This document shows, in pieces, positions 1 to 64,000 of a stretch of DNA of 64,000 nt (positions within the stretch are counted from its first letter, which is position 1; every line of letters begins with the position of its first letter). Both the position numbers and the translations under genes were made by a program. The notes beneath the pieces were generated by a model. That model worked only from the letters and a program-made list of their open reading frames with translations, had not been told where the DNA came from and did no database searches. Origin of the DNA: Natronosalvus caseinilyticus (GTDB lineage Archaea; Halobacteriota; Halobacteria; Halobacteriales; Natrialbaceae); contig NZ_CP071596.1 of the NCBI RefSeq assembly GCF_017357105.1, positions 248,001 through 312,000 of the forward strand. Reading direction: 5' to 3'.

Positions 1-2
1 TC

Positions 3-947
3 GAGGACGGCGGAACGGGCGAGCCGAGTCGCGACGCCCGCGTCGAACTGCTCTCCTACCCGGTCGCGCGCGTCCTCGTGTCGCTGGTCGCCGAGAACGT
101 GCTGATTCGAAAGTACGCCCGCGCGGAGGCCGAGACGGCGTTCGATCGGTTCACCGCCGATTTCGCGGACACGACCGAACTCAAGAGCGTCGAGTCGACC
201 GGGGTCGACCTCGAGACGCTGCTCGCGGAGTTCGACCTCGGGCCGTCGGTACGATCGGTCGCTGACGATCCCCCGACGTACCGAATCGACGTCGGCGCCT
301 ACCTCCCACTCGCGGACGACCTCTGGGCGGACGAGTGGCGCCTGGTCAACCGAGCGCTCGCCGACGGCGAGGTGCCGATCACCGAGGCCGAACTCCTAAC
401 GCTCGTCCGCGAGGCCGTCCGGACCCGCGTCGAGGACGGCCTCCCCTTCGACGTGCCCGAACCGATCGCGACCGCGCTCGAGGACGAGGCCGCCGAAATT
501 CGCGAGGTCCTGGCCGAGATGGACCTCACCCGGGAGATCGACACCGTCGTCCCCGACCTGTTCCCGCCGTGTATGAAGGCGCTGCTCGACGACGTCCAGA
601 AGGGCGAACACCTGCCGCACCACTCGCGGTTCGCGATCACCGCCTTCCTGACGAGCATCGGGATGAGCACCGACGAGATCGTCGATCTCTACCGCGTCAA
701 CTCGAGTTTCGGCGAGGAGATGACGCGCTACCAGACCGACCACATTCGGGGCGATAGCTCCCCGACGGAGTACTCCCCACCCTCGTGTGCCACCATGCAG
801 TCGTACGGCGATTGCGTGAACAAGGACGACCTCTGCGAGCGGATTCCCCACCCGATGGCCTACTACGAGCACCGACTCGACGACGCCGACGAGGACGACC
901 TCGAGGACTGGCGCGCCGAGAGTGGGCAGTCGGCCGAGGGTGACTGA
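3..947 (+). CDS. priL: DNA primase large subunit PriL (5' end cut off by the window)
   Basis: Regulatory, iron-sulfur subunit of the archaeal replicative primase, which makes RNA/DNA primers with PriS. The reading frame is already open at base 3, upstream of the GTG at 78, and those codons read as a continuous PriL N-terminal part (VELLSYPVARVLVSL), so the true start lies outside the window. The C-terminal half carries the expected 4Fe-4S cysteines: one in FPPCMK, two in the PPSCATMQSYGDC segment and one in DLCERI, followed by the HPMAYY motif typical of the family. The end is complete, with a short acidic tail. The stop codon sits in a small GACTGAC tandem repeat (about 939-963). Identification is secure; only the N-terminus is missing. 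Confidence 0.95.
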   Translation, partial: EDGGTGEPSRDARVELLSYPVARVLVSLVAENVLIRKYARAEAETAFDRFTADFADTTELKSVESTGVDLETLLAEFDLGPSVRSVADDPPTYRIDVGAYLPLADDLWADEWRLVNRALADGEVPITEAELLTLVREAVRTRVEDGLPFDVPEPIATALEDEAAEIREVLAEMDLTREIDTVVPDLFPPCMKALLDDVQKGEHLPHHSRFAITAFLTSIGMSTDEIVDLYRVNSSFGEEMTRYQTDHIRGDSSPTEYSPPSCATMQSYGDCVNKDDLCERIPHPMAYYEHRLDDADEDDLEDWRAESGQSAEGD

Positions 948-1098
948 CGACTGACGACTGACTTCTGGCGCCGCGGGTTCTCGGAAATCGTGTCTCGACG
1001 GAACGGACGTGAAAAGGCGAACGCGGAGAAGCGAGCGCGAAGTGTGCGGTTCGAACGGAGACGGACCGACTCGAGTTTCAGGCTGACGTGTCCGTTGT

Positions 1099-1326
1099 TC
1101 AGGCCGACGCGTCGGTAGAATCGTTCGTCACGTACGCGAGCGCGATGCCGACTGCCAGCATGAGCACGACGAAGCCGATGATCGTCCCCACAAGGAGCTG
1201 TCCGCCCTCGGGCGTGAGCGTCCCGTTCGTCTTGTAATTCTCGCCGACGACCATCATCGCACCGATCATGATGGCCACCATCGGGATCGCGACGCCGATT
1301 TCGATGAGTCGGTCGCGCTCGAGCAT
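1099..1326 (-). CDS. Small two-helix membrane protein of haloarchaea
   Basis: A 75-residue protein with two predicted transmembrane helices (about residues 8-27 and 43-65) joined by a short polar loop (ENYKTNGTLTPEGG), and a charged acidic C-terminus. No catalytic motif is visible. It sits divergently from the Sec61-beta gene, about 100 bases away. I recognise the architecture as one of many conserved small haloarchaeal membrane proteins of unknown function, and the codon usage is native. The coding call is fairly safe; the function is unknown. Confidence 0.75.
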   Translation of the reverse strand: MLERDRLIEIGVAIPMVAIMIGAMMVVGENYKTNGTLTPEGGQLLVGTIIGFVVLMLAVGIALAYVTNDSTDASA

Positions 1327-1423
1327 GATAGCGTGGATTTCGTCGCTGCGATCAAAAGCGCTTCGAAGGCGAAGGGGCGCTCGGGGTCGAAAGACTTAGT
1401 GTGGGGCTGACGTATGATTGGGT

Positions 1424-1585
1424 ATGGATAAAGGTCAGAACACCGGCGGACTGATGTCCAGTGCTGGACTCGTTCGCTACTTCGACTCCGAGGACGACCG
1501 CGGGATCCGCATCGATCCGAAGACCGTGATCGCCTTCGGCGTCCTGCTCGGCGTGCTCGTACAGCTGTTGACGTTCGTCGCGTAA
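1424..1585 (+). CDS. Preprotein translocase subunit Sec61-beta
   Basis: A 53-residue gene, short enough to be missed by automatic length cut-offs. The protein has a glycine/serine N-terminus ([19 protein letters not shown]), a conserved DPKT segment and one C-terminal transmembrane helix (about residues 34-52). This is the haloarchaeal Sec61-beta pattern: a tail-anchored accessory subunit of the SecYE protein-conducting channel in the cytoplasmic membrane. The start is the ATG at 1424 and the stop is TAA at 1583-1585. It stands alone here; SecY and SecE are not in the window. Confidence 0.93.
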
Positions 1586-1702
1586 GTGCTGCGTTGACGA
1601 GCAACGTTACGCCAGTTTACGTAGCCATCGCCTTGCAGCATGTCCGGGTCGTAAGCAACGAAAGTTAGATACTGATTTGACAGAGGCGTGTTTTCTTCAA
1701 AT

Positions 1703-2176
1703 ATGTATCGTCGAAAGCTATTGACGTCTGGCGGGTCTGTGCTCTCGATATTGATTGCCGGTTGTACGTTTGGCGATAATGGAAGGAGCGACCTCGGGGA
1801 AGGCTCGACAGACGACACTGGAAACGGAAATAATGGAGACGGAATCGACGAAGACAACGAGAGCCCTAAAGAGGGTGGATCTGACAGTAGTTCGGACGAC
1901 GACTTCGTCGAAATTCTCGAACACGAGTGGTACAGCGTTGACGCAGAAGATGCAGGCGTCTCCGATCGTCTCGAGAACGTTTCGGGTGAGGAAATCCACC
2001 TTGTGACTATCAAGGTGCATTTCGTCGGCGACGAGGGCACGCAAATCACGGAAGGGCAAGATTCGACGAGCAATCTGGAATCCAACCACGTGTGGGAATT
2101 CGATGTGCCGTATCCTGCGGACGACCCCGAACGCGTCGATACCTACGATATCGAGTCCGACGTCTCGGTCTACTGA
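1703..2176 (+). CDS. Secreted lipoprotein with FxLYD-like domain
   Basis: A 157-residue exported protein starting at the ATG at 1703. The N-terminus is a twin-arginine-type signal (YRRKLLTSGG) ending in a lipobox (LIAGC, Cys21), so it is probably lipid-anchored on the outer face of the membrane. A long Gly/Asp/Glu/Ser-rich linker (about 25-70) leads to a small beta domain (about 75-155) with the pattern of haloarchaeal FxLYD domains (SDRLENVSGEEIHLVTIKV, later WEFDVPYPADD). An earlier in-frame GTG at 1688 would place extra residues before the signal and is less likely. Ligand and role are unknown. Codon use is somewhat richer in A+T than in its neighbours. Confidence 0.75.
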   Translation: MYRRKLLTSGGSVLSILIAGCTFGDNGRSDLGEGSTDDTGNGNNGDGIDEDNESPKEGGSDSSSDDDFVEILEHEWYSVDAEDAGVSDRLENVSGEEIHLVTIKVHFVGDEGTQITEGQDSTSNLESNHVWEFDVPYPADDPERVDTYDIESDVSVY

Positions 2177-2338
2177 CCACAATCTCCGTGTTAGCGCCAC
2201 ATTCGTGCGCTCCGGGTGCTTCGATTTTCGAGCGGCCACGGTGAGCAACCCGCACAGGATGGACGTTCTTTCGGATTTCGTCCGCCGTCCCGCATTCGTG
2301 ACGCGTCCTTTTTCTCCCCACCCCCACTACAGTAAGCT

Positions 2339-2917
2339 ATGTCACTGGTTGCGGGCGTCATCGGGGTGCAGGGGAACGTCAGCGAGCACGCGGCAGCGAT
2401 CGAACGCGCCTGCGAGGCTCGAGGCGAGGACGTCGTCGTCCACGAGATTCGAACCGCCGGCGTGGTGCCCGAGTGCGACCTGCTCGCGATGCCCGGCGGC
2501 GAGTCCACGACCATCTCGCGACTGGTCCACCGCGAGGGTATCGCCGAGGAAATTGTCGACCACGTCGACGCCGGAAAGCCGTTACTCGCGACCTGTGCGG
2601 GCCTGATCGTCGCCGCAGCCGACGCCCAGGACGACCGCGTCGAGACGCTGAACCTCCTCGACGTCCACGTCGAGCGCAACGCCTTCGGTCGGCAGAAAGA
2701 CAGCTTCGAGGCTCCGCTCGAGGTCGCAGGGCTCGAGGAACCGTTCCCCGGCGTCTTCATCCGCGCGCCGGTGATCGACCGGGTCGGCGACGCGACGGTG
2801 CTCGCCGAGTGGGAGGGGCGCCCGGTTGCGGTTCAGCAGGGGTCGGTCGTCGCCACGTCGTTCCACCCTGAGTTGACGCAGGACGACCGAATCCACGAAC
2901 TGGCGTTTTTCGAGTGA
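2339..2917 (+). CDS. pdxT: Pyridoxal 5'-phosphate synthase glutaminase subunit PdxT
   Basis: Class I-like glutamine amidotransferase that releases ammonia from glutamine for the PdxS synthase subunit in the DXP-independent vitamin B6 pathway. The 192-residue length matches the family. Visible motifs are PGGES (52-56), the nucleophile Cys86 in LLATCAG, and the His176/Glu178 pair in SFHPEL that completes the triad. PdxS is not encoded in the window, so the two subunits are unlinked here. The start ATG follows a pyrimidine-rich stretch and no clear Shine-Dalgarno sequence is seen. Identification is secure. Confidence 0.96.
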   Translation: MSLVAGVIGVQGNVSEHAAAIERACEARGEDVVVHEIRTAGVVPECDLLAMPGGESTTISRLVHREGIAEEIVDHVDAGKPLLATCAGLIVAAADAQDDRVETLNLLDVHVERNAFGRQKDSFEAPLEVAGLEEPFPGVFIRAPVIDRVGDATVLAEWEGRPVAVQQGSVVATSFHPELTQDDRIHELAFFE

Positions 2918-3034
2918 AACGAGACGACGTGAGACAGCGGCTACGGTAGTCGGCCGGCGTCGTCTCGCGCCGCGGGAAGTCGGTTCGCTCGAGGGGAGTC
3001 GTCTCTACGGGGGAGAGCCGACAAATCCACTATG

Positions 3035-3085
3035 TTTAGGCCCGCCTAAAGATCGAGGGAGTTATAGTGGTTTAGGCGAGCCTAA
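3035..3085 (+). promoter_or_regulatory. Paired iron-box palindromes upstream of the iron-binding lipoprotein gene
   Basis: Two palindromes share the core TTAGGC-N2-GCCTAA: one at 3035-3050 (extended to TTTAGGC..GCCTAAA) and one at 3072-3085, ending five bases before the ATG at 3091. A TATA-like ttatag lies between them at 3062-3067. The core resembles the half-site pattern bound by DtxR-family metalloregulators (in haloarchaea Idr/SirR/TroR proteins). Boxes on both sides of the TATA element fit iron-dependent repression. The palindromes are seen directly; the regulator is inferred. Confidence 0.8.
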
Positions 3086-3090
3086 CTCGT

Positions 3091-4338
3091 ATGTCGAGAG
3101 AAGCGGGGACTCGCCGAGGGCCGACCCGGCGAGAGACGATCGCGTACAGTGGAGCCGTCCTCGGTGGTAGCGTATTCTCCGGTTGTCTGGCCGGAGAGGA
3201 GAACGGAGACGGGGATTCGCCCGCGTCGACCGGATCGGATGCCGAAGGCGATTCGGACGGCGAAGCCACTCGGTCCGAAGGCGAACCCTACACCGCCACG
3301 CTGGCGCCCGTGGGCGAAGTGACGTTCGACGCGGTTCCGGAGTCCGTTTTCACCGTCTTCCCCTGGTACGCCGACATGGCGGTCGCGCTCGGACACGGCG
3401 ACAGCATCAACTCGCTGTGGTGGGCCGAGGAGTTCGACTCGATCATGCAGTACTTCACCGCGGACCTCGAGGGCGTGTCGGTCTCGTGGGCGGGCCTCGA
3501 GGGCCAGTACGGGGCGAACGAGGAGCGGCTGTACGAACTCGACAGCGACCTCCATCTCGTCGACCCCGCCTGGCTATCGACCCAGGACGGCTGGGACCGT
3601 GACGCCATCGATCGAATCGCCGACACTGTCGCGCCGTGGTTCGGCAACCAGTACAGTAACCTTCACCAGACGCCGCCCGAGGCGTGGACCACCGACTACG
3701 AGTACTACACGCTCTGGGAACTGTTCGAACGGGTCGCCGCCGTCTACCGGGAGCGAGCCCGGTACGAGGCGCTGACGTCGGTCCACGCTGATCTCCTCGC
3801 CAGGGTCGAGCGCGACCGCCCGGCACGAGCGGACCGTCCCACCGTCGGCTACCTCCAGCTGCCGACCGACCTCAGCGCCGTCTCCGTCCTCCGGTTGAAC
3901 GCGCCCGGCTACTACAACGCCCACACGCGACCGCTCGGTGCGACCGACGCGTTCGAAGACCTCGAGATCACCGGCGAGTTCGCCTCGGTGGACTTCGAGA
4001 CGCTGCTCGAGGCCGACCCCGACGTCCTCCTCGTGCTCTGGGGGATGACGTCGTCGGTGGATCTCGAGGCGTTGCGCGCCAATCTCGAGGACCATCCCGT
4101 CGGCGGCCACCTCTCCGCGGTCCAGGAGGGGCGGGTGTACACGCAGGGGACGCGGTTCCAGGGACCACTCATGAACCTGTTCCAGCTCGAGATGACGGCC
4201 AAACAGCTCTATCTCGAGCAGTTCGGCGAGTGGCCAGGATACGAAGACGGCGACAGCTATCCCGACTTCGACGTGGACGAGCAGTTGTTCGATCGCCAGC
4301 GGGTGAGCACCATCGTTATGGAGGGGAGCGACGAATGA
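3091..4338 (+). CDS. Iron(III)-chelate ABC transporter substrate-binding lipoprotein
   Basis: A 415-residue extracellular binding protein of the periplasmic-binding-protein-like class used for ferric siderophores, haem or cobalamin. It has a Tat-type signal (TRRETIAYSG) and lipobox (FSGC, Cys32), then an Asp/Glu/Ser-rich tether and two lobes (about 65-225 and 235-395). The VFTVFPWYADMAVALG start of lobe one and FEDLEITGEFASVDFETLLEADPD in lobe two fit the family. Two iron boxes precede it. No permease or ATPase gene adjoins it, which is unusual; instead two uncharacterised genes follow, the first overlapping its stop codon. The exact ligand is not deducible; iron is inferred from the boxes. 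Confidence 0.87.
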   Translation: MSREAGTRRGPTRRETIAYSGAVLGGSVFSGCLAGEENGDGDSPASTGSDAEGDSDGEATRSEGEPYTATLAPVGEVTFDAVPESVFTVFPWYADMAVALGHGDSINSLWWAEEFDSIMQYFTADLEGVSVSWAGLEGQYGANEERLYELDSDLHLVDPAWLSTQDGWDRDAIDRIADTVAPWFGNQYSNLHQTPPEAWTTDYEYYTLWELFERVAAVYRERARYEALTSVHADLLARVERDRPARADRPTVGYLQLPTDLSAVSVLRLNAPGYYNAHTRPLGATDAFEDLEITGEFASVDFETLLEADPDVLLVLWGMTSSVDLEALRANLEDHPVGGHLSAVQEGRVYTQGTRFQGPLMNLFQLEMTAKQLYLEQFGEWPGYEDGDSYPDFDVDEQLFDRQRVSTIVMEGSDE

Positions 4339-4607
4339 GCAGCGACGACTCACGCCCCCAGAATCGACAGTGCCAATCGAACCGGTCGCAAGCGGAAACG
4401 GGATCTGATCCGTCGACCGACGGCCGCCCCCGCATGCTGGCCCGGACGTGGGTCCTGGCGGCTCGATTCGGCGAACCGACCGACTACGACGTCCCGACGG
4501 TGCCGGCGTGGACCGTCCTCGAGCCGCAATCGGGTGGCATCGCGTTCGCCGCGGACGGCGCCGAGCCGTTCATCCGCGCCGAACGCCCAGCGACCGTGCG
4601 GCGGTAG
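4335..4607 (+). CDS. Unknown small protein in the iron-box operon
   Basis: A 90-residue protein whose ATG overlaps the stop of the binding-protein gene (ATGA at 4335-4338), a sign of translational coupling. The N-terminal 30 residues are polar and probably disordered. The rest (RMLARTWVLAARFGEPTD, then VPAWTVLEPQSGGIAFAADG) looks like one small beta-rich domain. There is no signal peptide, cysteine cluster or transmembrane segment, so a cytoplasmic location is likely. The following gene starts eight bases after the stop. I do not recognise the family. Its only functional hint is co-transcription behind the iron boxes. Confidence 0.7.
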   Translation: MSSDDSRPQNRQCQSNRSQAETGSDPSTDGRPRMLARTWVLAARFGEPTDYDVPTVPAWTVLEPQSGGIAFAADGAEPFIRAERPATVRR

Positions 4608-4615
4608 CGTGAGCG

Positions 4616-5575
4616 ATGGTCGGAACGACGCTCCAGGCGATCCGAACCCACCTCGAGGGGCTCGCCAGCGAGGACGGCGAGTATTCGCTCGTCTGCGCCA
4701 GATACGGCGACCGACCGGCACCGGCCGCAGACCTCCGGTTCGAGAGCCGAGCGACCGCCCGCCTGGCTGCCAGGGCCACCGAACAATATCGGGAAACGCT
4801 CCGTCGGTACGACCCACAGTTGCCCTACTACGACGTGATCGTTCGTCAGGAACACCCACCGGGCGACTGGGGCGTGGCCGGGAACCGGGACTCGAGCACC
4901 CGTGTACCCGACGGCGTCGCTTCGAACGCTCGTTCGAAATCAGATGCCGGACAGCGGACGGGCGAGGGACGTGACCTCGTCGAGTTCTGTCACCGCGTCG
5001 CCGGTGCCGCGTTCGAAACGATGTCGGCCCACGGCTACGACGCCCTCGAATCCGCGGTCATGGACGCCTACCTCGCGCTCGCCGAACGCCTCTCGAGTCC
5101 CGACGGGCTCTGTTTGTGCTTGCTCGAAAGTACGGCGATCGAGCTCGCTACTCAGCTGTCTCCGGCCGAGCAAGTGACGTTCCTCTCGGCGACGGCGGCT
5201 CGGCTGAACGCGAGCGACGATCCGAGCCACGGTCGAGTGGAACGGTCCATCGACGAATCGCTCTCGCAATTGCGGGCCGTCGGCATTCTCGAGACGGTCG
5301 AGTGGGCTCGAACGGGACCCACCGAGACGACCTCTGCCTCGAGACGGGCCGTGATCGACCTCGGCGAGTACGCGCTGTCGCCCAGCGGCGGTCGGCTTCC
5401 GCTCTTGCCCGTCGTCGTCGAGTGGTTCCGCTGTCAGCAGGCGTGGCTTCCCGTGTCTGCAACTGCGAGCAATTCGACGAACGGGTGGCGGATCGAGGTC
5501 GTTCGCGCACCCGAGCATCTCGAGGCCGCGGGTGTGGACGGGGCGAAGAGCCCGCTCGCGCCGCGCATCTCCTGA
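4616..5575 (+). CDS. Unknown cytoplasmic protein, third gene of the iron-box operon
   Basis: A 319-residue protein without signal or membrane segments. An N-terminal domain (about 1-80) has a run of charged helices and a conserved-looking FESRATARLAARATEQYR segment, ending in YYDVIV. A polar linker (about 83-120) precedes a helical domain (about 120-205), then a segment resembling a winged-helix half (SQLRAVGILETVEW, 225-245) and a C-terminal part with Trp/Pro-rich hydrophobic stretches. It sits eight bases after the previous stop, so it is probably in the same transcript. Similar proteins accompany iron-type binding proteins in other haloarchaea as far as I recall, but no function is known to me. 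Regulator or uptake accessory are both possible. Confidence 0.72.
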   Translation: MVGTTLQAIRTHLEGLASEDGEYSLVCARYGDRPAPAADLRFESRATARLAARATEQYRETLRRYDPQLPYYDVIVRQEHPPGDWGVAGNRDSSTRVPDGVASNARSKSDAGQRTGEGRDLVEFCHRVAGAAFETMSAHGYDALESAVMDAYLALAERLSSPDGLCLCLLESTAIELATQLSPAEQVTFLSATAARLNASDDPSHGRVERSIDESLSQLRAVGILETVEWARTGPTETTSASRRAVIDLGEYALSPSGGRLPLLPVVVEWFRCQQAWLPVSATASNSTNGWRIEVVRAPEHLEAAGVDGAKSPLAPRIS

Positions 5576-5714
5576 TCCCCATCTACGGTTCGAGCGCAGA
5601 CTCGACCGCGTTCGAACGAGGGCCCCGACGCTGCACCGTCTCCGTGAGCGATTCGAATTCGACGAGGGCAGCGCGTACCTACTCTTTTTCTCACCCGCCG
5701 TCGTGAGAGAGTGT

Positions 5715-6179
5715 ATGAAGGCATCGATCGACGCGGTTCGCGTCGCGGGGACCCCGCAGGGACCGGTCCCGGTCGTCGTTCTGGGGGTCGAGGGGGAGAC
5801 GGACGTGGTCCCAATATTCATCGGCTTCGAGGAGGCGACCAGCATCGTCCGCGGCCTCGAGGCCGAGGACATCGGTCGGCCACTGACCCACGACCTGTTG
5901 CTCGACGTGATGGAAGAGCTGGGCGGCCGGGTCGACCGCATCGTCGTGAGCGAACTCGCCGACCGCGACGACGGGGAGGGCGGCACCTACATCGCGGACC
6001 TGCACGTCCAGACGCCCCGGGAGACCGTCGTCGTCGACGCCAGGCCGAGCGACTCGCTGGCGCTGGCCGCCCGGACGAACGTCCCGATCGAGATCACCGA
6101 AGGCGTCTTCGAGGCCGGGCGAGACGACAGCGAGAAGTTCGAACAGTTACAACCCCTCGACGAGACCGGTGACCTGTAG
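5715..6179 (+). CDS. Bifunctional nuclease family protein (DUF151)
   Basis: A 154-residue protein matching the DUF151/bifunctional nuclease fold: a KASIDAVRVAG start, the PIFIGFEEATSI segment, RPLTHDLLLDVMEELG and the ARPSDSLALAARTNVPI motif near the C-terminus. Members of this family have been linked to non-specific nuclease activity, but the role in archaea is not settled. The start is the ATG at 5715. The stop (5177 bases of context aside, TAG at 6177-6179) is followed immediately by the hisE ATG at 6180, so the two genes are probably co-transcribed. Confidence 0.88.
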   Translation: MKASIDAVRVAGTPQGPVPVVVLGVEGETDVVPIFIGFEEATSIVRGLEAEDIGRPLTHDLLLDVMEELGGRVDRIVVSELADRDDGEGGTYIADLHVQTPRETVVVDARPSDSLALAARTNVPIEITEGVFEAGRDDSEKFEQLQPLDETGDL

Positions 6180-6464
6180 ATGGACGACACGCTCGAGGCT
6201 CTGTTCGCAGTGATCGAGGATCGCAAAGAAACGCTCCCGGAAGATTCGTACACGGCGTCGCTGTTCACCCACGAGAAGGGGGAAAACGCCGTCCTCGAGA
6301 AACTCGGCGAGGAGTCGACGGAACTCGTGCTGGCAGCCAAAGACGACGACCGCGAGGAGATCGCCCACGAGGCCGCGGACATCGTCTACCACCTGCTCGT
6401 CCTGCTCTCGATGAAGGGTATGGAACTTTCGGACCTCGAGGCGGAACTCGAGGCGCGCCGCTGA
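6180..6464 (+). CDS. hisE: Phosphoribosyl-ATP diphosphatase
   Basis: Second step of histidine biosynthesis: hydrolysis of phosphoribosyl-ATP to phosphoribosyl-AMP and pyrophosphate. At 94 residues it has the typical stand-alone HisE length and the all-alpha MazG-like fold. Metal-binding acidic motifs are present in EKLGEESTELVLAAK and HEAADIVYHLLVLL. It begins at the base after the stop of the DUF151 gene. A T5 run (6471-6475) follows the stop, just before the next start codon. No other his gene is in the window. Confidence 0.95.
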   Translation: MDDTLEALFAVIEDRKETLPEDSYTASLFTHEKGENAVLEKLGEESTELVLAAKDDDREEIAHEAADIVYHLLVLLSMKGMELSDLEAELEARR

Positions 6465-6476
6465 CGGCCGTTTTTC

Positions 6477-7091
6477 GTGACTGCTTCTCCGACGACCGAC
6501 GCGACAACGCTCACCTTCGTCCGCCACGCCCACTCTCCCTACGTGCCGAACCGGGAGGCCGAACGAGGACTCTCCGGGCGCGGGCGACGGGACGCTGCTC
6601 GGGTCGCCGACGTGCTCGCTCGTGACGACCGCACCGTCGACGTCGTCTCGAGCCCCTACGCGCGGGCGGTCGAGACCGTCCAGCCGATAGCCGAAGCCGC
6701 CGGAACGAGCGTCGTCACGGACGACGGGTTTCGAGACCGGGCGCTGGCGGGAGACCACGTCGAGGACTTCGAGGCAGCGATCGAGCGAGTCTGGACGGAG
6801 CCCACGTTCGCCTGGCCGGGCGGCGAGTCGAACGACGAGGCGCAGGCGCGCGGCCTCGAGGCCGCCGAGCGAACGCTCGAGCGGTGGCCCGGCGACCACG
6901 TGATCGTCGGCACCCACGGTAACCTCCTGGCGCTGATCTTGCGTGCCTACGACGACCGATACGATTTCGACTTCTGGCGCGAAATGGCGATGCCGGACGT
7001 GTACCGGGTGACCTACCGGTGCGGAACCCCGGAGCGGATTACGAGAATCGATCCCGGCGCTCGAGCCGGGGCTCGAAGCGCTGGCGATTGA
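6477..7091 (+). CDS. Histidine phosphatase family protein
   Basis: A 204-residue member of the phosphoglycerate mutase-like superfamily. The phosphohistidine motif reads VRHAHS (His17 region), followed by SSPYARAVETVQPIA and the second catalytic His in VGTHGNLLALIL. These are phosphatases or mutases acting on small phosphorylated molecules; the substrate cannot be told from sequence. GTG at 6477 is the only sensible start, twelve bases after hisE, so it may be the last gene of the same transcript. The SPYV residues after the RHA motif, where the family usually has G, are a minor variation. Confidence 0.85.
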   Translation: MTASPTTDATTLTFVRHAHSPYVPNREAERGLSGRGRRDAARVADVLARDDRTVDVVSSPYARAVETVQPIAEAAGTSVVTDDGFRDRALAGDHVEDFEAAIERVWTEPTFAWPGGESNDEAQARGLEAAERTLERWPGDHVIVGTHGNLLALILRAYDDRYDFDFWREMAMPDVYRVTYRCGTPERITRIDPGARAGARSAGD

Positions 7092-7164
7092 CGGAACGGG
7101 CGCGCCCGCGGCGATCGCCGGTAGAACCGAACGGCTGAGAACGACGAGCGACCTCCGCAGGGAA

Positions 7165-8037
7165 TCACCAGAAGTCGAGAAGTTCGCCGGGCTTCCGGTC
7201 CGGAACCACATCGTCCGGCAGAACGCCCCAGCCGAGGCGCGTCTCGGCCGGATCGACGTCGGTCTCGAACCCGGGATCGTTGGCCGGCGGGCCGCCGCGT
7301 TCGGCCGGAGGCGGCGCGCCGTGAGCGTGGGTGCCGTCGGGGTGCGGAACGGTCCAGACGTGCAGCACGCACGGCGTCCGACAGGGGAGTGAGAGGTCCC
7401 CCTCTCGGTAGTCGTGCTCGTACACCTGGCGGTAGTACTTCCACGCGAAGCGGCCGGGCAGGCCGCGGTGGTAGTGCCAGGGTGAACACCGGCGCCCCGC
7501 GGCGGGCGAGTCGTCGGTCGTTTCGCTCTCTGCGTCTTCTCGAGCGTAGAGCACGGGCGGCCGCTCGACCGGGTCGCCGTCGACGGTGGCGATAAACATG
7601 ACGCCGATGGGTCGCCAGAACTCGTTGTCGACGAGGACCGCCTCGGGACGGCCGGGATCCAGGACGACGTCGTCGCCGATGTGGGCCGGGTGCAGCCAGT
7701 GTGACCACCCGTTCTCGGACTCGAGGCGCGCGGCGTCGAAGTACGGAACGAATCCCCGATCGAGCAGGTCGCCAACGGTGGCGTACTGGTCCTCGATCGC
7801 CGCCCTCGCTCGCTCCCTGAATTCGGCCGTTGTCGGATGGTCGTCCGCACACCCGTCCGTGCTCGCACCGTCGCACGGGGCCGCGTCCGGTTCGATCGTC
7901 GCCTCCGGACAGCGTCGACTCGAGCGTTCGGACCGCTTTGCGGTCGCGGTTCCGATCACGGACGAACCGCCCACCGAAGCGGCGGCTGCGAGCAGCGTCC
8001 GGCGCCGAATCGTCGGGGTGTCGCGCTTGCGCCCCAT
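7165..8037 (-). CDS. Secreted Tat-substrate protein of unknown function
   Basis: A 290-residue protein starting at 8037 with a twin-arginine signal (IRRRTLLAAAASVGG). The mature part has two early Cys (around RRCPEATIEPDAAPCDG and DGCADD), a central WSHWLHPAHIGDD segment, and a Cys/His/aromatic-rich stretch (RRCSPWHYHRGLPGRFAWKYY, CRTPCVLHVW, HPDGTHAHG) that could bind a metal. It lacks a lipobox, so it is probably released or surface-associated. I do not recognise the family or an enzymatic motif. A convergent arrangement with the histidine phosphatase leaves only about 70 bases between stops. Confidence 0.72.
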   Translation of the reverse strand: MGRKRDTPTIRRRTLLAAAASVGGSSVIGTATAKRSERSSRRCPEATIEPDAAPCDGASTDGCADDHPTTAEFRERARAAIEDQYATVGDLLDRGFVPYFDAARLESENGWSHWLHPAHIGDDVVLDPGRPEAVLVDNEFWRPIGVMFIATVDGDPVERPPVLYAREDAESETTDDSPAAGRRCSPWHYHRGLPGRFAWKYYRQVYEHDYREGDLSLPCRTPCVLHVWTVPHPDGTHAHGAPPPAERGGPPANDPGFETDVDPAETRLGWGVLPDDVVPDRKPGELLDFW

Positions 8038-8140
8038 GACAATATTTACCACGACAGTACGAACTGTAAATCGTATCGGCGGTCGATCGAACTGTCGTAT
8101 CGTCCGAACGGTCACCTTCCGCCACCGAACGCCCCTCGCC

Positions 8141-8190
8141 TATTGCACAGCCAGCGCCGCGTACTGCATATCCCAACCCCGCATACTGCA
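8141..8190. repeat. Three short direct repeats upstream of the secreted-protein gene
   Basis: TATTGCA (8141-8147), TACTGCA (8162-8168) and TACTGCA (8184-8190) recur every 21-22 bases, each preceded by a GC-rich G/C-C-G/A stretch. A spacing of two helical turns would place them on one face of DNA. They lie between the starts/ends of two minus-strand genes, 100-150 bases upstream of the Tat-protein gene. Binding function is conjecture. Confidence 0.5.
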
Positions 8191-8246
8191 CCCCCGGCTC
8201 GACCGAACTCGGATGGCGTCGATTTCGATCACGACCGGCAACGCCG

Positions 8247-9425
8247 TCAGAACAGATCCTGCGTGATTTCGAGCGTCTCCTCCCGGTCGTCCCAGCCGAC
8301 GAAGATGGCGACGCTGGTCGCCGAGGTGATGAGGTCGTGGACGTTGATGCGGGCGTCCGCGAGCGGACCGACGATGCCCTGGATGACCCCCGGCTGGTTC
8401 GGGAGTTCGCCGCCGGTGACGCGGACGACGGCGAGCGGGGCGTCGACGGTGACGCTCGAGAGTTCGTTCCGGGCGATGACCTCGCGGTGGAGGATGTTCT
8501 CGGCGCGCTCGGAAGCGTCCTCGTCGACGTAGAATGTCACCGAGTCGAGGCCGCTGGCGACGGCGTCGATGTTGATGTCGCTCTCCCCGAGGGCGGCCGA
8601 CAGCGACTGGAAGACGCCCGGCTTGTTCCGAATCGCGCGTCCGGCGACGGTGAGACAGGCCAGGGGTTCCTCGCGCATGTCCACGAGGCTCTGGAACTGG
8701 CCCTCGATGTTCGTCCCGCCGGCCAGCAAGTCGCCGTGCTGGTAGTGGACGACGCGAACGCCGAGTTGTCCGTGCTTGTACGAAAGTGCGGAGGGGGCGA
8801 CGACTTCCGCGCCGCGGAACGAGAGGTTTCGAAGTTCGTCGACGGATATTTCGCCGACGTTGCGGGCGCCCTCGACGACCCGCGGGTCGCCCGTCATGAC
8901 GCCCTCGACGTCGGTCACGATAACGACTTCGTCGGCGTCCATGTAGTTGCCGAGCATGACCGCAGTCGTGTCCGACCCGCCGCGGCCGAGGGTCGTCACA
9001 GAGCCGTCCGGCCCCTCCGCGAGGAATCCCGTGATGACCGGCACGGTGTCCCCGAGTTCCGCCGAGAGGGCGGCCGCACGGCGTCTGGTCTCCTCGACGT
9101 CGACCTCGCCGAACTCGTCGGTGATGACGGGCCAGCCCTCGCTCCCGGGTTCGTAGAAGGCGGCGTCGACCCCGCGGGCGGAGAGGGCCGCCTTGAGCAT
9201 CCGGACGGAGGTTCGCTCGCCCATGCTGACGATCTGGGCGCGGTCGGCGTCGTCGGCCTCGAACGTGATCTCCTCGAGCAGGTCGTCGGTGGTCGAGCCC
9301 ATGGCGCTGGCGATGACGGCGATCTCGTGGCCGTCGGCGACGGCGGCAGCGATGGAGTCGGCCGCGCGGTTGATCCGGTCGCCGCTTCCGAGGCTGGTTC
9401 CGCCGAACTTGGCTACGACGCGCAT
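8247..9425 (-). CDS. lysC: Aspartate kinase
   Basis: Phosphorylates aspartate in the first step towards threonine, methionine and (where present) lysine. The 392-residue protein has the amino-acid-kinase domain with KFGGTSLG (6-13), a GRGGSDTTA substrate-binding motif and VTDVEGVMTGDPR, then two ACT regulatory domains (about 265-392) implying feedback control by amino acids. The start ATG (9423-9425) is directly before KFGGTS, as in the family. It is transcribed alone, with 200-base non-coding flanks on both sides. Confidence 0.95.
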   Translation of the reverse strand: MRVVAKFGGTSLGSGDRINRAADSIAAAVADGHEIAVIASAMGSTTDDLLEEITFEADDADRAQIVSMGERTSVRMLKAALSARGVDAAFYEPGSEGWPVITDEFGEVDVEETRRRAAALSAELGDTVPVITGFLAEGPDGSVTTLGRGGSDTTAVMLGNYMDADEVVIVTDVEGVMTGDPRVVEGARNVGEISVDELRNLSFRGAEVVAPSALSYKHGQLGVRVVHYQHGDLLAGGTNIEGQFQSLVDMREEPLACLTVAGRAIRNKPGVFQSLSAALGESDINIDAVASGLDSVTFYVDEDASERAENILHREVIARNELSSVTVDAPLAVVRVTGGELPNQPGVIQGIVGPLADARINVHDLITSATSVAIFVGWDDREETLEITQDLF

Positions 9426-9590
9426 CGACTCACCCGCGCAGTCGACGGCGTCACGGTGGCATCGCTCATATGCCAGACCGTTACCAGAGCGGTCAGATAA
9501 CTGTGTCCCTCCGTCGCATTTTTACCGTCGTCTGGTTGCCTCGAGCAGCCCCCTCGACCCCCGTCACTGATCGCGTTCGCTCGTCGAATC

Positions 9591-9653
9591 GACGAGAGCG
9601 ATCGTCCTTACGACGAGAGCGACCGGCCTCGCGACGAGAGCGACCGAACTCAG
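9591..9653. repeat. 21-bp tandem repeat, three units
   Basis: The unit begins GACGAGAGCGAYCG and occurs at 9591, 9612 and 9633. The first 11 bases are identical in all three units; the remaining bases drift. The array lies just downstream of, and touches, the stop codon of the pus10 gene on the minus strand, and upstream of the aspartate kinase gene. It could be a protein-binding array or a remnant of slippage. Confidence 0.65.
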
Positions 9654-11092
9654 GCTGACGACGGCTCCCGGAAGAATTCGTCGCGTTCGAACGGTTCGTC
9701 CTCGCCCTCGACGGCGATCACGTCCAGGGCCGTCACCTCGGCGCCGACCTCGAGCAAGCCCGCCAGGCTCGGCTCCGTCCGGCCGTTGTCGCCACTGATG
9801 AGTTCCTTGATGTAGAGACCACCCTCCCCGTGGACCGACACCTCCGCGCGGGTCGGCTCGAGCAGGTCGCCCTCGATGGCGTGGACGGTGCGCTCGCGGG
9901 TGAGGCTCGCCCGCCGGTGGTCGACCCGTTCGGGCGTGTACTGCTCGAGGGTCGTCCCGTCGAGCGCCTCGAGGGCCGCGTCGAACGTCGTCCGATCGAC
10001 GGGTTCGTCGAACGCGACCTGCGCGCGGTAGCGCTTGCTCGCATCGTGTTCCTTGACGCGTTCGACCATCTCGTAGGTGGCGAGTCGCAGTCCCTCGACT
10101 TCGACCGACCCGCCAGCGGCCTCGTTGACCGCCGCCTCGAGAGCCGCCGGGTCGGGCGACCGGATTCGTGGGCGCTTCACCTCGAGGACGAACGGCCGGC
10201 CCGTCCCGAGCATCAGGGCGTCGACGTCCTCCCGGCCGGCGCCGTGGAAGGTGCCGGACTCGCCGTCCATCGCCTCGACGACGTGGGGGCGAACGAACTG
10301 CTCGACGCTCTCGTCGTAGAGGTAGCCCGAGCCGCCGCAGTACTCGCAGGGTTCCTCGCCCTGGTCGCCCAGCTGGACGCCGTCGCCGCCGCACTCCCGG
10401 CAGGGCCACTCGGTCTGGGGGATATCGCGCTCGAGTTTGCGGTAGCGGCCGTAGACGAACGCGGGGTTGACCTGCAGGTCGACGGCGTGGCTCGTCACGG
10501 GCGCGCTCGCGTCGCCCGTGCTGGCGCTCGCGCTTTCGCTCTCCTCACTCTCGCCCTCACCCGCGCTCTCGCTCTCGCTCTCGTTCACGGCCTCGAGAAC
10601 CTCGAGCACCTCGAACGGATCGAACGCCTCGAGATCGATCACCGCCAGCACGTCGGGGCGCTCGACCTCGAACGCGGCCCCGGTCCGAGCGCCGACCCGA
10701 CGGCCGACCTCGCGGTTGAACTCGCGTTTCAGCGGTTCACCCGCCTCGACGTCGAAGCCGGCGTCCTCACGGAGCAGGCGGTCGTTCTCCTCCACCAGCG
10801 GCGGGACACGCGTCCCCACCTGGTAGGTCTCGAAGTCGATTCCTTCGAGGGCCGCAACGACGGTGTCGGCGACGGCGTCGAACGTCCCGCAGTATCCCTC
10901 ACAGACCCAGCAGTCGAGCGGGTCGACTGGCTCGAAGTCCTCGTCGTCGGCCAGCGCGACCGTCGTCCGCAGCGCCCGCCCCCGTTCGGCGTTGGTCAGC
11001 CCGAAACTCCGGTCGGCGACGGGCCTGCCCAGGCAGGCGTCACAGACCGGTCCCGACGCGAGGAGCGCCCGGGCGTCTTCCGTGAGCGTCAT
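9650..11092 (-). CDS. pus10: tRNA pseudouridine synthase Pus10
   Basis: Makes pseudouridine at positions 54 and 55 of archaeal tRNAs. The 480-residue protein starts at 11092. An N-terminal zinc-binding part holds CDAC (17-20) and CWVC (61-64), followed by a THUMP-like region. The catalytic part has the family motif GREDVDALMLGTGRPFVLEVK with its aspartate, and a KEL/GDNGRTEPS C-terminal region. A CxxCxGxG pair (CRECGGDG, CEYCGGSG) sits between. Residues about 205-235 form a low-complexity Ser/Glu linker coded by CTCGCT-like DNA repeats. Identification is secure. Confidence 0.94.
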   Translation of the reverse strand: MTLTEDARALLASGPVCDACLGRPVADRSFGLTNAERGRALRTTVALADDEDFEPVDPLDCWVCEGYCGTFDAVADTVVAALEGIDFETYQVGTRVPPLVEENDRLLREDAGFDVEAGEPLKREFNREVGRRVGARTGAAFEVERPDVLAVIDLEAFDPFEVLEVLEAVNESESESAGEGESEESESASASTGDASAPVTSHAVDLQVNPAFVYGRYRKLERDIPQTEWPCRECGGDGVQLGDQGEEPCEYCGGSGYLYDESVEQFVRPHVVEAMDGESGTFHGAGREDVDALMLGTGRPFVLEVKRPRIRSPDPAALEAAVNEAAGGSVEVEGLRLATYEMVERVKEHDASKRYRAQVAFDEPVDRTTFDAALEALDGTTLEQYTPERVDHRRASLTRERTVHAIEGDLLEPTRAEVSVHGEGGLYIKELISGDNGRTEPSLAGLLEVGAEVTALDVIAVEGEDEPFERDEFFREPSSA

Positions 11093-11264
11093 GTCCCGGT
11101 ATGGGCAGGCCGGGGGTAACACGCTTTCCCTTCCCGTCCGGACTCGAGTCGCGACGAAAACGTGGACCGTGAATGGGAAACTGGAGCGCATAATCCGACA
11201 CCCTGCGGAAACCAGTTCACTGATAGGCGATGACTTTTACACGCCTCTGGCCCGTCTCTCCTGT

Positions 11265-12392
11265 ATGACTGACCCACGACCGAGCCGTCGCCGCGTCCTC
11301 TCGATGGCCGCCACCGGCGCGTTCGCCGCCGTCGCGGGCTGTGCCGAACCCGGCTCATCCTCGAGCGCGGTGTCGTTCGACCAGGGGAACACGACGATCG
11401 ACGTCAACCAGGAAGACCGGGCCGACGGCTCGGCGTACACCGAGGTGTACGAGGCCACGAGCGACGCCGTGACCCTCGTCCGCGTGGCGGAGAACGGCCA
11501 GGACGGGAGCCAGATTCCGACACAGGGCGAAGGGTCGGGGTTCCTGTACGGCGACGGCTATCTCGTGACCAACGACCACGTCGTCTTCAGCAGCACGGAC
11601 GTCGACGTCTCCGTCCAGTACGCCGACGGCCGCTGGACGAGCGGCGAGGTGATCGGCACCGACTTCTACAGCGACCTGGCCGTCGTCGAACTCGAGGAGG
11701 TTCCCGAGTCGGTGACACCGCTCTCGTTCGCCGAGGAGCGCCCCGTCGTCGGCCAGGAGGTGCTCGCCATCGGCAACCCGGTTCGCCTCGACGGCTCGAT
11801 GTCTCAGGGGATCGTCAGCGGCGTCAATCGGGCCGTGTCACCGGGCTGGCACGACTTCTCCTACCCAAACGTCGTCCAGACGGACGCGGCGGTCAACCCC
11901 GGCAACAGCGGCGGCCCGCTCGTAGACATGAACGGTGCGGTCGTTGGCGTCGTCCACGCCACCCAGGGCGACAATATCGGCTTCGCCATCTCCGCGGCGC
12001 TCTCGCGTCGCGTGGTCCCTGCGCTCATCGATCAGGGCGAGTTCCGTCACTCTCACATGGGGATTCGTCTCGTCCCGGTCGATCCCACCCTCGCCGAGGC
12101 CAACGACCTCGAGCGCGCCCAGGGAGTCCTGGTGGTCGAGACGCCGGACGGCGGGCCCGCGGACGGCGTCCTCGAGCCGAGCGAGATCGAGAACGGGATT
12201 CCGGTCGGCGGCGACGTGATCCGGGAGATTGACGGCGAACCGATCCCGGACAATCACGCGCTCTCGACGTACCTCGCGCTCGAGACCGACCCTAGCGATA
12301 CGATCGCAATCGTGGTGATGCGCGACGGCGAGGAGCGAACCGTCGAGTTGACCCTCGGCGAGCGACCCGAGCCGGATTTTGGTCCGTTCTGA
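11265..12392 (+). CDS. HtrA/DegP-like serine protease, lipid-anchored
   Basis: A 375-residue trypsin-like protease with one PDZ domain. The N-terminus is a Tat signal (SRRRVLSMAATG) with lipobox (VAGC, Cys26), so it should act outside the membrane, probably in surface protein quality control. The catalytic triad is visible: His105 in VTNDHVV, Asp137 in FYSDLAVV, Ser215 in NPGNSGGPL. The PDZ domain spans about 262-365 (GGDVIREIDGEPI). The start ATG at 11265 directly precedes the signal. It is a single-gene unit, divergent from pus10. Confidence 0.93.
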   Translation: MTDPRPSRRRVLSMAATGAFAAVAGCAEPGSSSSAVSFDQGNTTIDVNQEDRADGSAYTEVYEATSDAVTLVRVAENGQDGSQIPTQGEGSGFLYGDGYLVTNDHVVFSSTDVDVSVQYADGRWTSGEVIGTDFYSDLAVVELEEVPESVTPLSFAEERPVVGQEVLAIGNPVRLDGSMSQGIVSGVNRAVSPGWHDFSYPNVVQTDAAVNPGNSGGPLVDMNGAVVGVVHATQGDNIGFAISAALSRRVVPALIDQGEFRHSHMGIRLVPVDPTLAEANDLERAQGVLVVETPDGGPADGVLEPSEIENGIPVGGDVIREIDGEPIPDNHALSTYLALETDPSDTIAIVVMRDGEERTVELTLGERPEPDFGPF

Positions 12393-12813
12393 GTTCGGTC
12401 TGAATCCGTCCTGTGCCCGTTCTGGACTCGTTCAAATCGAACCGGATCGAACCAAACCGGCTCAAACGAAATCCGCCGATCTCCCGGGGAAAGCAACCCC
12501 TACACTCGAGTACGCGGTCCTCGCTCGAGTAAGCCACCCGTACAGATCAGTTCTCGTGAGCGTCGGTATCGGTGGACGAACGGATTCGAAACGCTCGGTT
12601 GCTGGAGTAAATCCGCAGAAGACGGCTGTTAACCGGTCGATAACAATAGTGACCGGTGTCGACACTTCGAACTGTCGCTCCCGCCTCAGCCATGAATCCC
12701 CCTCACTCGAGCCGTACCGTACCGCCTGCTCGCGCTGGTTCGTTCGACGGGCCCCGCACCCGTCGAGCCACCGGCGCGACAGTGACCGCACTCCCCCCGA
12801 AACAGGAGATGCC
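12393..12813. other. Non-coding stretch between the HtrA gene and a small membrane protein gene
   Basis: About 420 bases without a convincing reading frame on either strand. The first part has repeated short words (AATCGAACCGGATCGAACC, then AAACCGGCTCAAAC, about 12435-12470). The middle is A+T-richer, with TTAACCGGTCGATAACAATAGTGACCGG (two ACCGG words) near 12628-12656, a plausible promoter area. I see no tRNA-like or strong hairpin structure. A small RNA cannot be excluded. Confidence 0.4.
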
Positions 12814-13008
12814 ATGACTATGTACCTCGGCGAGACCGTGACGACCGTCGGGTTCTGGGTCGGCACCCTCCTGCCGTTCGTCTACGTACCGGTGTTTCTC
12901 ACCGGCCTCAATTCGACGACCCGACTCGGCATCTTCTTCGCGCTCGTCGCGTTCAACGTGCTCGCGCTCGTCGTGGGCCACGACTATCAGGGCTCTCAAC
13001 CCCAGTAG
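12814..13008 (+). CDS. Small two-helix membrane protein
   Basis: A 64-residue protein beginning MTMYLGETVTTVGFW with two transmembrane helices (about 10-32 and 38-56) and a short polar tail (HDYQGSQPQ). ATG at 12814 is chosen because it starts right at the hydrophobic part; a second ATG six bases later is possible. Codon use is native. The function is unknown; it looks like the many short conserved haloarchaeal membrane proteins. It lies 90 bases before the Cys-cluster protein gene on the same strand. Confidence 0.65.
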   Translation: MTMYLGETVTTVGFWVGTLLPFVYVPVFLTGLNSTTRLGIFFALVAFNVLALVVGHDYQGSQPQ

Positions 13009-13096
13009 CGGGTTTCCGGGTTTCCAATTTCCGGTTCTTCAGTTTTCCAATTTTTTCGGTGGGCAATTGATAGTCCTCGGCCGCCAATAACACGAC

Positions 13097-14170
13097 ATGC
13101 AGGTGTACTGCCAGGGCTGTGCTGGCTGTTGCATCGACTGGCGACCGTTGCTCGAGTCCGATCAGCGAGACGCCATCGAGCACGAGCGACGCGGCCTCGG
13201 CGCCGTTCCGGACGAGGGGACTGCGGAGGAAACGGAGACGGAGGCGGGAACGGAAACGCGGACAGATGGCACCCCGATTCGCCGTCGAAACGCGATCGAC
13301 GACGTCTACAACCTCGTGCCGCTCACCCGCGACGAGGTCCGGGCGTTCCTCGAGGCCGGATTCGGCGACGTCCTGATCCCGCGGCTGTGGGAGGCCGACG
13401 CGGTCGACGAGTCCGTCTCGATCGGCGGCTTCGACGTCGCCGCCATCGCCGGCCGCCCGGCCTTCTTCGTCGGACTCAGGAAGCCCCCAAAGCCGGTCGC
13501 TCCCTTCGGTCGCGAAGACGCCGCCTGGCTCCCAACCTGTACGTTTCTCGACCCCGAAACGCTCCAGTGTCGCATCCACGGCGACGACCTGTACCCGAGC
13601 GAGTGCGCGGAGTACCCCGCCCACAACGTCGCCCTCGAGCAACAGACCGAGTGCGAACGCGTCGAGGGAGCAGTTGGCGGCGAGCGAATACGGTTCGAGG
13701 ACTCGAGCGACGACGAAGGGGCCGACTCGAGCGACGACGAAGGGACCAACCCGAGCGACGATGAGCAAGGGAGCGCGAAAAAAGAGGGCGTCACCGTCGA
13801 CGTCGACGCTACCGACGGCCTGCTCCTCGGCCCCCAGGCGATCGGCCAGAAGCTGTTCGTCCACCCCGACCCCGACGCCCTCGAGGGGCGCCTCGAGCGC
13901 CTCGTGTCGGGCGACCTCTCGGCCGAGGACCGGGCGGCCTTCGTCGCCGTCGCCGCCGCCTCCGCGCCCGGCACGCTCGCGATTTCCGATCACCACTACG
14001 ACCAGGCGTACGAGCGGATACTGGAGGCCGACTCCTGGGCGGGTGCGGCCATCCGCGAGTGGGAACGGCGCGCGACAGAGACGCCGGCCGACCCGTCCCA
14101 GGGCGAGGCCGTCGAAGTCGCTCGCGGCGCTCCCGAGACGCCGGGGTGGCCCGACTCGAGCGAGGAGTAG
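13097..14170 (+). CDS. YkgJ-type cysteine cluster protein
   Basis: A 357-residue protein opening with the cysteine cluster CQGCAGCC (Cys5, 8, 11, 12), followed after about 145 residues by more Cys (PTCTFLDPETLQC, PSECAEYP, TECERV) as in the YkgJ/zinc-or-iron chelatase-like family (CxxCxxxxC proteins). These are thought to bind a metal or Fe-S cluster; the reaction is unknown. Two insertions are low complexity: an E/T-rich one around residues 40-60, and a tandem SSDDEG repeat around 195-225 coded by a 21-base DNA repeat (about 13702-13758). The C-terminal half is helical without known motif. Confidence 0.85.
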   Translation: MQVYCQGCAGCCIDWRPLLESDQRDAIEHERRGLGAVPDEGTAEETETEAGTETRTDGTPIRRRNAIDDVYNLVPLTRDEVRAFLEAGFGDVLIPRLWEADAVDESVSIGGFDVAAIAGRPAFFVGLRKPPKPVAPFGREDAAWLPTCTFLDPETLQCRIHGDDLYPSECAEYPAHNVALEQQTECERVEGAVGGERIRFEDSSDDEGADSSDDEGTNPSDDEQGSAKKEGVTVDVDATDGLLLGPQAIGQKLFVHPDPDALEGRLERLVSGDLSAEDRAAFVAVAAASAPGTLAISDHHYDQAYERILEADSWAGAAIREWERRATETPADPSQGEAVEVARGAPETPGWPDSSEE

Positions 14171-14226
14171 CAGTCGCTACGGACGGCTCTCGAGGGGCGG
14201 TAACGTCGAAAATGGGGCTGCGGCCC

Positions 14227-14400
14227 TCAGTTCGACTTTATCTCGCGGAACTTATCGAGCAGCGCGTCGGCGGAGTCGCCGGAGTCGTACTCGATCGTTC
14301 CCTCGTGGATCGTTCGTTCGTCGTCGAAGTCGGTGTCAACCCGGGACACCTGGCGTTCGCGGCGCTCGTGTTCGTCTTCGTCATAGGCACCCATTGACAT
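14227..14400 (-). CDS. DUF5786 family small acidic protein
   Basis: A 57-residue, highly charged protein beginning MSMGAYDEDEHERRE, with DFDDERTIHEGTIEYDSGDSADALLDKFREIK. I recognise this as the haloarchaeal DUF5786 family. The start at 14400 is preferred; MGAYDE six bases downstream is an alternative. It is oriented towards the Cys-cluster gene and divergent from the DUF5784 gene, with about 110 bases of shared promoter space. No function is known. It has no hydrophobic core typical of an enzyme; a small nucleic-acid or protein-binding role is possible. Confidence 0.85.
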   Translation of the reverse strand: MSMGAYDEDEHERRERQVSRVDTDFDDERTIHEGTIEYDSGDSADALLDKFREIKSN

Positions 14401-14509
14401 GGCAAGTACACTCATTGTAGGAACGATCGCCATATGAATGTAACGGTCGTTCACATCACCAGGTCGGAAGAAAGGAAGACGTATCCCGATCCGGGTCGTA
14501 GGATCGCTC

Positions 14510-15523
14510 GTGGCACGGCCGCTTCGCTTTCGACACTCGCCCCAGCGCTGGTCCGACCAGCGCGTCAGACAGGAGATTTTCAACCCGCTGAACGGTAACA
14601 TCGGGGCTCGAGACGCCGGTCCGTGGTACGCGATCGGCGGCTCGTGGGACACCCACCGATTCGAGATGGCCAACGGCGACGTCGCCCTCTTCGCTCGCTC
14701 GGACGACGACGCCTACTGGATGGGCAACACCGAGACCCCGTCCTCGCTGTGGCGAACGGACAAGTTCGCCTGGGAAGACGTCCCCTACCAGGTCGCCCGG
14801 TGGGCCCAGCGAGAGCTTCTCGCGACGCTCCACGAGCGCGAGGCCTGGCTGGCCGACTACCCCTACCTCTCGTGGTTCTTCCTCCCGGTCTTCATGTCCA
14901 AAGACGGCCGCAAGTCGACCCGGGCGTTCTTCCGCGAGCACGCCGCCGGCTTCCCCGACGCGGGTCGGCGCGAGGCGACCCGGTTCGTCGAGAAAATCCT
15001 CGAGACCGGCGCGCTCGACACCTACCGCGACGTGATGGCGGGCAAACTCGGCACGAGCCCACACGTCGACCGGGTTCGCATGAGCGCGGCGATGGCGGAG
15101 TTCATCGCGGCGAAGATTCTCGTCGACGCCGGCTACGAGATCACCCCCGAGATCGAGGTGACGACGGGCCACTCGCTCGACTATCGAGCCGAGGACGCCG
15201 CGACCGGCACGAACGTGCTGGTCGAAGTCACCCGACCACAGCCGCCAGCGAACCGCGCCGCCGCCGGTCCCGTCGCCTCCGTCAGGGACACCGCGGAGAC
15301 GAAGACCAGCGGCCAGCTCGCGAATCACGGCGGCGGCGCGACCCTATTCGTCGACTGCTCGAGCTTCCCCGACGACGCCTGGGCGGCCGTCCGGGGCGAA
15401 CAGCCGGACGTTCGCCACCGGCCCGCGGTGGTCTACCGCGCCCGTCCCGACGGGCGCGTCGAGGGGTATCAGAAAGGGTCGGTACCGCTCGAGCTCGGGG
15501 ACGCGATTTCGTTCGTCGATTGA
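14510..15523 (+). CDS. DUF5784 family protein, possibly nuclease-like
   Basis: A 337-residue haloarchaeal protein of the DUF5784 family, starting with GTG at 14510 (residues ARPLRFRHSPQRWSDQRV). The N-terminal half is Trp/aromatic-rich (WYAIGGSWDTHRF, SWFFLPVF). The middle part has helix-helix-strand character ending in ITPEIEVTTGHSLDYRAED...NVLVEVTRPQPP, which resembles the E...D...E-x-K/T core of PD-(D/E)XK nuclease folds. That resemblance is my inference; the usual lysine is replaced by Thr. It is divergent from the DUF5786 gene, perhaps as a functional pair, since both are conserved in haloarchaea. Confidence 0.8.
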   Translation: MARPLRFRHSPQRWSDQRVRQEIFNPLNGNIGARDAGPWYAIGGSWDTHRFEMANGDVALFARSDDDAYWMGNTETPSSLWRTDKFAWEDVPYQVARWAQRELLATLHEREAWLADYPYLSWFFLPVFMSKDGRKSTRAFFREHAAGFPDAGRREATRFVEKILETGALDTYRDVMAGKLGTSPHVDRVRMSAAMAEFIAAKILVDAGYEITPEIEVTTGHSLDYRAEDAATGTNVLVEVTRPQPPANRAAAGPVASVRDTAETKTSGQLANHGGGATLFVDCSSFPDDAWAAVRGEQPDVRHRPAVVYRARPDGRVEGYQKGSVPLELGDAISFVD

Positions 15524-15637
15524 CTCCTGTACACGTGTGGTCTCGATACGCGAACGGAACGGATTCTCGAGCGAGGACTGATTCTCGGTCACGACCAATT
15601 TTCGCTATCCGCCAAAAACGACGAGCTCGAGCGGCGG

Positions 15638-15925
15638 CTAGAACGACATCGGCACGGGCGCGTACGGACTACCGAGCGGCGTCGGATCCCGGTCGGAGTA
15701 GCCAACACGGCCGACCGCCTTGTCGCTCACCGCGGAGTAGACCGCCAGTTGGGCGTCGTCCGCGGACTCGAACGTCTCGCCCTCGAGACGTCCCAGCACG
15801 TCGCCGAGTTGCTCGGACCCGTTCGGGAGGTCGAGGTCCCGGTCGCCGTAGGCCTCGATCAGTTCCTCCGTCGTCGCGGGGTACTCGTGGGCGTCGATGA
15901 ACTCGCTGGTTCGGTTACGGAACAT
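15638..15925 (-). CDS. DUF5789-type small protein
   Basis: A 95-residue protein with the haloarchaeal DUF5789/DUF2795-like pattern: IDAHEYPATTEELIEAYGDRDLDL, a GSEQLGDVLGRLEGETFESADDAQ middle and AVGRVGYSDRDPT near the end. ATG at 15925 is used; a GTG one codon upstream is possible. Members are short cytoplasmic proteins of unknown function, often found in several copies per genome. It ends about 115 bases from the DUF5784 stop (convergent), and its upstream region is the A+T-rich stretch described separately. Confidence 0.8.
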   Translation of the reverse strand: MFRNRTSEFIDAHEYPATTEELIEAYGDRDLDLPNGSEQLGDVLGRLEGETFESADDAQLAVYSAVSDKAVGRVGYSDRDPTPLGSPYAPVPMSF

Positions 15926-16189
15926 CACACCCAGATTAACCCGAACAATAATTATAAATATTGTCCATAAATATCTCTCAGGAGGGTCGTATTCCTTTGA
16001 TTCATTAATGACCCTAGAGTGTGCCTGTCGTTCGGCCCATTTCTCGCTCGAGAGGCGATCTGGGTATTGATATAGAAAATATAGTAAGAGCCGCCGAGCG
16101 GCGTGTTCGTCGATGGCCCTCGAGACGAGCGCCCGACCCGCCCCAGAGGAACTGACAACCGCTTTAACGCCGGGCCGTCAGCACCCACT
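15926..16189. promoter_or_regulatory. A+T-rich divergent promoter region
   Basis: About 260 bases that are markedly A+T-rich compared with the surroundings, including ataattataaatattg (15949-15964) and atatagaaaatatag (16071-16085). The first lies 25-40 bases upstream of the minus-strand DUF5789 gene and can serve as its TATA region. Nearer the plus-strand PHP gene, ctttaac at 16162-16168 lies about 25 bases before its ATG. No reading frame is supported in between. Confidence 0.5.
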
Positions 16190-16981
16190 ATGCCCTACGC
16201 CGACCTTCACGTTCACACGACGCGCTCGGACGGCAGCCTCGAACTCGCCGACGTCCCCGCAGCCGCCCGCCGCGCCGACGTCGCCGTCGTCGCCGTCACC
16301 GATCACGACCGGCTCCAGCCGTTCGACGAAACGGCCGTCGAGCGCGACGGCGTCACGCTCGTCCAGGGGATCGAACTCCGCGTCGAAACCGAGAGCGGCC
16401 AGCGCGTCGACCTGCTCGGCTACGGCGTCGAGCGAACCGACGCCCTAGTCGCCGAAACCGAACGCATTCAGCGAGATCGGCGCGAACGCGGGCGGAAGAT
16501 CGTCGAGCGCGTGGAGGAGCGACTGGGGATCGACCTCGGTCTCGAGGTGGACACCGGCTTCGGCCGTCCGCACGTCGCCCGAGCCATCGCCAGCCATCCC
16601 GATTCGGGCCACGACTACAGGGGAGCGTTCGACCACCTCATCGGGAACGACGGGCCGTGTTACGTGCCGCGGGACGTCACGTCGTTCTCGGAGGGGCGCG
16701 AGATCCTCGTCGAAGCCTGTTCGATCGTCTCGCTGGCTCATCCCCTGCGATACCCCGATCCCGAATCCGCACTCGCGCTGGCGGCCGATCTCGACGCCGT
16801 CGAGCTGGCCTACCCCTACGGTCGCGAGGTCGACCTCGAGCCGGTCGAGCGAACCATCGAGCGCTACGACCTGCTCGCGACCGGGGGGACGGACGCCCAC
16901 GAGACGGAACTGGGCGTCGCCGGGTTGTCGCAGGCGGAGTACGAGGCCCTCGAGTTGCCCGTTCCCGTCGAGGGCGTCTGA
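16190..16981 (+). CDS. PHP-domain phosphoesterase
   Basis: A 263-residue metal-dependent phosphoesterase of the PHP family. All signature motifs are visible: DLHVHTTRSDGS at the N-terminus, VTDHDR, GIELRVE, SLAHPLRYP and GTDAHE near the C-terminus. Stand-alone members hydrolyse phosphate esters such as nucleoside 3',5'-bisphosphates or histidinol phosphate; which substrate applies here is not evident. The start ATG at 16190 fits a TATA-like element about 25 bases upstream. It converges on the lipoprotein gene with an 11-base gap. Confidence 0.9.
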   Translation: MPYADLHVHTTRSDGSLELADVPAAARRADVAVVAVTDHDRLQPFDETAVERDGVTLVQGIELRVETESGQRVDLLGYGVERTDALVAETERIQRDRRERGRKIVERVEERLGIDLGLEVDTGFGRPHVARAIASHPDSGHDYRGAFDHLIGNDGPCYVPRDVTSFSEGREILVEACSIVSLAHPLRYPDPESALALAADLDAVELAYPYGREVDLEPVERTIERYDLLATGGTDAHETELGVAGLSQAEYEALELPVPVEGV

Positions 16982-16992
16982 CCGCCGGGACC

Positions 16993-17832
16993 TCACGTCT
17001 CGGTCTCGTTTTCTGACGACGGCTCTTCTTCGACTACGTCACGCGTCGCGGCTCTCGCGTCCTCTACCCACTCCGGAGCCGTGACGTTCAAGTCGGGGTC
17101 ACCGACGCGATTGGTCGACAGGTCGTTGACCACTGTGAGCGTTTCCTCGTGCTCGACCTCGTGCTCGAGGCGGAAGGCCCGCACGTACCCGTCTTCGTGG
17201 ACGATCATCCGCATCGAGGCGTTCTCCGTGTCGTGGACGCGCGTGTCGGGATCCGTCGACTCGAGGACGTAGTACGTGTCGTCCTCGATAGTTGCGCGCG
17301 AAACCGTCACGTTCTCCATCGATCCGAGGCCCTGCCGGATTGTCCCTGCCCCCAGGAACCGCGAGGGGAACGCGTCGAACCGATCGTACCGAACCGATCC
17401 GTCCGGTCGATGCGAACGCACGTAGGTCTCGTTCGCCCGCCAGACGTCCTGTCTGATCACGAAATCGTCGTGAAGGGGTTCGACGTACTCGTGGCCAACC
17501 ATCGGACCGCCGGCTTCGGCGGTCGCGTTCGACGAGCTTCGTCGGACGATAGAACCGTTGGGATGGTACCACGTGACCGTCTGCTCGAGCGTGAAACTCC
17601 GTTCGACCAGGATGTCGGCGTGAGCGGTACCCACATCGTGCGGACTCGTCACGCCCTCACTCGTGAGTCCTGGAAGCAGTTCGTCCGACTCCGAGGGCTC
17701 CGGATCCACCGGCTCGTCGACGCCGTAGGGCTCTCGATCGATCTCTTCGACACCCGAGCCGAACGCGCTGCAACCGGCGAGGAGGACGACCAGGAGGATC
17801 ACGAGACCAGCACGCGAGGCGGTACCTTGCAT
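16993..17832 (-). CDS. Haloarchaeal lipoprotein, paralogue of the one at 22107-22880
   Basis: A 279-residue secreted lipoprotein with Sec-type signal and lipobox (LLAGC, Cys21). After the anchor comes the signature DREPYGVDEPV, then a beta-rich domain (about 60-255) with several NxT/NxS glycosylation sequons and a Glu-rich tail. The same signature ([11 protein letters not shown]) and layout occur in the gene at 22107. The overall pattern resembles outer-membrane-carrier LolA-like beta sheets (ERSFTLEQTVTWYHPNGS, then repeated strand patterns), but this is only an impression. Function unknown. Confidence 0.8.
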   Translation of the reverse strand: MQGTASRAGLVILLVVLLAGCSAFGSGVEEIDREPYGVDEPVDPEPSESDELLPGLTSEGVTSPHDVGTAHADILVERSFTLEQTVTWYHPNGSIVRRSSSNATAEAGGPMVGHEYVEPLHDDFVIRQDVWRANETYVRSHRPDGSVRYDRFDAFPSRFLGAGTIRQGLGSMENVTVSRATIEDDTYYVLESTDPDTRVHDTENASMRMIVHEDGYVRAFRLEHEVEHEETLTVVNDLSTNRVGDPDLNVTAPEWVEDARAATRDVVEEEPSSENETET

Positions 17833-17957
17833 TACCGACCTGTATTAGTGGTGTCATCTTACACGTTTGGGTTGGGCGCGTCGTGTCGGCGGACATCGGA
17901 GTAGTCCCATCGAACGAGAACGGAGGGTTCAATGCAACTGGTACCATACAGGGCCGT

Positions 17958-18122
17958 ATGAACTGCCACTACTGCGACCAGGAAGCCGCTTTCGCCGCCG
18001 AGTCCGACGGGCTCAGGGTCGGCCTCTGCGAGGAGCACTTCCGGGAGCGGTTGCAGGAGCTCGCCGAGGCAGACGGTCTCGAGACGCTGAAAGAACGAGT
18101 CAACGTCGACCGCGCGGAGTAA
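17958..18122 (+). CDS. Small zinc-finger-like protein
   Basis: A 54-residue protein beginning MNCHYCDQEAAF with CxxC (Cys3, Cys6) and a second pair as C..H in GLCEEHFRERLQEL (Cys28, His31). This looks like a single treble-clef or zinc-ribbon-type metal site followed by one long amphipathic helix. I recognise it as a conserved small haloarchaeal family (I believe DUF6757), without known function. The ATG at 17958 is preferred over an upstream frame extension because the conserved part begins there. It converges on the ferredoxin gene, 19 bases apart. Confidence 0.8.
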   Translation: MNCHYCDQEAAFAAESDGLRVGLCEEHFRERLQELAEADGLETLKERVNVDRAE

Positions 18123-18141
18123 CGCCGCCGATCACGCCTTT

Positions 18142-18553
<412 letters not shown>

Positions 18554-18652
18554 AAGTGCAGGACGGGAACGACTCTCGAATTTTTGACTAGTCTTCGCTG
18601 CAGTGGCCTATATATTGGATGAGAAGGGAACGTGACCGGCTAACCGGTGATC

Positions 18653-19297
18653 TCAACAGACCGGCTTCGGGTTCGCTCCCAGCCCCTCGAGGGTCTCGAC
18701 GTACTCGCCGTAGGCAGCCTCGATCGCTCCCGTCGCGGCGTCCTGGGCCCGGTTCCAGTCGTCCTCGGATTCACAGACCGTCGAGAGCACCTCGAGCGTC
18801 GCCTCGCGCTGGGTCTCGAGGTCGTCGCCGAAGTCCCGGAAGACCTGGGCGGTCCGTGGGTCGGCGCTGCCGACGAAGAAGCCGACGGTCTGGCTCTTCG
18901 AGCGGTCACTGGCGAGGATGCGGCCGAGGAGGCCGCCCAGCCGCGAGGCGGTGTCCTCGCGCCCGCGAAGGTACTCGTGGAGCGCAGGCGTCTCGGCCGT
19001 CTCGGGGTCGTGATCGTCCTTGAGGTGGTCGGTGACGGTCTCGTAGTGGTCGCGCTCGTCGCTCGCGGCTGCCGCGAAGGCCTGGCGAGCGCCGTCGTGG
19101 GGTTCGTCGTCGGCCCAGTTCTCGAAGGTTCGCCAGGCGGCGTACTCGGCGTCTGCGGCCGCCCGGAGGACGGGTTCGGTGTCGATGTCGCCCTCAGTTG
19201 CGGCGTACAGCGACTTCGAGGAACCGAGTCGCGAGAGGGGAGTCCGGTTCTCGTCTTCGATGGTCTCGAGGAACGTGTCGGTGTCGATGTCGGTCAT
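18653..19297 (-). CDS. Ferritin-like (rubrerythrin-family) protein
   Basis: A 214-residue all-helical protein. Four helices carry Glu/His patterns of a ferritin-like bundle (LRAAADAEYAAWRTFENWAD, AAAASDERDHYETVTDHL, a DDLETQREATLEVLSTVC helix and AATGAIEAAYGEYVETL). I recognise the haloarchaeal family sometimes labelled rubrerythrin or, misleadingly, antitermination protein. The metal-ligand set is incomplete compared with true rubrerythrins and the rubredoxin-like domain is missing, so catalytic activity is uncertain. It sits upstream of the ferredoxin gene on the same strand, but the ferredoxin has its own promoter. Confidence 0.75.
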   Translation of the reverse strand: MTDIDTDTFLETIEDENRTPLSRLGSSKSLYAATEGDIDTEPVLRAAADAEYAAWRTFENWADDEPHDGARQAFAAAASDERDHYETVTDHLKDDHDPETAETPALHEYLRGREDTASRLGGLLGRILASDRSKSQTVGFFVGSADPRTAQVFRDFGDDLETQREATLEVLSTVCESEDDWNRAQDAATGAIEAAYGEYVETLEGLGANPKPVC

Positions 19298-19449
19298 GGG
19301 TCTGCGTAAACGATGGATGCGGAGAATCGTGTTTCTATCGCTGTGTTCGGCTCTCGCCGATCACGGCGATGGGCGAATCGAGCGAACTCGAGCGCTCGAG
19401 CGCTCGCCCTTTCGAATTCGTGAGTACGTCGAGATCAGTACAGCGCCGT

Positions 19450-20316
19450 TCAGCTCCCGTCGCCGGTCTCGATCGGTGCGTTGACGAGGTTGCCCCACTC
19501 GGTCCAGGAGCCGTCGTAGTTGACGGCGTCCTCGTAGCCCAGCAGTTCGTGCAGCGCGAACCAGGCGACCGAGGAGCGCTCGCCGATACGGCAGTAGGCG
19601 ACGGTCGTCTCGTCGCCGTCGATGCCCTCCTCGCCGTACAGTTCCTCGAGTTCGTCGCGGCTCTTGAACGTGCCGTCGTCGTCGGTCACGGCCGCCCAGG
19701 AGATGTTCTTCGCGCCGGGGACGTGGCCGCCGCGCTGGGCGGTCTCCTGCAGTCCCGGGGGCGCGAGTACCTCGCCGGAGAACTCCTCGGGCGAGCGGAC
19801 GTCGACGAGCGGCAGGCCCTTGTCGATGGCGTTCTCGACGTCGTCGCGGTAGGCGCGGATGGACTCGCGCGGGCCGGACGCATCGTATTCGACGGCGGAG
19901 AACTCGGGGACCTCGTCGGTCGTCGGGTAGTCGTTCTCGAGCCAGTACTCGCGGCCGCCGTCGAGCAGGCGAACGTCGTCGTGGCCGTAGTACTTGAACT
20001 GCCAGTAGGTGTAGGCGGCGAACCAGTTGGCGTTGTCGCCGTACAGGACGACCGTCGAGTCGTCGCTGACGCCGTGACTGCCCAGCAGGTCCTCGAAGTC
20101 CTCCTTCGAGAGGATGTCGCGGGTCGTCTGGTCCTGGAGCTGAGTCTCCCAGTTGAACCCGACAGCGCCGGGAGCGTGGCTCTCGTCGTAGGCTTCGGTG
20201 TCTACGTCGACCTCGAGCAGCCGGTACTCGGGGTCGTCGCTCTCGAACTGGTCGAGTCGGTCGGCCACCCAGTCGGCGGTGACCAGAACGTCGTTGGCGT
20301 AGGTGTCGTCTGCCAT
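19450..20316 (-). CDS. tssA: Sulfurtransferase with two rhodanese domains
   Basis: A 288-residue thiosulfate or 3-mercaptopyruvate sulfurtransferase type enzyme. The first, non-catalytic rhodanese domain spans about 8-130 and the second, catalytic one about 150-285. The active-site loop has Cys242 in AYCRIGERSS, the CRxGxR-type loop of thiosulfate sulfurtransferases. It moves sulfane sulfur, for example in cyanide detoxification or sulfur donation to tRNA thiolation or Fe-S assembly; the physiological acceptor is unknown. The start at 20316 (MADDTY) fits the domain boundary. It is divergent from a second tandem-rhodanese gene. Confidence 0.92.
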   Translation of the reverse strand: MADDTYANDVLVTADWVADRLDQFESDDPEYRLLEVDVDTEAYDESHAPGAVGFNWETQLQDQTTRDILSKEDFEDLLGSHGVSDDSTVVLYGDNANWFAAYTYWQFKYYGHDDVRLLDGGREYWLENDYPTTDEVPEFSAVEYDASGPRESIRAYRDDVENAIDKGLPLVDVRSPEEFSGEVLAPPGLQETAQRGGHVPGAKNISWAAVTDDDGTFKSRDELEELYGEEGIDGDETTVAYCRIGERSSVAWFALHELLGYEDAVNYDGSWTEWGNLVNAPIETGDGS

Positions 20317-20358
20317 GGCCGGTACTATGGGGACGGCACGGAAAGCGACTGGCGAATC

Positions 20359-20394
20359 GGCCAATACGGTCGTCGCTCGACCATACTGGCCAAT
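20359..20394. promoter_or_regulatory. Repeat elements in the divergent rhodanese promoter
   Basis: GGCCAAT occurs twice (20359-20365 and 20388-20394), flanking an inverted repeat GGTCG-N5-CGACC (20368-20382). The set lies 40-80 bases upstream of the minus-strand sulfurtransferase and 160-200 bases upstream of the plus-strand one. It is operator-like, but no regulator can be named. Confidence 0.4.
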
Positions 20395-20555
20395 CTTGCC
20401 GCCACTTCGAAGTGCCTCGGGACCGCGACCGGCGTTCTCGAGGCGTTTCCGACCGATCGAGTTCGGGGTTCGGTGAGTATTGCCGCTACCTCGGTCAGAC
20501 GGGGACACCTGCCGTGACCGGTGGTCTCTGGAGCCTCGACGACGAATCCTCGTCG

Positions 20556-21365
20556 ATGAGCGCTTCTATCGTTGCCTCGATTGACTGGCTCGAAGCCCAC
20601 CGGGAGGACCCATCGGTCCGCCTCGTCGACGTGCGCGACGCCTGGGAGTTCGACGGCATCGGTCACCTGCCGGGGGCGGTAAACGTCCCGTTCGACGCAT
20701 TTCGCGACCGCGAGAGCGACGACCCGGGGACGCTTCCGGGGCACTCGGTCGTCGAATCCCTCCTGGGTTCGGCTGGCGTCGAGCCCGCGGACACCGTCGT
20801 GGTCTACGACGACACCTACGGTGTCTTCGCCGGCCGGGTGCTCGTCACCCTCCATCTCTACGGTCACGACGACGTTCGCCTGCTCGAGACTGATTACAGC
20901 GGCTGGGCCCGCGAGCACGAGACGTCCCAGGAGACCGGGACGGTCACCGAGACGACCTACGACGCGCGGCCGCTCGACCTCGAACCGAGTCCACTGGTCG
21001 ACGCCGAGACCATCGAGGCCGCGCTCGAGGACCCCGACTCGGACGATCACGTCCTGGTCGACACGCGCGAGCGCGAGGAGTTCGAGACGGGGCACCTGCC
21101 AGGGGCCGTCCGCTTCGACTGGCGCTCGACCGTCGACGAGGACCGCCGTCGGCTCAAACCCAAAGATGACCTCGAGGACCTGTTCGCCGACCACGGAATC
21201 ACACCTGACAAGCGAGTGATCCTCTACTGCAACACAGCACGCCGGATCAGCCACACGTACGTCGTTCTCCGCTGGCTCGGGTTCGAGCGCGTCGCCTTCT
21301 ACGAGGGGAGCCTGACCGAGTGGGAGGCTCGAGACGGCGTGATCGAGCGGGGAGCGAGCGGGTGA
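20556..21365 (+). CDS. Second tandem-rhodanese sulfurtransferase
   Basis: A 269-residue protein with two rhodanese domains (about 5-125 and 145-265). Domain one has LVDVRDAWEFDGIGHLPGAVNVP; domain two has LVDTREREEFETGHLPGAVRFDW and the active-site Cys225 in LYCNTARRIS. This loop (CNTARR) differs from the CRIGER loop of the divergent neighbour, which suggests a different donor or acceptor. ATG at 20556 is chosen because it starts the first domain. The pair of genes facing away from each other may be co-regulated by the shared 240-base region. Confidence 0.9.
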   Translation: MSASIVASIDWLEAHREDPSVRLVDVRDAWEFDGIGHLPGAVNVPFDAFRDRESDDPGTLPGHSVVESLLGSAGVEPADTVVVYDDTYGVFAGRVLVTLHLYGHDDVRLLETDYSGWAREHETSQETGTVTETTYDARPLDLEPSPLVDAETIEAALEDPDSDDHVLVDTREREEFETGHLPGAVRFDWRSTVDEDRRRLKPKDDLEDLFADHGITPDKRVILYCNTARRISHTYVVLRWLGFERVAFYEGSLTEWEARDGVIERGASG

Positions 21366-21470
21366 GCGTACGTCCACGAGCACGTGAATGAACGGCCCCG
21401 AAAACTGGCCGTGTTGAGGCGTCCCGCACGGACAAAGGGCTTAACCGGCCCGACGAAGTACACACGAGGC

Positions 21471-22028
21471 ATGCAGCACGTGAAGATTCCGCAGGACCGG
21501 ATCGGTGTCCTCATCGGCGAGGGTGGCGAGACGATGCGTCGGATCGAGTCCGAAGCCGAGGTCCGTCTCGACATCGACTCCGAGAACGGGTCGGTCGCGG
21601 TCGAGACCGTCGGCGACCCCGTCCGCGGCCTCAAGGGGCCCGAAATCGTCCGAGCCATCGGCCGCGGGTTCGCCCCCGACGACGCGCTCCGTCTGCTCGC
21701 CGACGATATGATGCTCTTCGATCTGGTCGACATCGACGCCGCCGCCCGCAACAAGAACGACCTCCAGCGACAGAAAGGTCGACTCATCGGCGAGGGCGGG
21801 CGCACGCGCGAACTCATGGAGGAACTTTCGGGCGCCTCGGTCGTCATCTACGGGTCGACGCTCGGCATCATCGGCACGCCCCCGGAGGTGGACGCCGCCC
21901 GGACGGCCGCCGAGATGTTGCTCGACGGCGCCCCCCACGGCGCGGTCTACTCGTTCCTCGAGGACCGGCACAACGAGATGAAACACCAGGGAATGCAGTA
22001 CCACCGCTTCCCCGGCGGCGAGTCCTGA
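21471..22028 (+). CDS. KH-domain RNA-binding protein (archaeal Dim2/Pno1-like)
   Basis: A 185-residue protein with two KH-type domains: VKIPQDRIGVLIGEGGETMRRIE in the first and a GRLIGEGGRTRELMEELSG motif in the second. This is the archaeal Dim2/Krr1-like protein that binds the 3' end region of 16S rRNA and takes part in small-subunit maturation and possibly translation initiation. ATG at 21471 gives the usual family N-terminus (MQHVKIPQDRIG). No neighbouring RIO kinase is seen here, although it is often linked to the gene in other archaea. Confidence 0.92.
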   Translation: MQHVKIPQDRIGVLIGEGGETMRRIESEAEVRLDIDSENGSVAVETVGDPVRGLKGPEIVRAIGRGFAPDDALRLLADDMMLFDLVDIDAAARNKNDLQRQKGRLIGEGGRTRELMEELSGASVVIYGSTLGIIGTPPEVDAARTAAEMLLDGAPHGAVYSFLEDRHNEMKHQGMQYHRFPGGES

Positions 22029-22106
22029 GTGCTCTGATCGAGTACCGAACGTCCCGCCGCCCGATCGCCCACACCGTTTTTACGCGTGCCATGTCTTGAC
22101 AGACGC

Positions 22107-22880
22107 ATGGACGCCCTGGCCGGGACTCGTGCACTCCTCGTCGTCGCCTGTCTCCTGCTCGCTGGGTGTACTGGCCTGGCCGGCGACGATTCCGTCGATC
22201 GAGAGGCCTACGGCGTCGACGAACCAGTCCAACCCGACGAGAGTCCCGACGTCGCTGGCCTCGGAGCGGACAACGTCACCAACTGGATCGCGCTCTGGTC
22301 CGGTCACGTCGGCTATCTCGAGGGGACGTCGTACGAAGCGACCGCCGAGGTAACGTATGTCGACCCAAACGGGACGGTACTCGAGACCAGGCGATCGAAA
22401 GCAGTCGTCACCGGAACCGGTCCCGAACGAATCACAGTCGAGCGTACCGAGCACGACCCCGAGACGAACGAGACGGCGACGCGAACGATCGATCAGTGGG
22501 TCGATGATAACGGAGCCGCACACCGCCTGACCGAGGAGAATCGAACGACAGTCAACTCCGGGCCCCTGGTTTCGGATCCGGCCACCCGACTGCTGTTCGA
22601 GCCCGGAGCACTGTTCGACGCCGTCGAGGCAGTGACGCAGACGAGGTCCGACCGAGGAATGCGATACGTCCTGACGGGGAGCGGCAACGTGGTCCCGTAC
22701 CAGGACGCCGAATTCGCCGTCCTCGTCGCCGACGACGGGTACATCGAGCGACTGGTGCTGCGAGGCAACGGGACGCGACGGGGAGAGCCGGTCGAGGTCA
22801 CAGTTCACGTCACCGTCGACCGGGTCGGCGAGGTAATCGACCTCGAGCGACCGGACTGGGTCCCCGCGAACACCCGGTAA
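22107..22880 (+). CDS. Haloarchaeal lipoprotein, paralogue of the one at 16993-17832
   Basis: A 257-residue lipoprotein with signal and lipobox (LLAGC, Cys22) followed by the [11 protein letters not shown] signature. A beta-rich domain (about 50-240) contains [25 protein letters not shown] and a C-terminal [12 protein letters not shown] segment matching the paralogue's VGDPDLNVTAPEW. Several NxT sequons suggest surface glycosylation. It may extract or bind a hydrophobic ligand if the fold is LolA-like; that is speculation. It lies between the KH-protein gene and the thermosome, with its own ATG at 22107. Confidence 0.78.
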
Positions 22881-22994
22881 GAGTGAGCGGCTACAGGGGC
22901 ACGGCAACCAACCACATATATACTCGCCAGTGCCGCCATACACAAACGCACGACTCGAGCGCTGTGTGTCGAGTTGGCAAACTCGATAGCGAAG

Positions 22995-23004
22995 TTTTTA
23001 TATA
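22995..23004 (+). promoter_or_regulatory. Thermosome gene TATA box
   Basis: tttttatata at about 22995-23004 is a strong archaeal TATA box centred 25-27 bases before the ATG at 23025. This predicts a leaderless or nearly leaderless transcript and supports that start over the earlier in-frame ATG at 22974, which lies upstream of the box. Confidence 0.7.
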
Positions 23005-23024
23005 GAATAGCAAACAATCCATCC

Positions 23025-24716
23025 ATGACTATGTCACAGCAGCAAATGGGCAACCAGCCCCTCATCGTCCTCTCCGACGACAGCCAGCGGACGTCCGGTA
23101 AGGACGCACAGTCGATGAACATCACGGCCGGGAAAGCCGTCGCCCAGGCGGTACGCACGACACTCGGCCCGAAGGGGATGGACAAGATGCTCGTCGACTC
23201 GACGGGTAACGTCGTCGTCACGAACGACGGCGTCACCCTCCTCACGGAGATGGAGATCGATCACCCCGCCGCCAACATGATCGTCGAAGTCTCCGAGACC
23301 CAGGAAGAGGAAGTCGGCGACGGCACCACCTCCGCCGTCGTCGTCGCTGGTGAACTGCTCAAGCGCGCCGAGGACCTCCTCGAGCAGGACATCCACGCCA
23401 CGACCCTCGCCCAGGGGTACCGCCAGGCCTCCGAAAAGGCCGGCGAGGCCCTCGAAGAGATCGCCATCGACGTCGACGCAGACGACGAGGAGATCCTCGA
23501 GCAGATCGCCGCGACGGCGATGACCGGCAAGGGCGCCGAGAACGCGAAGGACCTCCTCTCGGAGCTCGTCGTCCGCGCAGTTCAGACCGTCGCCGACGAG
23601 GACGGCGTCGACACGGACAACGTCAAGGTCGAGAAGGTCGTCGGCGGCTCCGTCGAGAACTCCGAACTCGTCGAAGGCGTCATCATCGACAAAGAGCGCG
23701 TCAGCGACAGCATGCCGTACTTCGCCGAGGACGCTAACGTCGCCCTCATCGACGGCGCCCTCGAGATCAAGGAGACCGAGATCGACGCCGAAGTCAACGT
23801 CACCGACCCCGATCAGCTCCAGCAGTTCCTCGAGCAGGAAGAGGCCCAGCTCAAGGAGATGGTCGACCAGCTCGTCGACGTCGGCGCCGACGTCGTCTTC
23901 GTCGACGGCGGCATCGACGACATGGCCCAGCACTACCTCGCCGAGGAGGGCATCATCGCGCTCCGCCGGGTCAAGTCCAGCGACATGAACCGTCTGGCTC
24001 GCTCGACCGGCGCTCGAGCCGTCAACAGCGTCGAGGATCTCACCGAGGACCACCTCGGCTTCGCGGGTAGCGTCGCCCAGAAAGACGTCGCCGGCGACCA
24101 GCGCCTCTTCGTCGAGGACGTCGAGGACGCGAAGGCCGTCACCCTCATCCTCCGTGGCGGCACCGAACACGTCATCGACGAGATCGACCGCGCCATCGAG
24201 GACTCCCTGGGCGTCGTCCGCACGACGCTCGAGGACGGCAAGGTCGTCGCCGGCGGCGGCGCACCCGAGGTCGAACTCTCACTGGCCCTGCGCGACTTCG
24301 CCGACTCCGTCGGTGGCCGCGAACAGCTGGCCATCGAGGCGTTCGCGGACGCGCTCGAGGTCATCCCGCGCACCCTCGCCGAGAACGCCGGACTCGACCC
24401 CATCGACTCTCTGGTCGAGCTCCGCAGCGCCCACGACGGCGGCGACACGGCCGCCGGACTGGACGCCTACACGGGCGAGACGATCGACATGGCCGAGGAG
24501 GGCGTCTACGAGCCCCTGCGCGTGAAGACTCAGGCCATCGAGTCGGCCACCGAGGCCGCGGTCATGCTGCTGCGCATCGACGACGTGATCGCCGCCGGCG
24601 AACTGAAGGGCGGTAGCAGCGACGACGACGGCGACGACGAGATGCCACCCGGCGGCGGTATGGGTGGCGGCATGGGCGGCATGGGCGGTATGGGTGGAAT
24701 GGGCGGCGCGATGTAA
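23025..24716 (+). CDS. thsA: Thermosome subunit (group II chaperonin)
   Basis: A 563-residue subunit of the double-ring ATP-driven protein-folding chaperonin. Motifs: [14 protein letters not shown] and [19 protein letters not shown] in the equatorial domain, [15 protein letters not shown] at the ATP site, [18 protein letters not shown], and [15 protein letters not shown]. The C-terminus is a Gly/Met-rich tail (GGMGG repeats) that projects into the cavity. Start at 23025 ([12 protein letters not shown]) follows from the TATA position; the ATG two codons later is also possible. The gene is monocistronic. Other thermosome paralogues, common in haloarchaea, are not in the window. Confidence 0.97.
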
Positions 24717-24780
24717 GCGCTCCAGGCGCCAAATCCCACCTACCATCGCTCTCGAGTAACGCACGCGGAGTCGGCCCGTA

Positions 24781-24793
24781 TTTTCCGTTTTTT
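24781..24793 (+). terminator. T-rich terminator after the thermosome gene
   Basis: TTTT followed by TTTTTT (24781-24784 and 24788-24793), about 70 bases after the stop codon. Oligo-T tracts of this kind are the main archaeal termination signal. No strong hairpin precedes them. Confidence 0.55.
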
Positions 24794-24929
24794 CGCACCG
24801 GACAGCGGCGTTTGATGTCCTCGGTCTGCCGACGACCCACTCGAGACGTAACTATAGAGTGTATAGCTAGAAAATCTGGCCGCTAATGGAATCCTCGAGC
24901 GCGCAGCACCTACGCTCGCGGTGGTCGCC

Positions 24930-25796
24930 TCAAATCTGTCGCTCGAGCGCCGCCGCCAGCCGATCGTAAAATCCCGGTTCGTACTTCGTCGCGGCGTCGA
25001 TCGTCGGACGGGCGTTCGTCTCGTTGACGACGGCCTCCCCGGTATCCGACACGAGGAGGTCGACCCCCAGGAACGGAATCTCGAGGTCGTCCGCAACCGC
25101 GAGCGCGAGGTCCCGGAGGTCGCCGGGCAAATCGACGCCCGTGGCCTGCCCACCGCGGTGGACGTTGTGCTTCCATCGCCCGTCGGCTCGAGCGCCCTCG
25201 GGAAGTTGTCGCTCGACTGCGCCAACGTACTCGCCCTCGAGGACCATCACGCGGTAGTCGCTCGCGCCGGGCACGTACTCCTGCACGAGAAAGGACTTGT
25301 CGCCAGTCGCCCGGTAGTCGTGGACCAGCGAGAGGTACTCACAGATCCCAAGAAACGAGTCGAGGTCGTGAGCTTTCGCGACGCCGACACCGCGAGTCGT
25401 CGAGTTCGGCTTGACGACCACGGGTGGGTCGAAGCGCTCGAAGACGGCCGTCAGTTCCTCGTCGTCGACTGGATTGGAGACGTAGACGGTGTCGGGAACC
25501 GGGAGGCCAGCGCGCTCGAGGCGGGCGAGGACGCCCGCCTTGTTCCGGGACGTGACGACGGACTCGAGGTCGTTGAGCCAGGGCACCTTAAGCAGGGCGT
25601 CGGCGACGCCGCCTTCCATCAGCCGGCCGGGGTAGACGAAGCCGAGGTCGTACTCGTCGGGGGTCCAGGGCGGTTCCCTTAGCGGAACGGTTCGTTCGCG
25701 AACCGGCACGTGGTGGCAGGTGATCCCTCGTTCGGCGAGGGGCTCGCACATGCGTTCGAAGGTCTCCTGCCGGTTGGCGACGGCGAGGTCGATCAT
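24930..25796 (-). CDS. ATP-grasp protein of the RimK type
   Basis: A 288-residue ATP-grasp ligase resembling RimK/glutathione-synthetase-like enzymes. It has SRNKAGVLARLERAGLPVPDT at the domain entry, VVVKPNSTTRGVGV in the nucleotide loop, FLVQEYVPGASDYRVMVLEGEYV and GVDLLVSDTGEAVVNETNARP with the metal-binding Glu/Asn. Such enzymes join a carboxylate to an amine using ATP; the substrates are not evident. It follows the alcohol dehydrogenase gene at a 74-base distance on the same strand, so it may be part of the same unit or independent. Confidence 0.88.
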   Translation of the reverse strand: MIDLAVANRQETFERMCEPLAERGITCHHVPVRERTVPLREPPWTPDEYDLGFVYPGRLMEGGVADALLKVPWLNDLESVVTSRNKAGVLARLERAGLPVPDTVYVSNPVDDEELTAVFERFDPPVVVKPNSTTRGVGVAKAHDLDSFLGICEYLSLVHDYRATGDKSFLVQEYVPGASDYRVMVLEGEYVGAVERQLPEGARADGRWKHNVHRGGQATGVDLPGDLRDLALAVADDLEIPFLGVDLLVSDTGEAVVNETNARPTIDAATKYEPGFYDRLAAALERQI

Positions 25797-25870
25797 ACCG
25801 GTAGTGGGTGTGAGTCGGTAAAAGGTCCAGCGCCTCGCCGGTCACGGACGGGTCAGTAATCGTAGTCGAG

Positions 25871-27073
25871 TCAGTAACACTCCCGGAGGACGGCCTCGAG
25901 CTCCTCGGTGGTCGCCTCGAGTCCGGGTGGCGCGTTGCCCATGAACGAATCCTCGATGATCGCCTCGGCCACCGCGGGGAACGCCTCGAGTTCGGGGCCG
26001 TCGACGTTGCGCAACCGCGACGGGAGCGAGAGCGCGTCGCGAACGTTCTCGACCGCCTTAATCACCGCTTCGGCGGGGTCGCCATCGTGTTCAGGGGCAA
26101 GTGCTTCGGCCAGCAGCTCGCGCCGGGCGTCGACGCGGTCGAAGAGATATCGAAGGACTCGCGGAGCGACGATGGCGTGGGCGGCACCCTGCTGGACGTC
26201 GTAGGTGCGGGTCAACCCGTGACCGAACGCGTGGATAATCGAGAGCGTCGTCTCCCCGGGTCTCGAGACGCCGTACTGGACGAGTGCGATGCCCTCGACG
26301 ACCGGCTTCAGCAGAGTCTCGTCGACGGGTTGCTCGCCGAGTGCTTCCAGTCCGTCACGGAGCAACCGCAGGCCGCGCATCGCCGTCGCGTCGGTGATCG
26401 GGGTTGCATTGCGGGCATACAGTGTCTCGAGGCCCTTGTCGAAACCGTTCATCCCGGACGCCGCGAGGATCGGCTTCGGCGTCGTCGCGAACAGTGTCGG
26501 GTCGTACGCGACCGCCCGCGGCATCAGTCGCCGGTCGGCGACGCCGCCGCTCGCCGGTTCGTCGACCAGCCCCGACTCGGGCGAGGCGGTGACGCCGGCC
26601 ACCTGCGACTGCTCGGCGCCCGCGAGCGTCGTCGGCACCGCGACGACTGGCGGCAGCGATCCGTCGGGGACCGAGATCGAGTCGGTTTCGACGAGTTCCC
26701 GGCCGACGGCGGCGGGATCGCGGTCGTCCGCGGCGAGGACGGCGATCACCGTCGCCACGTCGAGACTGCTGCCACCGCCTAGGCCGACGAGGACGTCCGC
26801 GTCGCACGCGCGCATCGCCTCGAGGCCGTCGACGGCCGTCGACAGGCGCTTGCTCGCGGTCGTCTCCGCGAAGATGCCCGCCAGCCGCTCTCCCAGCCCC
26901 CGCGTGACGGGGTCGATCACCTCGGGCGTACTGCCCACCGTCGATCCGCAGACGACGAGCGCCCGGTCGAACCCCTGCTGGGCGAGTTCGTCCGAGAGGG
27001 CGTCGACACAGTCCGTGCCGAACCGCAGCACGCCCGGCTCGTATTCGAACCGAAACTGGTCGTCGTGCGCCAC
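25871..27073 (-). CDS. Iron-type (group III) alcohol dehydrogenase family protein
   Basis: A 400-residue member of the iron-containing alcohol dehydrogenase/maleylacetate reductase superfamily. The NAD(P) loop GGGSSLD (99-105) is present. Candidate metal ligands are Asp in MNGFDKGLE and His in SIIHAFGHGL and GAAHAI. The usual D-x3-H pair appears as D-x3-E here, so metal binding may differ from classical enzymes. It starts one base after the ring-cleavage dioxygenase stop, so the two are surely co-transcribed. That context favours a maleylacetate-reductase-like role, but glycerol or alcohol dehydrogenase activity cannot be excluded. Confidence 0.85.
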   Translation of the reverse strand: MAHDDQFRFEYEPGVLRFGTDCVDALSDELAQQGFDRALVVCGSTVGSTPEVIDPVTRGLGERLAGIFAETTASKRLSTAVDGLEAMRACDADVLVGLGGGSSLDVATVIAVLAADDRDPAAVGRELVETDSISVPDGSLPPVVAVPTTLAGAEQSQVAGVTASPESGLVDEPASGGVADRRLMPRAVAYDPTLFATTPKPILAASGMNGFDKGLETLYARNATPITDATAMRGLRLLRDGLEALGEQPVDETLLKPVVEGIALVQYGVSRPGETTLSIIHAFGHGLTRTYDVQQGAAHAIVAPRVLRYLFDRVDARRELLAEALAPEHDGDPAEAVIKAVENVRDALSLPSRLRNVDGPELEAFPAVAEAIIEDSFMGNAPPGLEATTEELEAVLRECY

Positions 27074-27074
27074 G

Positions 27075-28070
27075 TCAGTTCGCCCCCGCCCCGGCCCCGA
27101 CCGTCTCGGGATCGAACTCGGGAAGCTGTGCCTCGATTCGGTCGCGCTCGCTTTCCAGCCATTCCGGGAGCATCAGTCCCGAGCCCAAGTCGTCGATGTC
27201 CTCATCGACGGTGAATCCGGGTTCCGTCGTCGCCATCTCGAAGAGGACGCCGCCGGGTTCGCGGGAGTAGATCGAGCGGAAGTATTTGCGATCGATAATC
27301 TCGGTCACGTTCTGGCCGTGGTCGGCGAACGCCTCCCGCCAGCGTTCCTGTTCCTCGAGGTCGGCCGCCTCGAACGCGACGTGGTGGACGGTCCCAACGC
27401 CCATTCGCCCACGTCCCGCGTCGGTTTCGACGAGGTCGACTATCGAACCCGGACCCGAACTCGAGCCCGGCTCCGAACCATCACCCGCCGGGCGGTAGCG
27501 GCGACGGCCATCCGCTTCAGCCTCGAGTTCGAACCCGAGAACGTCCGTGAGGACCGACGCAGTCGGCCCGAACGCCGGGACGGCGAGCGTGACGCTGTGG
27601 AACCCGCGGGCCTGGTACTCCGCCGGAACGGGGCTCTCCGGCCACGGCTGTGCGTCGGCTTCAAAGGCCTGTTCCGAGGCCACGAACTCGAGGCCGATTC
27701 CGTCCGGGTCGTCGAATTCTAGAACAGGCTCACCGAATCGTTCGACCTGGTCGACCTCGACGCCCGCCGACTCGAGGCGGTCGATCCAGTACTCGACCGA
27801 GTCGGGAGGAATCTGGTAGGCGGTGTCCCGGGTCTGCCCCGCGCCGAACTGGCCCCGTCGGCCGCTGTCGGTCCAGGGGAAGAACGTGATGTTCGTCCCG
27901 GGTGTCCCCTCCCCGTCGCCAAAGTAAAAGTGGTACGTGCCCGTGTCGTCGTGGTTGACCGTCCGCTTGACGAATCGCAGTCCCAGCGTCTCGACGTAGA
28001 ACTCGGCGTTTCGTTGCGGATCGCCCGCGATAGCGGTCACGTGGTGAATTCCCGGCGTGGTCGGTTTCAT
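27075..28070 (-). CDS. VOC-family ring-cleaving dioxygenase
   Basis: A 331-residue protein with two pairs of vicinal-oxygen-chelate modules. It matches the MhqA/MhqO/LinE-like ring-cleavage dioxygenases thought to act on hydroquinones. Candidate Fe(II) ligands are His in GIHHVTAIAG, His in GTVHHVAFE, and Glu in GGVLFEMATTEPGF. A Gly/Ser/Pro-rich insertion (about 205-225) is unusual. It is the first gene of a unit continuing into the dehydrogenase gene. Substrate assignment is from family knowledge only. It is divergent from the small Cys protein and BKACE genes. Confidence 0.88.
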   Translation of the reverse strand: MKPTTPGIHHVTAIAGDPQRNAEFYVETLGLRFVKRTVNHDDTGTYHFYFGDGEGTPGTNITFFPWTDSGRRGQFGAGQTRDTAYQIPPDSVEYWIDRLESAGVEVDQVERFGEPVLEFDDPDGIGLEFVASEQAFEADAQPWPESPVPAEYQARGFHSVTLAVPAFGPTASVLTDVLGFELEAEADGRRRYRPAGDGSEPGSSSGPGSIVDLVETDAGRGRMGVGTVHHVAFEAADLEEQERWREAFADHGQNVTEIIDRKYFRSIYSREPGGVLFEMATTEPGFTVDEDIDDLGSGLMLPEWLESERDRIEAQLPEFDPETVGAGAGAN

Positions 28071-28198
28071 TGTACGCTCAGTAGGGGCTGGAGGTACGTA
28101 TGGGTTGTTCGGACGTCGACGTTATCGGGTGACGAGGCGGTTAGCACCGGACGTCGGCGTCGCCGAATCGTTATTGGGGCGGCCCGTGAAGGACTCAC

Positions 28199-28390
28199 AT
28201 GACCTGCCCGTACCTGGAGTACCACGATGAGGCCGACGGTCGACAGTTCGACCAGCCGCGGGCGTACTGCACCGCCGCCGAGCGGTTCGTCCAGCCGATG
28301 CGCGCCGACGTCTGCAACGACCGGTACGCCCTCGAGCACGAGGCTCACTGCGAGATTTACCGCGAGCACGTCGAGGTGCCGGAGCCGTGA
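28199..28390 (+). CDS. Small four-cysteine protein coupled to the BKACE gene
   Basis: A 63-residue protein with Cys3 (CPYLEYHDE), Cys24, Cys39 and Cys51 plus two His (EHEAHC). This is a likely metal or Fe-S binding unit. Its stop codon overlaps the GTG start of the next gene (GTGA at 28387-28390), a strong sign of translational coupling. Similar tiny CPYLxxR/E proteins are scattered in haloarchaeal genomes in my memory, but none has a known function. It might assist metal loading of the zinc-dependent neighbour or be a redox partner; both are guesses. Confidence 0.75.
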   Translation: MTCPYLEYHDEADGRQFDQPRAYCTAAERFVQPMRADVCNDRYALEHEAHCEIYREHVEVPEP

Positions 28391-29229
28391 GCTACGCGGA
28401 GTACCTCGTCGGTGAGCCGCTGATCGTCACCGCGGCGCTGACCGGCGGCGTCCACGGCAAGGAGGCGAACCCGAACCTCCCGGAGACGCCCGAGGAGATC
28501 GGGCGCGCCGCCGCGGCCGCCGAAGAGGCGGGCGCCGCCGTGGTCCACCTCCACGCCCGGAAGCCGAACGGCGAACGCTCGTTTTCCACCCAGCGATTCC
28601 AGGCCATCGACGACGCGGTGCGAGCGCACGCTAACGACGTCGTTATCCAGCACTCCACCGGCGGAACCGGCGCCCCGACCGCGGACCGCCACCTGCCGCT
28701 TCGCACGGATCCGCCGCCTGAGATGGCGTCACTCGACATGGGGCCGCTCAATCGGTACGATCACCTGACGAGCGAGAACACCCGCGGCACGGTCGACGCC
28801 CTCCACGATGAAATGCGAGACCGCGGGATCAAACCGGAACTCGAGGTGTTCAACGACGGCCACCTCAACGAGGTCCACGGACTGCTCGAGCGCCGCGACC
28901 TGGCCGACCCGGTGTACGCCACGCTCATCTTCGGTGGCGGCACGCTCACGCGACCCCGGCCGCGAAACCTGCTGAACGCCGTCTCCAACCTCCCCGATGG
29001 GGCACTCTTCAACACGCTCGGATTCGGTCGTCACCAGCTGCCACTCACGACGATGGGCATCCTCCTCGGCGGACACGTCCGGGTCGGCCTCGAGGACAAC
29101 GTCTACTACCGCCAGGGCGAACTCGCGACGAGCAACGCCCAGCTGGTCGAGCGAGTGGTTCGGATCGCAGGGGAACTCGAACGAGAAGTCGCGACGCCGG
29201 CGCAGGCACGGGAGATTCTTGGACTGTAG
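28387..29229 (+). CDS. BKACE family beta-keto acid cleavage enzyme (DUF849)
   Basis: A 280-residue zinc enzyme of the beta-keto acid cleavage family. These split a beta-keto acid with acetyl-CoA into acetoacetate and a new CoA ester. The zinc motif HLHAR (His54, His56), TGG (91-93), FGRHQ (213-217) and RVGLEDN (232-238, Glu236) all fit. GTG at 28387 is chosen from the overlap with the upstream stop and the conserved VTAALTGG segment close to the start. Reported family substrates include 3-oxoadipate and 3-oxoglutarate-like acids and KAH, the lysine-fermentation intermediate. The nearby ring-cleavage dioxygenase and reductase-like genes make 3-oxoadipate attractive; this is untested. Confidence 0.88.
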   Translation: MSYAEYLVGEPLIVTAALTGGVHGKEANPNLPETPEEIGRAAAAAEEAGAAVVHLHARKPNGERSFSTQRFQAIDDAVRAHANDVVIQHSTGGTGAPTADRHLPLRTDPPPEMASLDMGPLNRYDHLTSENTRGTVDALHDEMRDRGIKPELEVFNDGHLNEVHGLLERRDLADPVYATLIFGGGTLTRPRPRNLLNAVSNLPDGALFNTLGFGRHQLPLTTMGILLGGHVRVGLEDNVYYRQGELATSNAQLVERVVRIAGELEREVATPAQAREILGL

Positions 29230-29295
29230 ACGGGGGCTCGAGTGTTGGTCCGCTGGCCTCGAGTGAGGAGTGATCGCTCGGTAGAGAGTGGAGCA

Positions 29296-29889
29296 TCAAT
29301 AGCCGTCGTTGTCCTGGAGGTCCGGGAGTTCCACTGTCCACTCCCGGAACCGGGTGTTCAGGGGGAACACGTCCGAGACGACGAGTGGGAGATGGAGCCC
29401 GACCGCAACGATCAGCAGTCCGAGATTCGCCCACATCGAGTCGTACGAGACGACGCCGATTTCGAACGAGGTTTCGAAGATCGGCCAGAACGGTTCGATC
29501 GGTTCGGCCCAGTCCGATGCGAGGGCGTCCGCCAGCAGGTGACCGAGTCCGCCCAGTGTGAGCCCACCGATTACGAAGGCATAGATCGTTTCCCGGCTCA
29601 CGACCTCTCCCTCGGAGATGTGCCACCATCGTCGGAGCAGCGGACTGAGCACAGCGGCGAGGAGATACCCGGCGACGACGGCGAACCCGACTACGAACAC
29701 CACGGTATGGGTAACGCCGTGGTGTTTCACCGGGAGGCCGAGTGCTTGCAACGTGAGATCGATGTCCGGCAGGCGCGACGTCACCAGGACGAACGCGATA
29801 AATGCGACGCTCGTCCGTCCATCCCAGAGAATCCACGCGGGCAGTGCGAAGAGCAACCCGACAGCAACGTGTCCCAGTGGTTGTACCAT
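29296..29889 (-). CDS. Membrane-bound YdjM-like putative metal hydrolase
   Basis: A 197-residue polytopic membrane protein (about four to five helices). His/Asp motifs typical of the YdjM/DUF457 group are present: GHVAVGLL near the start, RLPDIDLTL, KHHGVTHT and GHLLADAL. In bacteria the prototype is an SOS-regulated inner-membrane protein; no reaction has been firmly shown. It has no close operon partner here: the BKACE gene converges on it from the left, about 65 bases away. Confidence 0.85.
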   Translation of the reverse strand: MVQPLGHVAVGLLFALPAWILWDGRTSVAFIAFVLVTSRLPDIDLTLQALGLPVKHHGVTHTVVFVVGFAVVAGYLLAAVLSPLLRRWWHISEGEVVSRETIYAFVIGGLTLGGLGHLLADALASDWAEPIEPFWPIFETSFEIGVVSYDSMWANLGLLIVAVGLHLPLVVSDVFPLNTRFREWTVELPDLQDNDGY

Positions 29890-30270
29890 CTGATCGCCCT
29901 AGCGTCTACTGAAGGGAGCTACCGAGGGAGTTGGTACTCTCGACTCGCCATTCTCTCGGTCACTGTCGCAGAATGTTCGATCCATCCGCGTGGAAAGTCA
30001 TGGTGAAAAGTAATAAGTGACAACGTTGCCACTGCCATTGTGACGAAATAGCAGTCTGTGACACGAATTCTCCGTATTCAGGGAGGTCTGTATCGGCCGC
30101 TTCCGCGCTCGAGAGGCGACTGATTCAAAACGGCCTGCAATCGATGCCACCTGAAGCAGTTATCCCGCTCGAGCATCGAGAACCGATATGCAGTGGTGCG
30201 ACCAGCCAACTGGATTATCCGGAGGCGATGGTGTGAGCGCCCGGAACCGAAGCCAGGAGGGACACGTGGT
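29890..30270. other. Non-coding region with a palindrome
   Basis: About 380 bases between divergent genes without a supported reading frame. It is richer in A+T around 30000-30070. A near-perfect palindrome GTGACAACGTTGCCAC lies at 30017-30032 (only the two symmetric positions 4 and 13 mismatch), an operator-like arrangement. No RNA gene was recognised. Confidence 0.45.
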
Positions 30271-30924
30271 GTGACCGACGACCTACCCCCAGCCGGACAC
30301 CTCTCACCGCTCGCCACGCTCGTCGACGAGGTGCTCGCGGGCGTCGGGTACGAGGTGGCGGCCGCCATCGACGCCATCGACGACGCTGCCCCCGGGCACG
30401 GCGGTCTCTTCGACCCCGCGATCACCCCGGCCGAGTTGCGTCGCGCACTCGAACGCCTGCTGGCGTCGGGACTCACCCGGCCGCCCGTCCCCGAACCGAC
30501 GAGCGACACGTTCGTCCTCTACGTCGACGGCAGTTCACGTGGCAACCCCGGCCCCGCAGGGGCGGGCGCCGTCATCGTGGACGCTTCGGGGGACCAGCTC
30601 GCCCGTCTCGGCCGCCCCGTCGGCTCACGGACGGGAAACAACACCGCCGAGTACGTCGCTCTCCAGCTTGGGCTCTCCGAACTGTTGGCTCGCTACGAGC
30701 CACGCCGGCTGGACGTGCGCATCGATTCGATGACGGTCATCCGAGACGTCTGGGGCGGCGAGGACCCGACAGAACCGGGCGTCGAGACGTACAGCGAGGC
30801 CGTCACGGCGGCACTCTCGAGCATCCCGGACCACCAGTACACGCACCTGGCCGACAGCGACCCGAACCCCGCCGACGCACTGGCGACAGTGGGGGCCGAT
30901 ATCGCGGCCTTCGGGCCTGGATAA
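30271..30924 (+). CDS. rnhA: Ribonuclease HI family protein
   Basis: A 217-residue RNase H that cleaves RNA in RNA/DNA hybrids. An N-terminal helical extension (about 1-75) contains DEVLAGVGYEVAAAIDAIDDA and is typical of haloarchaeal homologues. The catalytic domain (80-212) has Asp86 (YVDGSSRGNPGP), Glu127 (NNTAEY), Asp152 (IDSMTV) and Asp202 (NPADAL). Start: GTG at 30271 matches the homologous N-terminus; an upstream in-frame ATG (30193) would add an unrelated basic segment. It converges on the L10e gene. Confidence 0.9.
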   Translation: MTDDLPPAGHLSPLATLVDEVLAGVGYEVAAAIDAIDDAAPGHGGLFDPAITPAELRRALERLLASGLTRPPVPEPTSDTFVLYVDGSSRGNPGPAGAGAVIVDASGDQLARLGRPVGSRTGNNTAEYVALQLGLSELLARYEPRRLDVRIDSMTVIRDVWGGEDPTEPGVETYSEAVTAALSSIPDHQYTHLADSDPNPADALATVGADIAAFGPG

Positions 30925-31008
30925 CAGTTGATCCTCTCAGACAGAAAAGTCGACACCCGAGAAAGCGACCGCTCGAGCACCCGAACCCGCCGAAAATCGA
31001 GGACTCGA

Positions 31009-31539
31009 TCAGGAAATCAGCTGCTCTTCGCCGCGCTCGACGACGATCCGGCACGGGGGCGTGATCTTGTTGTACGCCCGGCGGAACGCGTCCTTCGCGA
31101 AGTCGGCGTCCTCGACGTCACACCAGACGGTGAAGAGGCGCTCGCCGCGCTGGATGCGGGCGGCGGTGCCGACGATCTTCCCGAACGACTGGCGCATCCC
31201 GTCGGAGACACGGTCTGCGCCCGCACCCGTCGCCTGCTTGTTCTCTCGCAGGACCTGGTGGGGGAACTTCCGGAGGATCATCTTGTACTGGAACTCGCCG
31301 GCGTTCTTGATCATGTGACGGTTCGCCGAGAGGCGGGCCGCCTCGAGGCTCCCGTGGCGGATCTGGCACTCCTCGTCGACGACGAGGCTGATCTGGACGG
31401 GGTAGTCCTCGGGCTCGGCGCTGGTGTCGCCCATCTTGTGCTGGGCGACCTTCGAACCGGGGATCCCGGTGATGTACTCGCGTCGCGTGTAGGCCGGCTT
31501 GTCGATTTGCCGGTACATCGAGGCAGGTTTGTCGGACAT
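31009..31539 (-). CDS. rpl10e: Ribosomal protein L10e (uL16 family)
   Basis: A 176-residue protein of the large ribosomal subunit, placed near the peptidyl-transferase/tRNA entry site. Recognised from [46 protein letters not shown] and [21 protein letters not shown]. It is monocistronic. The leader contains an inverted repeat between a TATA-like tttatt and the ATG (see next entry). Confidence 0.97.
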
Positions 31540-31547
31540 GGTTACTT

Positions 31548-31566
31548 GGTGGGAACGAGGCCCACC
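31548..31566 (-). promoter_or_regulatory. Inverted repeat in the L10e leader
   Basis: GGTGGG-N7-CCCACC lies at 31548-31566, nine bases before the ATG (on the minus strand), and would form a 6-bp GC-rich hairpin in the mRNA leader. TATA-like ctttatt is at about 31576-31582 on the complement. It could influence translation of the ribosomal protein or be chance. Confidence 0.45.
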
Positions 31567-31751
31567 GCGGGAATAAAGGCTTCGAACCGTCCCTGCGGTA
31601 CCGTCGGGTGTGATAGGCCGGGATTCGGTCCGGGACTCCCAATCGTCCCGCCGGTTCGATCCTGCGGAACGCGAGCCGGTTCGACCGAAATACGTCCCAC
31701 CGACTGCCGATCGACGGCGCGTTTAAGGGGACTGCCCCGGTAGTCACTGTC

Positions 31752-32921
31752 ATGACGAGTTTCCGGATCGGGTCGCTGTTTGGCATTCCCATCAAACTCG
31801 ACGTCACCTTTCTCCTGGTGCTCCCCTTTTTCGCGTACTTGATCGGGGTCCAGATCGAGCCAGTCGTCGACCTCCTGAACGAGGTGATGGGCGCAGGCAT
31901 CTCGAGCGAGGCCATCACCACCGGTACGACGCCGTGGGTACTCGGCCTCGTGGCCGCGATTGGGCTCTTCGTCGGCGTCGTGCTCCACGAACTCGGCCAC
32001 TCGCTGACGGCCCAGCGCTTTGGCTTTCCGATCGAGTCGATCACCCTCTGGCTGCTCGGCGGTCTCGCGGCGCTCTCGGAGATGCCCGAGGACTGGCGCC
32101 AGGAACTGGCGATCGCGATCGCCGGGCCGATCGTCTCCGTCCTCGTCGGATTCGCCTCCTACGGTCTCTTTACCGTGACGCCGGCGTCGCTCGACGGCGT
32201 ACGCTTCGTGCTCGGCTACCTGGCCGTGCTCAACGTCGGCTTGGCGATCTTCAACATGGTCCCCGCGTTCCCGATGGACGGGGGACGGGTGCTCCGCGCG
32301 CTGCTGGCGCGCAACCAGCCCTACGCCAGAGCGACCCAGCAGGCCGCGAGCGTCGGTAAACTGTTCGCCGTGCTCATGGCCCTCTTCGGCGTGCTGACCT
32401 TTCGAGTGCTGCTCATCGCCGTGGCCTTCTTCGTCTACATCGCCGCCTCCGGCGAGTCCCGGCAGGTGACGATGAAGGCCGCCTTCGAGGGCGTCACCGT
32501 CTCGGACATCATGACGCCAGCGACGGACCTCCACACCGTAGCCCCCGAGACGAGCGTCGCCGACCTCATCCGCCGCATGTTCAGCGAACGCCACACCGGC
32601 TACCCCGTCCTTGAGGACGGCTACCTCGTCGGCCTGGTCACTCTCTCGGACGCCCGGGACGTCAAACCCGTCGAGCGCGACGCCTTCACCGTCTCGGACG
32701 TGATGAGCACCGAGTTGAAGACCATCGAACCGAACGCCGACGCGATGACGGCCCTCGAGCGGATGCAACAGGACGACATCGGTCGGCTCCTGGTCGTCGA
32801 CGGCGGGGGCGAGGGCGACCTCGTTGGCCTGATCACGCGGACGGACCTGATGACCGCGCTGAACATCATCCGCGAAAGCGGGGCGTTGAACCCGGCAGCC
32901 GAGGTCAGTACGGCCGACTGA
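31752..32921 (+). CDS. Site-2 protease (M50) with CBS domain pair
   Basis: A 389-residue intramembrane zinc metalloprotease. Six or so transmembrane helices carry the zinc motif HELGH (79-83) and the third ligand Asp176 in NMVPAFPMDGG. Residues about 247-380 form a CBS pair (VSDIMTPATDLHTVAPE, VSDVMSTELKTIEPN) that could sense adenylates. It cleaves membrane-anchored regulators within the bilayer; the substrate is unknown. The start ATG at 31752 gives the usual SFRIGSLFGIPI N-terminus. No anti-sigma-like substrate gene lies nearby, as expected in archaea. Confidence 0.94.
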   Translation: MTSFRIGSLFGIPIKLDVTFLLVLPFFAYLIGVQIEPVVDLLNEVMGAGISSEAITTGTTPWVLGLVAAIGLFVGVVLHELGHSLTAQRFGFPIESITLWLLGGLAALSEMPEDWRQELAIAIAGPIVSVLVGFASYGLFTVTPASLDGVRFVLGYLAVLNVGLAIFNMVPAFPMDGGRVLRALLARNQPYARATQQAASVGKLFAVLMALFGVLTFRVLLIAVAFFVYIAASGESRQVTMKAAFEGVTVSDIMTPATDLHTVAPETSVADLIRRMFSERHTGYPVLEDGYLVGLVTLSDARDVKPVERDAFTVSDVMSTELKTIEPNADAMTALERMQQDDIGRLLVVDGGGEGDLVGLITRTDLMTALNIIRESGALNPAAEVSTAD

Positions 32922-32965
32922 CGGCTCGCGGGGTAGAAGCCCACGAACCATGTGGCCGAGCGGTG

Positions 32966-33715
32966 TCAGGCTCCCTTCTCGAGAAATGCCACGTAGTGTA
33001 CCTCGCGCTTGAGCGTCTCCACGAGCGTCCAGGGCGTCCCGATCGTGGCCTCCCGTAACCGGTCGGGCGAACACAGCAGGAAGTGCAGCGTCGGGCCGAC
33101 CAGTTGCGAGCCGTCGCCCGTCGGGAGATACTCGAAGTGAAAACACCGATGGGCGACCCCGTCGCAGGGGTCGGACCGGTATCCCAGGAACGACTCGTCG
33201 AGGCCTCGCGGATCGTAGTTGTCGACCGCCGCGAGCGCGCGGTCGTCGGTTACTCGAGCGAATTCCTCGAGAAGCGCCGAAATCCCCTCGAGGGAGCCGC
33301 CGAGGCCGAGCTGGGTTCCCACGCACTGGAGTGATCGGAAGTGCCCGTTCTCGAACGGGAGATTGAACATGTCCCCGACCAGCACGTCGTCCGCATCGCG
33401 CGCTCGAGCGGTCGCGACGGCCCATCGGTCGACGTCGATTCCTGTCGTCACGCACCCTCGATCCTGAAACCAGCGGACATGCTGGCCAGACCCGCACCCC
33501 ACGTCGAGCACCGGGTCGCCCTGGGCGGCGAGTCGCTCGAGGCGTTCGACCGTCTGATCGGCCCATTTGGATCGCGGCTGGAAGTAGAATCCCTCGATAT
33601 TACCGTCCCGAGTACGGGGTCCGTCGCGATAGCGGAGGGTTCCACAGACCCCGCGATGGTAATCGTACATCGCCCGACCGAGCGGATCGCTCGCTCGCTG
33701 TGGGTCGATCGCCAT
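32966..33715 (-). CDS. SAM-dependent methyltransferase
   Basis: A 249-residue class I methyltransferase. Motif I is VLDVGCGSGQHV, followed by TTGIDVDRWAVATAR (acidic end of strand 2), DVLVGDMFNLPFENGHF and ALAAVDNYDPRG. The start at 33715 (MAIDPQRA) is preferred over extra upstream in-frame residues that look non-native. The target cannot be told; the C-terminal HYVAFLEKGA end is common in small-molecule enzymes. It converges on the protease gene. Confidence 0.87.
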   Translation of the reverse strand: MAIDPQRASDPLGRAMYDYHRGVCGTLRYRDGPRTRDGNIEGFYFQPRSKWADQTVERLERLAAQGDPVLDVGCGSGQHVRWFQDRGCVTTGIDVDRWAVATARARDADDVLVGDMFNLPFENGHFRSLQCVGTQLGLGGSLEGISALLEEFARVTDDRALAAVDNYDPRGLDESFLGYRSDPCDGVAHRCFHFEYLPTGDGSQLVGPTLHFLLCSPDRLREATIGTPWTLVETLKREVHYVAFLEKGA

Positions 33716-33923
33716 GCTCGAGACGACGGCCCATGTGATAATAAAATCATGATGATATGTGTCCCCGAGTAACGTGTGGCACGTCACCAACCAACACGTA
33801 TTCGCCATCGCCGGCCGAACCGCTCACCGGTGCCTCGAGGTCGCCCGGTCAGTTCGTCGTTCGTGAACTCGTTCTCGTCCTCCGTCCGTCATCGATTTAG
33901 GCTCGCCGCTCGAACCGACGAGT

Positions 33924-34166
33924 ATGCGAGTCGAGTTCGACGAAGAGACGTGCATCGGGATGTACCAGTGCGTCGCCGAGTGGAGCGCCTTCGAGAAGGA
34001 CAAGTCGGCGGGAAAAGCCATCCTGCTGGAATCTGAGGAGGTCGAAGACGGCATCTTCGCCCGCGACGTACCCGAAGACGCCGAACTCGACGCGAAGTTC
34101 GCCGCCCGGACCTGCCCCGTCGACGCGATCAGGATCTACGACGACGGCGAGCAACTGATCCCCTGA
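33924..34166 (+). CDS. Single-cluster ferredoxin
   Basis: An 80-residue electron carrier with three cluster cysteines only: Cys10 and Cys16 (CIGMYQC) and Cys64 in RTCPVDAI. This fits a 3Fe-4S cluster, or a 4Fe-4S cluster with a non-Cys ligand, as in small archaeal and actinobacterial ferredoxins. It is strongly acidic. It often partners cytochrome P450s or other oxidoreductases, none of which is in the window. A partial iron-box match (TTTAGGCTCGCC at 33896-33907) lies 17-28 bases before the ATG. Confidence 0.9.
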   Translation: MRVEFDEETCIGMYQCVAEWSAFEKDKSAGKAILLESEEVEDGIFARDVPEDAELDAKFAARTCPVDAIRIYDDGEQLIP

Positions 34167-34227
34167 CGACGCCGTCGCTCGAGAGTGCGTCGTCGGCCAA
34201 GAAATCGTCGTGGTGTGCGACCGCGAC

Positions 34228-34536
34228 TTACTCGTCGAGGTGCTCGATGCCCTTCTTCGAGACGTTCGCCTCGGTGATATCGCTCGGCATCCAGTCCGGC
34301 TTGTCGTCCGGCGCCTCTTCCTCCCAGGCCCAGCCGTCGTAGATGTGGACCTTCTCCGTCCCTTTTTCGCGGAGTCGGAGTTCGACGCGGTCGGCGCTGT
34401 CCTCGCTACTTCCGGGATCGAGCCGTCGGGCGGCCTTCAACGCGGCCTGTCGGGGCGTGTTGCCCGAGAAGACACTCGATTCGTCGCCGCCGTTTTCGCG
34501 CAGTGCAAAGTTTCGCTTACCGTCTTCACGTACCAT
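34228..34536 (-). CDS. Chromosomal protein MC1
   Basis: A 102-residue DNA-bending architectural protein. It starts MVREDGKRNFALREN and contains SSVFSGNTPRQAALKAARRLDPG and a KVHIYDGW end, matching methanogen/haloarchaeal MC1. It binds DNA non-specifically and bends it. The ATG at 34536 has a GGAGG motif at a good distance (a rare clear Shine-Dalgarno here) and a TATA-like ctttatag upstream. Upstream in-frame residues are not conserved and are excluded. It is divergent from an AbrB-like protein. Confidence 0.92.
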   Translation of the reverse strand: MVREDGKRNFALRENGGDESSVFSGNTPRQAALKAARRLDPGSSEDSADRVELRLREKGTEKVHIYDGWAWEEEAPDDKPDWMPSDITEANVSKKGIEHLDE

Positions 34537-34775
34537 GGTTTTCGACCTCCGTGTCAACCCAGCACACGGTCTACTATAAAGATATCCCCCAAAACCGGAC
34601 GACGGCGCCGGTATCTTTAAGTGGGTAGCGAACACCACCTTTCGGCAAGACTCGTAGACGACGCCGTGGTAAGCGAACTGACTGATTTACTCTCCCGTGT
34701 GAACGCGAGACAGTGGTTGTGGCGTAGAAAACACTTAAGTATATCCTACGGCGAAGTTCGTTCTAGAAACCCGCG
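34537..34775. promoter_or_regulatory. Divergent MC1 / AbrB-like promoter region with an extra TATA
   Basis: Minus-strand TATA-like ctttatag (complement of about 34570-34580) and GGAGG serve the MC1 gene. On the plus strand, cttaagtata at 34734-34743 lies about 35 bases before the ATG at 34776. A second plus-strand TATA-like tctttaagt at about 34612-34620 has no gene for the next 150 bases, so a longer leader or a small RNA is conceivable. Confidence 0.5.
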
Positions 34776-34973
34776 ATGGTACGGAAAAAGAAGCTGAGTC
34801 CAAGCGGTGCGAAAGACGACGACGGCAACTATCACAACGTTCACCTGAACCTCCACGAAGACGAACTCGCGGTCGCGGGCATGGATATCGGCGACGAGGT
34901 ATTCGTCCGCGTCAGGGACGGCAAGATCATCATCCAGAAAGCCGACGAGGACGACGTCGAACACGAATTCTAA
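34776..34973 (+). CDS. AbrB/SpoVT-like small protein
   Basis: A 65-residue protein: MVRKKKLSPSG start, NVHLNLHEDELAVAGMDIGDEVFVRVRDGKIIIQKA. The last part matches the swapped-hairpin AbrB/MazE/SpoVT DNA-binding pattern (GDEVxVRVxDGKIII). Such proteins dimerise and bind DNA as regulators or antitoxins. No toxin gene is adjacent, so a regulatory role is more likely. It is conserved in haloarchaea to my knowledge and divergent from MC1, suggesting a nucleoid-related role; the latter is inference. Confidence 0.82.
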   Translation: MVRKKKLSPSGAKDDDGNYHNVHLNLHEDELAVAGMDIGDEVFVRVRDGKIIIQKADEDDVEHEF

Positions 34974-35314
34974 CGCACGCTGCCGGCCCGGATCGACTCG
35001 CTCTCGAGCGCGTCGCTCGTCGTCGAGTATGCAGTCGATACACCCAGGCGGTTGTCATCGCAGGGTGGTGGTTATATTCTCCTCGTTGGTGTACCTCTGG
35101 AGAGAGTGGGCTATCGAACGGGTACGCCGACGCCGCGTCGACTCCTCGGCGCCGAGAGATCGGCTACGATTGGAACCGTTCCCCGCCCGCATCGTCTGAA
35201 CCAAATCGACCGAAACCCGGCCGTGACTGACGGCGGCGCTAAAGACCACGTGCCAGGTTCCAGGTGCCAGCTCCCGCAGGTTACCACGCGACTCCCCACC
35301 CCCACACCCACACC
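34974..35314. other. Non-coding stretch before the GNAT gene
   Basis: About 340 bases without a convincing gene. Near the end it holds short repeats (CCAGGTTCCAGGTGCCAG, about 35251-35268) and a C/A-rich low-complexity stretch (CCCCACCCCCACACCCACACC) right up to the GTG at 35315. A TATA-like gttatatt is at 35069-35076. I see no RNA structure. Confidence 0.4.
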
Positions 35315-36559
35315 GTGACACACACACGCTCACCGAACCTCTCCGGGTACGCAATCGACTGGTTTCGCGAGCACGACCGGGAGTCGTTTCTGGACCTCTA
35401 CGCGACCGTCTTCGGCCGCCAGCGAAGCGGCGAGTGGTTTCGGTGGAAGTACGAGGCCAACCCGTACGTCGATCACGTCCCCATCGCCGTCGCGAGGCGA
35501 CAGCCTTCGGGGACCGTCGTCGGCTGTCGCGCCTACTTCCCGCTCGAGGTCAACGTCGACGGCGAGACCCACCTCGCGTTCCAGCCCTGCGATACGATGG
35601 TCCATCCGGATCACCGCCGCCGCGGTCTGTTCACGGCGATGAACCGCTGGGGCCTAGAGCGATACGACGACGACGGGCCGGCCTTCTTCTTCAACTTCCC
35701 GAACGCGCAATCGAAGCCGGGGAACGAACGACTCGGCTGGCGCCCGGTCGGAACCGTCCCGATGTACTACCGGGTCCAGAATCCCGTGGCGGTCCTCGCT
35801 CGATGGCTCCGGGCGGTCGATTCGACGGACGACTTCCGCGTACCGATAACCGACGATTCAGCCGGTCCAGCCAACACGAACGCCGACCTCGAGTCGACCG
35901 AGCAGTCGGCGACGAGGGAATCGATGGGGCCACCAGCTGCGTTCGCCCGTGGCCTCACGAGGGCCGTGACGACGGGTCACCGACTCGGTGATCGACTGCT
36001 CGCACGGTGGTCACTGCTCGACGCAGACGTCGACGTGACCGTCGAGCGCTACGACCAGGCACCAGTTGGAACGCTCGATACGCTCGCACGCCGGTCGCGG
36101 TCGGACGGCGTTCACGTCCGTCGGTCGTCGACGTTCTACCGGTGGCGACTGGACAATCCCCTCCACGAGTACGTGACCGTTCTCGCGAGGCGAGCGGACA
36201 CCGGGCTCCCGATCGCCGCGATGATCGTCTCGCCACAGGACGACCACGTCCGGCTGGTGGACACCCTCCCGCACGGCGTCGACGCGAACGACCCCGCCGT
36301 GCCGGCGCTCGAACAGTTGCTCCTCGCGGTGCTCGAGGACTATCGAGAGAAGCCGTTTCTCACGGCGTTCGGCGACGTCCTTCCCGACCCCCTCCGGTAC
36401 AGATTCCTCCCGGACACTCGGGCGCCCCTGCGACCGATCCTGCGGCCGACCACGCGAACGCTGTACGCCCGCGGGCTCGACGACGACGTGAGTCGGCGAC
36501 TCGCCTCGAGTACGATCGACGACTGGCACGTGTCGCGGCTGGATCTGGATACGACGTGA
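35315..36559 (+). CDS. GNAT-fold N-acetyltransferase-like protein
   Basis: A 414-residue protein. The N-terminal half (about 10-170) has a GNAT core: YAIDWFREHDRESFLDLYATVFG, WKYEANPY, the strand and acetyl-CoA loop region CDTMVHPDHRRRGLFTAMNRW. The C-terminal half contains a second, diverged acyltransferase-like segment (VHVRRSSTFYRWRLDNPLHEYVTVLARR, about 280-400), so it may be a tandem GNAT as in proteins linked to polysaccharide or peptidoglycan-like chemistry. GTG at 35315 is chosen because upstream codons fall in C/A repeats. Substrate unknown. Confidence 0.82.
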   Translation: MTHTRSPNLSGYAIDWFREHDRESFLDLYATVFGRQRSGEWFRWKYEANPYVDHVPIAVARRQPSGTVVGCRAYFPLEVNVDGETHLAFQPCDTMVHPDHRRRGLFTAMNRWGLERYDDDGPAFFFNFPNAQSKPGNERLGWRPVGTVPMYYRVQNPVAVLARWLRAVDSTDDFRVPITDDSAGPANTNADLESTEQSATRESMGPPAAFARGLTRAVTTGHRLGDRLLARWSLLDADVDVTVERYDQAPVGTLDTLARRSRSDGVHVRRSSTFYRWRLDNPLHEYVTVLARRADTGLPIAAMIVSPQDDHVRLVDTLPHGVDANDPAVPALEQLLLAVLEDYREKPFLTAFGDVLPDPLRYRFLPDTRAPLRPILRPTTRTLYARGLDDDVSRRLASSTIDDWHVSRLDLDTT

Positions 36560-36591
36560 ACCGGTCTAGAGGAAGCGCAGGTCGCGGCGAT

Positions 36592-38439
36592 TCACTCCGC
36601 CAGCGCCTCGAGGTCGAACTCGAAGCCGGCGACGGGGACCTCGAGGTCGTGCTCGACGAGGACCTCCGGATGCAGTTCCCCGATGACGCCGACTTCCTCG
36701 CCGTCGATCACGACGGCCGCCGTCCGACCGGGGATGTACGACGGATGCTGCGTCGGTGGCGTCTCGAGGTCGCCGCCGAAGCTTCGGACGAGTGCTTGCA
36801 GACGAGACTTGGCGTCCTCGTAGGCGGCATCGTGACGAGCGAGGACAGCACCGACGTACCGCCCCTCGCCGACGCCCGTGTTCTCGGCGTCGTCGACCCG
36901 CGCGGCGAACCCGATCTCGGCCAGGTCCTGGGGGTACCGTCGGTGGGTGTTGTTCTCGAGGACCATCAGCAGCGAGGGCGTGACCCACGTGCGGAGCATC
37001 GTGTAGTCCTCGCTGTAGGGGCCCTTGATCGTCGCGGGCTCGCCGGCGCCGTAAGCGTCGTCGTTGGGTGCGAGCCCCATCCGGTCGAAGTTCTCGCCCT
37101 CGCTGATCATGTGGAAGTTCAGCAGGTCCTGGAAGCCGAGGCCGACCAGTCGGGTCCGAGCGGCGTTCTCGAGGCGGGAGCGCTCGTGGCGGCCGCCGAT
37201 GGTCCCCACGTCGGGGTAGCGCGGCTCGAGGTCGTTGAAGCCGTAGGCGCGCCCGAGGTCGTCGATGACGTCGAGCGGGTGGAGAACGTCGACGCGGTAG
37301 GGCGGGATGGTGACCTCGTAGGTGAGCCCCTCGTGTTCGCCACTCTCGCCGTCTTCGTCTCCTTCTTCGCCCTCGCCGTCTTCGGCTCCCGCGGTTCCCG
37401 CAGGTTCCGCGGGTTCTGACCGGTCGGATCGCTCCGCTTCGAGGCCCGACCGTTCGGCCAGGTCGATCACCTGCTCGGGCTCGAGGTCGATCCCGAGGAT
37501 GGACTCGATGCGGGCGTGGGGAACGGTCTTGGTCTTGGTCGAGAAGTCGGGCCGGACGACCGTGCGCCCGCCGGACGTCGTCCGGCTCCGTTTCGAGTCC
37601 GCGTTCGCGGACTCGCTGTCTGGATACTCGACCGCCACCTCCTCCACCGTTGCGCCGCGGGCCGACAGCGCGTAGCAGACGATGTTGAGCATCCGGTCGA
37701 TCGTCCACTGGTCGGTGCCCGTCATCTCGACGAAGAGGTCTCGAGAGTCAGTCGAGACCTCGGTCCGGCGGCCGTTGATCACCGGCGGGAACGAGAACAG
37801 GCCCAGATCGTCGTAGATCGCCGGGTAGCGCTCGTACTCGCTCACGAGGTCGGCGTACGTCTGGCCGGTCTGGTGTTCCTCGAGCACCTCGGCGGGCGTC
37901 AGCTCCTGGTCCGAATCGAGGGGCACGAAGCGGTCCTCGTCGGGTTCGACGCCGACGTACTCGATGGTGGGGTTGCCCTCGGTCGCCGCGCTCCCTTTGA
38001 GCATGGTGAGGTCGTGAATCCCGATGGCCCCCTTCGCTCGCTTACGGCCCATCGTCGCGTGCAGTTTCTCCTGGAGCTGGATCAGCGACTCGAGGGCCGC
38101 CTCGTCCAGGTCGACGTCCCGGATCACTGCGCCCGTGACGTACGGGCGCTCGTCGGGCACGGAGTCGTCGACGACGATGGTCCAGTCGTGGGCGTTCGTC
38201 GTCGGGACGTACACCCCCCGGGCGTCGCCGTACTGGTAGCGAAGCGAGCGGGCGACCCCCTCGACCGACAGGCGGTCGAGGCGGTCCGGGGCGAACTCGA
38301 GTTCGAACTCCCCCTCGTCCGTCCGGCCCTCGTACTCGAGGCCGAGGCCGAACAGGTCCGATTTGAGGTCGTCGTCGCCTTTCTCGTCGTGGCCGGTCAG
38401 TTCGCGCAGTTCGTCGGGATCGATTTCGACCGTGGGCAT
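36592..38439 (-). CDS. pheT: Phenylalanyl-tRNA synthetase beta subunit
   Basis: A 615-residue tRNA-binding and editing subunit of the alpha2-beta2 enzyme that charges tRNA-Phe. Archaeal type without the bacterial N-terminal EMAP domain. B3/4 editing-domain segments (GAIGIHDLTMLKG, FPPVINGRRTEV) and B5/B6-7 regions (IPPYRVDVLHPLDVIDDLGRAYGF; PYSEDYTMLRTWVTPSLLMVLENN) are present. A Glu/Gly/Ser-rich linker (about 345-375) is a halophilic insertion. Its ATG shares a base with the pheS stop (TGATG), so it is translationally coupled to pheS. Confidence 0.96.
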   Translation of the reverse strand: MPTVEIDPDELRELTGHDEKGDDDLKSDLFGLGLEYEGRTDEGEFELEFAPDRLDRLSVEGVARSLRYQYGDARGVYVPTTNAHDWTIVVDDSVPDERPYVTGAVIRDVDLDEAALESLIQLQEKLHATMGRKRAKGAIGIHDLTMLKGSAATEGNPTIEYVGVEPDEDRFVPLDSDQELTPAEVLEEHQTGQTYADLVSEYERYPAIYDDLGLFSFPPVINGRRTEVSTDSRDLFVEMTGTDQWTIDRMLNIVCYALSARGATVEEVAVEYPDSESANADSKRSRTTSGGRTVVRPDFSTKTKTVPHARIESILGIDLEPEQVIDLAERSGLEAERSDRSEPAEPAGTAGAEDGEGEEGDEDGESGEHEGLTYEVTIPPYRVDVLHPLDVIDDLGRAYGFNDLEPRYPDVGTIGGRHERSRLENAARTRLVGLGFQDLLNFHMISEGENFDRMGLAPNDDAYGAGEPATIKGPYSEDYTMLRTWVTPSLLMVLENNTHRRYPQDLAEIGFAARVDDAENTGVGEGRYVGAVLARHDAAYEDAKSRLQALVRSFGGDLETPPTQHPSYIPGRTAAVVIDGEEVGVIGELHPEVLVEHDLEVPVAGFEFDLEALAE

Positions 38440-39962
38440 CAGTAAGTCACCTCCGTCTCGCGCAGCAGTTCCAGGTCACACAGCGTCCCGTGGATGTCCC
38501 GGATGTCCTCGAAGCCGTACATCAACATGAGCAGGCGCTCTAAGGCGAGCCCCCAGGCCATCACGTCACACTCGACGCCCAGCGGTTCCAGCATCTCCTC
38601 GCGGAAGATGCCGGAGTTGCCGATTTCCACCATCTCGCCCGTCGTCGGGTGCGTGCCGAACAGCTCGAAGCTCGGCTCCGTGTAGGGGTTGTAGTGGGGT
38701 TTGAACTCGATGTCCGTGATCCCGAACTGGGCGTAGAACTCCTCGAAGGTGCCCATCAGGTCCCGCACGGACAGGTTCTCGGCCATCACCCAGCCCTCGA
38801 TCTGGAAGAACTCCAGTAAGTGGGTCGGGTCCAGCGTGTCGTTCCGGTAGACCTTCTCCACGCTGAAGTACCGCTGTGGCGGCTCGAGGTCGCCGATCTG
38901 GTGGCCCGACAGGTATCGCGCCGAGAGCGAGGTCGTGTGCCCCCGCAGCGCGATGGCGCGCGCGAAGTCCTCGTCCCACGGTGAGTTGTATCCCTCGCCG
39001 TCCTCGCCGATGCCCTCGCGGTGGGCGCGCTCGACGCGCTCGACGAGGTCCTCGGGGAGGGAGTCGATGTGGGTCGGGTGCTCGAGGGCGAACCGGTCCC
39101 AGTGCGTTCGTGCCGGGTGGTCCTGGGGCATGAACAGGCAGTCGTTGATCCAGAAGTCCGCGTCCGCGTGGGGGCCGTCCATCTCCTGGAAGCCCATGCC
39201 GACGAGGGTGTTCTTGACCCGTTCGGCCGTCTGGCGCAGGATGTGGACGCTGCCGCCGTCGACGGGCGCCGCGTCGGCCTCGACGTTGTACGCGGAGAAC
39301 TCGGCGTCGCGCCAGTCGCCACTGGTCAGGAGGTTCGGGGTAACCTGGCCGACCGTCTCGGCCGTCTCGATGCCCGCCATCAATTCCGTGACACCCGTTT
39401 CGGTGAGCGTCGCCTCACGGACGGTCGACTCGCTGCGCTCGAGCAGGCCTCGCCGCTCGAGGTGCTCGAGGGTGTCGTCGTCGATCTCTCCCGAGCTGTC
39501 CTCGCTGTCGCCGTCAGCCAGCGCCTCGAGCGCCGCCGCCTCGTCGTCTGATCCGGGATCGGCGTCGGGATCGGTCGTAATCTCGCCGCCGTCGATCGCA
39601 CCGTACCCCTTGCGCGCGTAGTTCGACAGCGCGATGTTGACCTGCGGGCCCTCGAGTCCGGACTGGCCGATGACGCGGCCCATCTCGACAGCCCCGTCGT
39701 CGGCCCCGGCCGCGAGGGCGGCCTCGTAGAGGCGCACCTCGGGGAGGCCGTCGGCGGCGTACTCGCGACCCTCGTCCGTGAGGGCGATCGTTTCGTCGAC
39801 TCGCTCGGTGACGTCGACCAGTCCCGCCTCCTCGAGTTCGAAGACCGCGCCGGTGACGGTCTCGGGGGGCAGGTCGGTCGCGTCGGCGAGAGCGTCGACG
39901 CTCCGTGCCTCGTCTGCGCTCGCGGCCTGGACGACCGCGGCCTGTGGTGTGGGTAGCTGCAT
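38439..39962 (-). CDS. pheS: Phenylalanyl-tRNA synthetase alpha subunit
   Basis: A 507-residue catalytic subunit. The N-terminal winged-helix-like tRNA-binding part (about 1-200) is archaeal/eukaryote style with an acidic low-complexity insertion (130-160). Class II motifs follow: FWINDCLFMPQDHPARTHWDRF, the phenylalanine/ATP pocket in FEEFYAQFGITDIEFKPHYNPYTEPSFELFGTHP, and the motif 3 stretch VMAWGLALERLLMLMYGFEDIRD. It is the first gene of the pheST operon. Confidence 0.97.
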   Translation of the reverse strand: MQLPTPQAAVVQAASADEARSVDALADATDLPPETVTGAVFELEEAGLVDVTERVDETIALTDEGREYAADGLPEVRLYEAALAAGADDGAVEMGRVIGQSGLEGPQVNIALSNYARKGYGAIDGGEITTDPDADPGSDDEAAALEALADGDSEDSSGEIDDDTLEHLERRGLLERSESTVREATLTETGVTELMAGIETAETVGQVTPNLLTSGDWRDAEFSAYNVEADAAPVDGGSVHILRQTAERVKNTLVGMGFQEMDGPHADADFWINDCLFMPQDHPARTHWDRFALEHPTHIDSLPEDLVERVERAHREGIGEDGEGYNSPWDEDFARAIALRGHTTSLSARYLSGHQIGDLEPPQRYFSVEKVYRNDTLDPTHLLEFFQIEGWVMAENLSVRDLMGTFEEFYAQFGITDIEFKPHYNPYTEPSFELFGTHPTTGEMVEIGNSGIFREEMLEPLGVECDVMAWGLALERLLMLMYGFEDIRDIHGTLCDLELLRETEVTY

Positions 39963-40101
39963 TCGCTTGCTCGTATGACTGGGTGTCGGTCAGTTAGCGG
40001 TTCCGAAGTCGCGGCCCCAACAACGTGAGTCGAGGCGTCGTCCGACCGGTTTCGACTCGAGGATGGTCGCCACCTCGAGGTCCACCGACCGGTTACCGGG
40101 T

Positions 40102-40166
40102 AAAAAAGCCGAATCCCGCGCGGCGAGTCGGCTGAGCGTCGGTGCGGGCACGCGGTCGGGATTCGG
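40102..40166 (-). terminator. Long hairpin plus T6: candidate terminator of the FAU-1 operon
   Basis: Perfect 10-bp inverted repeat: CCGAATCCCG at 40109-40118 and CGGGATTCGG at 40157-40166, loop 38 bases. On the minus strand it is followed at once by CTTTTTTA (complement of 40101-40108). It starts about 46 bases after the stop of the FAU-1 gene. Hairpin plus U-tract is unusual as a clear signal in archaea, where T-tracts alone mostly suffice. It could alternatively be part of a stable small RNA or of the pheS leader. Confidence 0.6.
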
Positions 40167-40211
40167 GTGCCATACCCGCTACTGCGGCGAGTTGTGGCAA
40201 AAGCGTTGTGG

Positions 40212-41684
40212 TCAGGAGAGCGCGCGCTCGACCGCCGCGGCGACGCTGCGGGCCTTTTCGGCGAGTTCCGGCGAGATCTGGCCGTCGGCCGACGCCGCCT
40301 CGAGTTCGTCCTCGTCGACGACCGCGACCGAACCGTCGGTCCAGCGGACCACGTCGACGTGGAGGTCGACGTACCGAGCGCTGTCGGGAAACAGCTCGAC
40401 GGGGGTACAGACGTTCACGTAGGTGCCCTTCGTCGTCCCGTCGGCCGCCTCGTACGTCGTCGGGTACCACCAGCGACCCTCCTTGAGCTTCGTGATCGCC
40501 ACGTCGCCGTCCTCGATGGGGACCTCGAGGGCGTCGTAGGTCCCGCCCCCACGCATGGCGCGCTCGAGTGTCAGGCTGCCGTCCTCGCTCCAGTCGGTGA
40601 CCTCGCCGGTCCCGAGGGTGATGAGTCGACCGTCGGGCTTGCCGTGACCGAGCGCGAGGCGGTCGCCCGCCGTCGGCCCGAACTGGCGGGAGACGGCGGC
40701 GAAGGGGAAGGCCTCCTCACCGGTAGGGTCGGCGACGGCCTCGGCGAAGTCGACGGCCGCGCTCGCCGACCGGTCGCCGGCCTTGATCCGGTGGTGGCCG
40801 ACCATCGTGGTCTCGGCGGTTCGTCGCACCTCGTCGAGGGCGAACCGCGACTCGCGACCGAACCAGAGCCAGGCGGTCGCCTGCGGGTCGGCGAGACGGG
40901 CTGGGTCGCCCGGTTCTCCGGGCACGTCCTCGAGCTGAGTCTCGAGCGTCCGGGCACACGCGGTGGCATTCTCGAGGGCCGCGGTCATCGCCTCCAGATC
41001 AGCGTCAGCGGCGCTGCGGTGCCACCGGAGGCCCCACTCGTCGGGAACTTCGACCGGGAGCAGGTCCGTCATGCCGACGAGTTCCTCGGCCCGCGCTCCG
41101 TCGAAATCGGCACCGACGCCGTTTCGCTCCCGGGAGAGGGTGCAAAGGCCCCCCTCGACGGCGAATCCCGGTTGCAGGAGAGGGGCGTCGTCGTCCCAGG
41201 GCGGCGTCGGCTCGCGGACCTGCAGGCGGTAGCGGTCGCCGGCGTCGACGTAGCCGTCGGCGTCGTCGTATTTCAGGTAGCCCCGTCGTCCGTCACCGAG
41301 GGAGACGGGAGCGCCGCGCCCCCCATCGGCCTCGCGGACCGCGCCGTCGAACACCGCTCCTCGAGAGACGGGATCCGCCCAGCGGAACGTGTCGATAGCC
41401 AGCGACTCGAGGTGTTCGAGCACGCGGTCGACGCTCTCGGGGTCGCCCGACACCTCGAGTCCCTGGCGGTCGCGGGTCGTCTCGATTCGGACGTCGGCAG
41501 GCGCCGTCGGGAAGTCGGTCTCGAACCGCGCGCGGATGGGTTCCGAGGCCTGGACGACCGTGTGGCCGGCCTCGAGGAGCCGCTGGGTCACGGCGGTGGT
41601 GTAGATGCCGCGGACGCGAGCGCGAACGTCGATGGCGGTACCTGGATCGGTCGGCCCGTCGGTGCCATTATCCCCCTCGCTCAT
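40212..41684 (-). CDS. FAU-1-type RNA-binding protein / ribonuclease (DUF402)
   Basis: A 490-residue protein matching the archaeal RNA-binding protein AU-1/FAU-1, described as a ribonuclease E/G-like enzyme for AU-rich RNA and rRNA processing. It has an S1-like N-terminal region (DVRARVRGIYTTAVTQRLLEAGHTVVQASEPI), a central domain with TTMVGHHRIKAGDRSASAAVDFAEA, and a C-terminal DUF402 domain (RWWYPTTYEAADGTTKGTYVNVCTP; VDLHVDVVRW). The start at 41684 overlaps the stop of the upstream gene by four bases (ATGA type), so it is translationally coupled. A terminator-like hairpin follows. Confidence 0.88.
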   Translation of the reverse strand: MSEGDNGTDGPTDPGTAIDVRARVRGIYTTAVTQRLLEAGHTVVQASEPIRARFETDFPTAPADVRIETTRDRQGLEVSGDPESVDRVLEHLESLAIDTFRWADPVSRGAVFDGAVREADGGRGAPVSLGDGRRGYLKYDDADGYVDAGDRYRLQVREPTPPWDDDAPLLQPGFAVEGGLCTLSRERNGVGADFDGARAEELVGMTDLLPVEVPDEWGLRWHRSAADADLEAMTAALENATACARTLETQLEDVPGEPGDPARLADPQATAWLWFGRESRFALDEVRRTAETTMVGHHRIKAGDRSASAAVDFAEAVADPTGEEAFPFAAVSRQFGPTAGDRLALGHGKPDGRLITLGTGEVTDWSEDGSLTLERAMRGGGTYDALEVPIEDGDVAITKLKEGRWWYPTTYEAADGTTKGTYVNVCTPVELFPDSARYVDLHVDVVRWTDGSVAVVDEDELEAASADGQISPELAEKARSVAAAVERALS

Positions 41685-42058
41685 CGCAGCGTCTCCCGGT
41701 CGGCGGCGAATCGGACCCGGTCGTTGATCGAGGGGCCGAGCGTCAGTTCGACGTGCTCCTCGTCGAGCACCCGGCCATCCTCGACGTAGACGCCCCAGGT
41801 GTCGAACCGGAGCCAGCCGCGCATCTCGGCGGCGTGGGTGGTCAGGTCGAGCCCCTCCACGGCATGTTTGGGGAACTCGGCGCTCGAGTGAGCCATGTCG
41901 AGATCCGAGTAGACGGTGTCGTGGCGCTCGAAGAACGACTCGAGGGCCGCGGCGTCCGTGGCGACGGCCTCGACGACGAGTTCCGAGGCCCGCCGGAGGT
42001 CGTCGGTCTCGAGGCCGACCTCCCGGAGGGCCCGTTGGGTTCGCTGATCGAAGTGCAT
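41681..42058 (-). CDS. Unknown conserved protein coupled to FAU-1
   Basis: A 125-residue cytoplasmic protein starting MHFDQRTQRALREVGL. The N-terminal two thirds are helical (ASELVVEAVATDAAALESFF), the C-terminal part is strand-rich with several Trp/aromatic residues (RGWLRFDTWGVYVEDGRVLDEE) and ends in NDRVRFAADRETLR. No known motif. Its last four bases are the start of the FAU-1 gene, so it very likely acts in the same RNA-related process or at least has fixed stoichiometry. Family unknown to me beyond being haloarchaeal. Confidence 0.8.
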   Translation of the reverse strand: MHFDQRTQRALREVGLETDDLRRASELVVEAVATDAAALESFFERHDTVYSDLDMAHSSAEFPKHAVEGLDLTTHAAEMRGWLRFDTWGVYVEDGRVLDEEHVELTLGPSINDRVRFAADRETLR

Positions 42059-42212
42059 GGACGACGGTTCGCACCGAGAGCGTTTGTGGATTGTGGGTTC
42101 GCGGCGAACGGTGACTCGAGTTTGTGCGTTCAGTGGTACGGACCCAACAGCAACAGCGGGCACGGCGGCGGCTCGAGACGGCGGTGACGGCAGCGACGGC
42201 TCGTAGTCGGAA

Positions 42213-42491
42213 TCAGTCGTCGGCGTGAGCGCCAGTCAACGAAGAATAGGTGGTGCCGGACGACAGGGACGTCGTCGGCGTCGGGTCGGCGTTGGGTTGG
42301 TCGGGTTCGATGCGTTCGGTTTCGGGTTCAAGTTCGTCGTTCTCGAGTCGTTTGGTCTCTTTCTCGAGTGTGCCGGCGATCGCCGGCGGAAGGTTTCGTA
42401 CGTGTGTTGTGTCCTCCGGGGAGGGCGGCGACGTGAGGAGGACGCCACGGGTGGGTCGAGTCATGGTCGAGGGTGGGCATTCATTCCGCAT
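42213..42491 (-). CDS. Hypothetical small haloarchaeal protein
   Basis: A 92-residue frame with native codon usage (third positions mostly G/C). It reads TRPTRGVLLTSPPSPEDTTHVRNLPPAIAG, then a charged helical piece (TLEKETKRLENDELEPE) and a Thr/Ser-rich end. ATG at 42491 fits a TATA-like ttatatga about 25-30 bases upstream on the minus strand; the ATG at 42464 is the alternative. No domain is recognised. The N-terminal part is Pro/Thr-rich and probably flexible. Coding status rests on codon bias and promoter position. Confidence 0.55.
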   Translation of the reverse strand: MRNECPPSTMTRPTRGVLLTSPPSPEDTTHVRNLPPAIAGTLEKETKRLENDELEPETERIEPDQPNADPTPTTSLSSGTTYSSLTGAHADD

Positions 42492-42584
42492 AAAGCCGAT
42501 CCTTAAACACCTATTGTCATATAATCTCATATAAGGTATTCGCGTCCACGAACGTATTTGATCGCTGGCTAGTGTATAAGGGAT

Positions 42585-43595
42585 ATGGCCAGCAAGCGCG
42601 ACCCGATCGAACGAGCGGCCGGCTCCTCGGCCGACCTCTACGACGTCTCGACCTGGGAACCTCGCTCGCGACTCGACCGATTCGCCGCCTGGCTGTACGC
42701 CGCCATCAGTTACGGACTCCATGCCATCGTACTCGCCGTCGCCCTGTTGATCACGATTTCGCTCCTGGCTTCGCCCACGTTTCTCGTCCTCGACGAGCCG
42801 CTCATCGGCGCGTTCTTCGCACTCTCGGTCGTCCCCGCCGCGCTCCTTGCCGCGTACATCTGGTACGCGGACATCACCACGAGCGAACCGCTCTCGCTGC
42901 TGGTCAGTACGTTCGTCCTGGCCGTCCTCTTCGCCACGTTCGCCGCCGTCACGAATACGTTCGCCGGCTCCTTCCTCCGGCCAGTCCCCATCGTCGGGAC
43001 GATTCTCTTCTTCTACCTGGTCGTCGGGCCCGTCGAGGAGGCGGTCAAACTCCTCGCCGTGCGCGTCTTCGCCTTCCGGAGCGACTCCTTCGACGCCGTC
43101 ATCGACGGCGCCGTCTACGGCGCTGTCGCGGGGCTCGGCTTCGCCGCCATCGAGAACGCCCTCTACATCACCCAGTCCGTCGGCACCGTCGGGGCCGAGA
43201 CCAGCCTGTTCGCCGCCGCGGGCGGGATCACGACGACCCGCGCGCTCGCCGGCCCCGGCCACGTCATCTACTCCGCCGTCGCCGGCTACTACCTCGGCCT
43301 CGCGAAGTTCAACCCGACGAACGCCGGTCCCATCGTCGTCAAAGGGCTCCTCGTCGCCGCGTTCATCCATGCGACGTACAACGTCACCGTCCAGATCGTC
43401 CCGCCGGTGATCGCCGCGTTCTGGGGGTTGGGCCCCGCACTCGCGGTGATCGTCTACGTCGTCGTCTACGACGGGCTGGCCGCCTTCTACCTCTACCGGA
43501 AACTCAGCCGCTACCGTCGAACCTACCGCGCCGTCCGGGACGACGGCGACGACCACGGCGCGGAGATGACGGAGTTCGAACCGGGGCAGCGCTGA
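42585..43595 (+). CDS. PrsW-family intramembrane metalloprotease
   Basis: A 336-residue polytopic membrane protein of the PrsW/CAAX-like protease group. Conserved motifs on successive helices: VVGPVEEAVKLLAVR (Glu151, Glu152), GLGFAAIENALYI (Glu190, Asn191), GPGHVIYSAVAGYY (His226) and AAFIHATYNV. In bacteria PrsW cleaves anti-sigma factors; the archaeal substrate is unknown. Eight or so helices are predicted. It is monocistronic and divergent from the small hypothetical gene; the shared promoter region has TATA-like atataatctcatataagg (42519-42536). Confidence 0.92.
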   Translation: MASKRDPIERAAGSSADLYDVSTWEPRSRLDRFAAWLYAAISYGLHAIVLAVALLITISLLASPTFLVLDEPLIGAFFALSVVPAALLAAYIWYADITTSEPLSLLVSTFVLAVLFATFAAVTNTFAGSFLRPVPIVGTILFFYLVVGPVEEAVKLLAVRVFAFRSDSFDAVIDGAVYGAVAGLGFAAIENALYITQSVGTVGAETSLFAAAGGITTTRALAGPGHVIYSAVAGYYLGLAKFNPTNAGPIVVKGLLVAAFIHATYNVTVQIVPPVIAAFWGLGPALAVIVYVVVYDGLAAFYLYRKLSRYRRTYRAVRDDGDDHGAEMTEFEPGQR

Positions 43596-43619
43596 ACACG
43601 CGGAGTCGGTTCCGCTCCG

Positions 43620-44246
43620 TTACTGCGTAGCCGCGAGACGGTCGCGCTCGAGGTGCCCCTCGAGCAACCGTTCGACGTACTTCGCGAGGACGTCGACCTC
43701 GAGGTGGACGAGGTCGCCGGGGGACTTCTCGGAGAGCGTCGTCAGGTCGTAGGTCGTCGGGATGATCGCCACCGTCACTCGGCCGTCGTCGGTCAGGTCG
43801 GCCACGGTGAGGCTGATGCCGTCGAGCGTGATCGATCCCTTCTCGACGACGTAGCGGTCGTAGTTTTCGGGGAGGTCGAACTCGAAGAACCAGTCGTCGC
43901 CGACGGACTCGATTCCGGAAACGGTCGCCACCGCGTCGACGTGCCCCTGGACGACGTGGCCGTCGAAGCGACCGTCGGCGGGCATCGCCCGCTCGAGGTT
44001 GACCGCATCGCCGACCCCGAGTGAACCGAGGTAGGTCCGCTCGACGGTTTCGCTGGCGAGGAAGACCTCGAACCAGGTGCCGGGATCGAACGCCTCGACG
44101 GTCAGGCAGGCGCCGCTGACGCTAATCGACTGTCCGTGTGCGAGGTCCGTGGCGACCTCGTCGGCACCGATACGGAGTCTCAGTCCCTCGTCCGTCTCGG
44201 TTCGGTCGACGATTTCGCCCGTCTCCTCGACGATGCCGGTGAACAT
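43620..44246 (-). CDS. ribE: Riboflavin synthase, bacterial-type (alpha chain)
   Basis: A 208-residue enzyme that dismutates two 6,7-dimethyl-8-ribityllumazine molecules to riboflavin. Two lumazine-binding repeats are visible: MFTGIVEETGEI...SGACLTVEAF in the first (1-97) and GHVVQGHVDAVATV...GISLTVADL in the second (98-190). This is the trimeric bacterial/eukaryotic type rather than the unrelated pentameric archaeal enzyme, a known haloarchaeal feature attributed to transfer. The start at 44246 is MFTGIV, the family N-terminus. Confidence 0.95.
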   Translation of the reverse strand: MFTGIVEETGEIVDRTETDEGLRLRIGADEVATDLAHGQSISVSGACLTVEAFDPGTWFEVFLASETVERTYLGSLGVGDAVNLERAMPADGRFDGHVVQGHVDAVATVSGIESVGDDWFFEFDLPENYDRYVVEKGSITLDGISLTVADLTDDGRVTVAIIPTTYDLTTLSEKSPGDLVHLEVDVLAKYVERLLEGHLERDRLAATQ

Positions 44247-44365
44247 GCTCGAGACTCGCGCGCTCGCGACCAAATACGTTCCGAATTTGTAATGCATCCC
44301 ACATTCGTTACGGTGCTCGAGCGGAGTCGTCGTGTTTTTGCCGCTCCTCGACGAATAGTCCCGCA

Positions 44366-44608
44366 ATGGGTGGCCTCATCGATACGATCAAACTCGCCGG
44401 TATCCTCGTCTTCGCGATTCCCGCCGGGCTCGCTGGTCTCGAGCTCGCGATGCGGGGAAACACGCTCGTGGGCGGCGCACTCGTCGGCCTGGCGATCATG
44501 CTGGTCGTCATCGACCACTACCTGACGACACCTGGCGACATTCCGGGGATGGTCGCGAGTCGTGTGGCCGGAAAGGCGGTTCGGGACCCCGAGGAGTCCG
44601 AGGAGTGA
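44366..44608 (+). CDS. Small two-helix membrane protein
   Basis: An 80-residue protein beginning MGGLIDTIKLAGILVFAIPAG, with two transmembrane helices (about 8-27 and 34-51) and a polar C-terminal half (PGDIPGMVASRVAGKAVRDPEE). It is conserved in haloarchaea as far as I recall, without known function. It is divergent from riboflavin synthase (about 120 bases between starts) and converges on dnaG. Confidence 0.75.
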   Translation: MGGLIDTIKLAGILVFAIPAGLAGLELAMRGNTLVGGALVGLAIMLVVIDHYLTTPGDIPGMVASRVAGKAVRDPEESEE

Positions 44609-44696
44609 CGACCAGAGTCCGGGCAAACGCCTCGGCTGAAGGTCCCGGTCGACGTCGACATCGGCGTCGGCACTGACCACCGGCCGAACGGGAGCG

Positions 44697-46058
44697 TCAG
44701 GGGGCAGATTCCGCGATGTCGTCAATCGCGTACACGCGAACGCTCGTCGGCCGCTTCGTAAACTGTCCAAGCAACCGTCCGACGAGGCGGTCGACCCCCG
44801 CATCCGCGGCGACGTCGAGCAGTTGCTGACTCACGAGACCGTCGAAGAGCATCGTCGAAACCGAATCGGGCTCTGCCGCCTCGAGCAACGCCTGGGCGTC
44901 GCTCGCCTCGCCTTCCTCGAGAATCTCACCGTCGGCGTCGAGGAACCGAACGCGCTCGGTCCCGTTTCGGATCACCTCGGTGGCGTGGTCGTAGACGGTT
45001 CGCGATTGTGGCTCCCTGGAATCGGTGGACGTCGCCCCTGATTTGGGAGCGGACTCGGTACCTGAATCCACCGTAGAGCTGTCGTCGACGCCTCCCTCGA
45101 GCGACGGTGAATCGGAATCGGAATCGGAATCGGCCCCGAGGCCCGGACTCGAGTCGGGCTGAACCGGACCGTCGGCTGGTGATTCGGTGCTCACCGGCGG
45201 CGCGGGCGTCTGGCTGCCGTCGGTCGCGGCGATGGCGTCTCGCGGTTCGTTCGCTCCGGAGACGGATTCGAAGGGGACCTTGTTTCGCAGGGCCGTGAAC
45301 AGCTGGGTGTGATCGAGATCCTCGACCGAGGTCCCCGCCGGGGCGAAGGTGACGTAGTCGATGTCGCCGACCTGGGAGAGTTCCTCGAAGATTAGATCGC
45401 CGCCGCGATCGCCGTCGAGGAACACCGTCACCGTACGGTGGTGGGTGAGTTCCGCGACCGCGTCGGGGACGTTCGTCCCCTCGACAGCGATGGCGTTCTT
45501 GACGCCGTACTTGAGCATGGTGAGGACGTCCGACCGTCCCTCGACGACGATGATGGCATCGCTGTCGCCGACCCGTGGCCCGGCCGGCAGGCCCTCGAAC
45601 TCGGTGATGTCCGCGACGCGGACGTACTCGCGCACCTCCTCGAGGATCTCGTCGGAGGACATGACGGAGTCGTCGAAGCCCGTCCGGAGGAGTTCCTTCG
45701 CGCGCTCGACGACGTCCTTGCGTTTCGCTGCGCGAACGTCTTCGATGTCGCCGACCTCGAGGTTTGCCCGGCAAGGACCGACCCGGGTGATCGTCTCGAG
45801 GGAGGCCGCGAGCGTGGCGGTCTCGACCTTGTCGAGGCTGGTTGCGATCGTCAGGTGGCCCTGCGACGTTCCGCGAGTGCTGGTGATTTCGACGTCGATG
45901 TGCCCGACCTTGCCCGACTGGCGGAGTTCGCGGAGGTCGAGTTCGTCGCCAAGGAGACCCTCGGTCTGGCCGAAGATGGCGCCGACGACGTCGCTGCGCT
46001 CGACCACCCCGTCGGCCGTGACGTTCGCCCGGATGAGATATTTTGACGTGTCTTCCAT
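44697..46058 (-). CDS. dnaG: Archaeal DnaG primase-like protein
   Basis: A 453-residue TOPRIM-domain protein. In archaea DnaG-like proteins have primer-synthesis activity in vitro and are associated with the exosome as poly(A)-binding subunits. TOPRIM motifs: VVEGRSDVL (Glu173) and VFLDGDRGGD (Asp215, Asp217). An N-terminal archaeal-specific domain (1-160) and a C-terminal domain (about 365-453) flank a long Ser/Asp/Pro linker (265-360) that includes an (SD)n stretch coded by TCGGAA repeats. Monocistronic. Confidence 0.95.
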   Translation of the reverse strand: MEDTSKYLIRANVTADGVVERSDVVGAIFGQTEGLLGDELDLRELRQSGKVGHIDVEITSTRGTSQGHLTIATSLDKVETATLAASLETITRVGPCRANLEVGDIEDVRAAKRKDVVERAKELLRTGFDDSVMSSDEILEEVREYVRVADITEFEGLPAGPRVGDSDAIIVVEGRSDVLTMLKYGVKNAIAVEGTNVPDAVAELTHHRTVTVFLDGDRGGDLIFEELSQVGDIDYVTFAPAGTSVEDLDHTQLFTALRNKVPFESVSGANEPRDAIAATDGSQTPAPPVSTESPADGPVQPDSSPGLGADSDSDSDSPSLEGGVDDSSTVDSGTESAPKSGATSTDSREPQSRTVYDHATEVIRNGTERVRFLDADGEILEEGEASDAQALLEAAEPDSVSTMLFDGLVSQQLLDVAADAGVDRLVGRLLGQFTKRPTSVRVYAIDDIAESAP

Positions 46059-46260
46059 GGGAGATCCGGTCCGCGTGGGACCTGCGGCGCGAACATCGCG
46101 CCCGTAGACCGTTTACTCGTATATAGGTACTCGACGGCAAATACCTGTTGACCGGCAGGTTCGCCTCGAGGGGCGGTCGACCCGGCCGTAACGTCGTCTC
46201 CCGAGTGACACAGTGACACACCCCCAGTGCCTTGATAGGCACGTCGACTCGAGAGAGCGT

Positions 46261-47196
46261 ATGAGCGAGGAGACGCAGGACACCGGTTCGGGCGCCGAAC
46301 GGCGTGAGCGAAGCGAACGCGGCGAGCGTTCGGACCACGTGGACGACCACACTCGAGCGCAGGACCTGTCGTCGCTCGAGCCCGAAACCTACTACGACGA
46401 GTATGGCGACGACGAGTGGAACCGCCTCGAGGCCACCCTGGGCGGTCACCTCGAGTTCGAGGGCACTACGACCTATCTCGAGCGCTACCTGCCGAACTCG
46501 GGTCGCGTCCTCGACGCGGGCGGCGGCGCGGGGCGGTACGCCGTCTGGCTCGCCGAGCGTGGCTATACGGTGACGCTCGCGGACCGCAGCGCTCGCCAAT
46601 GCGAACTCGCCCGGGAGAAAGCCCACGAGCACGGCGTCGCCGACCGCGTGACAGTCGAACGCGCCGACCTGCGCGCGCTGCCGTTCGCCGACGACCGGTT
46701 CGACGCCGTCTGCTGTACCGGCGGGCCGCTCTCCCACCTCACCGACGAGGCCGACCGGGAGCGGGCACTCGCCGAACTCCGCCGCGTCGCCCGGCCCGAG
46801 AGCCCCGTCTTCGTCTCCGTCATGGGTCGACTCGCGGTCCTCCAGAACCTCGTCCGCTCCGTGGAGTACGCCCCCGGCGTCCCGGCGATGGTCGAGAGCG
46901 GCACCTACGACGCCGACTTCGCCCGCGAACACCTCGCTCACCTCGAGGAACCTGGTTTCACGGCGTGTCACTTCTTCCGGGCCGCAGAGCTCGAGGCCGT
47001 CCTCGAGTCGGCCGGATTCGAGGTCGAGGCGCTGGTGGGACTCGAGGGAATTGCGGCGAACGTCGGCGAGCGGCAGGAACTAGAGGACCTCGACCCGGCT
47101 ACGGTCGAGGCCGTCATCGAGGCCGTTCGCAGCCTGCGGACGGACCCTGCCGTCGTCGACTGGTCGAATCACATCCTGGCGGTTGTTCGAGCCTGA
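46261..47196 (+). CDS. Class I SAM-dependent methyltransferase
   Basis: A 311-residue protein. A charged N-terminal tail with repeated (R/E)R(S/G)ER residues (about 10-35) precedes the Rossmann domain: RVLDAGGGAGRYAVWLAERG (motif I), VTLADRSARQCELAREKA, ADLRALPFADDRFDAV and AVCCTGGPLSHL. C-terminal helices finish with DWSNHILAVVRA. The substrate is unknown; similar haloarchaeal enzymes are annotated generically. The ATG at 46261 is preferred over upstream in-frame codons. It is divergent from dnaG. Confidence 0.88.
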   Translation: MSEETQDTGSGAERRERSERGERSDHVDDHTRAQDLSSLEPETYYDEYGDDEWNRLEATLGGHLEFEGTTTYLERYLPNSGRVLDAGGGAGRYAVWLAERGYTVTLADRSARQCELAREKAHEHGVADRVTVERADLRALPFADDRFDAVCCTGGPLSHLTDEADRERALAELRRVARPESPVFVSVMGRLAVLQNLVRSVEYAPGVPAMVESGTYDADFAREHLAHLEEPGFTACHFFRAAELEAVLESAGFEVEALVGLEGIAANVGERQELEDLDPATVEAVIEAVRSLRTDPAVVDWSNHILAVVRA

Positions 47197-47252
47197 GTGT
47201 CCACTATTGTTATCGAAGTATATTACTATAGATAAAATAGTACTGTCGCTGC

Positions 47253-47594
47253 TTACTCGAGCGGCTCCGTCACCTTCGCGGGATTAGTGGGTTCGGTGAG
47301 GCGGACGCGGCCGTCTCCGTGGACGCTGACGCGGTACCCTTCGTAGGTAAACTCGAAGACCCTGTCCTCGAGGTCGGCGCCGCTGTTTCGTAGACGGAAC
47401 AGAGCGTTGAGGGCATCCGGATCGATGACCTCGTAGATCGGCGGCATCTCGACCAGCGACCGCCCGGAGGCCGCGGCGACCAGGTCGACGATCGTCTCGA
47501 CCGGCCCCTCCGTCGGATCGAACGACTCGGTGTGTGTGCGCTTCGTTCGATCGACAGTCGCGGAGGGAGGGAGCGAATCGTCAGCGGAATCCAT
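47253..47594 (-). CDS. HalOD1 output-domain protein
   Basis: A 113-residue protein consisting almost only of a HalOD1 domain, a haloarchaeal signalling output module: ETIVDLVAAASGRSLVEMPPIYEVIDPDAL, LNALFRLRNSG, and the beta-strand end VFEFTYEGYRVSVHGDGRVRL. Stand-alone HalOD1 proteins are common in haloarchaea and are presumed regulators; no direct activity is known. A start nine codons upstream (47621) is possible. Confidence 0.85.
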   Translation of the reverse strand: MDSADDSLPPSATVDRTKRTHTESFDPTEGPVETIVDLVAAASGRSLVEMPPIYEVIDPDALNALFRLRNSGADLEDRVFEFTYEGYRVSVHGDGRVRLTEPTNPAKVTEPLE

Positions 47595-47834
47595 ACACGC
47601 ATCCACTCGAGTCGCCCCCATGTCTCTGGTGCTGATTATATTGACCCTTTAAGTGTGACCTTTCGAGACGGCGTCACGATACCGCGTTCTCGAGGAGAGT
47701 GCATGCGGGCACGACGAGTCGATACCTGTGTAGCTGAGGCGGGCCCACACGGCGTTTTGGAGAGCCTCGAGGTGTCAGTAGCGTCCCGAGGACGGACGCA
47801 ACGTTCAATAGTCGCTGATGAGAACTTTCGAGGT

Positions 47835-48008
47835 ATGAGTTCGCTCCTTCGCCTCGCCGGACTCGGCTTGCTCGCACTCGTGGTCCTCTGGGTCGTACTC
47901 GAGGTCGTCGTCGGGATCGTCTCGGCGATCGTCAGCCTCGTGATCAGCCTCGTCGTCCTCGCGGTAGTGATCGCGCTCGCGTACGTGGCTTACACTGCGC
48001 TCGCGTAG
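47835..48008 (+). CDS. Tiny membrane protein
   Basis: A 57-residue, almost entirely hydrophobic protein (Leu/Val/Ile-rich) forming two closely spaced transmembrane helices or one hairpin (about 5-30 and 32-55). No polar motif. The ATG at 47835 is the start of the hydrophobic stretch. It converges on the phosphoglucosamine mutase gene, 29 bases apart. Small hydrophobic proteins of this kind are a recurrent, uncharacterised haloarchaeal class. Confidence 0.65.
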   Translation: MSSLLRLAGLGLLALVVLWVVLEVVVGIVSAIVSLVISLVVLAVVIALAYVAYTALA

Positions 48009-48037
48009 GCGCCGGAGGACAGGACACGAAACCGATC

Positions 48038-49354
48038 TCAGTTTTTCGCCGACTCGAGCAACTCGATCGCCTCGGCCCGGAGTTCGTCCACCCGGTCGGC
48101 AGACCGCGCCTCGGCGGTAACCCGAATCAGCGGCTGGGTCCCGCTCGCCCGAAGCAGGAACCAGCCGTCGCCGTGGTCGACACGCACGCCGTCGAGCGTA
48201 TCCACGTCGTCGTAGCGCTCGAGGACCGACTCCACAACTGCGTCCATCACGGCGCCCTTCCGGTCGACCTCGAGGGAATCGCGCCGGATGGGATAGGTGT
48301 CGACGCTGTCGACGAGTGTCGAGAGCGGACCGCTTTCGGCGACCAGTTCGACGAGTTTCGCGGCCGCGAGCGGCCCGTCCGGGCAGAGCGTTTCCGCGGG
48401 CCAGATCCAGGCGCCGCTGGGTTCGCCGCCGAAGACGACGTCCGCGTCGGTCGCCCGTTCGGCCACGTAGACGTCGCCGACCGGCGTCTTCGTGAGCGAC
48501 GCGCCGACGGCGGCCAGCGCGTCGTCGACGGTCAGGCTGGTGTCCACCGGTGCGGCCACCCGATCGCCCTCGCCCGCGGCCTCGCGAGCGAACAGCGCCA
48601 GCAGGACGTCCTTCGGGACGAATCGCCCCGTCTCGTCGACCGCGACCATCCGGTCGGCGTCTCCGTCGTGGGCGATGCCCAGGTCGGCGTCCGTCGCGCC
48701 GACCGTCTCGAGCAGCGTCTCGAGGGTCTCCTCGTTCGGCTCGCTCGGCCGGCCGGGGAACGATCCGTCTGGCTGGCCGTTGAGCGTCGTGACCGTACAA
48801 CCGAGGTCCGCGAGTACGTCCGCAGTGACCCGCCCCGCGCCGTTCCCGAGGTCGAGCACGATCGAGAGCGGGGTCTCGAGCGAGACGGCCTCCCGGATGG
48901 CGTCGGCGTGATTCGCGGCGGCGTCCTGGTACGCACGAACGGTGCCGTGGCCGTCCCAGTCCGTGAGGTCGTAGTCGCTCTGCTCGATGCGGGCCGAAAT
49001 TGCATCTCGCTGGTCGGGCCCGAACGCCTTCCCGGAGGGTGTCCAGAGCTTGATTCCGTTGTCGGTCGCCGGGTTGTGCGAGGCCGTGATGACGACCCCC
49101 GCGTCGGCCTCGAGCGTGCCGACCGCGCGGGCGACGGTGGGCGTGGCCGCGAGTCCGAGGTCGACGACGTCCGCGCCGCACTCGCGGAGGCCGGCCTCGA
49201 GCGCCTGGCCGAGAACCCTGCCGCTCTCCCTGGCGTCGCGGCCGAGGACGACCCGGTCGTAGCCCTCGGAGGCGACCGCTCGCCCGACCGAGAGTGCGAG
49301 TTCGGCCGTGACTTCCTCACCCACGGCACCGCGAATACCGCTCGTTCCGAACAT
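48038..49354 (-). CDS. glmM: Phosphoglucosamine mutase / phosphomannomutase
   Basis: A 438-residue alpha-D-phosphohexomutase. The phosphoserine Ser92 lies in VITASHNPATDNGIK, the metal loop is DGDADR, the sugar-binding loop GGEPSGAWI and the phosphate-binding loop RASGTQPLIRV. It interconverts hexosamine or hexose 1- and 6-phosphates for UDP-GlcNAc or GDP-mannose supply, feeding S-layer N-glycosylation. Several paralogues usually occur per haloarchaeal genome, so GlcN versus Man/Glc specificity is not certain. It begins directly MFGTSGIRG, as in GlmM. Confidence 0.92.
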   Translation of the reverse strand: MFGTSGIRGAVGEEVTAELALSVGRAVASEGYDRVVLGRDARESGRVLGQALEAGLRECGADVVDLGLAATPTVARAVGTLEADAGVVITASHNPATDNGIKLWTPSGKAFGPDQRDAISARIEQSDYDLTDWDGHGTVRAYQDAAANHADAIREAVSLETPLSIVLDLGNGAGRVTADVLADLGCTVTTLNGQPDGSFPGRPSEPNEETLETLLETVGATDADLGIAHDGDADRMVAVDETGRFVPKDVLLALFAREAAGEGDRVAAPVDTSLTVDDALAAVGASLTKTPVGDVYVAERATDADVVFGGEPSGAWIWPAETLCPDGPLAAAKLVELVAESGPLSTLVDSVDTYPIRRDSLEVDRKGAVMDAVVESVLERYDDVDTLDGVRVDHGDGWFLLRASGTQPLIRVTAEARSADRVDELRAEAIELLESAKN

Positions 49355-49387
49355 AGCGAGGAGTGTGACGTACGGTTACGTTATACT

Positions 49388-49506
49388 GTCGATTGGACCA
49401 GTCGAGAGCGGCCGCGACTACCGGTGCTCGAGAGTACGTCGATCAGCAGTATCGGATGTCGATTGAACCGGTAGAGAGCAGCGGCAACTGCCGGCGCTCG
49501 AGGGTA
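49388..49506. repeat. Imperfect 49-bp direct repeat, 70-bp period
   Basis: Units at 49388-49436 and 49458-49506 both begin GTCGATTGRACC and end GCTCGAGRGTA. I count nine mismatches in 49 positions with no gap, separated by 21 bases. The pair occupies the non-coding space upstream of the phosphoglucosamine mutase gene and downstream of the acidic lipoprotein gene. It may be a duplicated regulatory segment. Confidence 0.7.
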
Positions 49507-49578
49507 TACCCCGAGAGGTGTTCGCCACTACGCTCGAAAAAAGTCGAAGAGACGAGAGGGTTTCGAGCGAAGCGATCG

Positions 49579-50505
49579 TCAGTCGCTGGTTTCGTTTTCC
49601 GTGGCCTCGTCTGTTTCGTTGGTGTCGTCTGTCTCGTTGGTGTCGTCGGTGCCGTCAGACTCGGAGGTATCGTTCGATTCGTCGGTATCGTTGGTGTCGT
49701 TGGTGCCGTCAGACTCGGTGGTGTCGTCGGTGTCGTCCGTTTCGTTGGAATCGTCGGCCTCGTCAGACTCGGTCTCGTCCGTCACCCCACTCGAGTCGGA
49801 CTCGACGTCCGGGTTGAAGTGGATGTGCTCGACGACCGCGCCGTAGATGTCGTCGTACTGTTTGTCTTTATCCATCAGGAAGACCTCGACGGTCAGGCGC
49901 TCGTTTTCGCCGAACTCCTCGAGACCGCCCGGACGGACCTCGATGTGGAACGTCCCGTTTTCGGTCATCTCGACCTGACCGGTGCGCTCGACGATTTTCC
50001 GGTTGCCTTCCCCTTCGTTGATCTTGACGAAGAAGTACGGCTCACCGATGACGTTACCGTACTCCGGCGGGTCGACATCCTCCATACTCGTGTTGGCAAC
50101 GATCTTGATGTTGAAGTCCGAGTAGCCCTCGCCGTTTTCCGCCTCTACCTTGTCGACGAACTCGACGCTCTTGATCCGGGTCGAACTCTCGTCTTTCCAT
50201 TCGAGCGGCATGTTCGGCTGCTGTGGCGGTGACCAGCTGGACTGGGTCGATTCGTCGTCTTCCCGGTCGTCGGTTGAACCGTCGTCAGTAGAACCGTCAC
50301 CGTCCGAATCATCGTCGGCGTCCTGGCTCTCGTTCGGCGAATCGTGCTCGTCGGTATCGTTCTCTGAGGTGTTCTCCGACGGATTCTCCCCGTCGGGCTG
50401 TGTCTCCTCCGGCGAATCGCCCGCGCCGAACCCTCCGAGGGACGTACACCCCGAGAGAGCGACGAGTAAGACGACGCCGATTACAGCGAGTGTTCTAAAC
50501 TGCAT
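49579..50505 (-). CDS. Acidic lipoprotein with Asp/Thr/Asn repeat tail
   Basis: A 308-residue lipoprotein: signal and lipobox (ALSGC, Cys20), an Asp/Glu/Ser/Asn-rich tether (about 28-95), a compact beta domain (about 100-235, with VEFVDKVEAENGEGYSDFNIKIV and PYFFVKINEGEGNRKIV) and a C-terminal low-complexity region made of DDTNET/ESDGT units (about 240-308). The tail has many NxT sequons and would be densely negatively charged and glycosylated. The repeat is coded by near-identical TCGGTGTCGTCTGTC-type DNA words, prone to slippage. Function unknown; surface-exposed. Confidence 0.8.
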   Translation of the reverse strand: MQFRTLAVIGVVLLVALSGCTSLGGFGAGDSPEETQPDGENPSENTSENDTDEHDSPNESQDADDDSDGDGSTDDGSTDDREDDESTQSSWSPPQQPNMPLEWKDESSTRIKSVEFVDKVEAENGEGYSDFNIKIVANTSMEDVDPPEYGNVIGEPYFFVKINEGEGNRKIVERTGQVEMTENGTFHIEVRPGGLEEFGENERLTVEVFLMDKDKQYDDIYGAVVEHIHFNPDVESDSSGVTDETESDEADDSNETDDTDDTTESDGTNDTNDTDESNDTSESDGTDDTNETDDTNETDEATENETSD

Positions 50506-50766
50506 CGTGGACGTCGGTATCGGCTTCCGTCACATCATTATAGCCCTGATAAGTCACCTTGGTCGCCGTATAACAACCCCATAGTCGAGTTCGTCGACGG
50601 GGAAACCGTGTTCGAGGGACCGGTTTCGGGTGTTCGCCGAAGCGTTCGAGCGACGACGTGCGAAGATAGTCGAATCGAGTGGTGCGTCGCTCGAGCCGGC
50701 AGTCGTCAGACTGTCCCCGGCAGCCGGCAGCCGGCAGCCGCTAACCGTCTCCGGAAGCCACCCCCG

Positions 50767-51507
50767 TCAGACCGTCTCCGGAAGCCAGCCGCCGTCGACC
50801 TCGAGGTTCTGACCGCTCACGTAGTCGCTCTCCGGGTCGACGAAGAACAGGAGTGGGCGGACGAGGTCGTCGAAATTGGCGGGGCGGCCCCGGGGAATCT
50901 CCTCGGGGAAGGCCTCCGAGTTCTCGACGACGTACGGCGAGATGACGTTGACGGTGATGCCGTCGTCCTGGGTCTCGGCGGCGAGCATCCGCGTGAACAT
51001 GATCACGCCCGCTTTGGCGACGAAGTACGGAAAATTCACCGGGTTAACCAGTCCCTTCTCGCTCGAGGCGTTGCCGAGGTTGACGATGCGACCGAACCCC
51101 TTCTCGCGCATGCCGGGGAGGGCACGCTTCGAGCAGAGGTAGGTGCCGTTGAGGTTCGTCTCGAGGATGCGGTTCCAGGTCTCGAACTCGAGATCGGCCC
51201 AGTGGGTGGGCGCGAAGTCGCCGACGTTGTTCACCAGTACGTCGACGGCCCCCAGGTCGTCCTCGACGCTCGAGAACAGTTCGTCGACGCTTGCGGGGTC
51301 GGTCACGTCGCCGCGAACCGTCGTGACGGCCTCGGCGCCGCGGTCTCGAGCCTCGTCGGCGACCGACCTGGCGGCCGCGTCGCTGGTGTGATAGTGGACG
51401 GCCGTCTTCGCGCCGCGTTCGGCTAGCGCCAGCAGAAACGCTCGACCGATGCCGCGAGCGCTGCCGGTGACCAGTACGGTTCGACCGGTGAGGTCTGGAT
51501 CGTCCAT
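50767..51507 (-). CDS. Short-chain dehydrogenase/reductase
   Basis: A 246-residue classical SDR. Cofactor motif TGSARGIG (14-21), NNVG (93-96), catalytic Tyr161 and Lys165 (YFVAK) are present. The C-terminal DYVSGQNLEVDGGW is the usual SDR end. In the FabG/3-oxoacyl-reductase-like branch; actual substrate unknown. The start at 51507 faces the UspA gene across about 115 bases containing a TrmB-like palindrome. Its stop region contains a repeat (ACCGTCTCCGGAAGCCA) duplicated just downstream. Confidence 0.9.
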   Translation of the reverse strand: MDDPDLTGRTVLVTGSARGIGRAFLLALAERGAKTAVHYHTSDAAARSVADEARDRGAEAVTTVRGDVTDPASVDELFSSVEDDLGAVDVLVNNVGDFAPTHWADLEFETWNRILETNLNGTYLCSKRALPGMREKGFGRIVNLGNASSEKGLVNPVNFPYFVAKAGVIMFTRMLAAETQDDGITVNVISPYVVENSEAFPEEIPRGRPANFDDLVRPLLFFVDPESDYVSGQNLEVDGGWLPETV

Positions 51508-51561
51508 ATCCCATCCTCGCGCAGGAGCACAAAAAGTCGCCGGGGTCGTTAGGCGAAATTT

Positions 51562-51579
51562 TTACTCGATATTGAGTAA
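51562..51579. promoter_or_regulatory. TrmB-like palindrome between SDR and UspA genes
   Basis: Perfect inverted repeat TTACTC-N6-GAGTAA. It contains TACT-N7-GAGTA, the form reported for the sugar-responsive regulator TrmB of Halobacterium. It is 55 bases from the SDR start and 43 bases from the UspA start, immediately downstream of an A/T-rich aaattttt stretch. A TrmB site is a reasonable reading, not proof. Confidence 0.6.
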
Positions 51580-51621
51580 GAGTATGAACGCTTAAGGTAG
51601 TGGAGGGTATACGTACTGAAT

Positions 51622-52077
51622 ATGACGCTCGAAACAATCCTGCTCGCGGTTGGTCCGGGCGATGCCGAACGGACGGACGCACTCGCCGAGGCAGTGATCG
51701 AAGTCGCAGCACCCGTGGAGTCGACGGTCGTGCTCGCTCACGTCTTCACCGACGACGAGTACGAGAAGGTCGTAGATCAGCTCTCGTTCGACACCGGGGT
51801 CGAAGAGGTCAACCCGGACGAGGTCGCCGGACGTCACGCCACGATCCGCGACCTCCGAAATCCGCTCGACGACGCGGGCGTGAACTACGAGGTTCGCGGC
51901 TCGGTGGGCGATCACGGGAAGGCAATCGTCGACCTGTCGACCGACGTGAGCGCCGACCGCGTCGTCGTCGGCGGGCGAAAACGCTCCCCGACCGGGAAGG
52001 CCGTCTTCGGCTCGACCGCCCAGGAAGTCTTGCTCTCGGCACCCTGCCCCGTGACGTTCGTCCGCAGTTCCGACTGA
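51622..52077 (+). CDS. Universal stress protein (UspA family)
   Basis: A 151-residue single-domain Usp. ILLAVGPGDAERTDAL at the start and the ATP-loop VVVGGRKRSPTGKAVFGSTAQEVLL (G-x2-G-x9-G-S/T pattern) near the end are visible, so it probably binds ATP. Usp proteins are induced by stress and help survival; partners are unknown. The first hydrophobic strand lacks the usual DGS after the phosphate position (GPGDA instead). The gene is divergent from the SDR and monocistronic. Confidence 0.92.
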   Translation: MTLETILLAVGPGDAERTDALAEAVIEVAAPVESTVVLAHVFTDDEYEKVVDQLSFDTGVEEVNPDEVAGRHATIRDLRNPLDDAGVNYEVRGSVGDHGKAIVDLSTDVSADRVVVGGRKRSPTGKAVFGSTAQEVLLSAPCPVTFVRSSD

Positions 52078-52229
52078 TCGGGGTTCGGTTTCGGACCTCG
52101 AGCGACTGACCAGGACGGCGACCGACTCCGTCGTACTCGTCCCAGTCGCTCGAGGTACCAAATAAACCGTTCGTCACGTGAAAGCCGTTCCCTCACGTTT
52201 TATCGCCCGGGAGTCCCTGCCACGAGGAT

Positions 52230-54233
52230 ATGAACTGGCGGGACGCAGAACGCGAGTACGACGACGCGGTCATCGACGCGACCAGCCTGGGTCGGCTATT
52301 CGAGGACGCCGCCGAGCGACACCCCAATCGCCCGGCACAGCGCTACAAGGGTGGGGTCTACGACCGTTCGCTCACCGGCGGCGTGTTGCGGGCGGCCGCC
52401 GACGGCGAGTTCCGCGCGATTTCGTACACCGAAATGCGCGACGTCGTCCGGAAACTCGCGGCCGGCTTTCGCAACCTCGGCGTCGACCACGGCGACCGGA
52501 TCGGCATCTTCGCCGACACCCGCATGGAGTGGGCCCAGACCGACTTCGCCTTGCTCTCGGCGGGCGCCGTGGTCACCACCGTCTACCGATCCTCGTCGCC
52601 CGATAAGGTCCGCTACTTGCTCGAGGACCCGGGGGCGACCGGCGTCGTCGTCGAGAACGAAGCACTGCTCGAGCGCGTCCTCGAGGTGGAGGATGACCTC
52701 GACCTCGAATTCGTCGTTTCGATGGATACGCTTTCGAGCGCCTACGACGACCGCAACGATGTCCACACTCTCGCGGGCGTCTACACGCGCGGAAAGAAAA
52801 CATTTGACCTCGAGGCGTACCAACACTGGGTCGACGAACCCGAGACGGACGATCTGGCGAGTCTGATCTACACCAGCGGGACGACCGGCCAGCCGAAGGG
52901 CGTGCAGTTGACCCACGGCAACTTTCGAGCGAACGTCAACCAGATTCGCAAGCGCTACGGGCCGCGTCCGGACAAGTCCGCGGACCTGCCGGTGATCGAC
53001 GAGTCGGTGCAAACGGTCTCGTTCCTGCCGCTGGCCCATGTCTTCGAGCGCACCGCGGGACACTTCCTGATGTTCGCCAGCGGGGCCTGCGTCGCTTACG
53101 CCGAGAGTCCCGACACCCTGCAAGAAGACTTCAGCGCGGTTCGGCCGAACTCGGCGACGAGCGTGCCGCGCGTCTACGAGAAGATCTACGACGCCATCCG
53201 TGAACAGGCGAGCGAATCGCCGATCAAGGAACGCATCTTCGAGTGGGCGACCGACGTCGGCGTCGCCTACGCCGAAGCGGACGCGCCAGGGCCGGCCCTG
53301 CGAGCGAAACACGCCCTCGCGGACCGGCTCGTCTTCTCGCAGGTCAAGGAGGCCCTCGGTGGCAACGTCGAACTCCTCATCAGCGGCGGGGGCAGCCTCT
53401 CGAAGGAACTCTGCACGCTCTATCACGGGATGGGGCTGCCCATCTACGAGGGGTACGGCCTGACCGAGACCGCCCCCGTCGTGACGGTCAATCCGCCCGA
53501 AGAGCCCAAGATCGGGACGATTGGCCCCGCCCTGCCCGACGTCACGCTTCGCATCGACGAGTCGGTCGCCGACCAGGACGTCTTCGACGACCCAGGCCAG
53601 GTCGGGGAGTTGCTCGTCCGGGGACCGAACGTGACCGAGGGGTACTGGAACAAGCCGAGCGCCACCGAGCGGGCATTCCTCGAGGGTGAGGCCGAAACCG
53701 AGAGCGATGACGAGGACAGAAGCGAGCACGAAGACGACGAAGTCTGCTGGTTCCGCACCGGCGACATCGTCCACCTGCGGTCGGACGGCTACGTCGAGTT
53801 TCGCGAGCGAGTCAAACAGATTCTCGTGCTCTCGACGGGGAAGAACGTCGCCCCTGCCCCCATCGAGGACGCCTTCGCCGCCAGCGAGGTCGTCGAGCAG
53901 TGCATGGTCGTCGGCGACGGCGAGAAGTTCGTCGGCGCACTCCTCGTTCCGAACCTCGAGCACGTCCGCAAGTGGGCCGACCGTGAGGGAATCGACCTCC
54001 CCGAGGACGCCGAGGCCATCTGTGCGGACGAGCACGTTCGATCCTACGTCGGCAAGGAGGTCGACGCGGTGAACGAGGACTTCGAGAAACACGAGACGAT
54101 CAAGCAGTTCCGCCTCGTCCCCGTCGAGTTCACCGAGGACAACGAGATGCTGACCCCGACGATGAAGAAGAAGCGCCGGGTCATCCTCGAGCGCTTCGAC
54201 GACCGGGTCGACGAACTCTACGCCGACGCCTGA
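52230..54233 (+). CDS. Long-chain acyl-CoA synthetase, copy 1
   Basis: A 667-residue AMP-forming ligase that activates fatty acids to acyl-CoA. P-loop-like AMP motif YTSGTTGQPKG (214-224), YEGYGLTETAP, GWxxTGD equivalent WFRTGDIVHLRSDGY and the C-terminal catalytic lysine region PTMKKKRR are present. A short acidic insertion (ETESDDEDRSEHEDDEV, about 488-505) distinguishes it from copy 2. ATG at 52230 gives MNWRDAEREY, matching copy 2's MGWRESEREF. It is followed 230 bases later by copy 2. Confidence 0.93.
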   Translation: MNWRDAEREYDDAVIDATSLGRLFEDAAERHPNRPAQRYKGGVYDRSLTGGVLRAAADGEFRAISYTEMRDVVRKLAAGFRNLGVDHGDRIGIFADTRMEWAQTDFALLSAGAVVTTVYRSSSPDKVRYLLEDPGATGVVVENEALLERVLEVEDDLDLEFVVSMDTLSSAYDDRNDVHTLAGVYTRGKKTFDLEAYQHWVDEPETDDLASLIYTSGTTGQPKGVQLTHGNFRANVNQIRKRYGPRPDKSADLPVIDESVQTVSFLPLAHVFERTAGHFLMFASGACVAYAESPDTLQEDFSAVRPNSATSVPRVYEKIYDAIREQASESPIKERIFEWATDVGVAYAEADAPGPALRAKHALADRLVFSQVKEALGGNVELLISGGGSLSKELCTLYHGMGLPIYEGYGLTETAPVVTVNPPEEPKIGTIGPALPDVTLRIDESVADQDVFDDPGQVGELLVRGPNVTEGYWNKPSATERAFLEGEAETESDDEDRSEHEDDEVCWFRTGDIVHLRSDGYVEFRERVKQILVLSTGKNVAPAPIEDAFAASEVVEQCMVVGDGEKFVGALLVPNLEHVRKWADREGIDLPEDAEAICADEHVRSYVGKEVDAVNEDFEKHETIKQFRLVPVEFTEDNEMLTPTMKKKRRVILERFDDRVDELYADA

Positions 54234-54466
54234 TCGACGTTTTCGACGTTCCCCTCCCGGTTCGACTCGTTTGCCCGCACTCTCGCCCGCCTCGACTCGT
54301 TCTGCCGTCCGCTGTCCTCGAGCGCCGTCCGAGTACCGTCTGCTGCCCTCGAATCTGTCTGCTCCCGCTCAGGCACCGTCCCCTGCTATCAGACGCCGCT
54401 ACCGCCCGAACCACTCAAAACAGCCGAATAGTTCAAGAGGCGGCATGTGCATTGAGGAACCATACC

Positions 54467-56437
54467 ATGGGATGGAGGGAATCCGAACGAGAGTTCGACG
54501 ACGACGTACTCGAGATGGACACGCTGGGACAGCTGTTCGCGAAGACGGTCGAGCGCAACAGGGACGCGCCGGCCCAGCGCTACAAGGGTGGCATCTACGA
54601 CCGCTCGCTCGCGGGTTCGGTGGTCGATCCCGCACCCGACGGCGACTACGCGGTGCTCAGCTACGCCGAGATGGGGGCGATCGTCGAGCGACTCGCGACC
54701 GGCTTTCGCGATCTCGGCGTCGACGCCGGTGATCGCGTCGCCATATTCGCCGGGACGCGCATGGAGTGGGCCCAGACCGACTTCGCCTTGCTCTCGGCGG
54801 GCGCCGTGGTCACCACCGTCTACCGCAACTCGTCACCCGATAAGGTCCGATACTTGCTCGAGGACCCGGGGGCGACCGGCGTCGTCGTCGAGAACGAAGC
54901 ACTGCTCCAGCGCGTCCTCGAGGTCGAAGAGGATCTGGATCTCGAGTTTATCGTCTCCATGGACGACCTCTCCGACACGTACGACGACCGCAAGGACGTG
55001 TACACCCTCGCCGACGTCTACGCCCGTGGAGATGAGGGTTACGACGAGGAGGCCTACCAGGGCTGGCTCGCCGAACGCACGCCGGACGACCTGGCGAGTC
55101 TGATCTACACCAGCGGGACGACCGGCCAGCCGAAGGGCGTCCAGCTGACCCACCGGAACTTCCGGACGAACGTCAACCAGACCTACCGGCGGTTCGGGCC
55201 GCGTCCAGGAAAACCGGCGGGGACGCCCTCGATCAACAGCAACACACAGAGCGTCTCGTTCCTCCCACTGGCACACGTCTTCGAGCGCACAGCCGGCCAC
55301 TTCCTGATGTTCGCCAGTGGGGCCTGCGTCGCCTACGCCGAGAGTTCGGACACGCTCAAGGAGGACTTTCAACTCGTCTCGCCGACGACGGCGACGAGCG
55401 TGCCCCGCGTCTACGAGAAGATCTACGACGCCATTCGCGAGCAGGCGAGCGAATCGCCGATCAAGGAGCGCATCTTCGAGTGGGCGACTGACGTCAGCCG
55501 GGCGTACTACCGCGCCGACAGCCCCGGACCCGGCCTGAAGCTGAAGATGACGGTCGCCGACACGCTGGTCTTCTCGCAGGTCAAGGAGGCCCTCGGCGGC
55601 AACATCGACATGCTCGTCAGCGGCGGCGGCACCCTCTCGGCCGAGCTCTGCACACTCTATCACGGGATGGGCCTACCCATCTACGAGGGCTACGGCCTGA
55701 CCGAGACTGCCCCCGTAGTCACGACCAATCCGCCCGAAGAACCCAAGATCGGGACGATCGGCCCCGCCCTCGTCGACACCGATCTGAAGGTCGACGAGAC
55801 CGTCGTCCCCGAGGAGAGCACCGACACCACTATCGGCGAAACCGGCGAGTTGCTCGTCAAGGGCCCACAGGTCGCGAAGGGGTACTGGAACAAGCCCGAG
55901 AAGACGGCGGAGGCCTTCGTCGAGGACGACGACGGTCGCTGGTTCCGCACCGGCGACATCGTCACCATCCGGCCCGACGACTACCTCGTCTTCCACGAGC
56001 GCTCGAAACAGATGCTCGTGCTCTCGACGGGCAAGAACGTCGCCCCCGCCCCCATCGAGGACAGCTTCGCCCAGAGCCAGGTCGTCGAGCAGTGCATGGT
56101 CGTCGGCGACGGCGAGAAGTTCGTCGGTGCGCTCATCGTCCCCAACTTCCAGTACCTGCGGGACGAACTCGAGCTCGAGGACGACGCGCGGATCGTCGAC
56201 AGCGAGGCAGCCCACGACCTCGTTCAGGCGGAGATCGACGCGGTGAACGAGGACTTCGAGAAACACGAACAGATCAAGCGCTTCCAGCTCGTGCCCGAGG
56301 AGTTCACCGAGGAAAACGAAATGCTGACACCGACGATGAAGAAGAAGCGCCGGGTCATCCTCGAGAAGTTCGACGAAGAGGTGGCAGACATCTATCCCGA
56401 GCGCGCGTCGGATCGACCGGCCGAGGCGGCCGACTAA
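54467..56437 (+). CDS. Long-chain acyl-CoA synthetase, copy 2
   Basis: A 656-residue paralogue of the previous gene with the same motifs (YTSGTTGQPKGV, YEGYGLTETAP, WFRTGDIVTIRPDDY, PTMKKKRR). ATG at 54467 is chosen because it aligns with copy 1; an in-frame TTG 15 bases upstream is less likely. A 167-base segment (54758-54924) matches copy 1 (52521-52687) with only about six differences, including at silent sites, while other parts have diverged. Different chain-length preferences are plausible. Confidence 0.93.
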   Translation: MGWRESEREFDDDVLEMDTLGQLFAKTVERNRDAPAQRYKGGIYDRSLAGSVVDPAPDGDYAVLSYAEMGAIVERLATGFRDLGVDAGDRVAIFAGTRMEWAQTDFALLSAGAVVTTVYRNSSPDKVRYLLEDPGATGVVVENEALLQRVLEVEEDLDLEFIVSMDDLSDTYDDRKDVYTLADVYARGDEGYDEEAYQGWLAERTPDDLASLIYTSGTTGQPKGVQLTHRNFRTNVNQTYRRFGPRPGKPAGTPSINSNTQSVSFLPLAHVFERTAGHFLMFASGACVAYAESSDTLKEDFQLVSPTTATSVPRVYEKIYDAIREQASESPIKERIFEWATDVSRAYYRADSPGPGLKLKMTVADTLVFSQVKEALGGNIDMLVSGGGTLSAELCTLYHGMGLPIYEGYGLTETAPVVTTNPPEEPKIGTIGPALVDTDLKVDETVVPEESTDTTIGETGELLVKGPQVAKGYWNKPEKTAEAFVEDDDGRWFRTGDIVTIRPDDYLVFHERSKQMLVLSTGKNVAPAPIEDSFAQSQVVEQCMVVGDGEKFVGALIVPNFQYLRDELELEDDARIVDSEAAHDLVQAEIDAVNEDFEKHEQIKRFQLVPEEFTEENEMLTPTMKKKRRVILEKFDEEVADIYPERASDRPAEAAD

Positions 56438-56540
56438 GGGGGCGGTCGCGAGACGGTTCTAGCTATACTATTTATAGTATGTTGGTAGTGACCAGTCGAG
56501 AGATATAACTGGGTGGTTTCAGTAGTGAATACATCGACGA

Positions 56541-58433
56541 ATGAACGTTCGACTACGGGACGAGGGCTGGGTGCGCCGCTGCGGCGTCGCCGTCCGGGGA
56601 CAGGCGTTCGACGGGGCGGATCTCCTCGAGATGCCGGCCATCGCGGAACGGTTCGCACGGGCGCTCGAGGGCGAAACCAGCCAGAATCAAGACGGGGACG
56701 CTCGCCTCGAGGCCGTCGCCGCCTGCGCCGACTCCCTCGAGGGCTTCTTCGCGGCGGTCGTCGATCTCGATGCTGATCCGACGTACCTCGTCGCCGACGG
56801 CGCTCGCTCGATTCCCCTCTGGTACGACGCCGCCGGGTCGGTCGTCAGCGACCGCGGGTGGGCCGTCAGGGACGCCGTCGACGCACCTCGAGACCCGGTC
56901 GCCGAGTGCGAGTTCCTCCTGACGCGGTACGTGACCGGTCCCGACACCATCTGGCGGGACGTCTTCGCCGTGCAACCGGGGGAGGTGGTTCGCCTCGAGT
57001 CGCGCGACGTCGACGGTGCCTCCGGCGACACCGGCGATGGGGACCGAGCCGTCACTCGCCACACCTACCGCGAGTACTGGCCTGCCGCCGAGACGCCGAC
57101 TGCGGAGGACGAGTGTTTGGGCGATCAGCTCGAGATTCATCTCGCGCGCCTCGAGGCCGGCCTCCAGACCGCACTCGACCGACTCGAGGCCGTCGCGGGC
57201 GACCGTCCCGTCGTCCTCCCGCTCTCGGGCGGGTACGACTCCCGGCTGCTCGCCGCAGCCCTCGTCGAGCGCGGACGGGAGGCGATCGGCTTCACCTTCG
57301 GTCGCTCGGGCCACCCCGACGTCGAGGTCAGCCGGGAGGTCGCGGCGGAACTCGGGATCCGCTGGGAGTTCTACCCCTACTCGCGAGAGCTGTGGCGCGA
57401 GTGGTACCACGGCGAGGACGGCCGCCGCTACCGGGAGTGGGCCTTCGGCGGGGACGCCCTCCCGTTTCTGGCCGAGTGGCCCGCCGTTCGCGGGTTGCTC
57501 GAGGACGGCCGGCTTCCAGACGACGCGCTCTACTGTCCGGGTCACACGGTGGCAACACCCAGCGAACGACTGCCGCGGTTCGTCGGCGAGCCCCCGTACG
57601 CACCCGATCGGCGGGCTGTCGGGTGCGGGCCCGCCGTGGATGCCGACGAGCGAACAAGCGCCAACGAAGCACTCGAAACGATCGACCCCACGCTCGAGGC
57701 GCTGGTCGAGTACGTCCTCGAGACGCACTACGTGCTCTGGGACCTGGACGACGTCGCGAACGTGCCCACGGACGATGGCGGAAGCGTCCGGGACGCGTTT
57801 CGCGAGTGCATTCGACGCGGCCTCCTCGGCGACCGAGATCCTGAGACGATCTCTGACCCCGCGACGGCCGCCGCAGCCTACGAGCGCTGGGAGTGGCGCG
57901 GGCGCATGTCGACGTTCACCAACGGCGACTGCCGGGTCTACGAGGACGCCGGCCTCGAGTGGTGGCTCCCGCTGTGGGACCCCGCCTACGTCCGGGCCTG
58001 GGAGGCGGTCCCCCTCGCCTTCCGCCGCGGTAAGGGGCTCCACGCCGACCTCGCAACGGCCATCTACTGGCGGGTCGCCGGTATCGCTCACGACCGGGCC
58101 GCGGTGACGGATCGAACGCTCGAGCCCGAAGATCGCCTGCTCTCGCTCGTCCGCCATACCCCCATTCGGCAGTTCACCGAGCGTGGCGGCGACTGGGCGC
58201 CGCCGTTTCTGGCCCCACGCGAACAGTGGCGCGAACCCGGATCCCACCCGCTCGCCTGGCACGGAATCGTCGACGATGCGGGTCTCGAGGCCGTCCCCTC
58301 GAGCCGAAATCTCTACGCGCTGCGGACGCTGGCGCGGGTCGAGGGCGTCGACCTCGGCGATCCGTCGTGGCTCGCCGACGTGGGCGAGCAGTGGTTCGAG
58401 GAATCGTCGCTCTCGAGTGACTCGAGGAGTTAG
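56541..58433 (+). CDS. Asparagine-synthase-like ATP-pyrophosphatase without glutaminase Cys
   Basis: A 630-residue protein with an asparagine-synthetase C-terminal domain. The PP-loop SGGYDSRLLAAAL starts at residue 229. The N-terminal region (about 1-215) resembles the class II glutaminase fold (GVAVRGQAF, SLEGFFAAVVD, RYVTGPDTIWRDVFAVQPGEVV), but the initial Met is followed by Asn rather than the nucleophilic Cys2. So ammonia cannot come from glutamine in the standard way. It may amidate or adenylate another substrate, for example a surface-glycan sugar. Start ATG at 56541. Overlaps the prepilin peptidase gene by four bases (convergent). Confidence 0.85.
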   Translation: MNVRLRDEGWVRRCGVAVRGQAFDGADLLEMPAIAERFARALEGETSQNQDGDARLEAVAACADSLEGFFAAVVDLDADPTYLVADGARSIPLWYDAAGSVVSDRGWAVRDAVDAPRDPVAECEFLLTRYVTGPDTIWRDVFAVQPGEVVRLESRDVDGASGDTGDGDRAVTRHTYREYWPAAETPTAEDECLGDQLEIHLARLEAGLQTALDRLEAVAGDRPVVLPLSGGYDSRLLAAALVERGREAIGFTFGRSGHPDVEVSREVAAELGIRWEFYPYSRELWREWYHGEDGRRYREWAFGGDALPFLAEWPAVRGLLEDGRLPDDALYCPGHTVATPSERLPRFVGEPPYAPDRRAVGCGPAVDADERTSANEALETIDPTLEALVEYVLETHYVLWDLDDVANVPTDDGGSVRDAFRECIRRGLLGDRDPETISDPATAAAAYERWEWRGRMSTFTNGDCRVYEDAGLEWWLPLWDPAYVRAWEAVPLAFRRGKGLHADLATAIYWRVAGIAHDRAAVTDRTLEPEDRLLSLVRHTPIRQFTERGGDWAPPFLAPREQWREPGSHPLAWHGIVDDAGLEAVPSSRNLYALRTLARVEGVDLGDPSWLADVGEQWFEESSLSSDSRS

Positions 58434-59443
58434 AACAGAAGGGTAAACAGGAGGTCCCCGTAGACGAGCGCGACGACCAGCCCTGCGAAGATCGGCACCA
58501 GAAACGGTGTTCCCGGTGAGATCCAGACGACGTCGCGTTCGCCGAGGACCTCGAGGCCGTCCCGAAGCGTCTCGGGATTGGTGCCGTAGGCCGTGCCGTC
58601 GATGTCCTCGAGGAACGCTTCGGCGCCCCAGGGGTCCTCGACTTCGACGTCGGCTGGTACGTCGGTATCGCGCTCGAGGCTGTCCTGGATGCGACTCGAC
58701 CCGCCGTCGCGCCGAACCTCGGCCGTCACCGCACCGTCGGTCGGCGGATTCGGCTCGTCGGGGAGACTCGTCGGGTCGCGATACGTCTCCGGGTCTGCCC
58801 GGAGTTCCTCGAGGCTGAGTCCCCGCCAGCGAAGGTACATTCGGAAGGCGTCCAGGTCGAGGCCGCTCAGGGACCGCCCCGAGGGAGCGTCCAGGAGTCG
58901 TCCGTGGGTCGTTGAAACCTCGCGCCAGTCAATTGGCCAACCGATGAACATCACAGGATCGGTCCGTCCAGCGGCGGCATTACGGATCGCGAGGGCTACC
59001 GGAATGAGTACGCCGAGGAGGACCGCGTTCGTTAGGATAGCGAGCGAGAACGGGCTGAGACTCGGTTCATCGACAGGAATCGACCACGAACCGATTTTGT
59101 AGGCAGGATGCGTCGGAAACAGCAACGCGAGCACCAGCAAGGCCTTCGCGTCGGCACCGCCGAAACCGCCGAACCACCAGAAGAGGTACGCGAGCGGGAC
59201 GACGACCCCGAGACTCAGCGCCGAGGGGACGAGAAACTCGTGACTCCAGACGACCCCGCCGGCCCGGTAAGCGACCCAGCCGTCCCAGACGAATAGGACC
59301 GCGGCGAGCGCCGACAGCGGGATCCAGACCGAACTCGAGATCCGGCGGGTCTTCACGTCGCGGACGGCCGCCCAGGCGAAGACGGGGACGGCGACGAGCC
59401 GGAGGAGGTCGGGCGTCGAGGCGATCGGGACGACGTCGTACAC
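58430..59443 (-). CDS. Prepilin/preflagellin peptidase-like membrane protease (A24)
   Basis: A 337-residue aspartic protease of the type IV prepilin peptidase family. The two catalytic Asp are expected at Asp29 (VRDVKTRRIS) and Asp98 (GGFGGADAKAL). Helices cover about 12-27, 42-55, 72-90, 98-112, 130-152 and a final one at 318-335. The cytosolic insert (about 175-300) is long and acidic. It removes signal peptides from pilins/archaellins in the membrane. No pilin genes are nearby. Its end overlaps the preceding convergent gene. Confidence 0.88.
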   Translation of the reverse strand: MYDVVPIASTPDLLRLVAVPVFAWAAVRDVKTRRISSSVWIPLSALAAVLFVWDGWVAYRAGGVVWSHEFLVPSALSLGVVVPLAYLFWWFGGFGGADAKALLVLALLFPTHPAYKIGSWSIPVDEPSLSPFSLAILTNAVLLGVLIPVALAIRNAAAGRTDPVMFIGWPIDWREVSTTHGRLLDAPSGRSLSGLDLDAFRMYLRWRGLSLEELRADPETYRDPTSLPDEPNPPTDGAVTAEVRRDGGSSRIQDSLERDTDVPADVEVEDPWGAEAFLEDIDGTAYGTNPETLRDGLEVLGERDVVWISPGTPFLVPIFAGLVVALVYGDLLFTLLF

Positions 59444-59533
59444 GTTCGCTACGGCGTCCCGATGGGTGGTAGGTGTTACGGCTGCGACGGAGTTTCGAAC
59501 GAGGTAGCTCGCCCGGAATCAGTGGGGAGACGT

Positions 59534-60199
59534 CTAGAACCCGTGGCGATCCTCGAGCAACACGAGCTGCGTTCGGTCCTCGACCCGTTCTCGCTCGAGC
59601 GAGACCAGTTTCCCGACGGTACTCCCCTGCCCGTAGACCTCCTCCGCGCGGGCGTCCTCGAGCGGCAAGGCGAACTCCCGAACGCGCTCGACGGCGGCGG
59701 CCCAGCTGGGTTCGATCTTGTTCGCGCTCCCGACGAGTACGAGGCGTTCCGCGGCGAACGGCCAGGCGCTCACGGCGTTGCCGAGCGCGTTCGCGCCGAG
59801 GAGTTCGCCGCTCCGGGCGATGGCGTTGACGCTGTCGAAGAAGACGTCGGCCGTGGCGGCCTCCCGGCGCGCGTCCGCCCGCTCCTCGTCGTCGTCGATG
59901 TCGGCGATCCGGTTGCCGAGGTACTCGAACCCATCGGACGCTTCGAGGACGTCCGTGAAGCCGATCTCCTCCAGCGTCGTGGAGTGTCCGTCCATCACCG
60001 TCGCCCCCTCCGGAATCTGGGCGACGAGGTGGTCGCGGGCCGCCTCGGCCGATTCGAACCGGTGGACGTCGACGTTTCCCTCCTCGACGTTCGCGATCGT
60101 CTCCTCGATCACGTCCTCGTCGGGCACCTGATCGAAGCGGTCCTCCTCGAGGTCCAGTTCGTCGTCGAAGTCGTCTTTCGTGTAGTAGTCGTCCGTCAT
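59534..60199 (-). CDS. LUD-domain protein (LutC-like)
   Basis: A 221-residue protein with the LUD/DUF162 fold: VIEETIANVEEGNVDVHRFESAEAARDHLVAQIPEGATVMDGHSTTLEEIGF, then DVFFDSVNAIARSGELLGANALGNAVSAWPFAAERLVLVGSANKI. Bacterial LutC/LldG members join lactate oxidation complexes, but lone LUD proteins have unknown roles. The acidic N-terminus (about 1-30) is a halophilic addition. It is 40 bases downstream of the PfpI gene on the same strand, probably one transcript. Confidence 0.87.
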   Translation of the reverse strand: MTDDYYTKDDFDDELDLEEDRFDQVPDEDVIEETIANVEEGNVDVHRFESAEAARDHLVAQIPEGATVMDGHSTTLEEIGFTDVLEASDGFEYLGNRIADIDDDEERADARREAATADVFFDSVNAIARSGELLGANALGNAVSAWPFAAERLVLVGSANKIEPSWAAAVERVREFALPLEDARAEEVYGQGSTVGKLVSLERERVEDRTQLVLLEDRHGF

Positions 60200-60239
60200 G
60201 GCATGGCCTCCGTAGTCGAGTACGTGTTCACGTTTGCGC

Positions 60240-60806
60240 TCATTCGTCCGACCCGGCCGCAAACTCCTCGACGATGGCCGCACAGAACGCCTCGAGGTCG
60301 TCCGGGTTCCGGCTGGTGACGACCCCGTCGTCGACCACGACCTCCTCGTCGACCCACTCCCCGCCCGCGTTCTCGATGTCCGTCCGCAGGCTGGGGTAGG
60401 AGGTGAGCGTTCGTCCCTCGACGACGTCCGCCTCGACCAGCGCCCACGGGCCGTGACAGATGGCGCCCGCAGGATTGCCCGACTCGATGTGCTCCCTGAG
60501 GAGGACGACCGCGTCCTCGTCCGCACGGAGTTTGTCCGCACCGACGGTTCCACCGGGGACGATCAGCCCGTCGTACTCTCCGACGGCGACGTCGTCGAAC
60601 GATCGATCGACCTCGTACGAATCGCTCTCCTCGAGGTCGTTGGTGACCGTCTGGCCAGCCTCGCGGTCGATGCCGAGCACCTCGACCGTGGCGCCGGCGT
60701 CGGTGACGGCCTGTTTCGGTTCGGTGAACTCGACTTCCTCAGTGCCGGCCGGTGCGAGAAAGATGCCGACCGTCACGTCCTCGAGTTGGTGTTCGGATTC
60801 GCTCAT
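60240..60806 (-). CDS. DJ-1/PfpI family protein
   Basis: A 188-residue member of the DJ-1/PfpI superfamily. The nucleophile Cys117 lies in GAICHGPWALVEADV and the partner Glu in EEVEFTEP (around residue 26-29). Such proteins act as deglycases, glyoxalases or peptidases; the archaeal ones are usually linked to stress. ATG at 60806 is used; a GTG one codon upstream is possible. It is the upstream gene of a likely two-gene unit with the LUD protein. Confidence 0.9.
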   Translation of the reverse strand: MSESEHQLEDVTVGIFLAPAGTEEVEFTEPKQAVTDAGATVEVLGIDREAGQTVTNDLEESDSYEVDRSFDDVAVGEYDGLIVPGGTVGADKLRADEDAVVLLREHIESGNPAGAICHGPWALVEADVVEGRTLTSYPSLRTDIENAGGEWVDEEVVVDDGVVTSRNPDDLEAFCAAIVEEFAAGSDE

Positions 60807-61107
60807 CACCGGTCGTTCGATACAGGCGACGAAAACGGCCGGCCCTGTCTGTGAAAGGTCACCTCAGCCCTTCGTCGGGGTCTCGAGAGTGGTGGTTCTT
60901 CGAGCCACTCGAGGAAAAGTGGACGACTGGCGTTCGCGCTCGCTCGAGGGCGCTCTCGATCCAGAGTGACAGGATACAAATGCGTTTACCGCGTGATGCT
61001 AGAAAATGGTTTGAAAGCGCGTTTCGGATTAGATGACGCGGTTCTGAATAGTAGTGTTAATCATAGGTTTTACATAGATAGACTCTCGTAAGAGAGTATA
61101 GGTAGAA
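60807..61107. other. Non-coding junction between chromosome-like and element-like DNA
   Basis: About 300 bases. Up to about 60955 it is native in style (CTCGAG words, G+C-rich). From about 60970 it becomes A+T-richer (gacaggatacaaatgcg, aatagtagtgttaatcatagg). A TATA-like ttttacata (61069-61077) and the palindrome ACTCTCGTAAGAGAGT serve the next gene. No tRNA end or obvious attachment core was found; a core repeat would need the other element end. Confidence 0.5.
61082..61097. promoter_or_regulatory. Operator-like palindrome before the element's regulator gene
   Basis: ACTCTC-GTAA-GAGAGT is a perfect inverted repeat of 6-bp arms. It ends ten bases before the ATG at 61108 and lies between a TATA-like ttttacata and the expected transcription start, the classic place for repression. 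Since the gene encodes a ribbon-helix-helix-like protein, autoregulation is a natural guess. Confidence 0.55.
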
Positions 61108-61650
61108 ATGGCAGATAGGACAGAAACGATAGGAGTCCGTGTGACACCTGCCGAGCGGGAGAAATTCGAGTCACACGTTGAAGAATCGGACGAGTTTGAA
61201 AGTCTGAGCAGGTTCTTAAGAATCGCTGCTCACCGCCATATCGTAACCGATGACCAACCTGAAGCATCCATCGATAGTGGTGAGATTGTAGACGCGATGG
61301 AAGTTGCGTTATCAGACGTATCAGAACGGCTTGAAGAACTAGATAATAGGCTCGCTGAGATAGATGCCTCCGTTCGTTCGTCGGATGAGATTCAAAGCCT
61401 CACTCACGAGATTATCTCCAATCTTCCTACGGAAGACGAACTAGTTGACGCTATGAATATGGAGCCGATGTCGAGCACGAGTCTCGAAGCAGCGAGGTCT
61501 CTGTCTACGGTTGGGGCGTGGGCTAGCTACTTCGAAGTCCCCGAGGACAAGACACGGCGAGCACTTGCTCGAGCACAAGAATTCCCGGATGTCAAATACA
61601 TCGAAGGAGATTACGGATATCGGCGGTACTACAAGACGGAGGATATCTAA
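61108..61650 (+). CDS. RHH-type DNA-binding protein linked to the integrase
   Basis: A 180-residue protein with three parts. Residues 5-45 (ETIGVRVTPAEREKFESHVEESDEF...SRFLRIAAHRHI) fit a ribbon-helix-helix/CopG-like domain. Residues about 55-110 are a coiled-coil-like helix (DVSERLEELDNRLAEIDASV). Residues 115-175 look like a winged-helix segment (VGAWASYFEVPEDKTRRALARAQEF). It overlaps the integrase start (TAATG), so the two are co-translated. It probably regulates or directs recombination (excisionase-like), or represses lysogenic genes. Codon use is non-native. Confidence 0.72.
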   Translation: MADRTETIGVRVTPAEREKFESHVEESDEFESLSRFLRIAAHRHIVTDDQPEASIDSGEIVDAMEVALSDVSERLEELDNRLAEIDASVRSSDEIQSLTHEIISNLPTEDELVDAMNMEPMSSTSLEAARSLSTVGAWASYFEVPEDKTRRALARAQEFPDVKYIEGDYGYRRYYKTEDI

Positions 61651-62696
61651 TGCCTCCACGGTACAAGAAAGCGAAGAACTGCCGTAATGAGATATACGAA
61701 TATATCGATGACTTAGATGCAGGAACAGATGACGACAACCCGGAGATGCGTAGCAGCGGTAGTACTCAGCGATACCGCCAAGACCTCCGCTGGTTCGATG
61801 AGTGGCTTGACCACAACGAAATAGACTCCGTGACAGAAGTAACCAGTGCGAAAGCCAATCGACTTGGTCGAACCCTGTCGAAAGAATTCAATGGTTCAAC
61901 TCCCCTTTATCGCTGGAATCGAATTCACGCGTTCTACGAATGGTTAAAAGCGATGGAATTGGCGGAGGAAAATCCGCTCAACAAGTGGCACGGTAAAAAA
62001 GATGAGAAGTGGGGGATGAGTCGGACATCAGAGCAGTCTAAACGCCTTGAGGAGGACGAAAATTACGCTGTGACGGAAAAAGATGTCCGTCTCATGGAAG
62101 AAAACGTAAACCAACACCGGATACGTGACCAACTGATAATTCGCTTACTCTGGCAGACCGGTATTAGAAGAGGTGAAGCGTCCAATTTGCTAATATCAGA
62201 CGTATGCCGTGACAAAAGGGAGATTACAATCAGGAAAAAAGTGGCGAAATATGGTAAGAAACGGATGGTGGCCTACCAATCGTCGTTAGATGGTCTATTG
62301 ACCGAGTGGTTAGACTACGGATATCGTGAAGAGATGGCAGCAGGTTATGACCACAACCATCTACTGGTCGGTGAACGAGGCGCACCACTATCTGGCGACC
62401 GAATCAACGAAATTGTCTACGAATCAGCGGACCGCGCTGGAATTAACCGGAAAATATACGCTGACGCAAATGCCGGAACGAATGAAAGCGGCGACCCTAA
62501 ACCTAACCGTTGGAAAATCACGGCTCACAATATCCGTCACGGGTATGGAACGTACCTTGTGAACGAAACGGATGCTGGAATCTGGGAAGTCTCAAAGCAA
62601 CTCGGACACGCCTCAGTATCAATTACTGAGGATATTTATGTTGAGGATGACCCGCGCGCCGGGATTGACCATGCCCATAAATACGGACCTGACTGA
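61650..62696 (+). CDS. Tyrosine recombinase (integrase)
   Basis: A 348-residue phage-type integrase. The SAM-like N-terminal DNA-binding domain is about 35-115 (YRQDLRWFDEWLDHNEID). The catalytic domain has Arg173 (QTGIRRGEASNL), Lys in VAKYGKKR, His293 and Arg296 (HNIRHGYG), His320 (QLGHASVSI) and nucleophile Tyr330 (EDIYVEDD). All residues are present, so it looks active. It is coupled to the upstream regulator. Haloarchaeal integrases of this type often use tRNA 3' ends as att sites, but no tRNA is seen in the window. Confidence 0.93.
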   Translation: MPPRYKKAKNCRNEIYEYIDDLDAGTDDDNPEMRSSGSTQRYRQDLRWFDEWLDHNEIDSVTEVTSAKANRLGRTLSKEFNGSTPLYRWNRIHAFYEWLKAMELAEENPLNKWHGKKDEKWGMSRTSEQSKRLEEDENYAVTEKDVRLMEENVNQHRIRDQLIIRLLWQTGIRRGEASNLLISDVCRDKREITIRKKVAKYGKKRMVAYQSSLDGLLTEWLDYGYREEMAAGYDHNHLLVGERGAPLSGDRINEIVYESADRAGINRKIYADANAGTNESGDPKPNRWKITAHNIRHGYGTYLVNETDAGIWEVSKQLGHASVSITEDIYVEDDPRAGIDHAHKYGPD

Positions 62697-62715
62697 TTCC
62701 CGACTAAAGTCCTCT

Positions 62716-62745
62716 GTTTTATTGTAATTATTTTAAATTGTTTTA
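62716..62745. terminator. T/A-rich bidirectional terminator region
   Basis: Between the convergent integrase and 69-residue genes, three TTTT runs (62717-62720, 62731-62734 and 62741-62744) with A-runs in between give a terminator-like region on both strands. It overlaps the last codons of the small minus-strand gene. Confidence 0.5.
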
Positions 62746-62942
62746 TATATTGGCCCCTCGTGTTGTATCTCATTGACTGTATCTAAGAGTAGGTCGGGGT
62801 TTTCAATTCCGACCCGGACAATCGCAGTATGAACATCAGCAACCTGCGCATCCCATAGCGTGTCGTATTCTAACTCCAACCGTTTGAGTTCGCGTCTAAA
62901 CGCCCTACGGTCATGCAGTTGTATTGTTGTTGATTCTGCCAT
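62733..62942 (-). CDS. Small element-encoded protein
   Basis: A 69-residue protein starting MAESTTIQLHDRRAF, charged and helical (RRELKRLELEYDTLWDAQVADVH), with a C-terminal NPDLLLDTVNEIQHEG. A TATA-like tctttattc about 30 bases before the ATG suggests a leaderless transcript. The start codon overlaps the palindrome TGAATG-TT-CATTCA (62942-62955). I do not recognise it. A small DNA- or protein-binding element protein is likely. Confidence 0.6.
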   Translation of the reverse strand: MAESTTIQLHDRRAFRRELKRLELEYDTLWDAQVADVHTAIVRVGIENPDLLLDTVNEIQHEGPIYKTI

Positions 62943-63348
62943 GAATGTTCATTCAGTTGTTAGAATAAAGATGTGTGGTGCAGCAAAGTCGGAAATCTAC
63001 CACTCCGGTCGGCAATAGTTATTTATGCAACCACTCTATACGCGTGCCCCTTATTTAGGGGTAATTAGAGGGGGTGATTTCCAGCACCGGATATAGACAG
63101 CAAAAGCCCCCCACCCCCAAATACCCCTAAATGCGAGGGTGAGATGACCTCATTTATAACATACTCTAAGAGGTAAAGGGGTGCTATCAAGAGGGATTCG
63201 CTATCATTCGGGACACTATGTGGGTTGATGTGTCCCAATTCGACCCGTGTCGGGACAACACTTATACGAGTCATTTTATATTGGGCTGATAAGTCGAAAT
63301 CAAGGCGGCTAACGCGTCTGGCTCGACTCTAAACAACGCACGAGAACA
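62943..63348. other. Repeat-bearing non-coding block of the element
   Basis: About 400 bases without a convincing gene; a 69-residue minus-strand frame at 63065-63274 has poor composition. Features: ATTTAGGGGTAATT at 63053-63066 and its inverted relative AAATACCCCTAAAT at 63119-63132; CCCCT-N5-AGGGG at 63047-63061; G- and C-runs (ggggg at 63070-63074, CCCCCCACCCCC at 63107-63118); and A+T-rich flanks (atttataac at 63152-63160). This is the kind of block that can hold an origin or element promoters. Confidence 0.5.
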
Positions 63349-63528
63349 ATGGTTCGAAATCACGACACAATAACGAGGCTCAAAGAACGAACGAGTCGTA
63401 GCGTCTCTGATGGACGGGTACGAATCCCATCAGCGTGGTTGCGCAGCGTAGGAAACCCAGACATTGCGACGATAGACTGCATCGAACTAGCAGATGGAAC
63501 AACGGAGGTGCGCCTCCGGTTCGAGTGA
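63349..63528 (+). CDS. 59-residue AbrB-like protein
   Basis: ATG at 63349 to TGA at 63526. The protein has a basic N-terminus (VRNHDTITRLKERTSRS) and then SDGRVRIPSAWLRSVG...IDCIELADGTTEVRLRFE, resembling the GRVxIP-x-LR-x-G core of AbrB/SpoVT swapped-hairpin domains. It is too short for common length filters. If real, it could be an antitoxin or regulator. The following frame starts inside it (63494) and the TGATG stop/start context suggests dense viral-style packing. Confidence 0.5.
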   Translation: MVRNHDTITRLKERTSRSVSDGRVRIPSAWLRSVGNPDIATIDCIELADGTTEVRLRFE

Positions 63529-63694
63529 TGAGTTCCCCGCGTCACCTGTTAGAGCAGGCGACGCGGTGAAAATCCGTCGAACCCCTCTGGGTCACGGCTG
63601 TTGGGTGGTCTTGGCGACCTGCACTGGCATTAATCGGCACACATCTAATGTCTTGCGACTCGGCGACTTTCACCCGGAGGTGTTCACGTTTTAA
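63494..63694 (+). CDS. Possible 66-residue element protein
   Basis: A frame overlapping the end of the AbrB-like gene by 35 bases, reading GDAVKIRRTPLGHGCWVVLATC and ending in RLGDFHPEVFTF. It has two Cys, no signal and no known motif. The next ATG lies 20 bases after its stop. It may be a real partner of the short upstream gene (antitoxin/toxin-like arrangement by geometry only) or a chance frame. Confidence 0.35.
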   Translation: MEQRRCASGSSDEFPASPVRAGDAVKIRRTPLGHGCWVVLATCTGINRHTSNVLRLGDFHPEVFTF

Positions 63695-63714
63695 TTAATA
63701 TACAAGGTTTAAAT

Positions 63715-64000
63715 ATGAGTTTAACACACGACAACCCGGCCGAGGAACAGTCCGATAACGACAGCAGCAGCGACATACACAACGTCTGGGTCGAATTCAA
63801 GGACCGCCTCGACAACGTTGAGGACAATCCTGCGACCACTGGAAAGCTCGCGTCAGAATTCGCGAGGAACCTCGCGACAGCACACGTCTACGATGGTGCC
63901 GACAGCGTGGTCATTGACAGCTTGCTCGGGCAGTTCGCACGGAATGCTAACGTTCAAAAAGGTAAGCTCGAAGAGACGTATGAGACCTACGTCGAAACCC
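63715..64000 (+). CDS. Unknown element protein, cut by the window end
   Basis: Open frame from ATG at 63715 to the last base, at least 95 residues. It starts SLTHDNPAEEQSDND, an acidic tail, then helical segments (VEFKDRLDNVED, GKLASEFARNLATAHVYDG, IDSLLGQFARNANVQKGKLEETYETYVET). TATA-like ttaattaata at 63692-63701 precedes it by about 14-23 bases. No motif is yet visible; in this position replication or primase proteins are common in haloarchaeal elements, which is only a contextual guess. Confidence 0.6.
   Translation, partial: MSLTHDNPAEEQSDNDSSSDIHNVWVEFKDRLDNVEDNPATTGKLASEFARNLATAHVYDGADSVVIDSLLGQFARNANVQKGKLEETYETYVET

Follow-up and report, generated by a model that had tools for sequence, protein, structure and literature searches.

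Which role can a substrate-binding lipoprotein play when the genes that follow it encode neither a permease nor an ATPase, and what do those following genes contribute? The question is raised by a locus of Natronosalvus caseinilyticus that lies in the window, that is, the whole 64,000-nucleotide stretch of DNA that was analysed (Table 1). There the gene for the binding lipoprotein (SBP) shares four nucleotides (ATGA) with an open reading frame, here called P2, and the gene here called P3 begins after a gap of 8 nt; no permease or ATPase gene is present in this SBP-P2-P3 operon. Overlap, gap and both protein lengths had been given in a preliminary description of this DNA and agree with the open reading frames.

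Table 1. Features of the SBP-P2-P3 locus, in window positions.
Feature	Positions	Strand	Description
Upstream DtxR-type iron box TTAGGCCCGCCTAA	3036..3049		exact; centre -49 from SBP start
TATA-like element TTATAG	3062..3067	+	between both boxes; about -26 from ATG 3091; putative promoter element
Downstream iron box TTAGGCGAGCCTAA	3072..3085		exact; centre -13; 36 bp from upstream box
Substrate-binding lipoprotein gene (SBP)	3091..4338	+	415 aa; FhuD/FecB-like; Peripla_BP_2
P2 open reading frame	4335..4607	+	90 aa when read from the ATGA overlap
Conserved P2 family part	4434..4607	+	57 aa; ends ...EPFIRAERPATVRR; without Pfam match
P3 gene	4616..5575	+	319 aa; DUF7552-DUF7551 protein
DUF7552 domain of P3	4628..4852	+	residues 5-79; near-invariant Cys27, YR-LRRYDP motif
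DUF7551 domain of P3	4976..5518	+	residues 121-301; Cys125-His126, Glu134, Tyr152, Glu157, Cys166

The SBP matches Peripla_BP_2 (PF01497) with an E-value of 6.6e-12 and 45.8 bits, against a Pfam cut-off of 27.5. A twin-arginine motif (TRRETIAYSG) and a lipobox (FSGC), both read from the sequence by eye and not by a predictor, mark it as a putative exported, lipid-anchored lipoprotein of the Tat type, and its cargo would be chelated iron, with a siderophore as the likeliest chelator. Cognate FecCD and FecE genes in the same operon are usual, but not required, for class III binding proteins of the FecB/FhuD type, and this operon has none. The preliminary description treated the absent permease and ATPase as an anomaly, but it is an ordinary state of affairs, because a box-controlled SBP-FecCD-FecE operon exists elsewhere in the same genome. 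Four proteins of the Peripla_BP_2 type are encoded in the genome, together with two good FecCD permeases, one of which belongs to this complete operon at C1:758-761 kb, where the same box (C1:758206) lies immediately before the first gene. The two binding proteins are 36% identical, and from this identity and the common box we infer that the SBP of the window may share the pump of that operon. The absence is also ordinary because haloarchaeal SBPs outnumber permeases: PMC11349517 gives 11 fhuD paralogues for two permeases in Hfx. volcanii, and reports the ferR signal (Leyn and Rodionov 2015) there on all fhu genes or operons. At related loci, the gene next after 185 SBPs is another SBP in 61 cases, an FAD oxidoreductase in 44, P2 in 38, P3 in 19 and FecCD in 4, and a permease-less SBP is therefore ordinary in haloarchaea. 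Tandem arrays of at least four SBP paralogues, adjoining P2, P3 or FAD genes, were seen at four loci (L076, L139, L142 and L143).

The two boxes before the SBP gene are exact copies of the TTAGG...CCTAA palindromic operator that characterises DtxR-family (FerR/Idr) regulons, and two Fe_dep_repr_C matches in the genome represent regulators of this family. Three exact boxes occur in the window, where 0.40 would be expected with up to 2 mismatches allowed; none of 100 shuffled sequences reached three. In the 4.24-Mb genome the pattern TTAGGCNNGCCTAA has five sites, against 0 for a reversed control: two in the SBP promoter, one at window position 18540, the one at C1:758206 and one at C1:3749733. 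The third exact box of the window (18540-18553) precedes a ferredoxin gene (18142-18480, minus strand) by about 60 nt, and a ferritin-like open reading frame ends at its other side; the exact box at C1:3749733 (L178:6551-6747) is just upstream of a 57-aa open reading frame that is not P2. Over the whole set of loci, 76 box pairs have a spacing of exactly 36 bp, typically with centres at -49 and -13, and the consensus of 73 promoters reads box, CGAAA, TTTAATT, box, ATG, with a BRE/TATA-like core. Such a box-flanked core may represent a promoter of the leaderless archaeal kind, with a site for a repressor on either side, and the SBP-P2-P3 locus would then be under iron regulation through its DtxR-type boxes.

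Within the genus, the cassette of boxes, SBP, P2 and P3 behaves as a unit that is jointly present or absent at one site. In the window and in congeners G250 and G277 all of its parts lie between the genes for PdxT and a DUF151 nuclease; in congeners G045, G046 and G253 the nuclease gene follows that of PdxT after 117-165 bp, leaving a clean empty site. In G277 (L170) the P2 frame is shifted by an extra base (at about 6940-7114) and the ATG of the SBP gene reads ATC (5597-5599), which may be either decay or sequencing error.

Linkage was then compared across Halobacteria with our own crude gene caller, at loci picked by their P3 and P2 matches, and the proportions given here are those of these samples. 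An SBP lies upstream, in the same run of genes, for 56 of 117 distinct P3 genes. A box of its own was found within 300 nt of P3 in 2 of these 56 and in 45 of the 61 without an SBP (control pattern, 0/117). Of 61 P2 genes, 47 come directly after an SBP, 28 of them with a gap of 0 nt; this position suggests translational coupling. Among the 14 solo copies, 11 have an iron box of their own. Both P2 and P3 either follow an SBP promoter or carry a box, and both are therefore iron-box genes in their own right. Among the 98 of 391 Halobacteria genomes with a P2 homologue, 75 encode DUF7551 as well (odds ratio 3.4, Fisher p 1e-6, with relatedness ignored and the overlap counted by hand from two tables). 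In the window, P2 and P3 most likely share the SBP transcript. The preliminary description had named missing linkage in other genomes, or separate transcripts, as what would speak against its proposal; a neighbourhood comparison of the kind it suggested found P2 and P3 linked to SBPs in many genera, and this, with the iron-box promoter and the behaviour of the cassette as a unit, leaves the association standing.

Its further idea, that the three genes form a conserved iron-responsive trio, holds for the linkage and for the iron-box promoter but not for the trio as a fixed module, since the gene order varies and P2 and P3 are each found without the other. Haloarchaea have a larger, modular iron-uptake cluster, of which the trio is one arrangement; the members of this cluster in relatives are FecCD, FecE, tandem SBPs, P2, a TrxR-like FAD protein, P3, DUF7260, a Fe_dep_repress (DtxR-family) regulator, Amphi-Trp and Dps/ferritin. 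The order is FecCD-FecE-SBP-SBP-SBP-P2-P3-DUF7260-DtxR in Natronomonas sp. CBA1123 (L254) and FAD-FecCD-FecE-SBP-P2-P3-DUF7260 in Halovenus carboxidivorans (L190), and in Natrinema, some other Natrialbaceae and several Haloferax P3 often occurs without an SBP and with its own box. DUF7260 is the commonest downstream partner in relatives and is absent from the genome studied here. The TrxR-like flavoprotein, often beside P3 in relatives, is not adjacent in the window, and its best match in the genome is 40% identical. In Haloprofundus marisrubri (L210:7185-7988) an open reading frame of 267 aa, methyltransferase-like by eye, lies between P2 and P3.

The P2 family as conserved measures 57-58 aa and begins at the internal ATG 4434, from which it follows that the 33 residues preceding this ATG in the 90-aa frame are either an unconserved extension or untranslated; the extension is in frame in one congener (L138). 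Neither the window protein nor any of 18 scanned members matches a Pfam family. SBPs adjacent to P2 are dispersed across the tree of SBPs (24 label changes, where shuffled labels give 38.1), so P2 is not linked to a single receptor type, and the possibility that it is bound to one SBP lineage was ruled out. No export signal was seen in the sequence of P2 or of P3, and both are probably internal, cytosolic proteins. P2 is probably accessory to the uptake step of the SBP.

P3 matches DUF7552 (E 6e-34, 116.5 bits against a cut-off of 27) and DUF7551 (E 1.4e-58, 198.5 bits against 52.6), and it is therefore a member of catalogued Pfam families of unassigned function. DUF7551 occurs in 218 of 391 Halobacteria genomes; a 295-genome phylum sample gave matches only within the order to which the window belongs, and in 14 control genomes only Haloferax volcanii exceeded the cut-off, with matches in Caulobacter falling below it. 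Among 116 sequences, His126, Glu134, Tyr152 and Cys166 are present in all, and Cys27 and Cys125 in 115 each; the near-invariant Cys27, Cys125, His126 and Cys166 suggest that P3 may carry out metal, haem or thiol/redox chemistry. Structure prediction, a check proposed in the preliminary description, gave an AlphaFold model of P3 (pLDDT 82, pTM 0.62) without a significant fold match and a model of P2 too poor for a fold search (pLDDT 60). A Foldseek search of the P3 model against the PDB returned nothing at E<=0.001, and the H-NOX (1u55, 6cww) and DmpR (6iy8) chains within its top 30 have E-values of 0.35-2.3 and TM scores of 0.24-0.26 by query length that make them unusable as evidence; by sequence, neither P3 nor P2 has a meaningful relative of solved structure. 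The winged-helix segment once suspected in P3 was not borne out, and P3 as a winged-helix regulator was rejected, as there is no Pfam HTH match and no significant Foldseek match, the nearest being a sub-threshold PqqD-like hit (E 0.18). Short proteins of 164-171 aa with a DUF7552-like domain alone were noticed at two loci (L197 and L159), and in L197 the gene overlaps that of a TrxR-like FAD oxidoreductase.

We consider it moderately probable that the SBP-P2-P3 locus belongs to the DtxR-family iron-starvation regulon as an accessory cassette, with an SBP that shares a pump and with P2 and P3 acting after import. At low iron, the promoter would be freed from repression at its two flanking boxes and a single transcript would be made; the SBP would serve as an extra surface receptor for its chelate and would pass this cargo to a FecCD-FecE pump whose genes lie elsewhere in the genome. 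P2 and P3, being non-exported, would work after import. With its near-invariant Cys and His residues, P3 would most likely bind iron, haem or an iron chelate and could act jointly with the TrxR-like flavoprotein in the release, reduction or transfer of iron, and P2, a small protein usually translated straight after the SBP, would probably assist in the same uptake step. Tentatively, we further propose that P3 is a new non-exported handler of iron, haem or ferric chelates, restricted to haloarchaea as sampled, which releases iron after siderophore import together with that flavoprotein, and that P2 represents a new family of receptor-coupled small proteins.

P3 might instead be a sensor or regulator that detects iron or redox state through its DUF7551 helices and signals to the transcription factors or kinases of the regulon. 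In one genome the gene for a PAS histidine kinase (L053:4527-5762) lies downstream of P3, a few genes away, and the kinase has DUF7551-like N-terminal helices, at E ~1e-6 but below Pfam's cut-off, similar weak matches occur in frames of about 410 aa in other genomes, and a DtxR-family gene often lies downstream of P3; P3 itself, however, has no DNA-binding or signalling domain and no winged-helix fold match, and we regard a sensory role as unlikely. An action of P2 and P3 on the SBP itself, through loading, maturation or signalling, would suit the frequency with which an SBP directly precedes P2 (47/61) or precedes P3 (56/117). Loading, which the preliminary description had suggested, is nevertheless topologically unlikely because the SBP, with its Tat signal and lipobox, would be outside the cell and P2 and P3 lack export signals; moreover, about half of the examined P3 loci (61/117) have no adjacent SBP, mostly with a box of their own, and the scatter of P2-adjacent SBPs over the tree ties P2 to no one receptor type. 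We therefore hold an action on the SBP to be quite improbable.

Little credence, to about the same degree, is given to the view that P2 and P3 have no part in uptake and are carried along by a mobile iron-box cassette as dispensable passengers. The frameshifted P2 and the ATC start of the SBP in G277, and the congeners without the cassette, are what one would expect of passengers, but dN/dS between congeners is 0.37-0.46 for P3 and 0.19-0.24 for the SBP, and DUF7551, in its 218 genomes, has kept its near-invariant residues and, repeatedly, its own iron box. The accessory cassette of an iron-starvation regulon is the reading that we prefer. It offers a testable role in iron starvation for two unassigned Pfam families, one of them (DUF7551) found in more than half of the Halobacteria genomes searched, and for a 57-aa family without a Pfam entry. 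To our knowledge, little is known of the way in which archaea free iron from siderophores once these have been imported, and P3 with its flavoprotein neighbour would provide concrete candidates for this step in the genetically tractable Haloferax. For the annotation of haloarchaeal genomes a rule also emerges, namely that a permease-less SBP is to be expected and that the box promoter marks the regulon.

The closest known system is the haloarchaeal FhuCGD siderophore ABC system with its FerR (DtxR-family) regulon, which has in common with the present locus the FhuD/FecB-type SBP, the TTAGG...CCTAA box promoter, many SBP paralogues per permease and the logic of iron starvation. It differs in that here P2 and a DUF7552-DUF7551 protein are encoded with the SBP, neither of which is mentioned in the passages of PMC11349517 consulted. 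P3 is a clear member of the Pfam families DUF7551 (PF24420) and DUF7552 (PF24422), to which the present analysis adds the link to an iron regulon; a literature search found no paper naming both haloarchaea and DUF7551, and a link between iron acquisition and DUF7551, DUF7552 and the P2 family is, as far as checked, new. FhuF, SIP/ViuB and the TrxR-like IruO are cytosolic, iron-regulated siderophore-iron reductases or release proteins that are encoded beside siderophore transporters. None of these families is matched by P3 in sequence, and the fold search with P3 gave no significant match; the parallel lies in how they work, and P3, which often adjoins a TrxR-like FAD protein, would be their functional counterpart.
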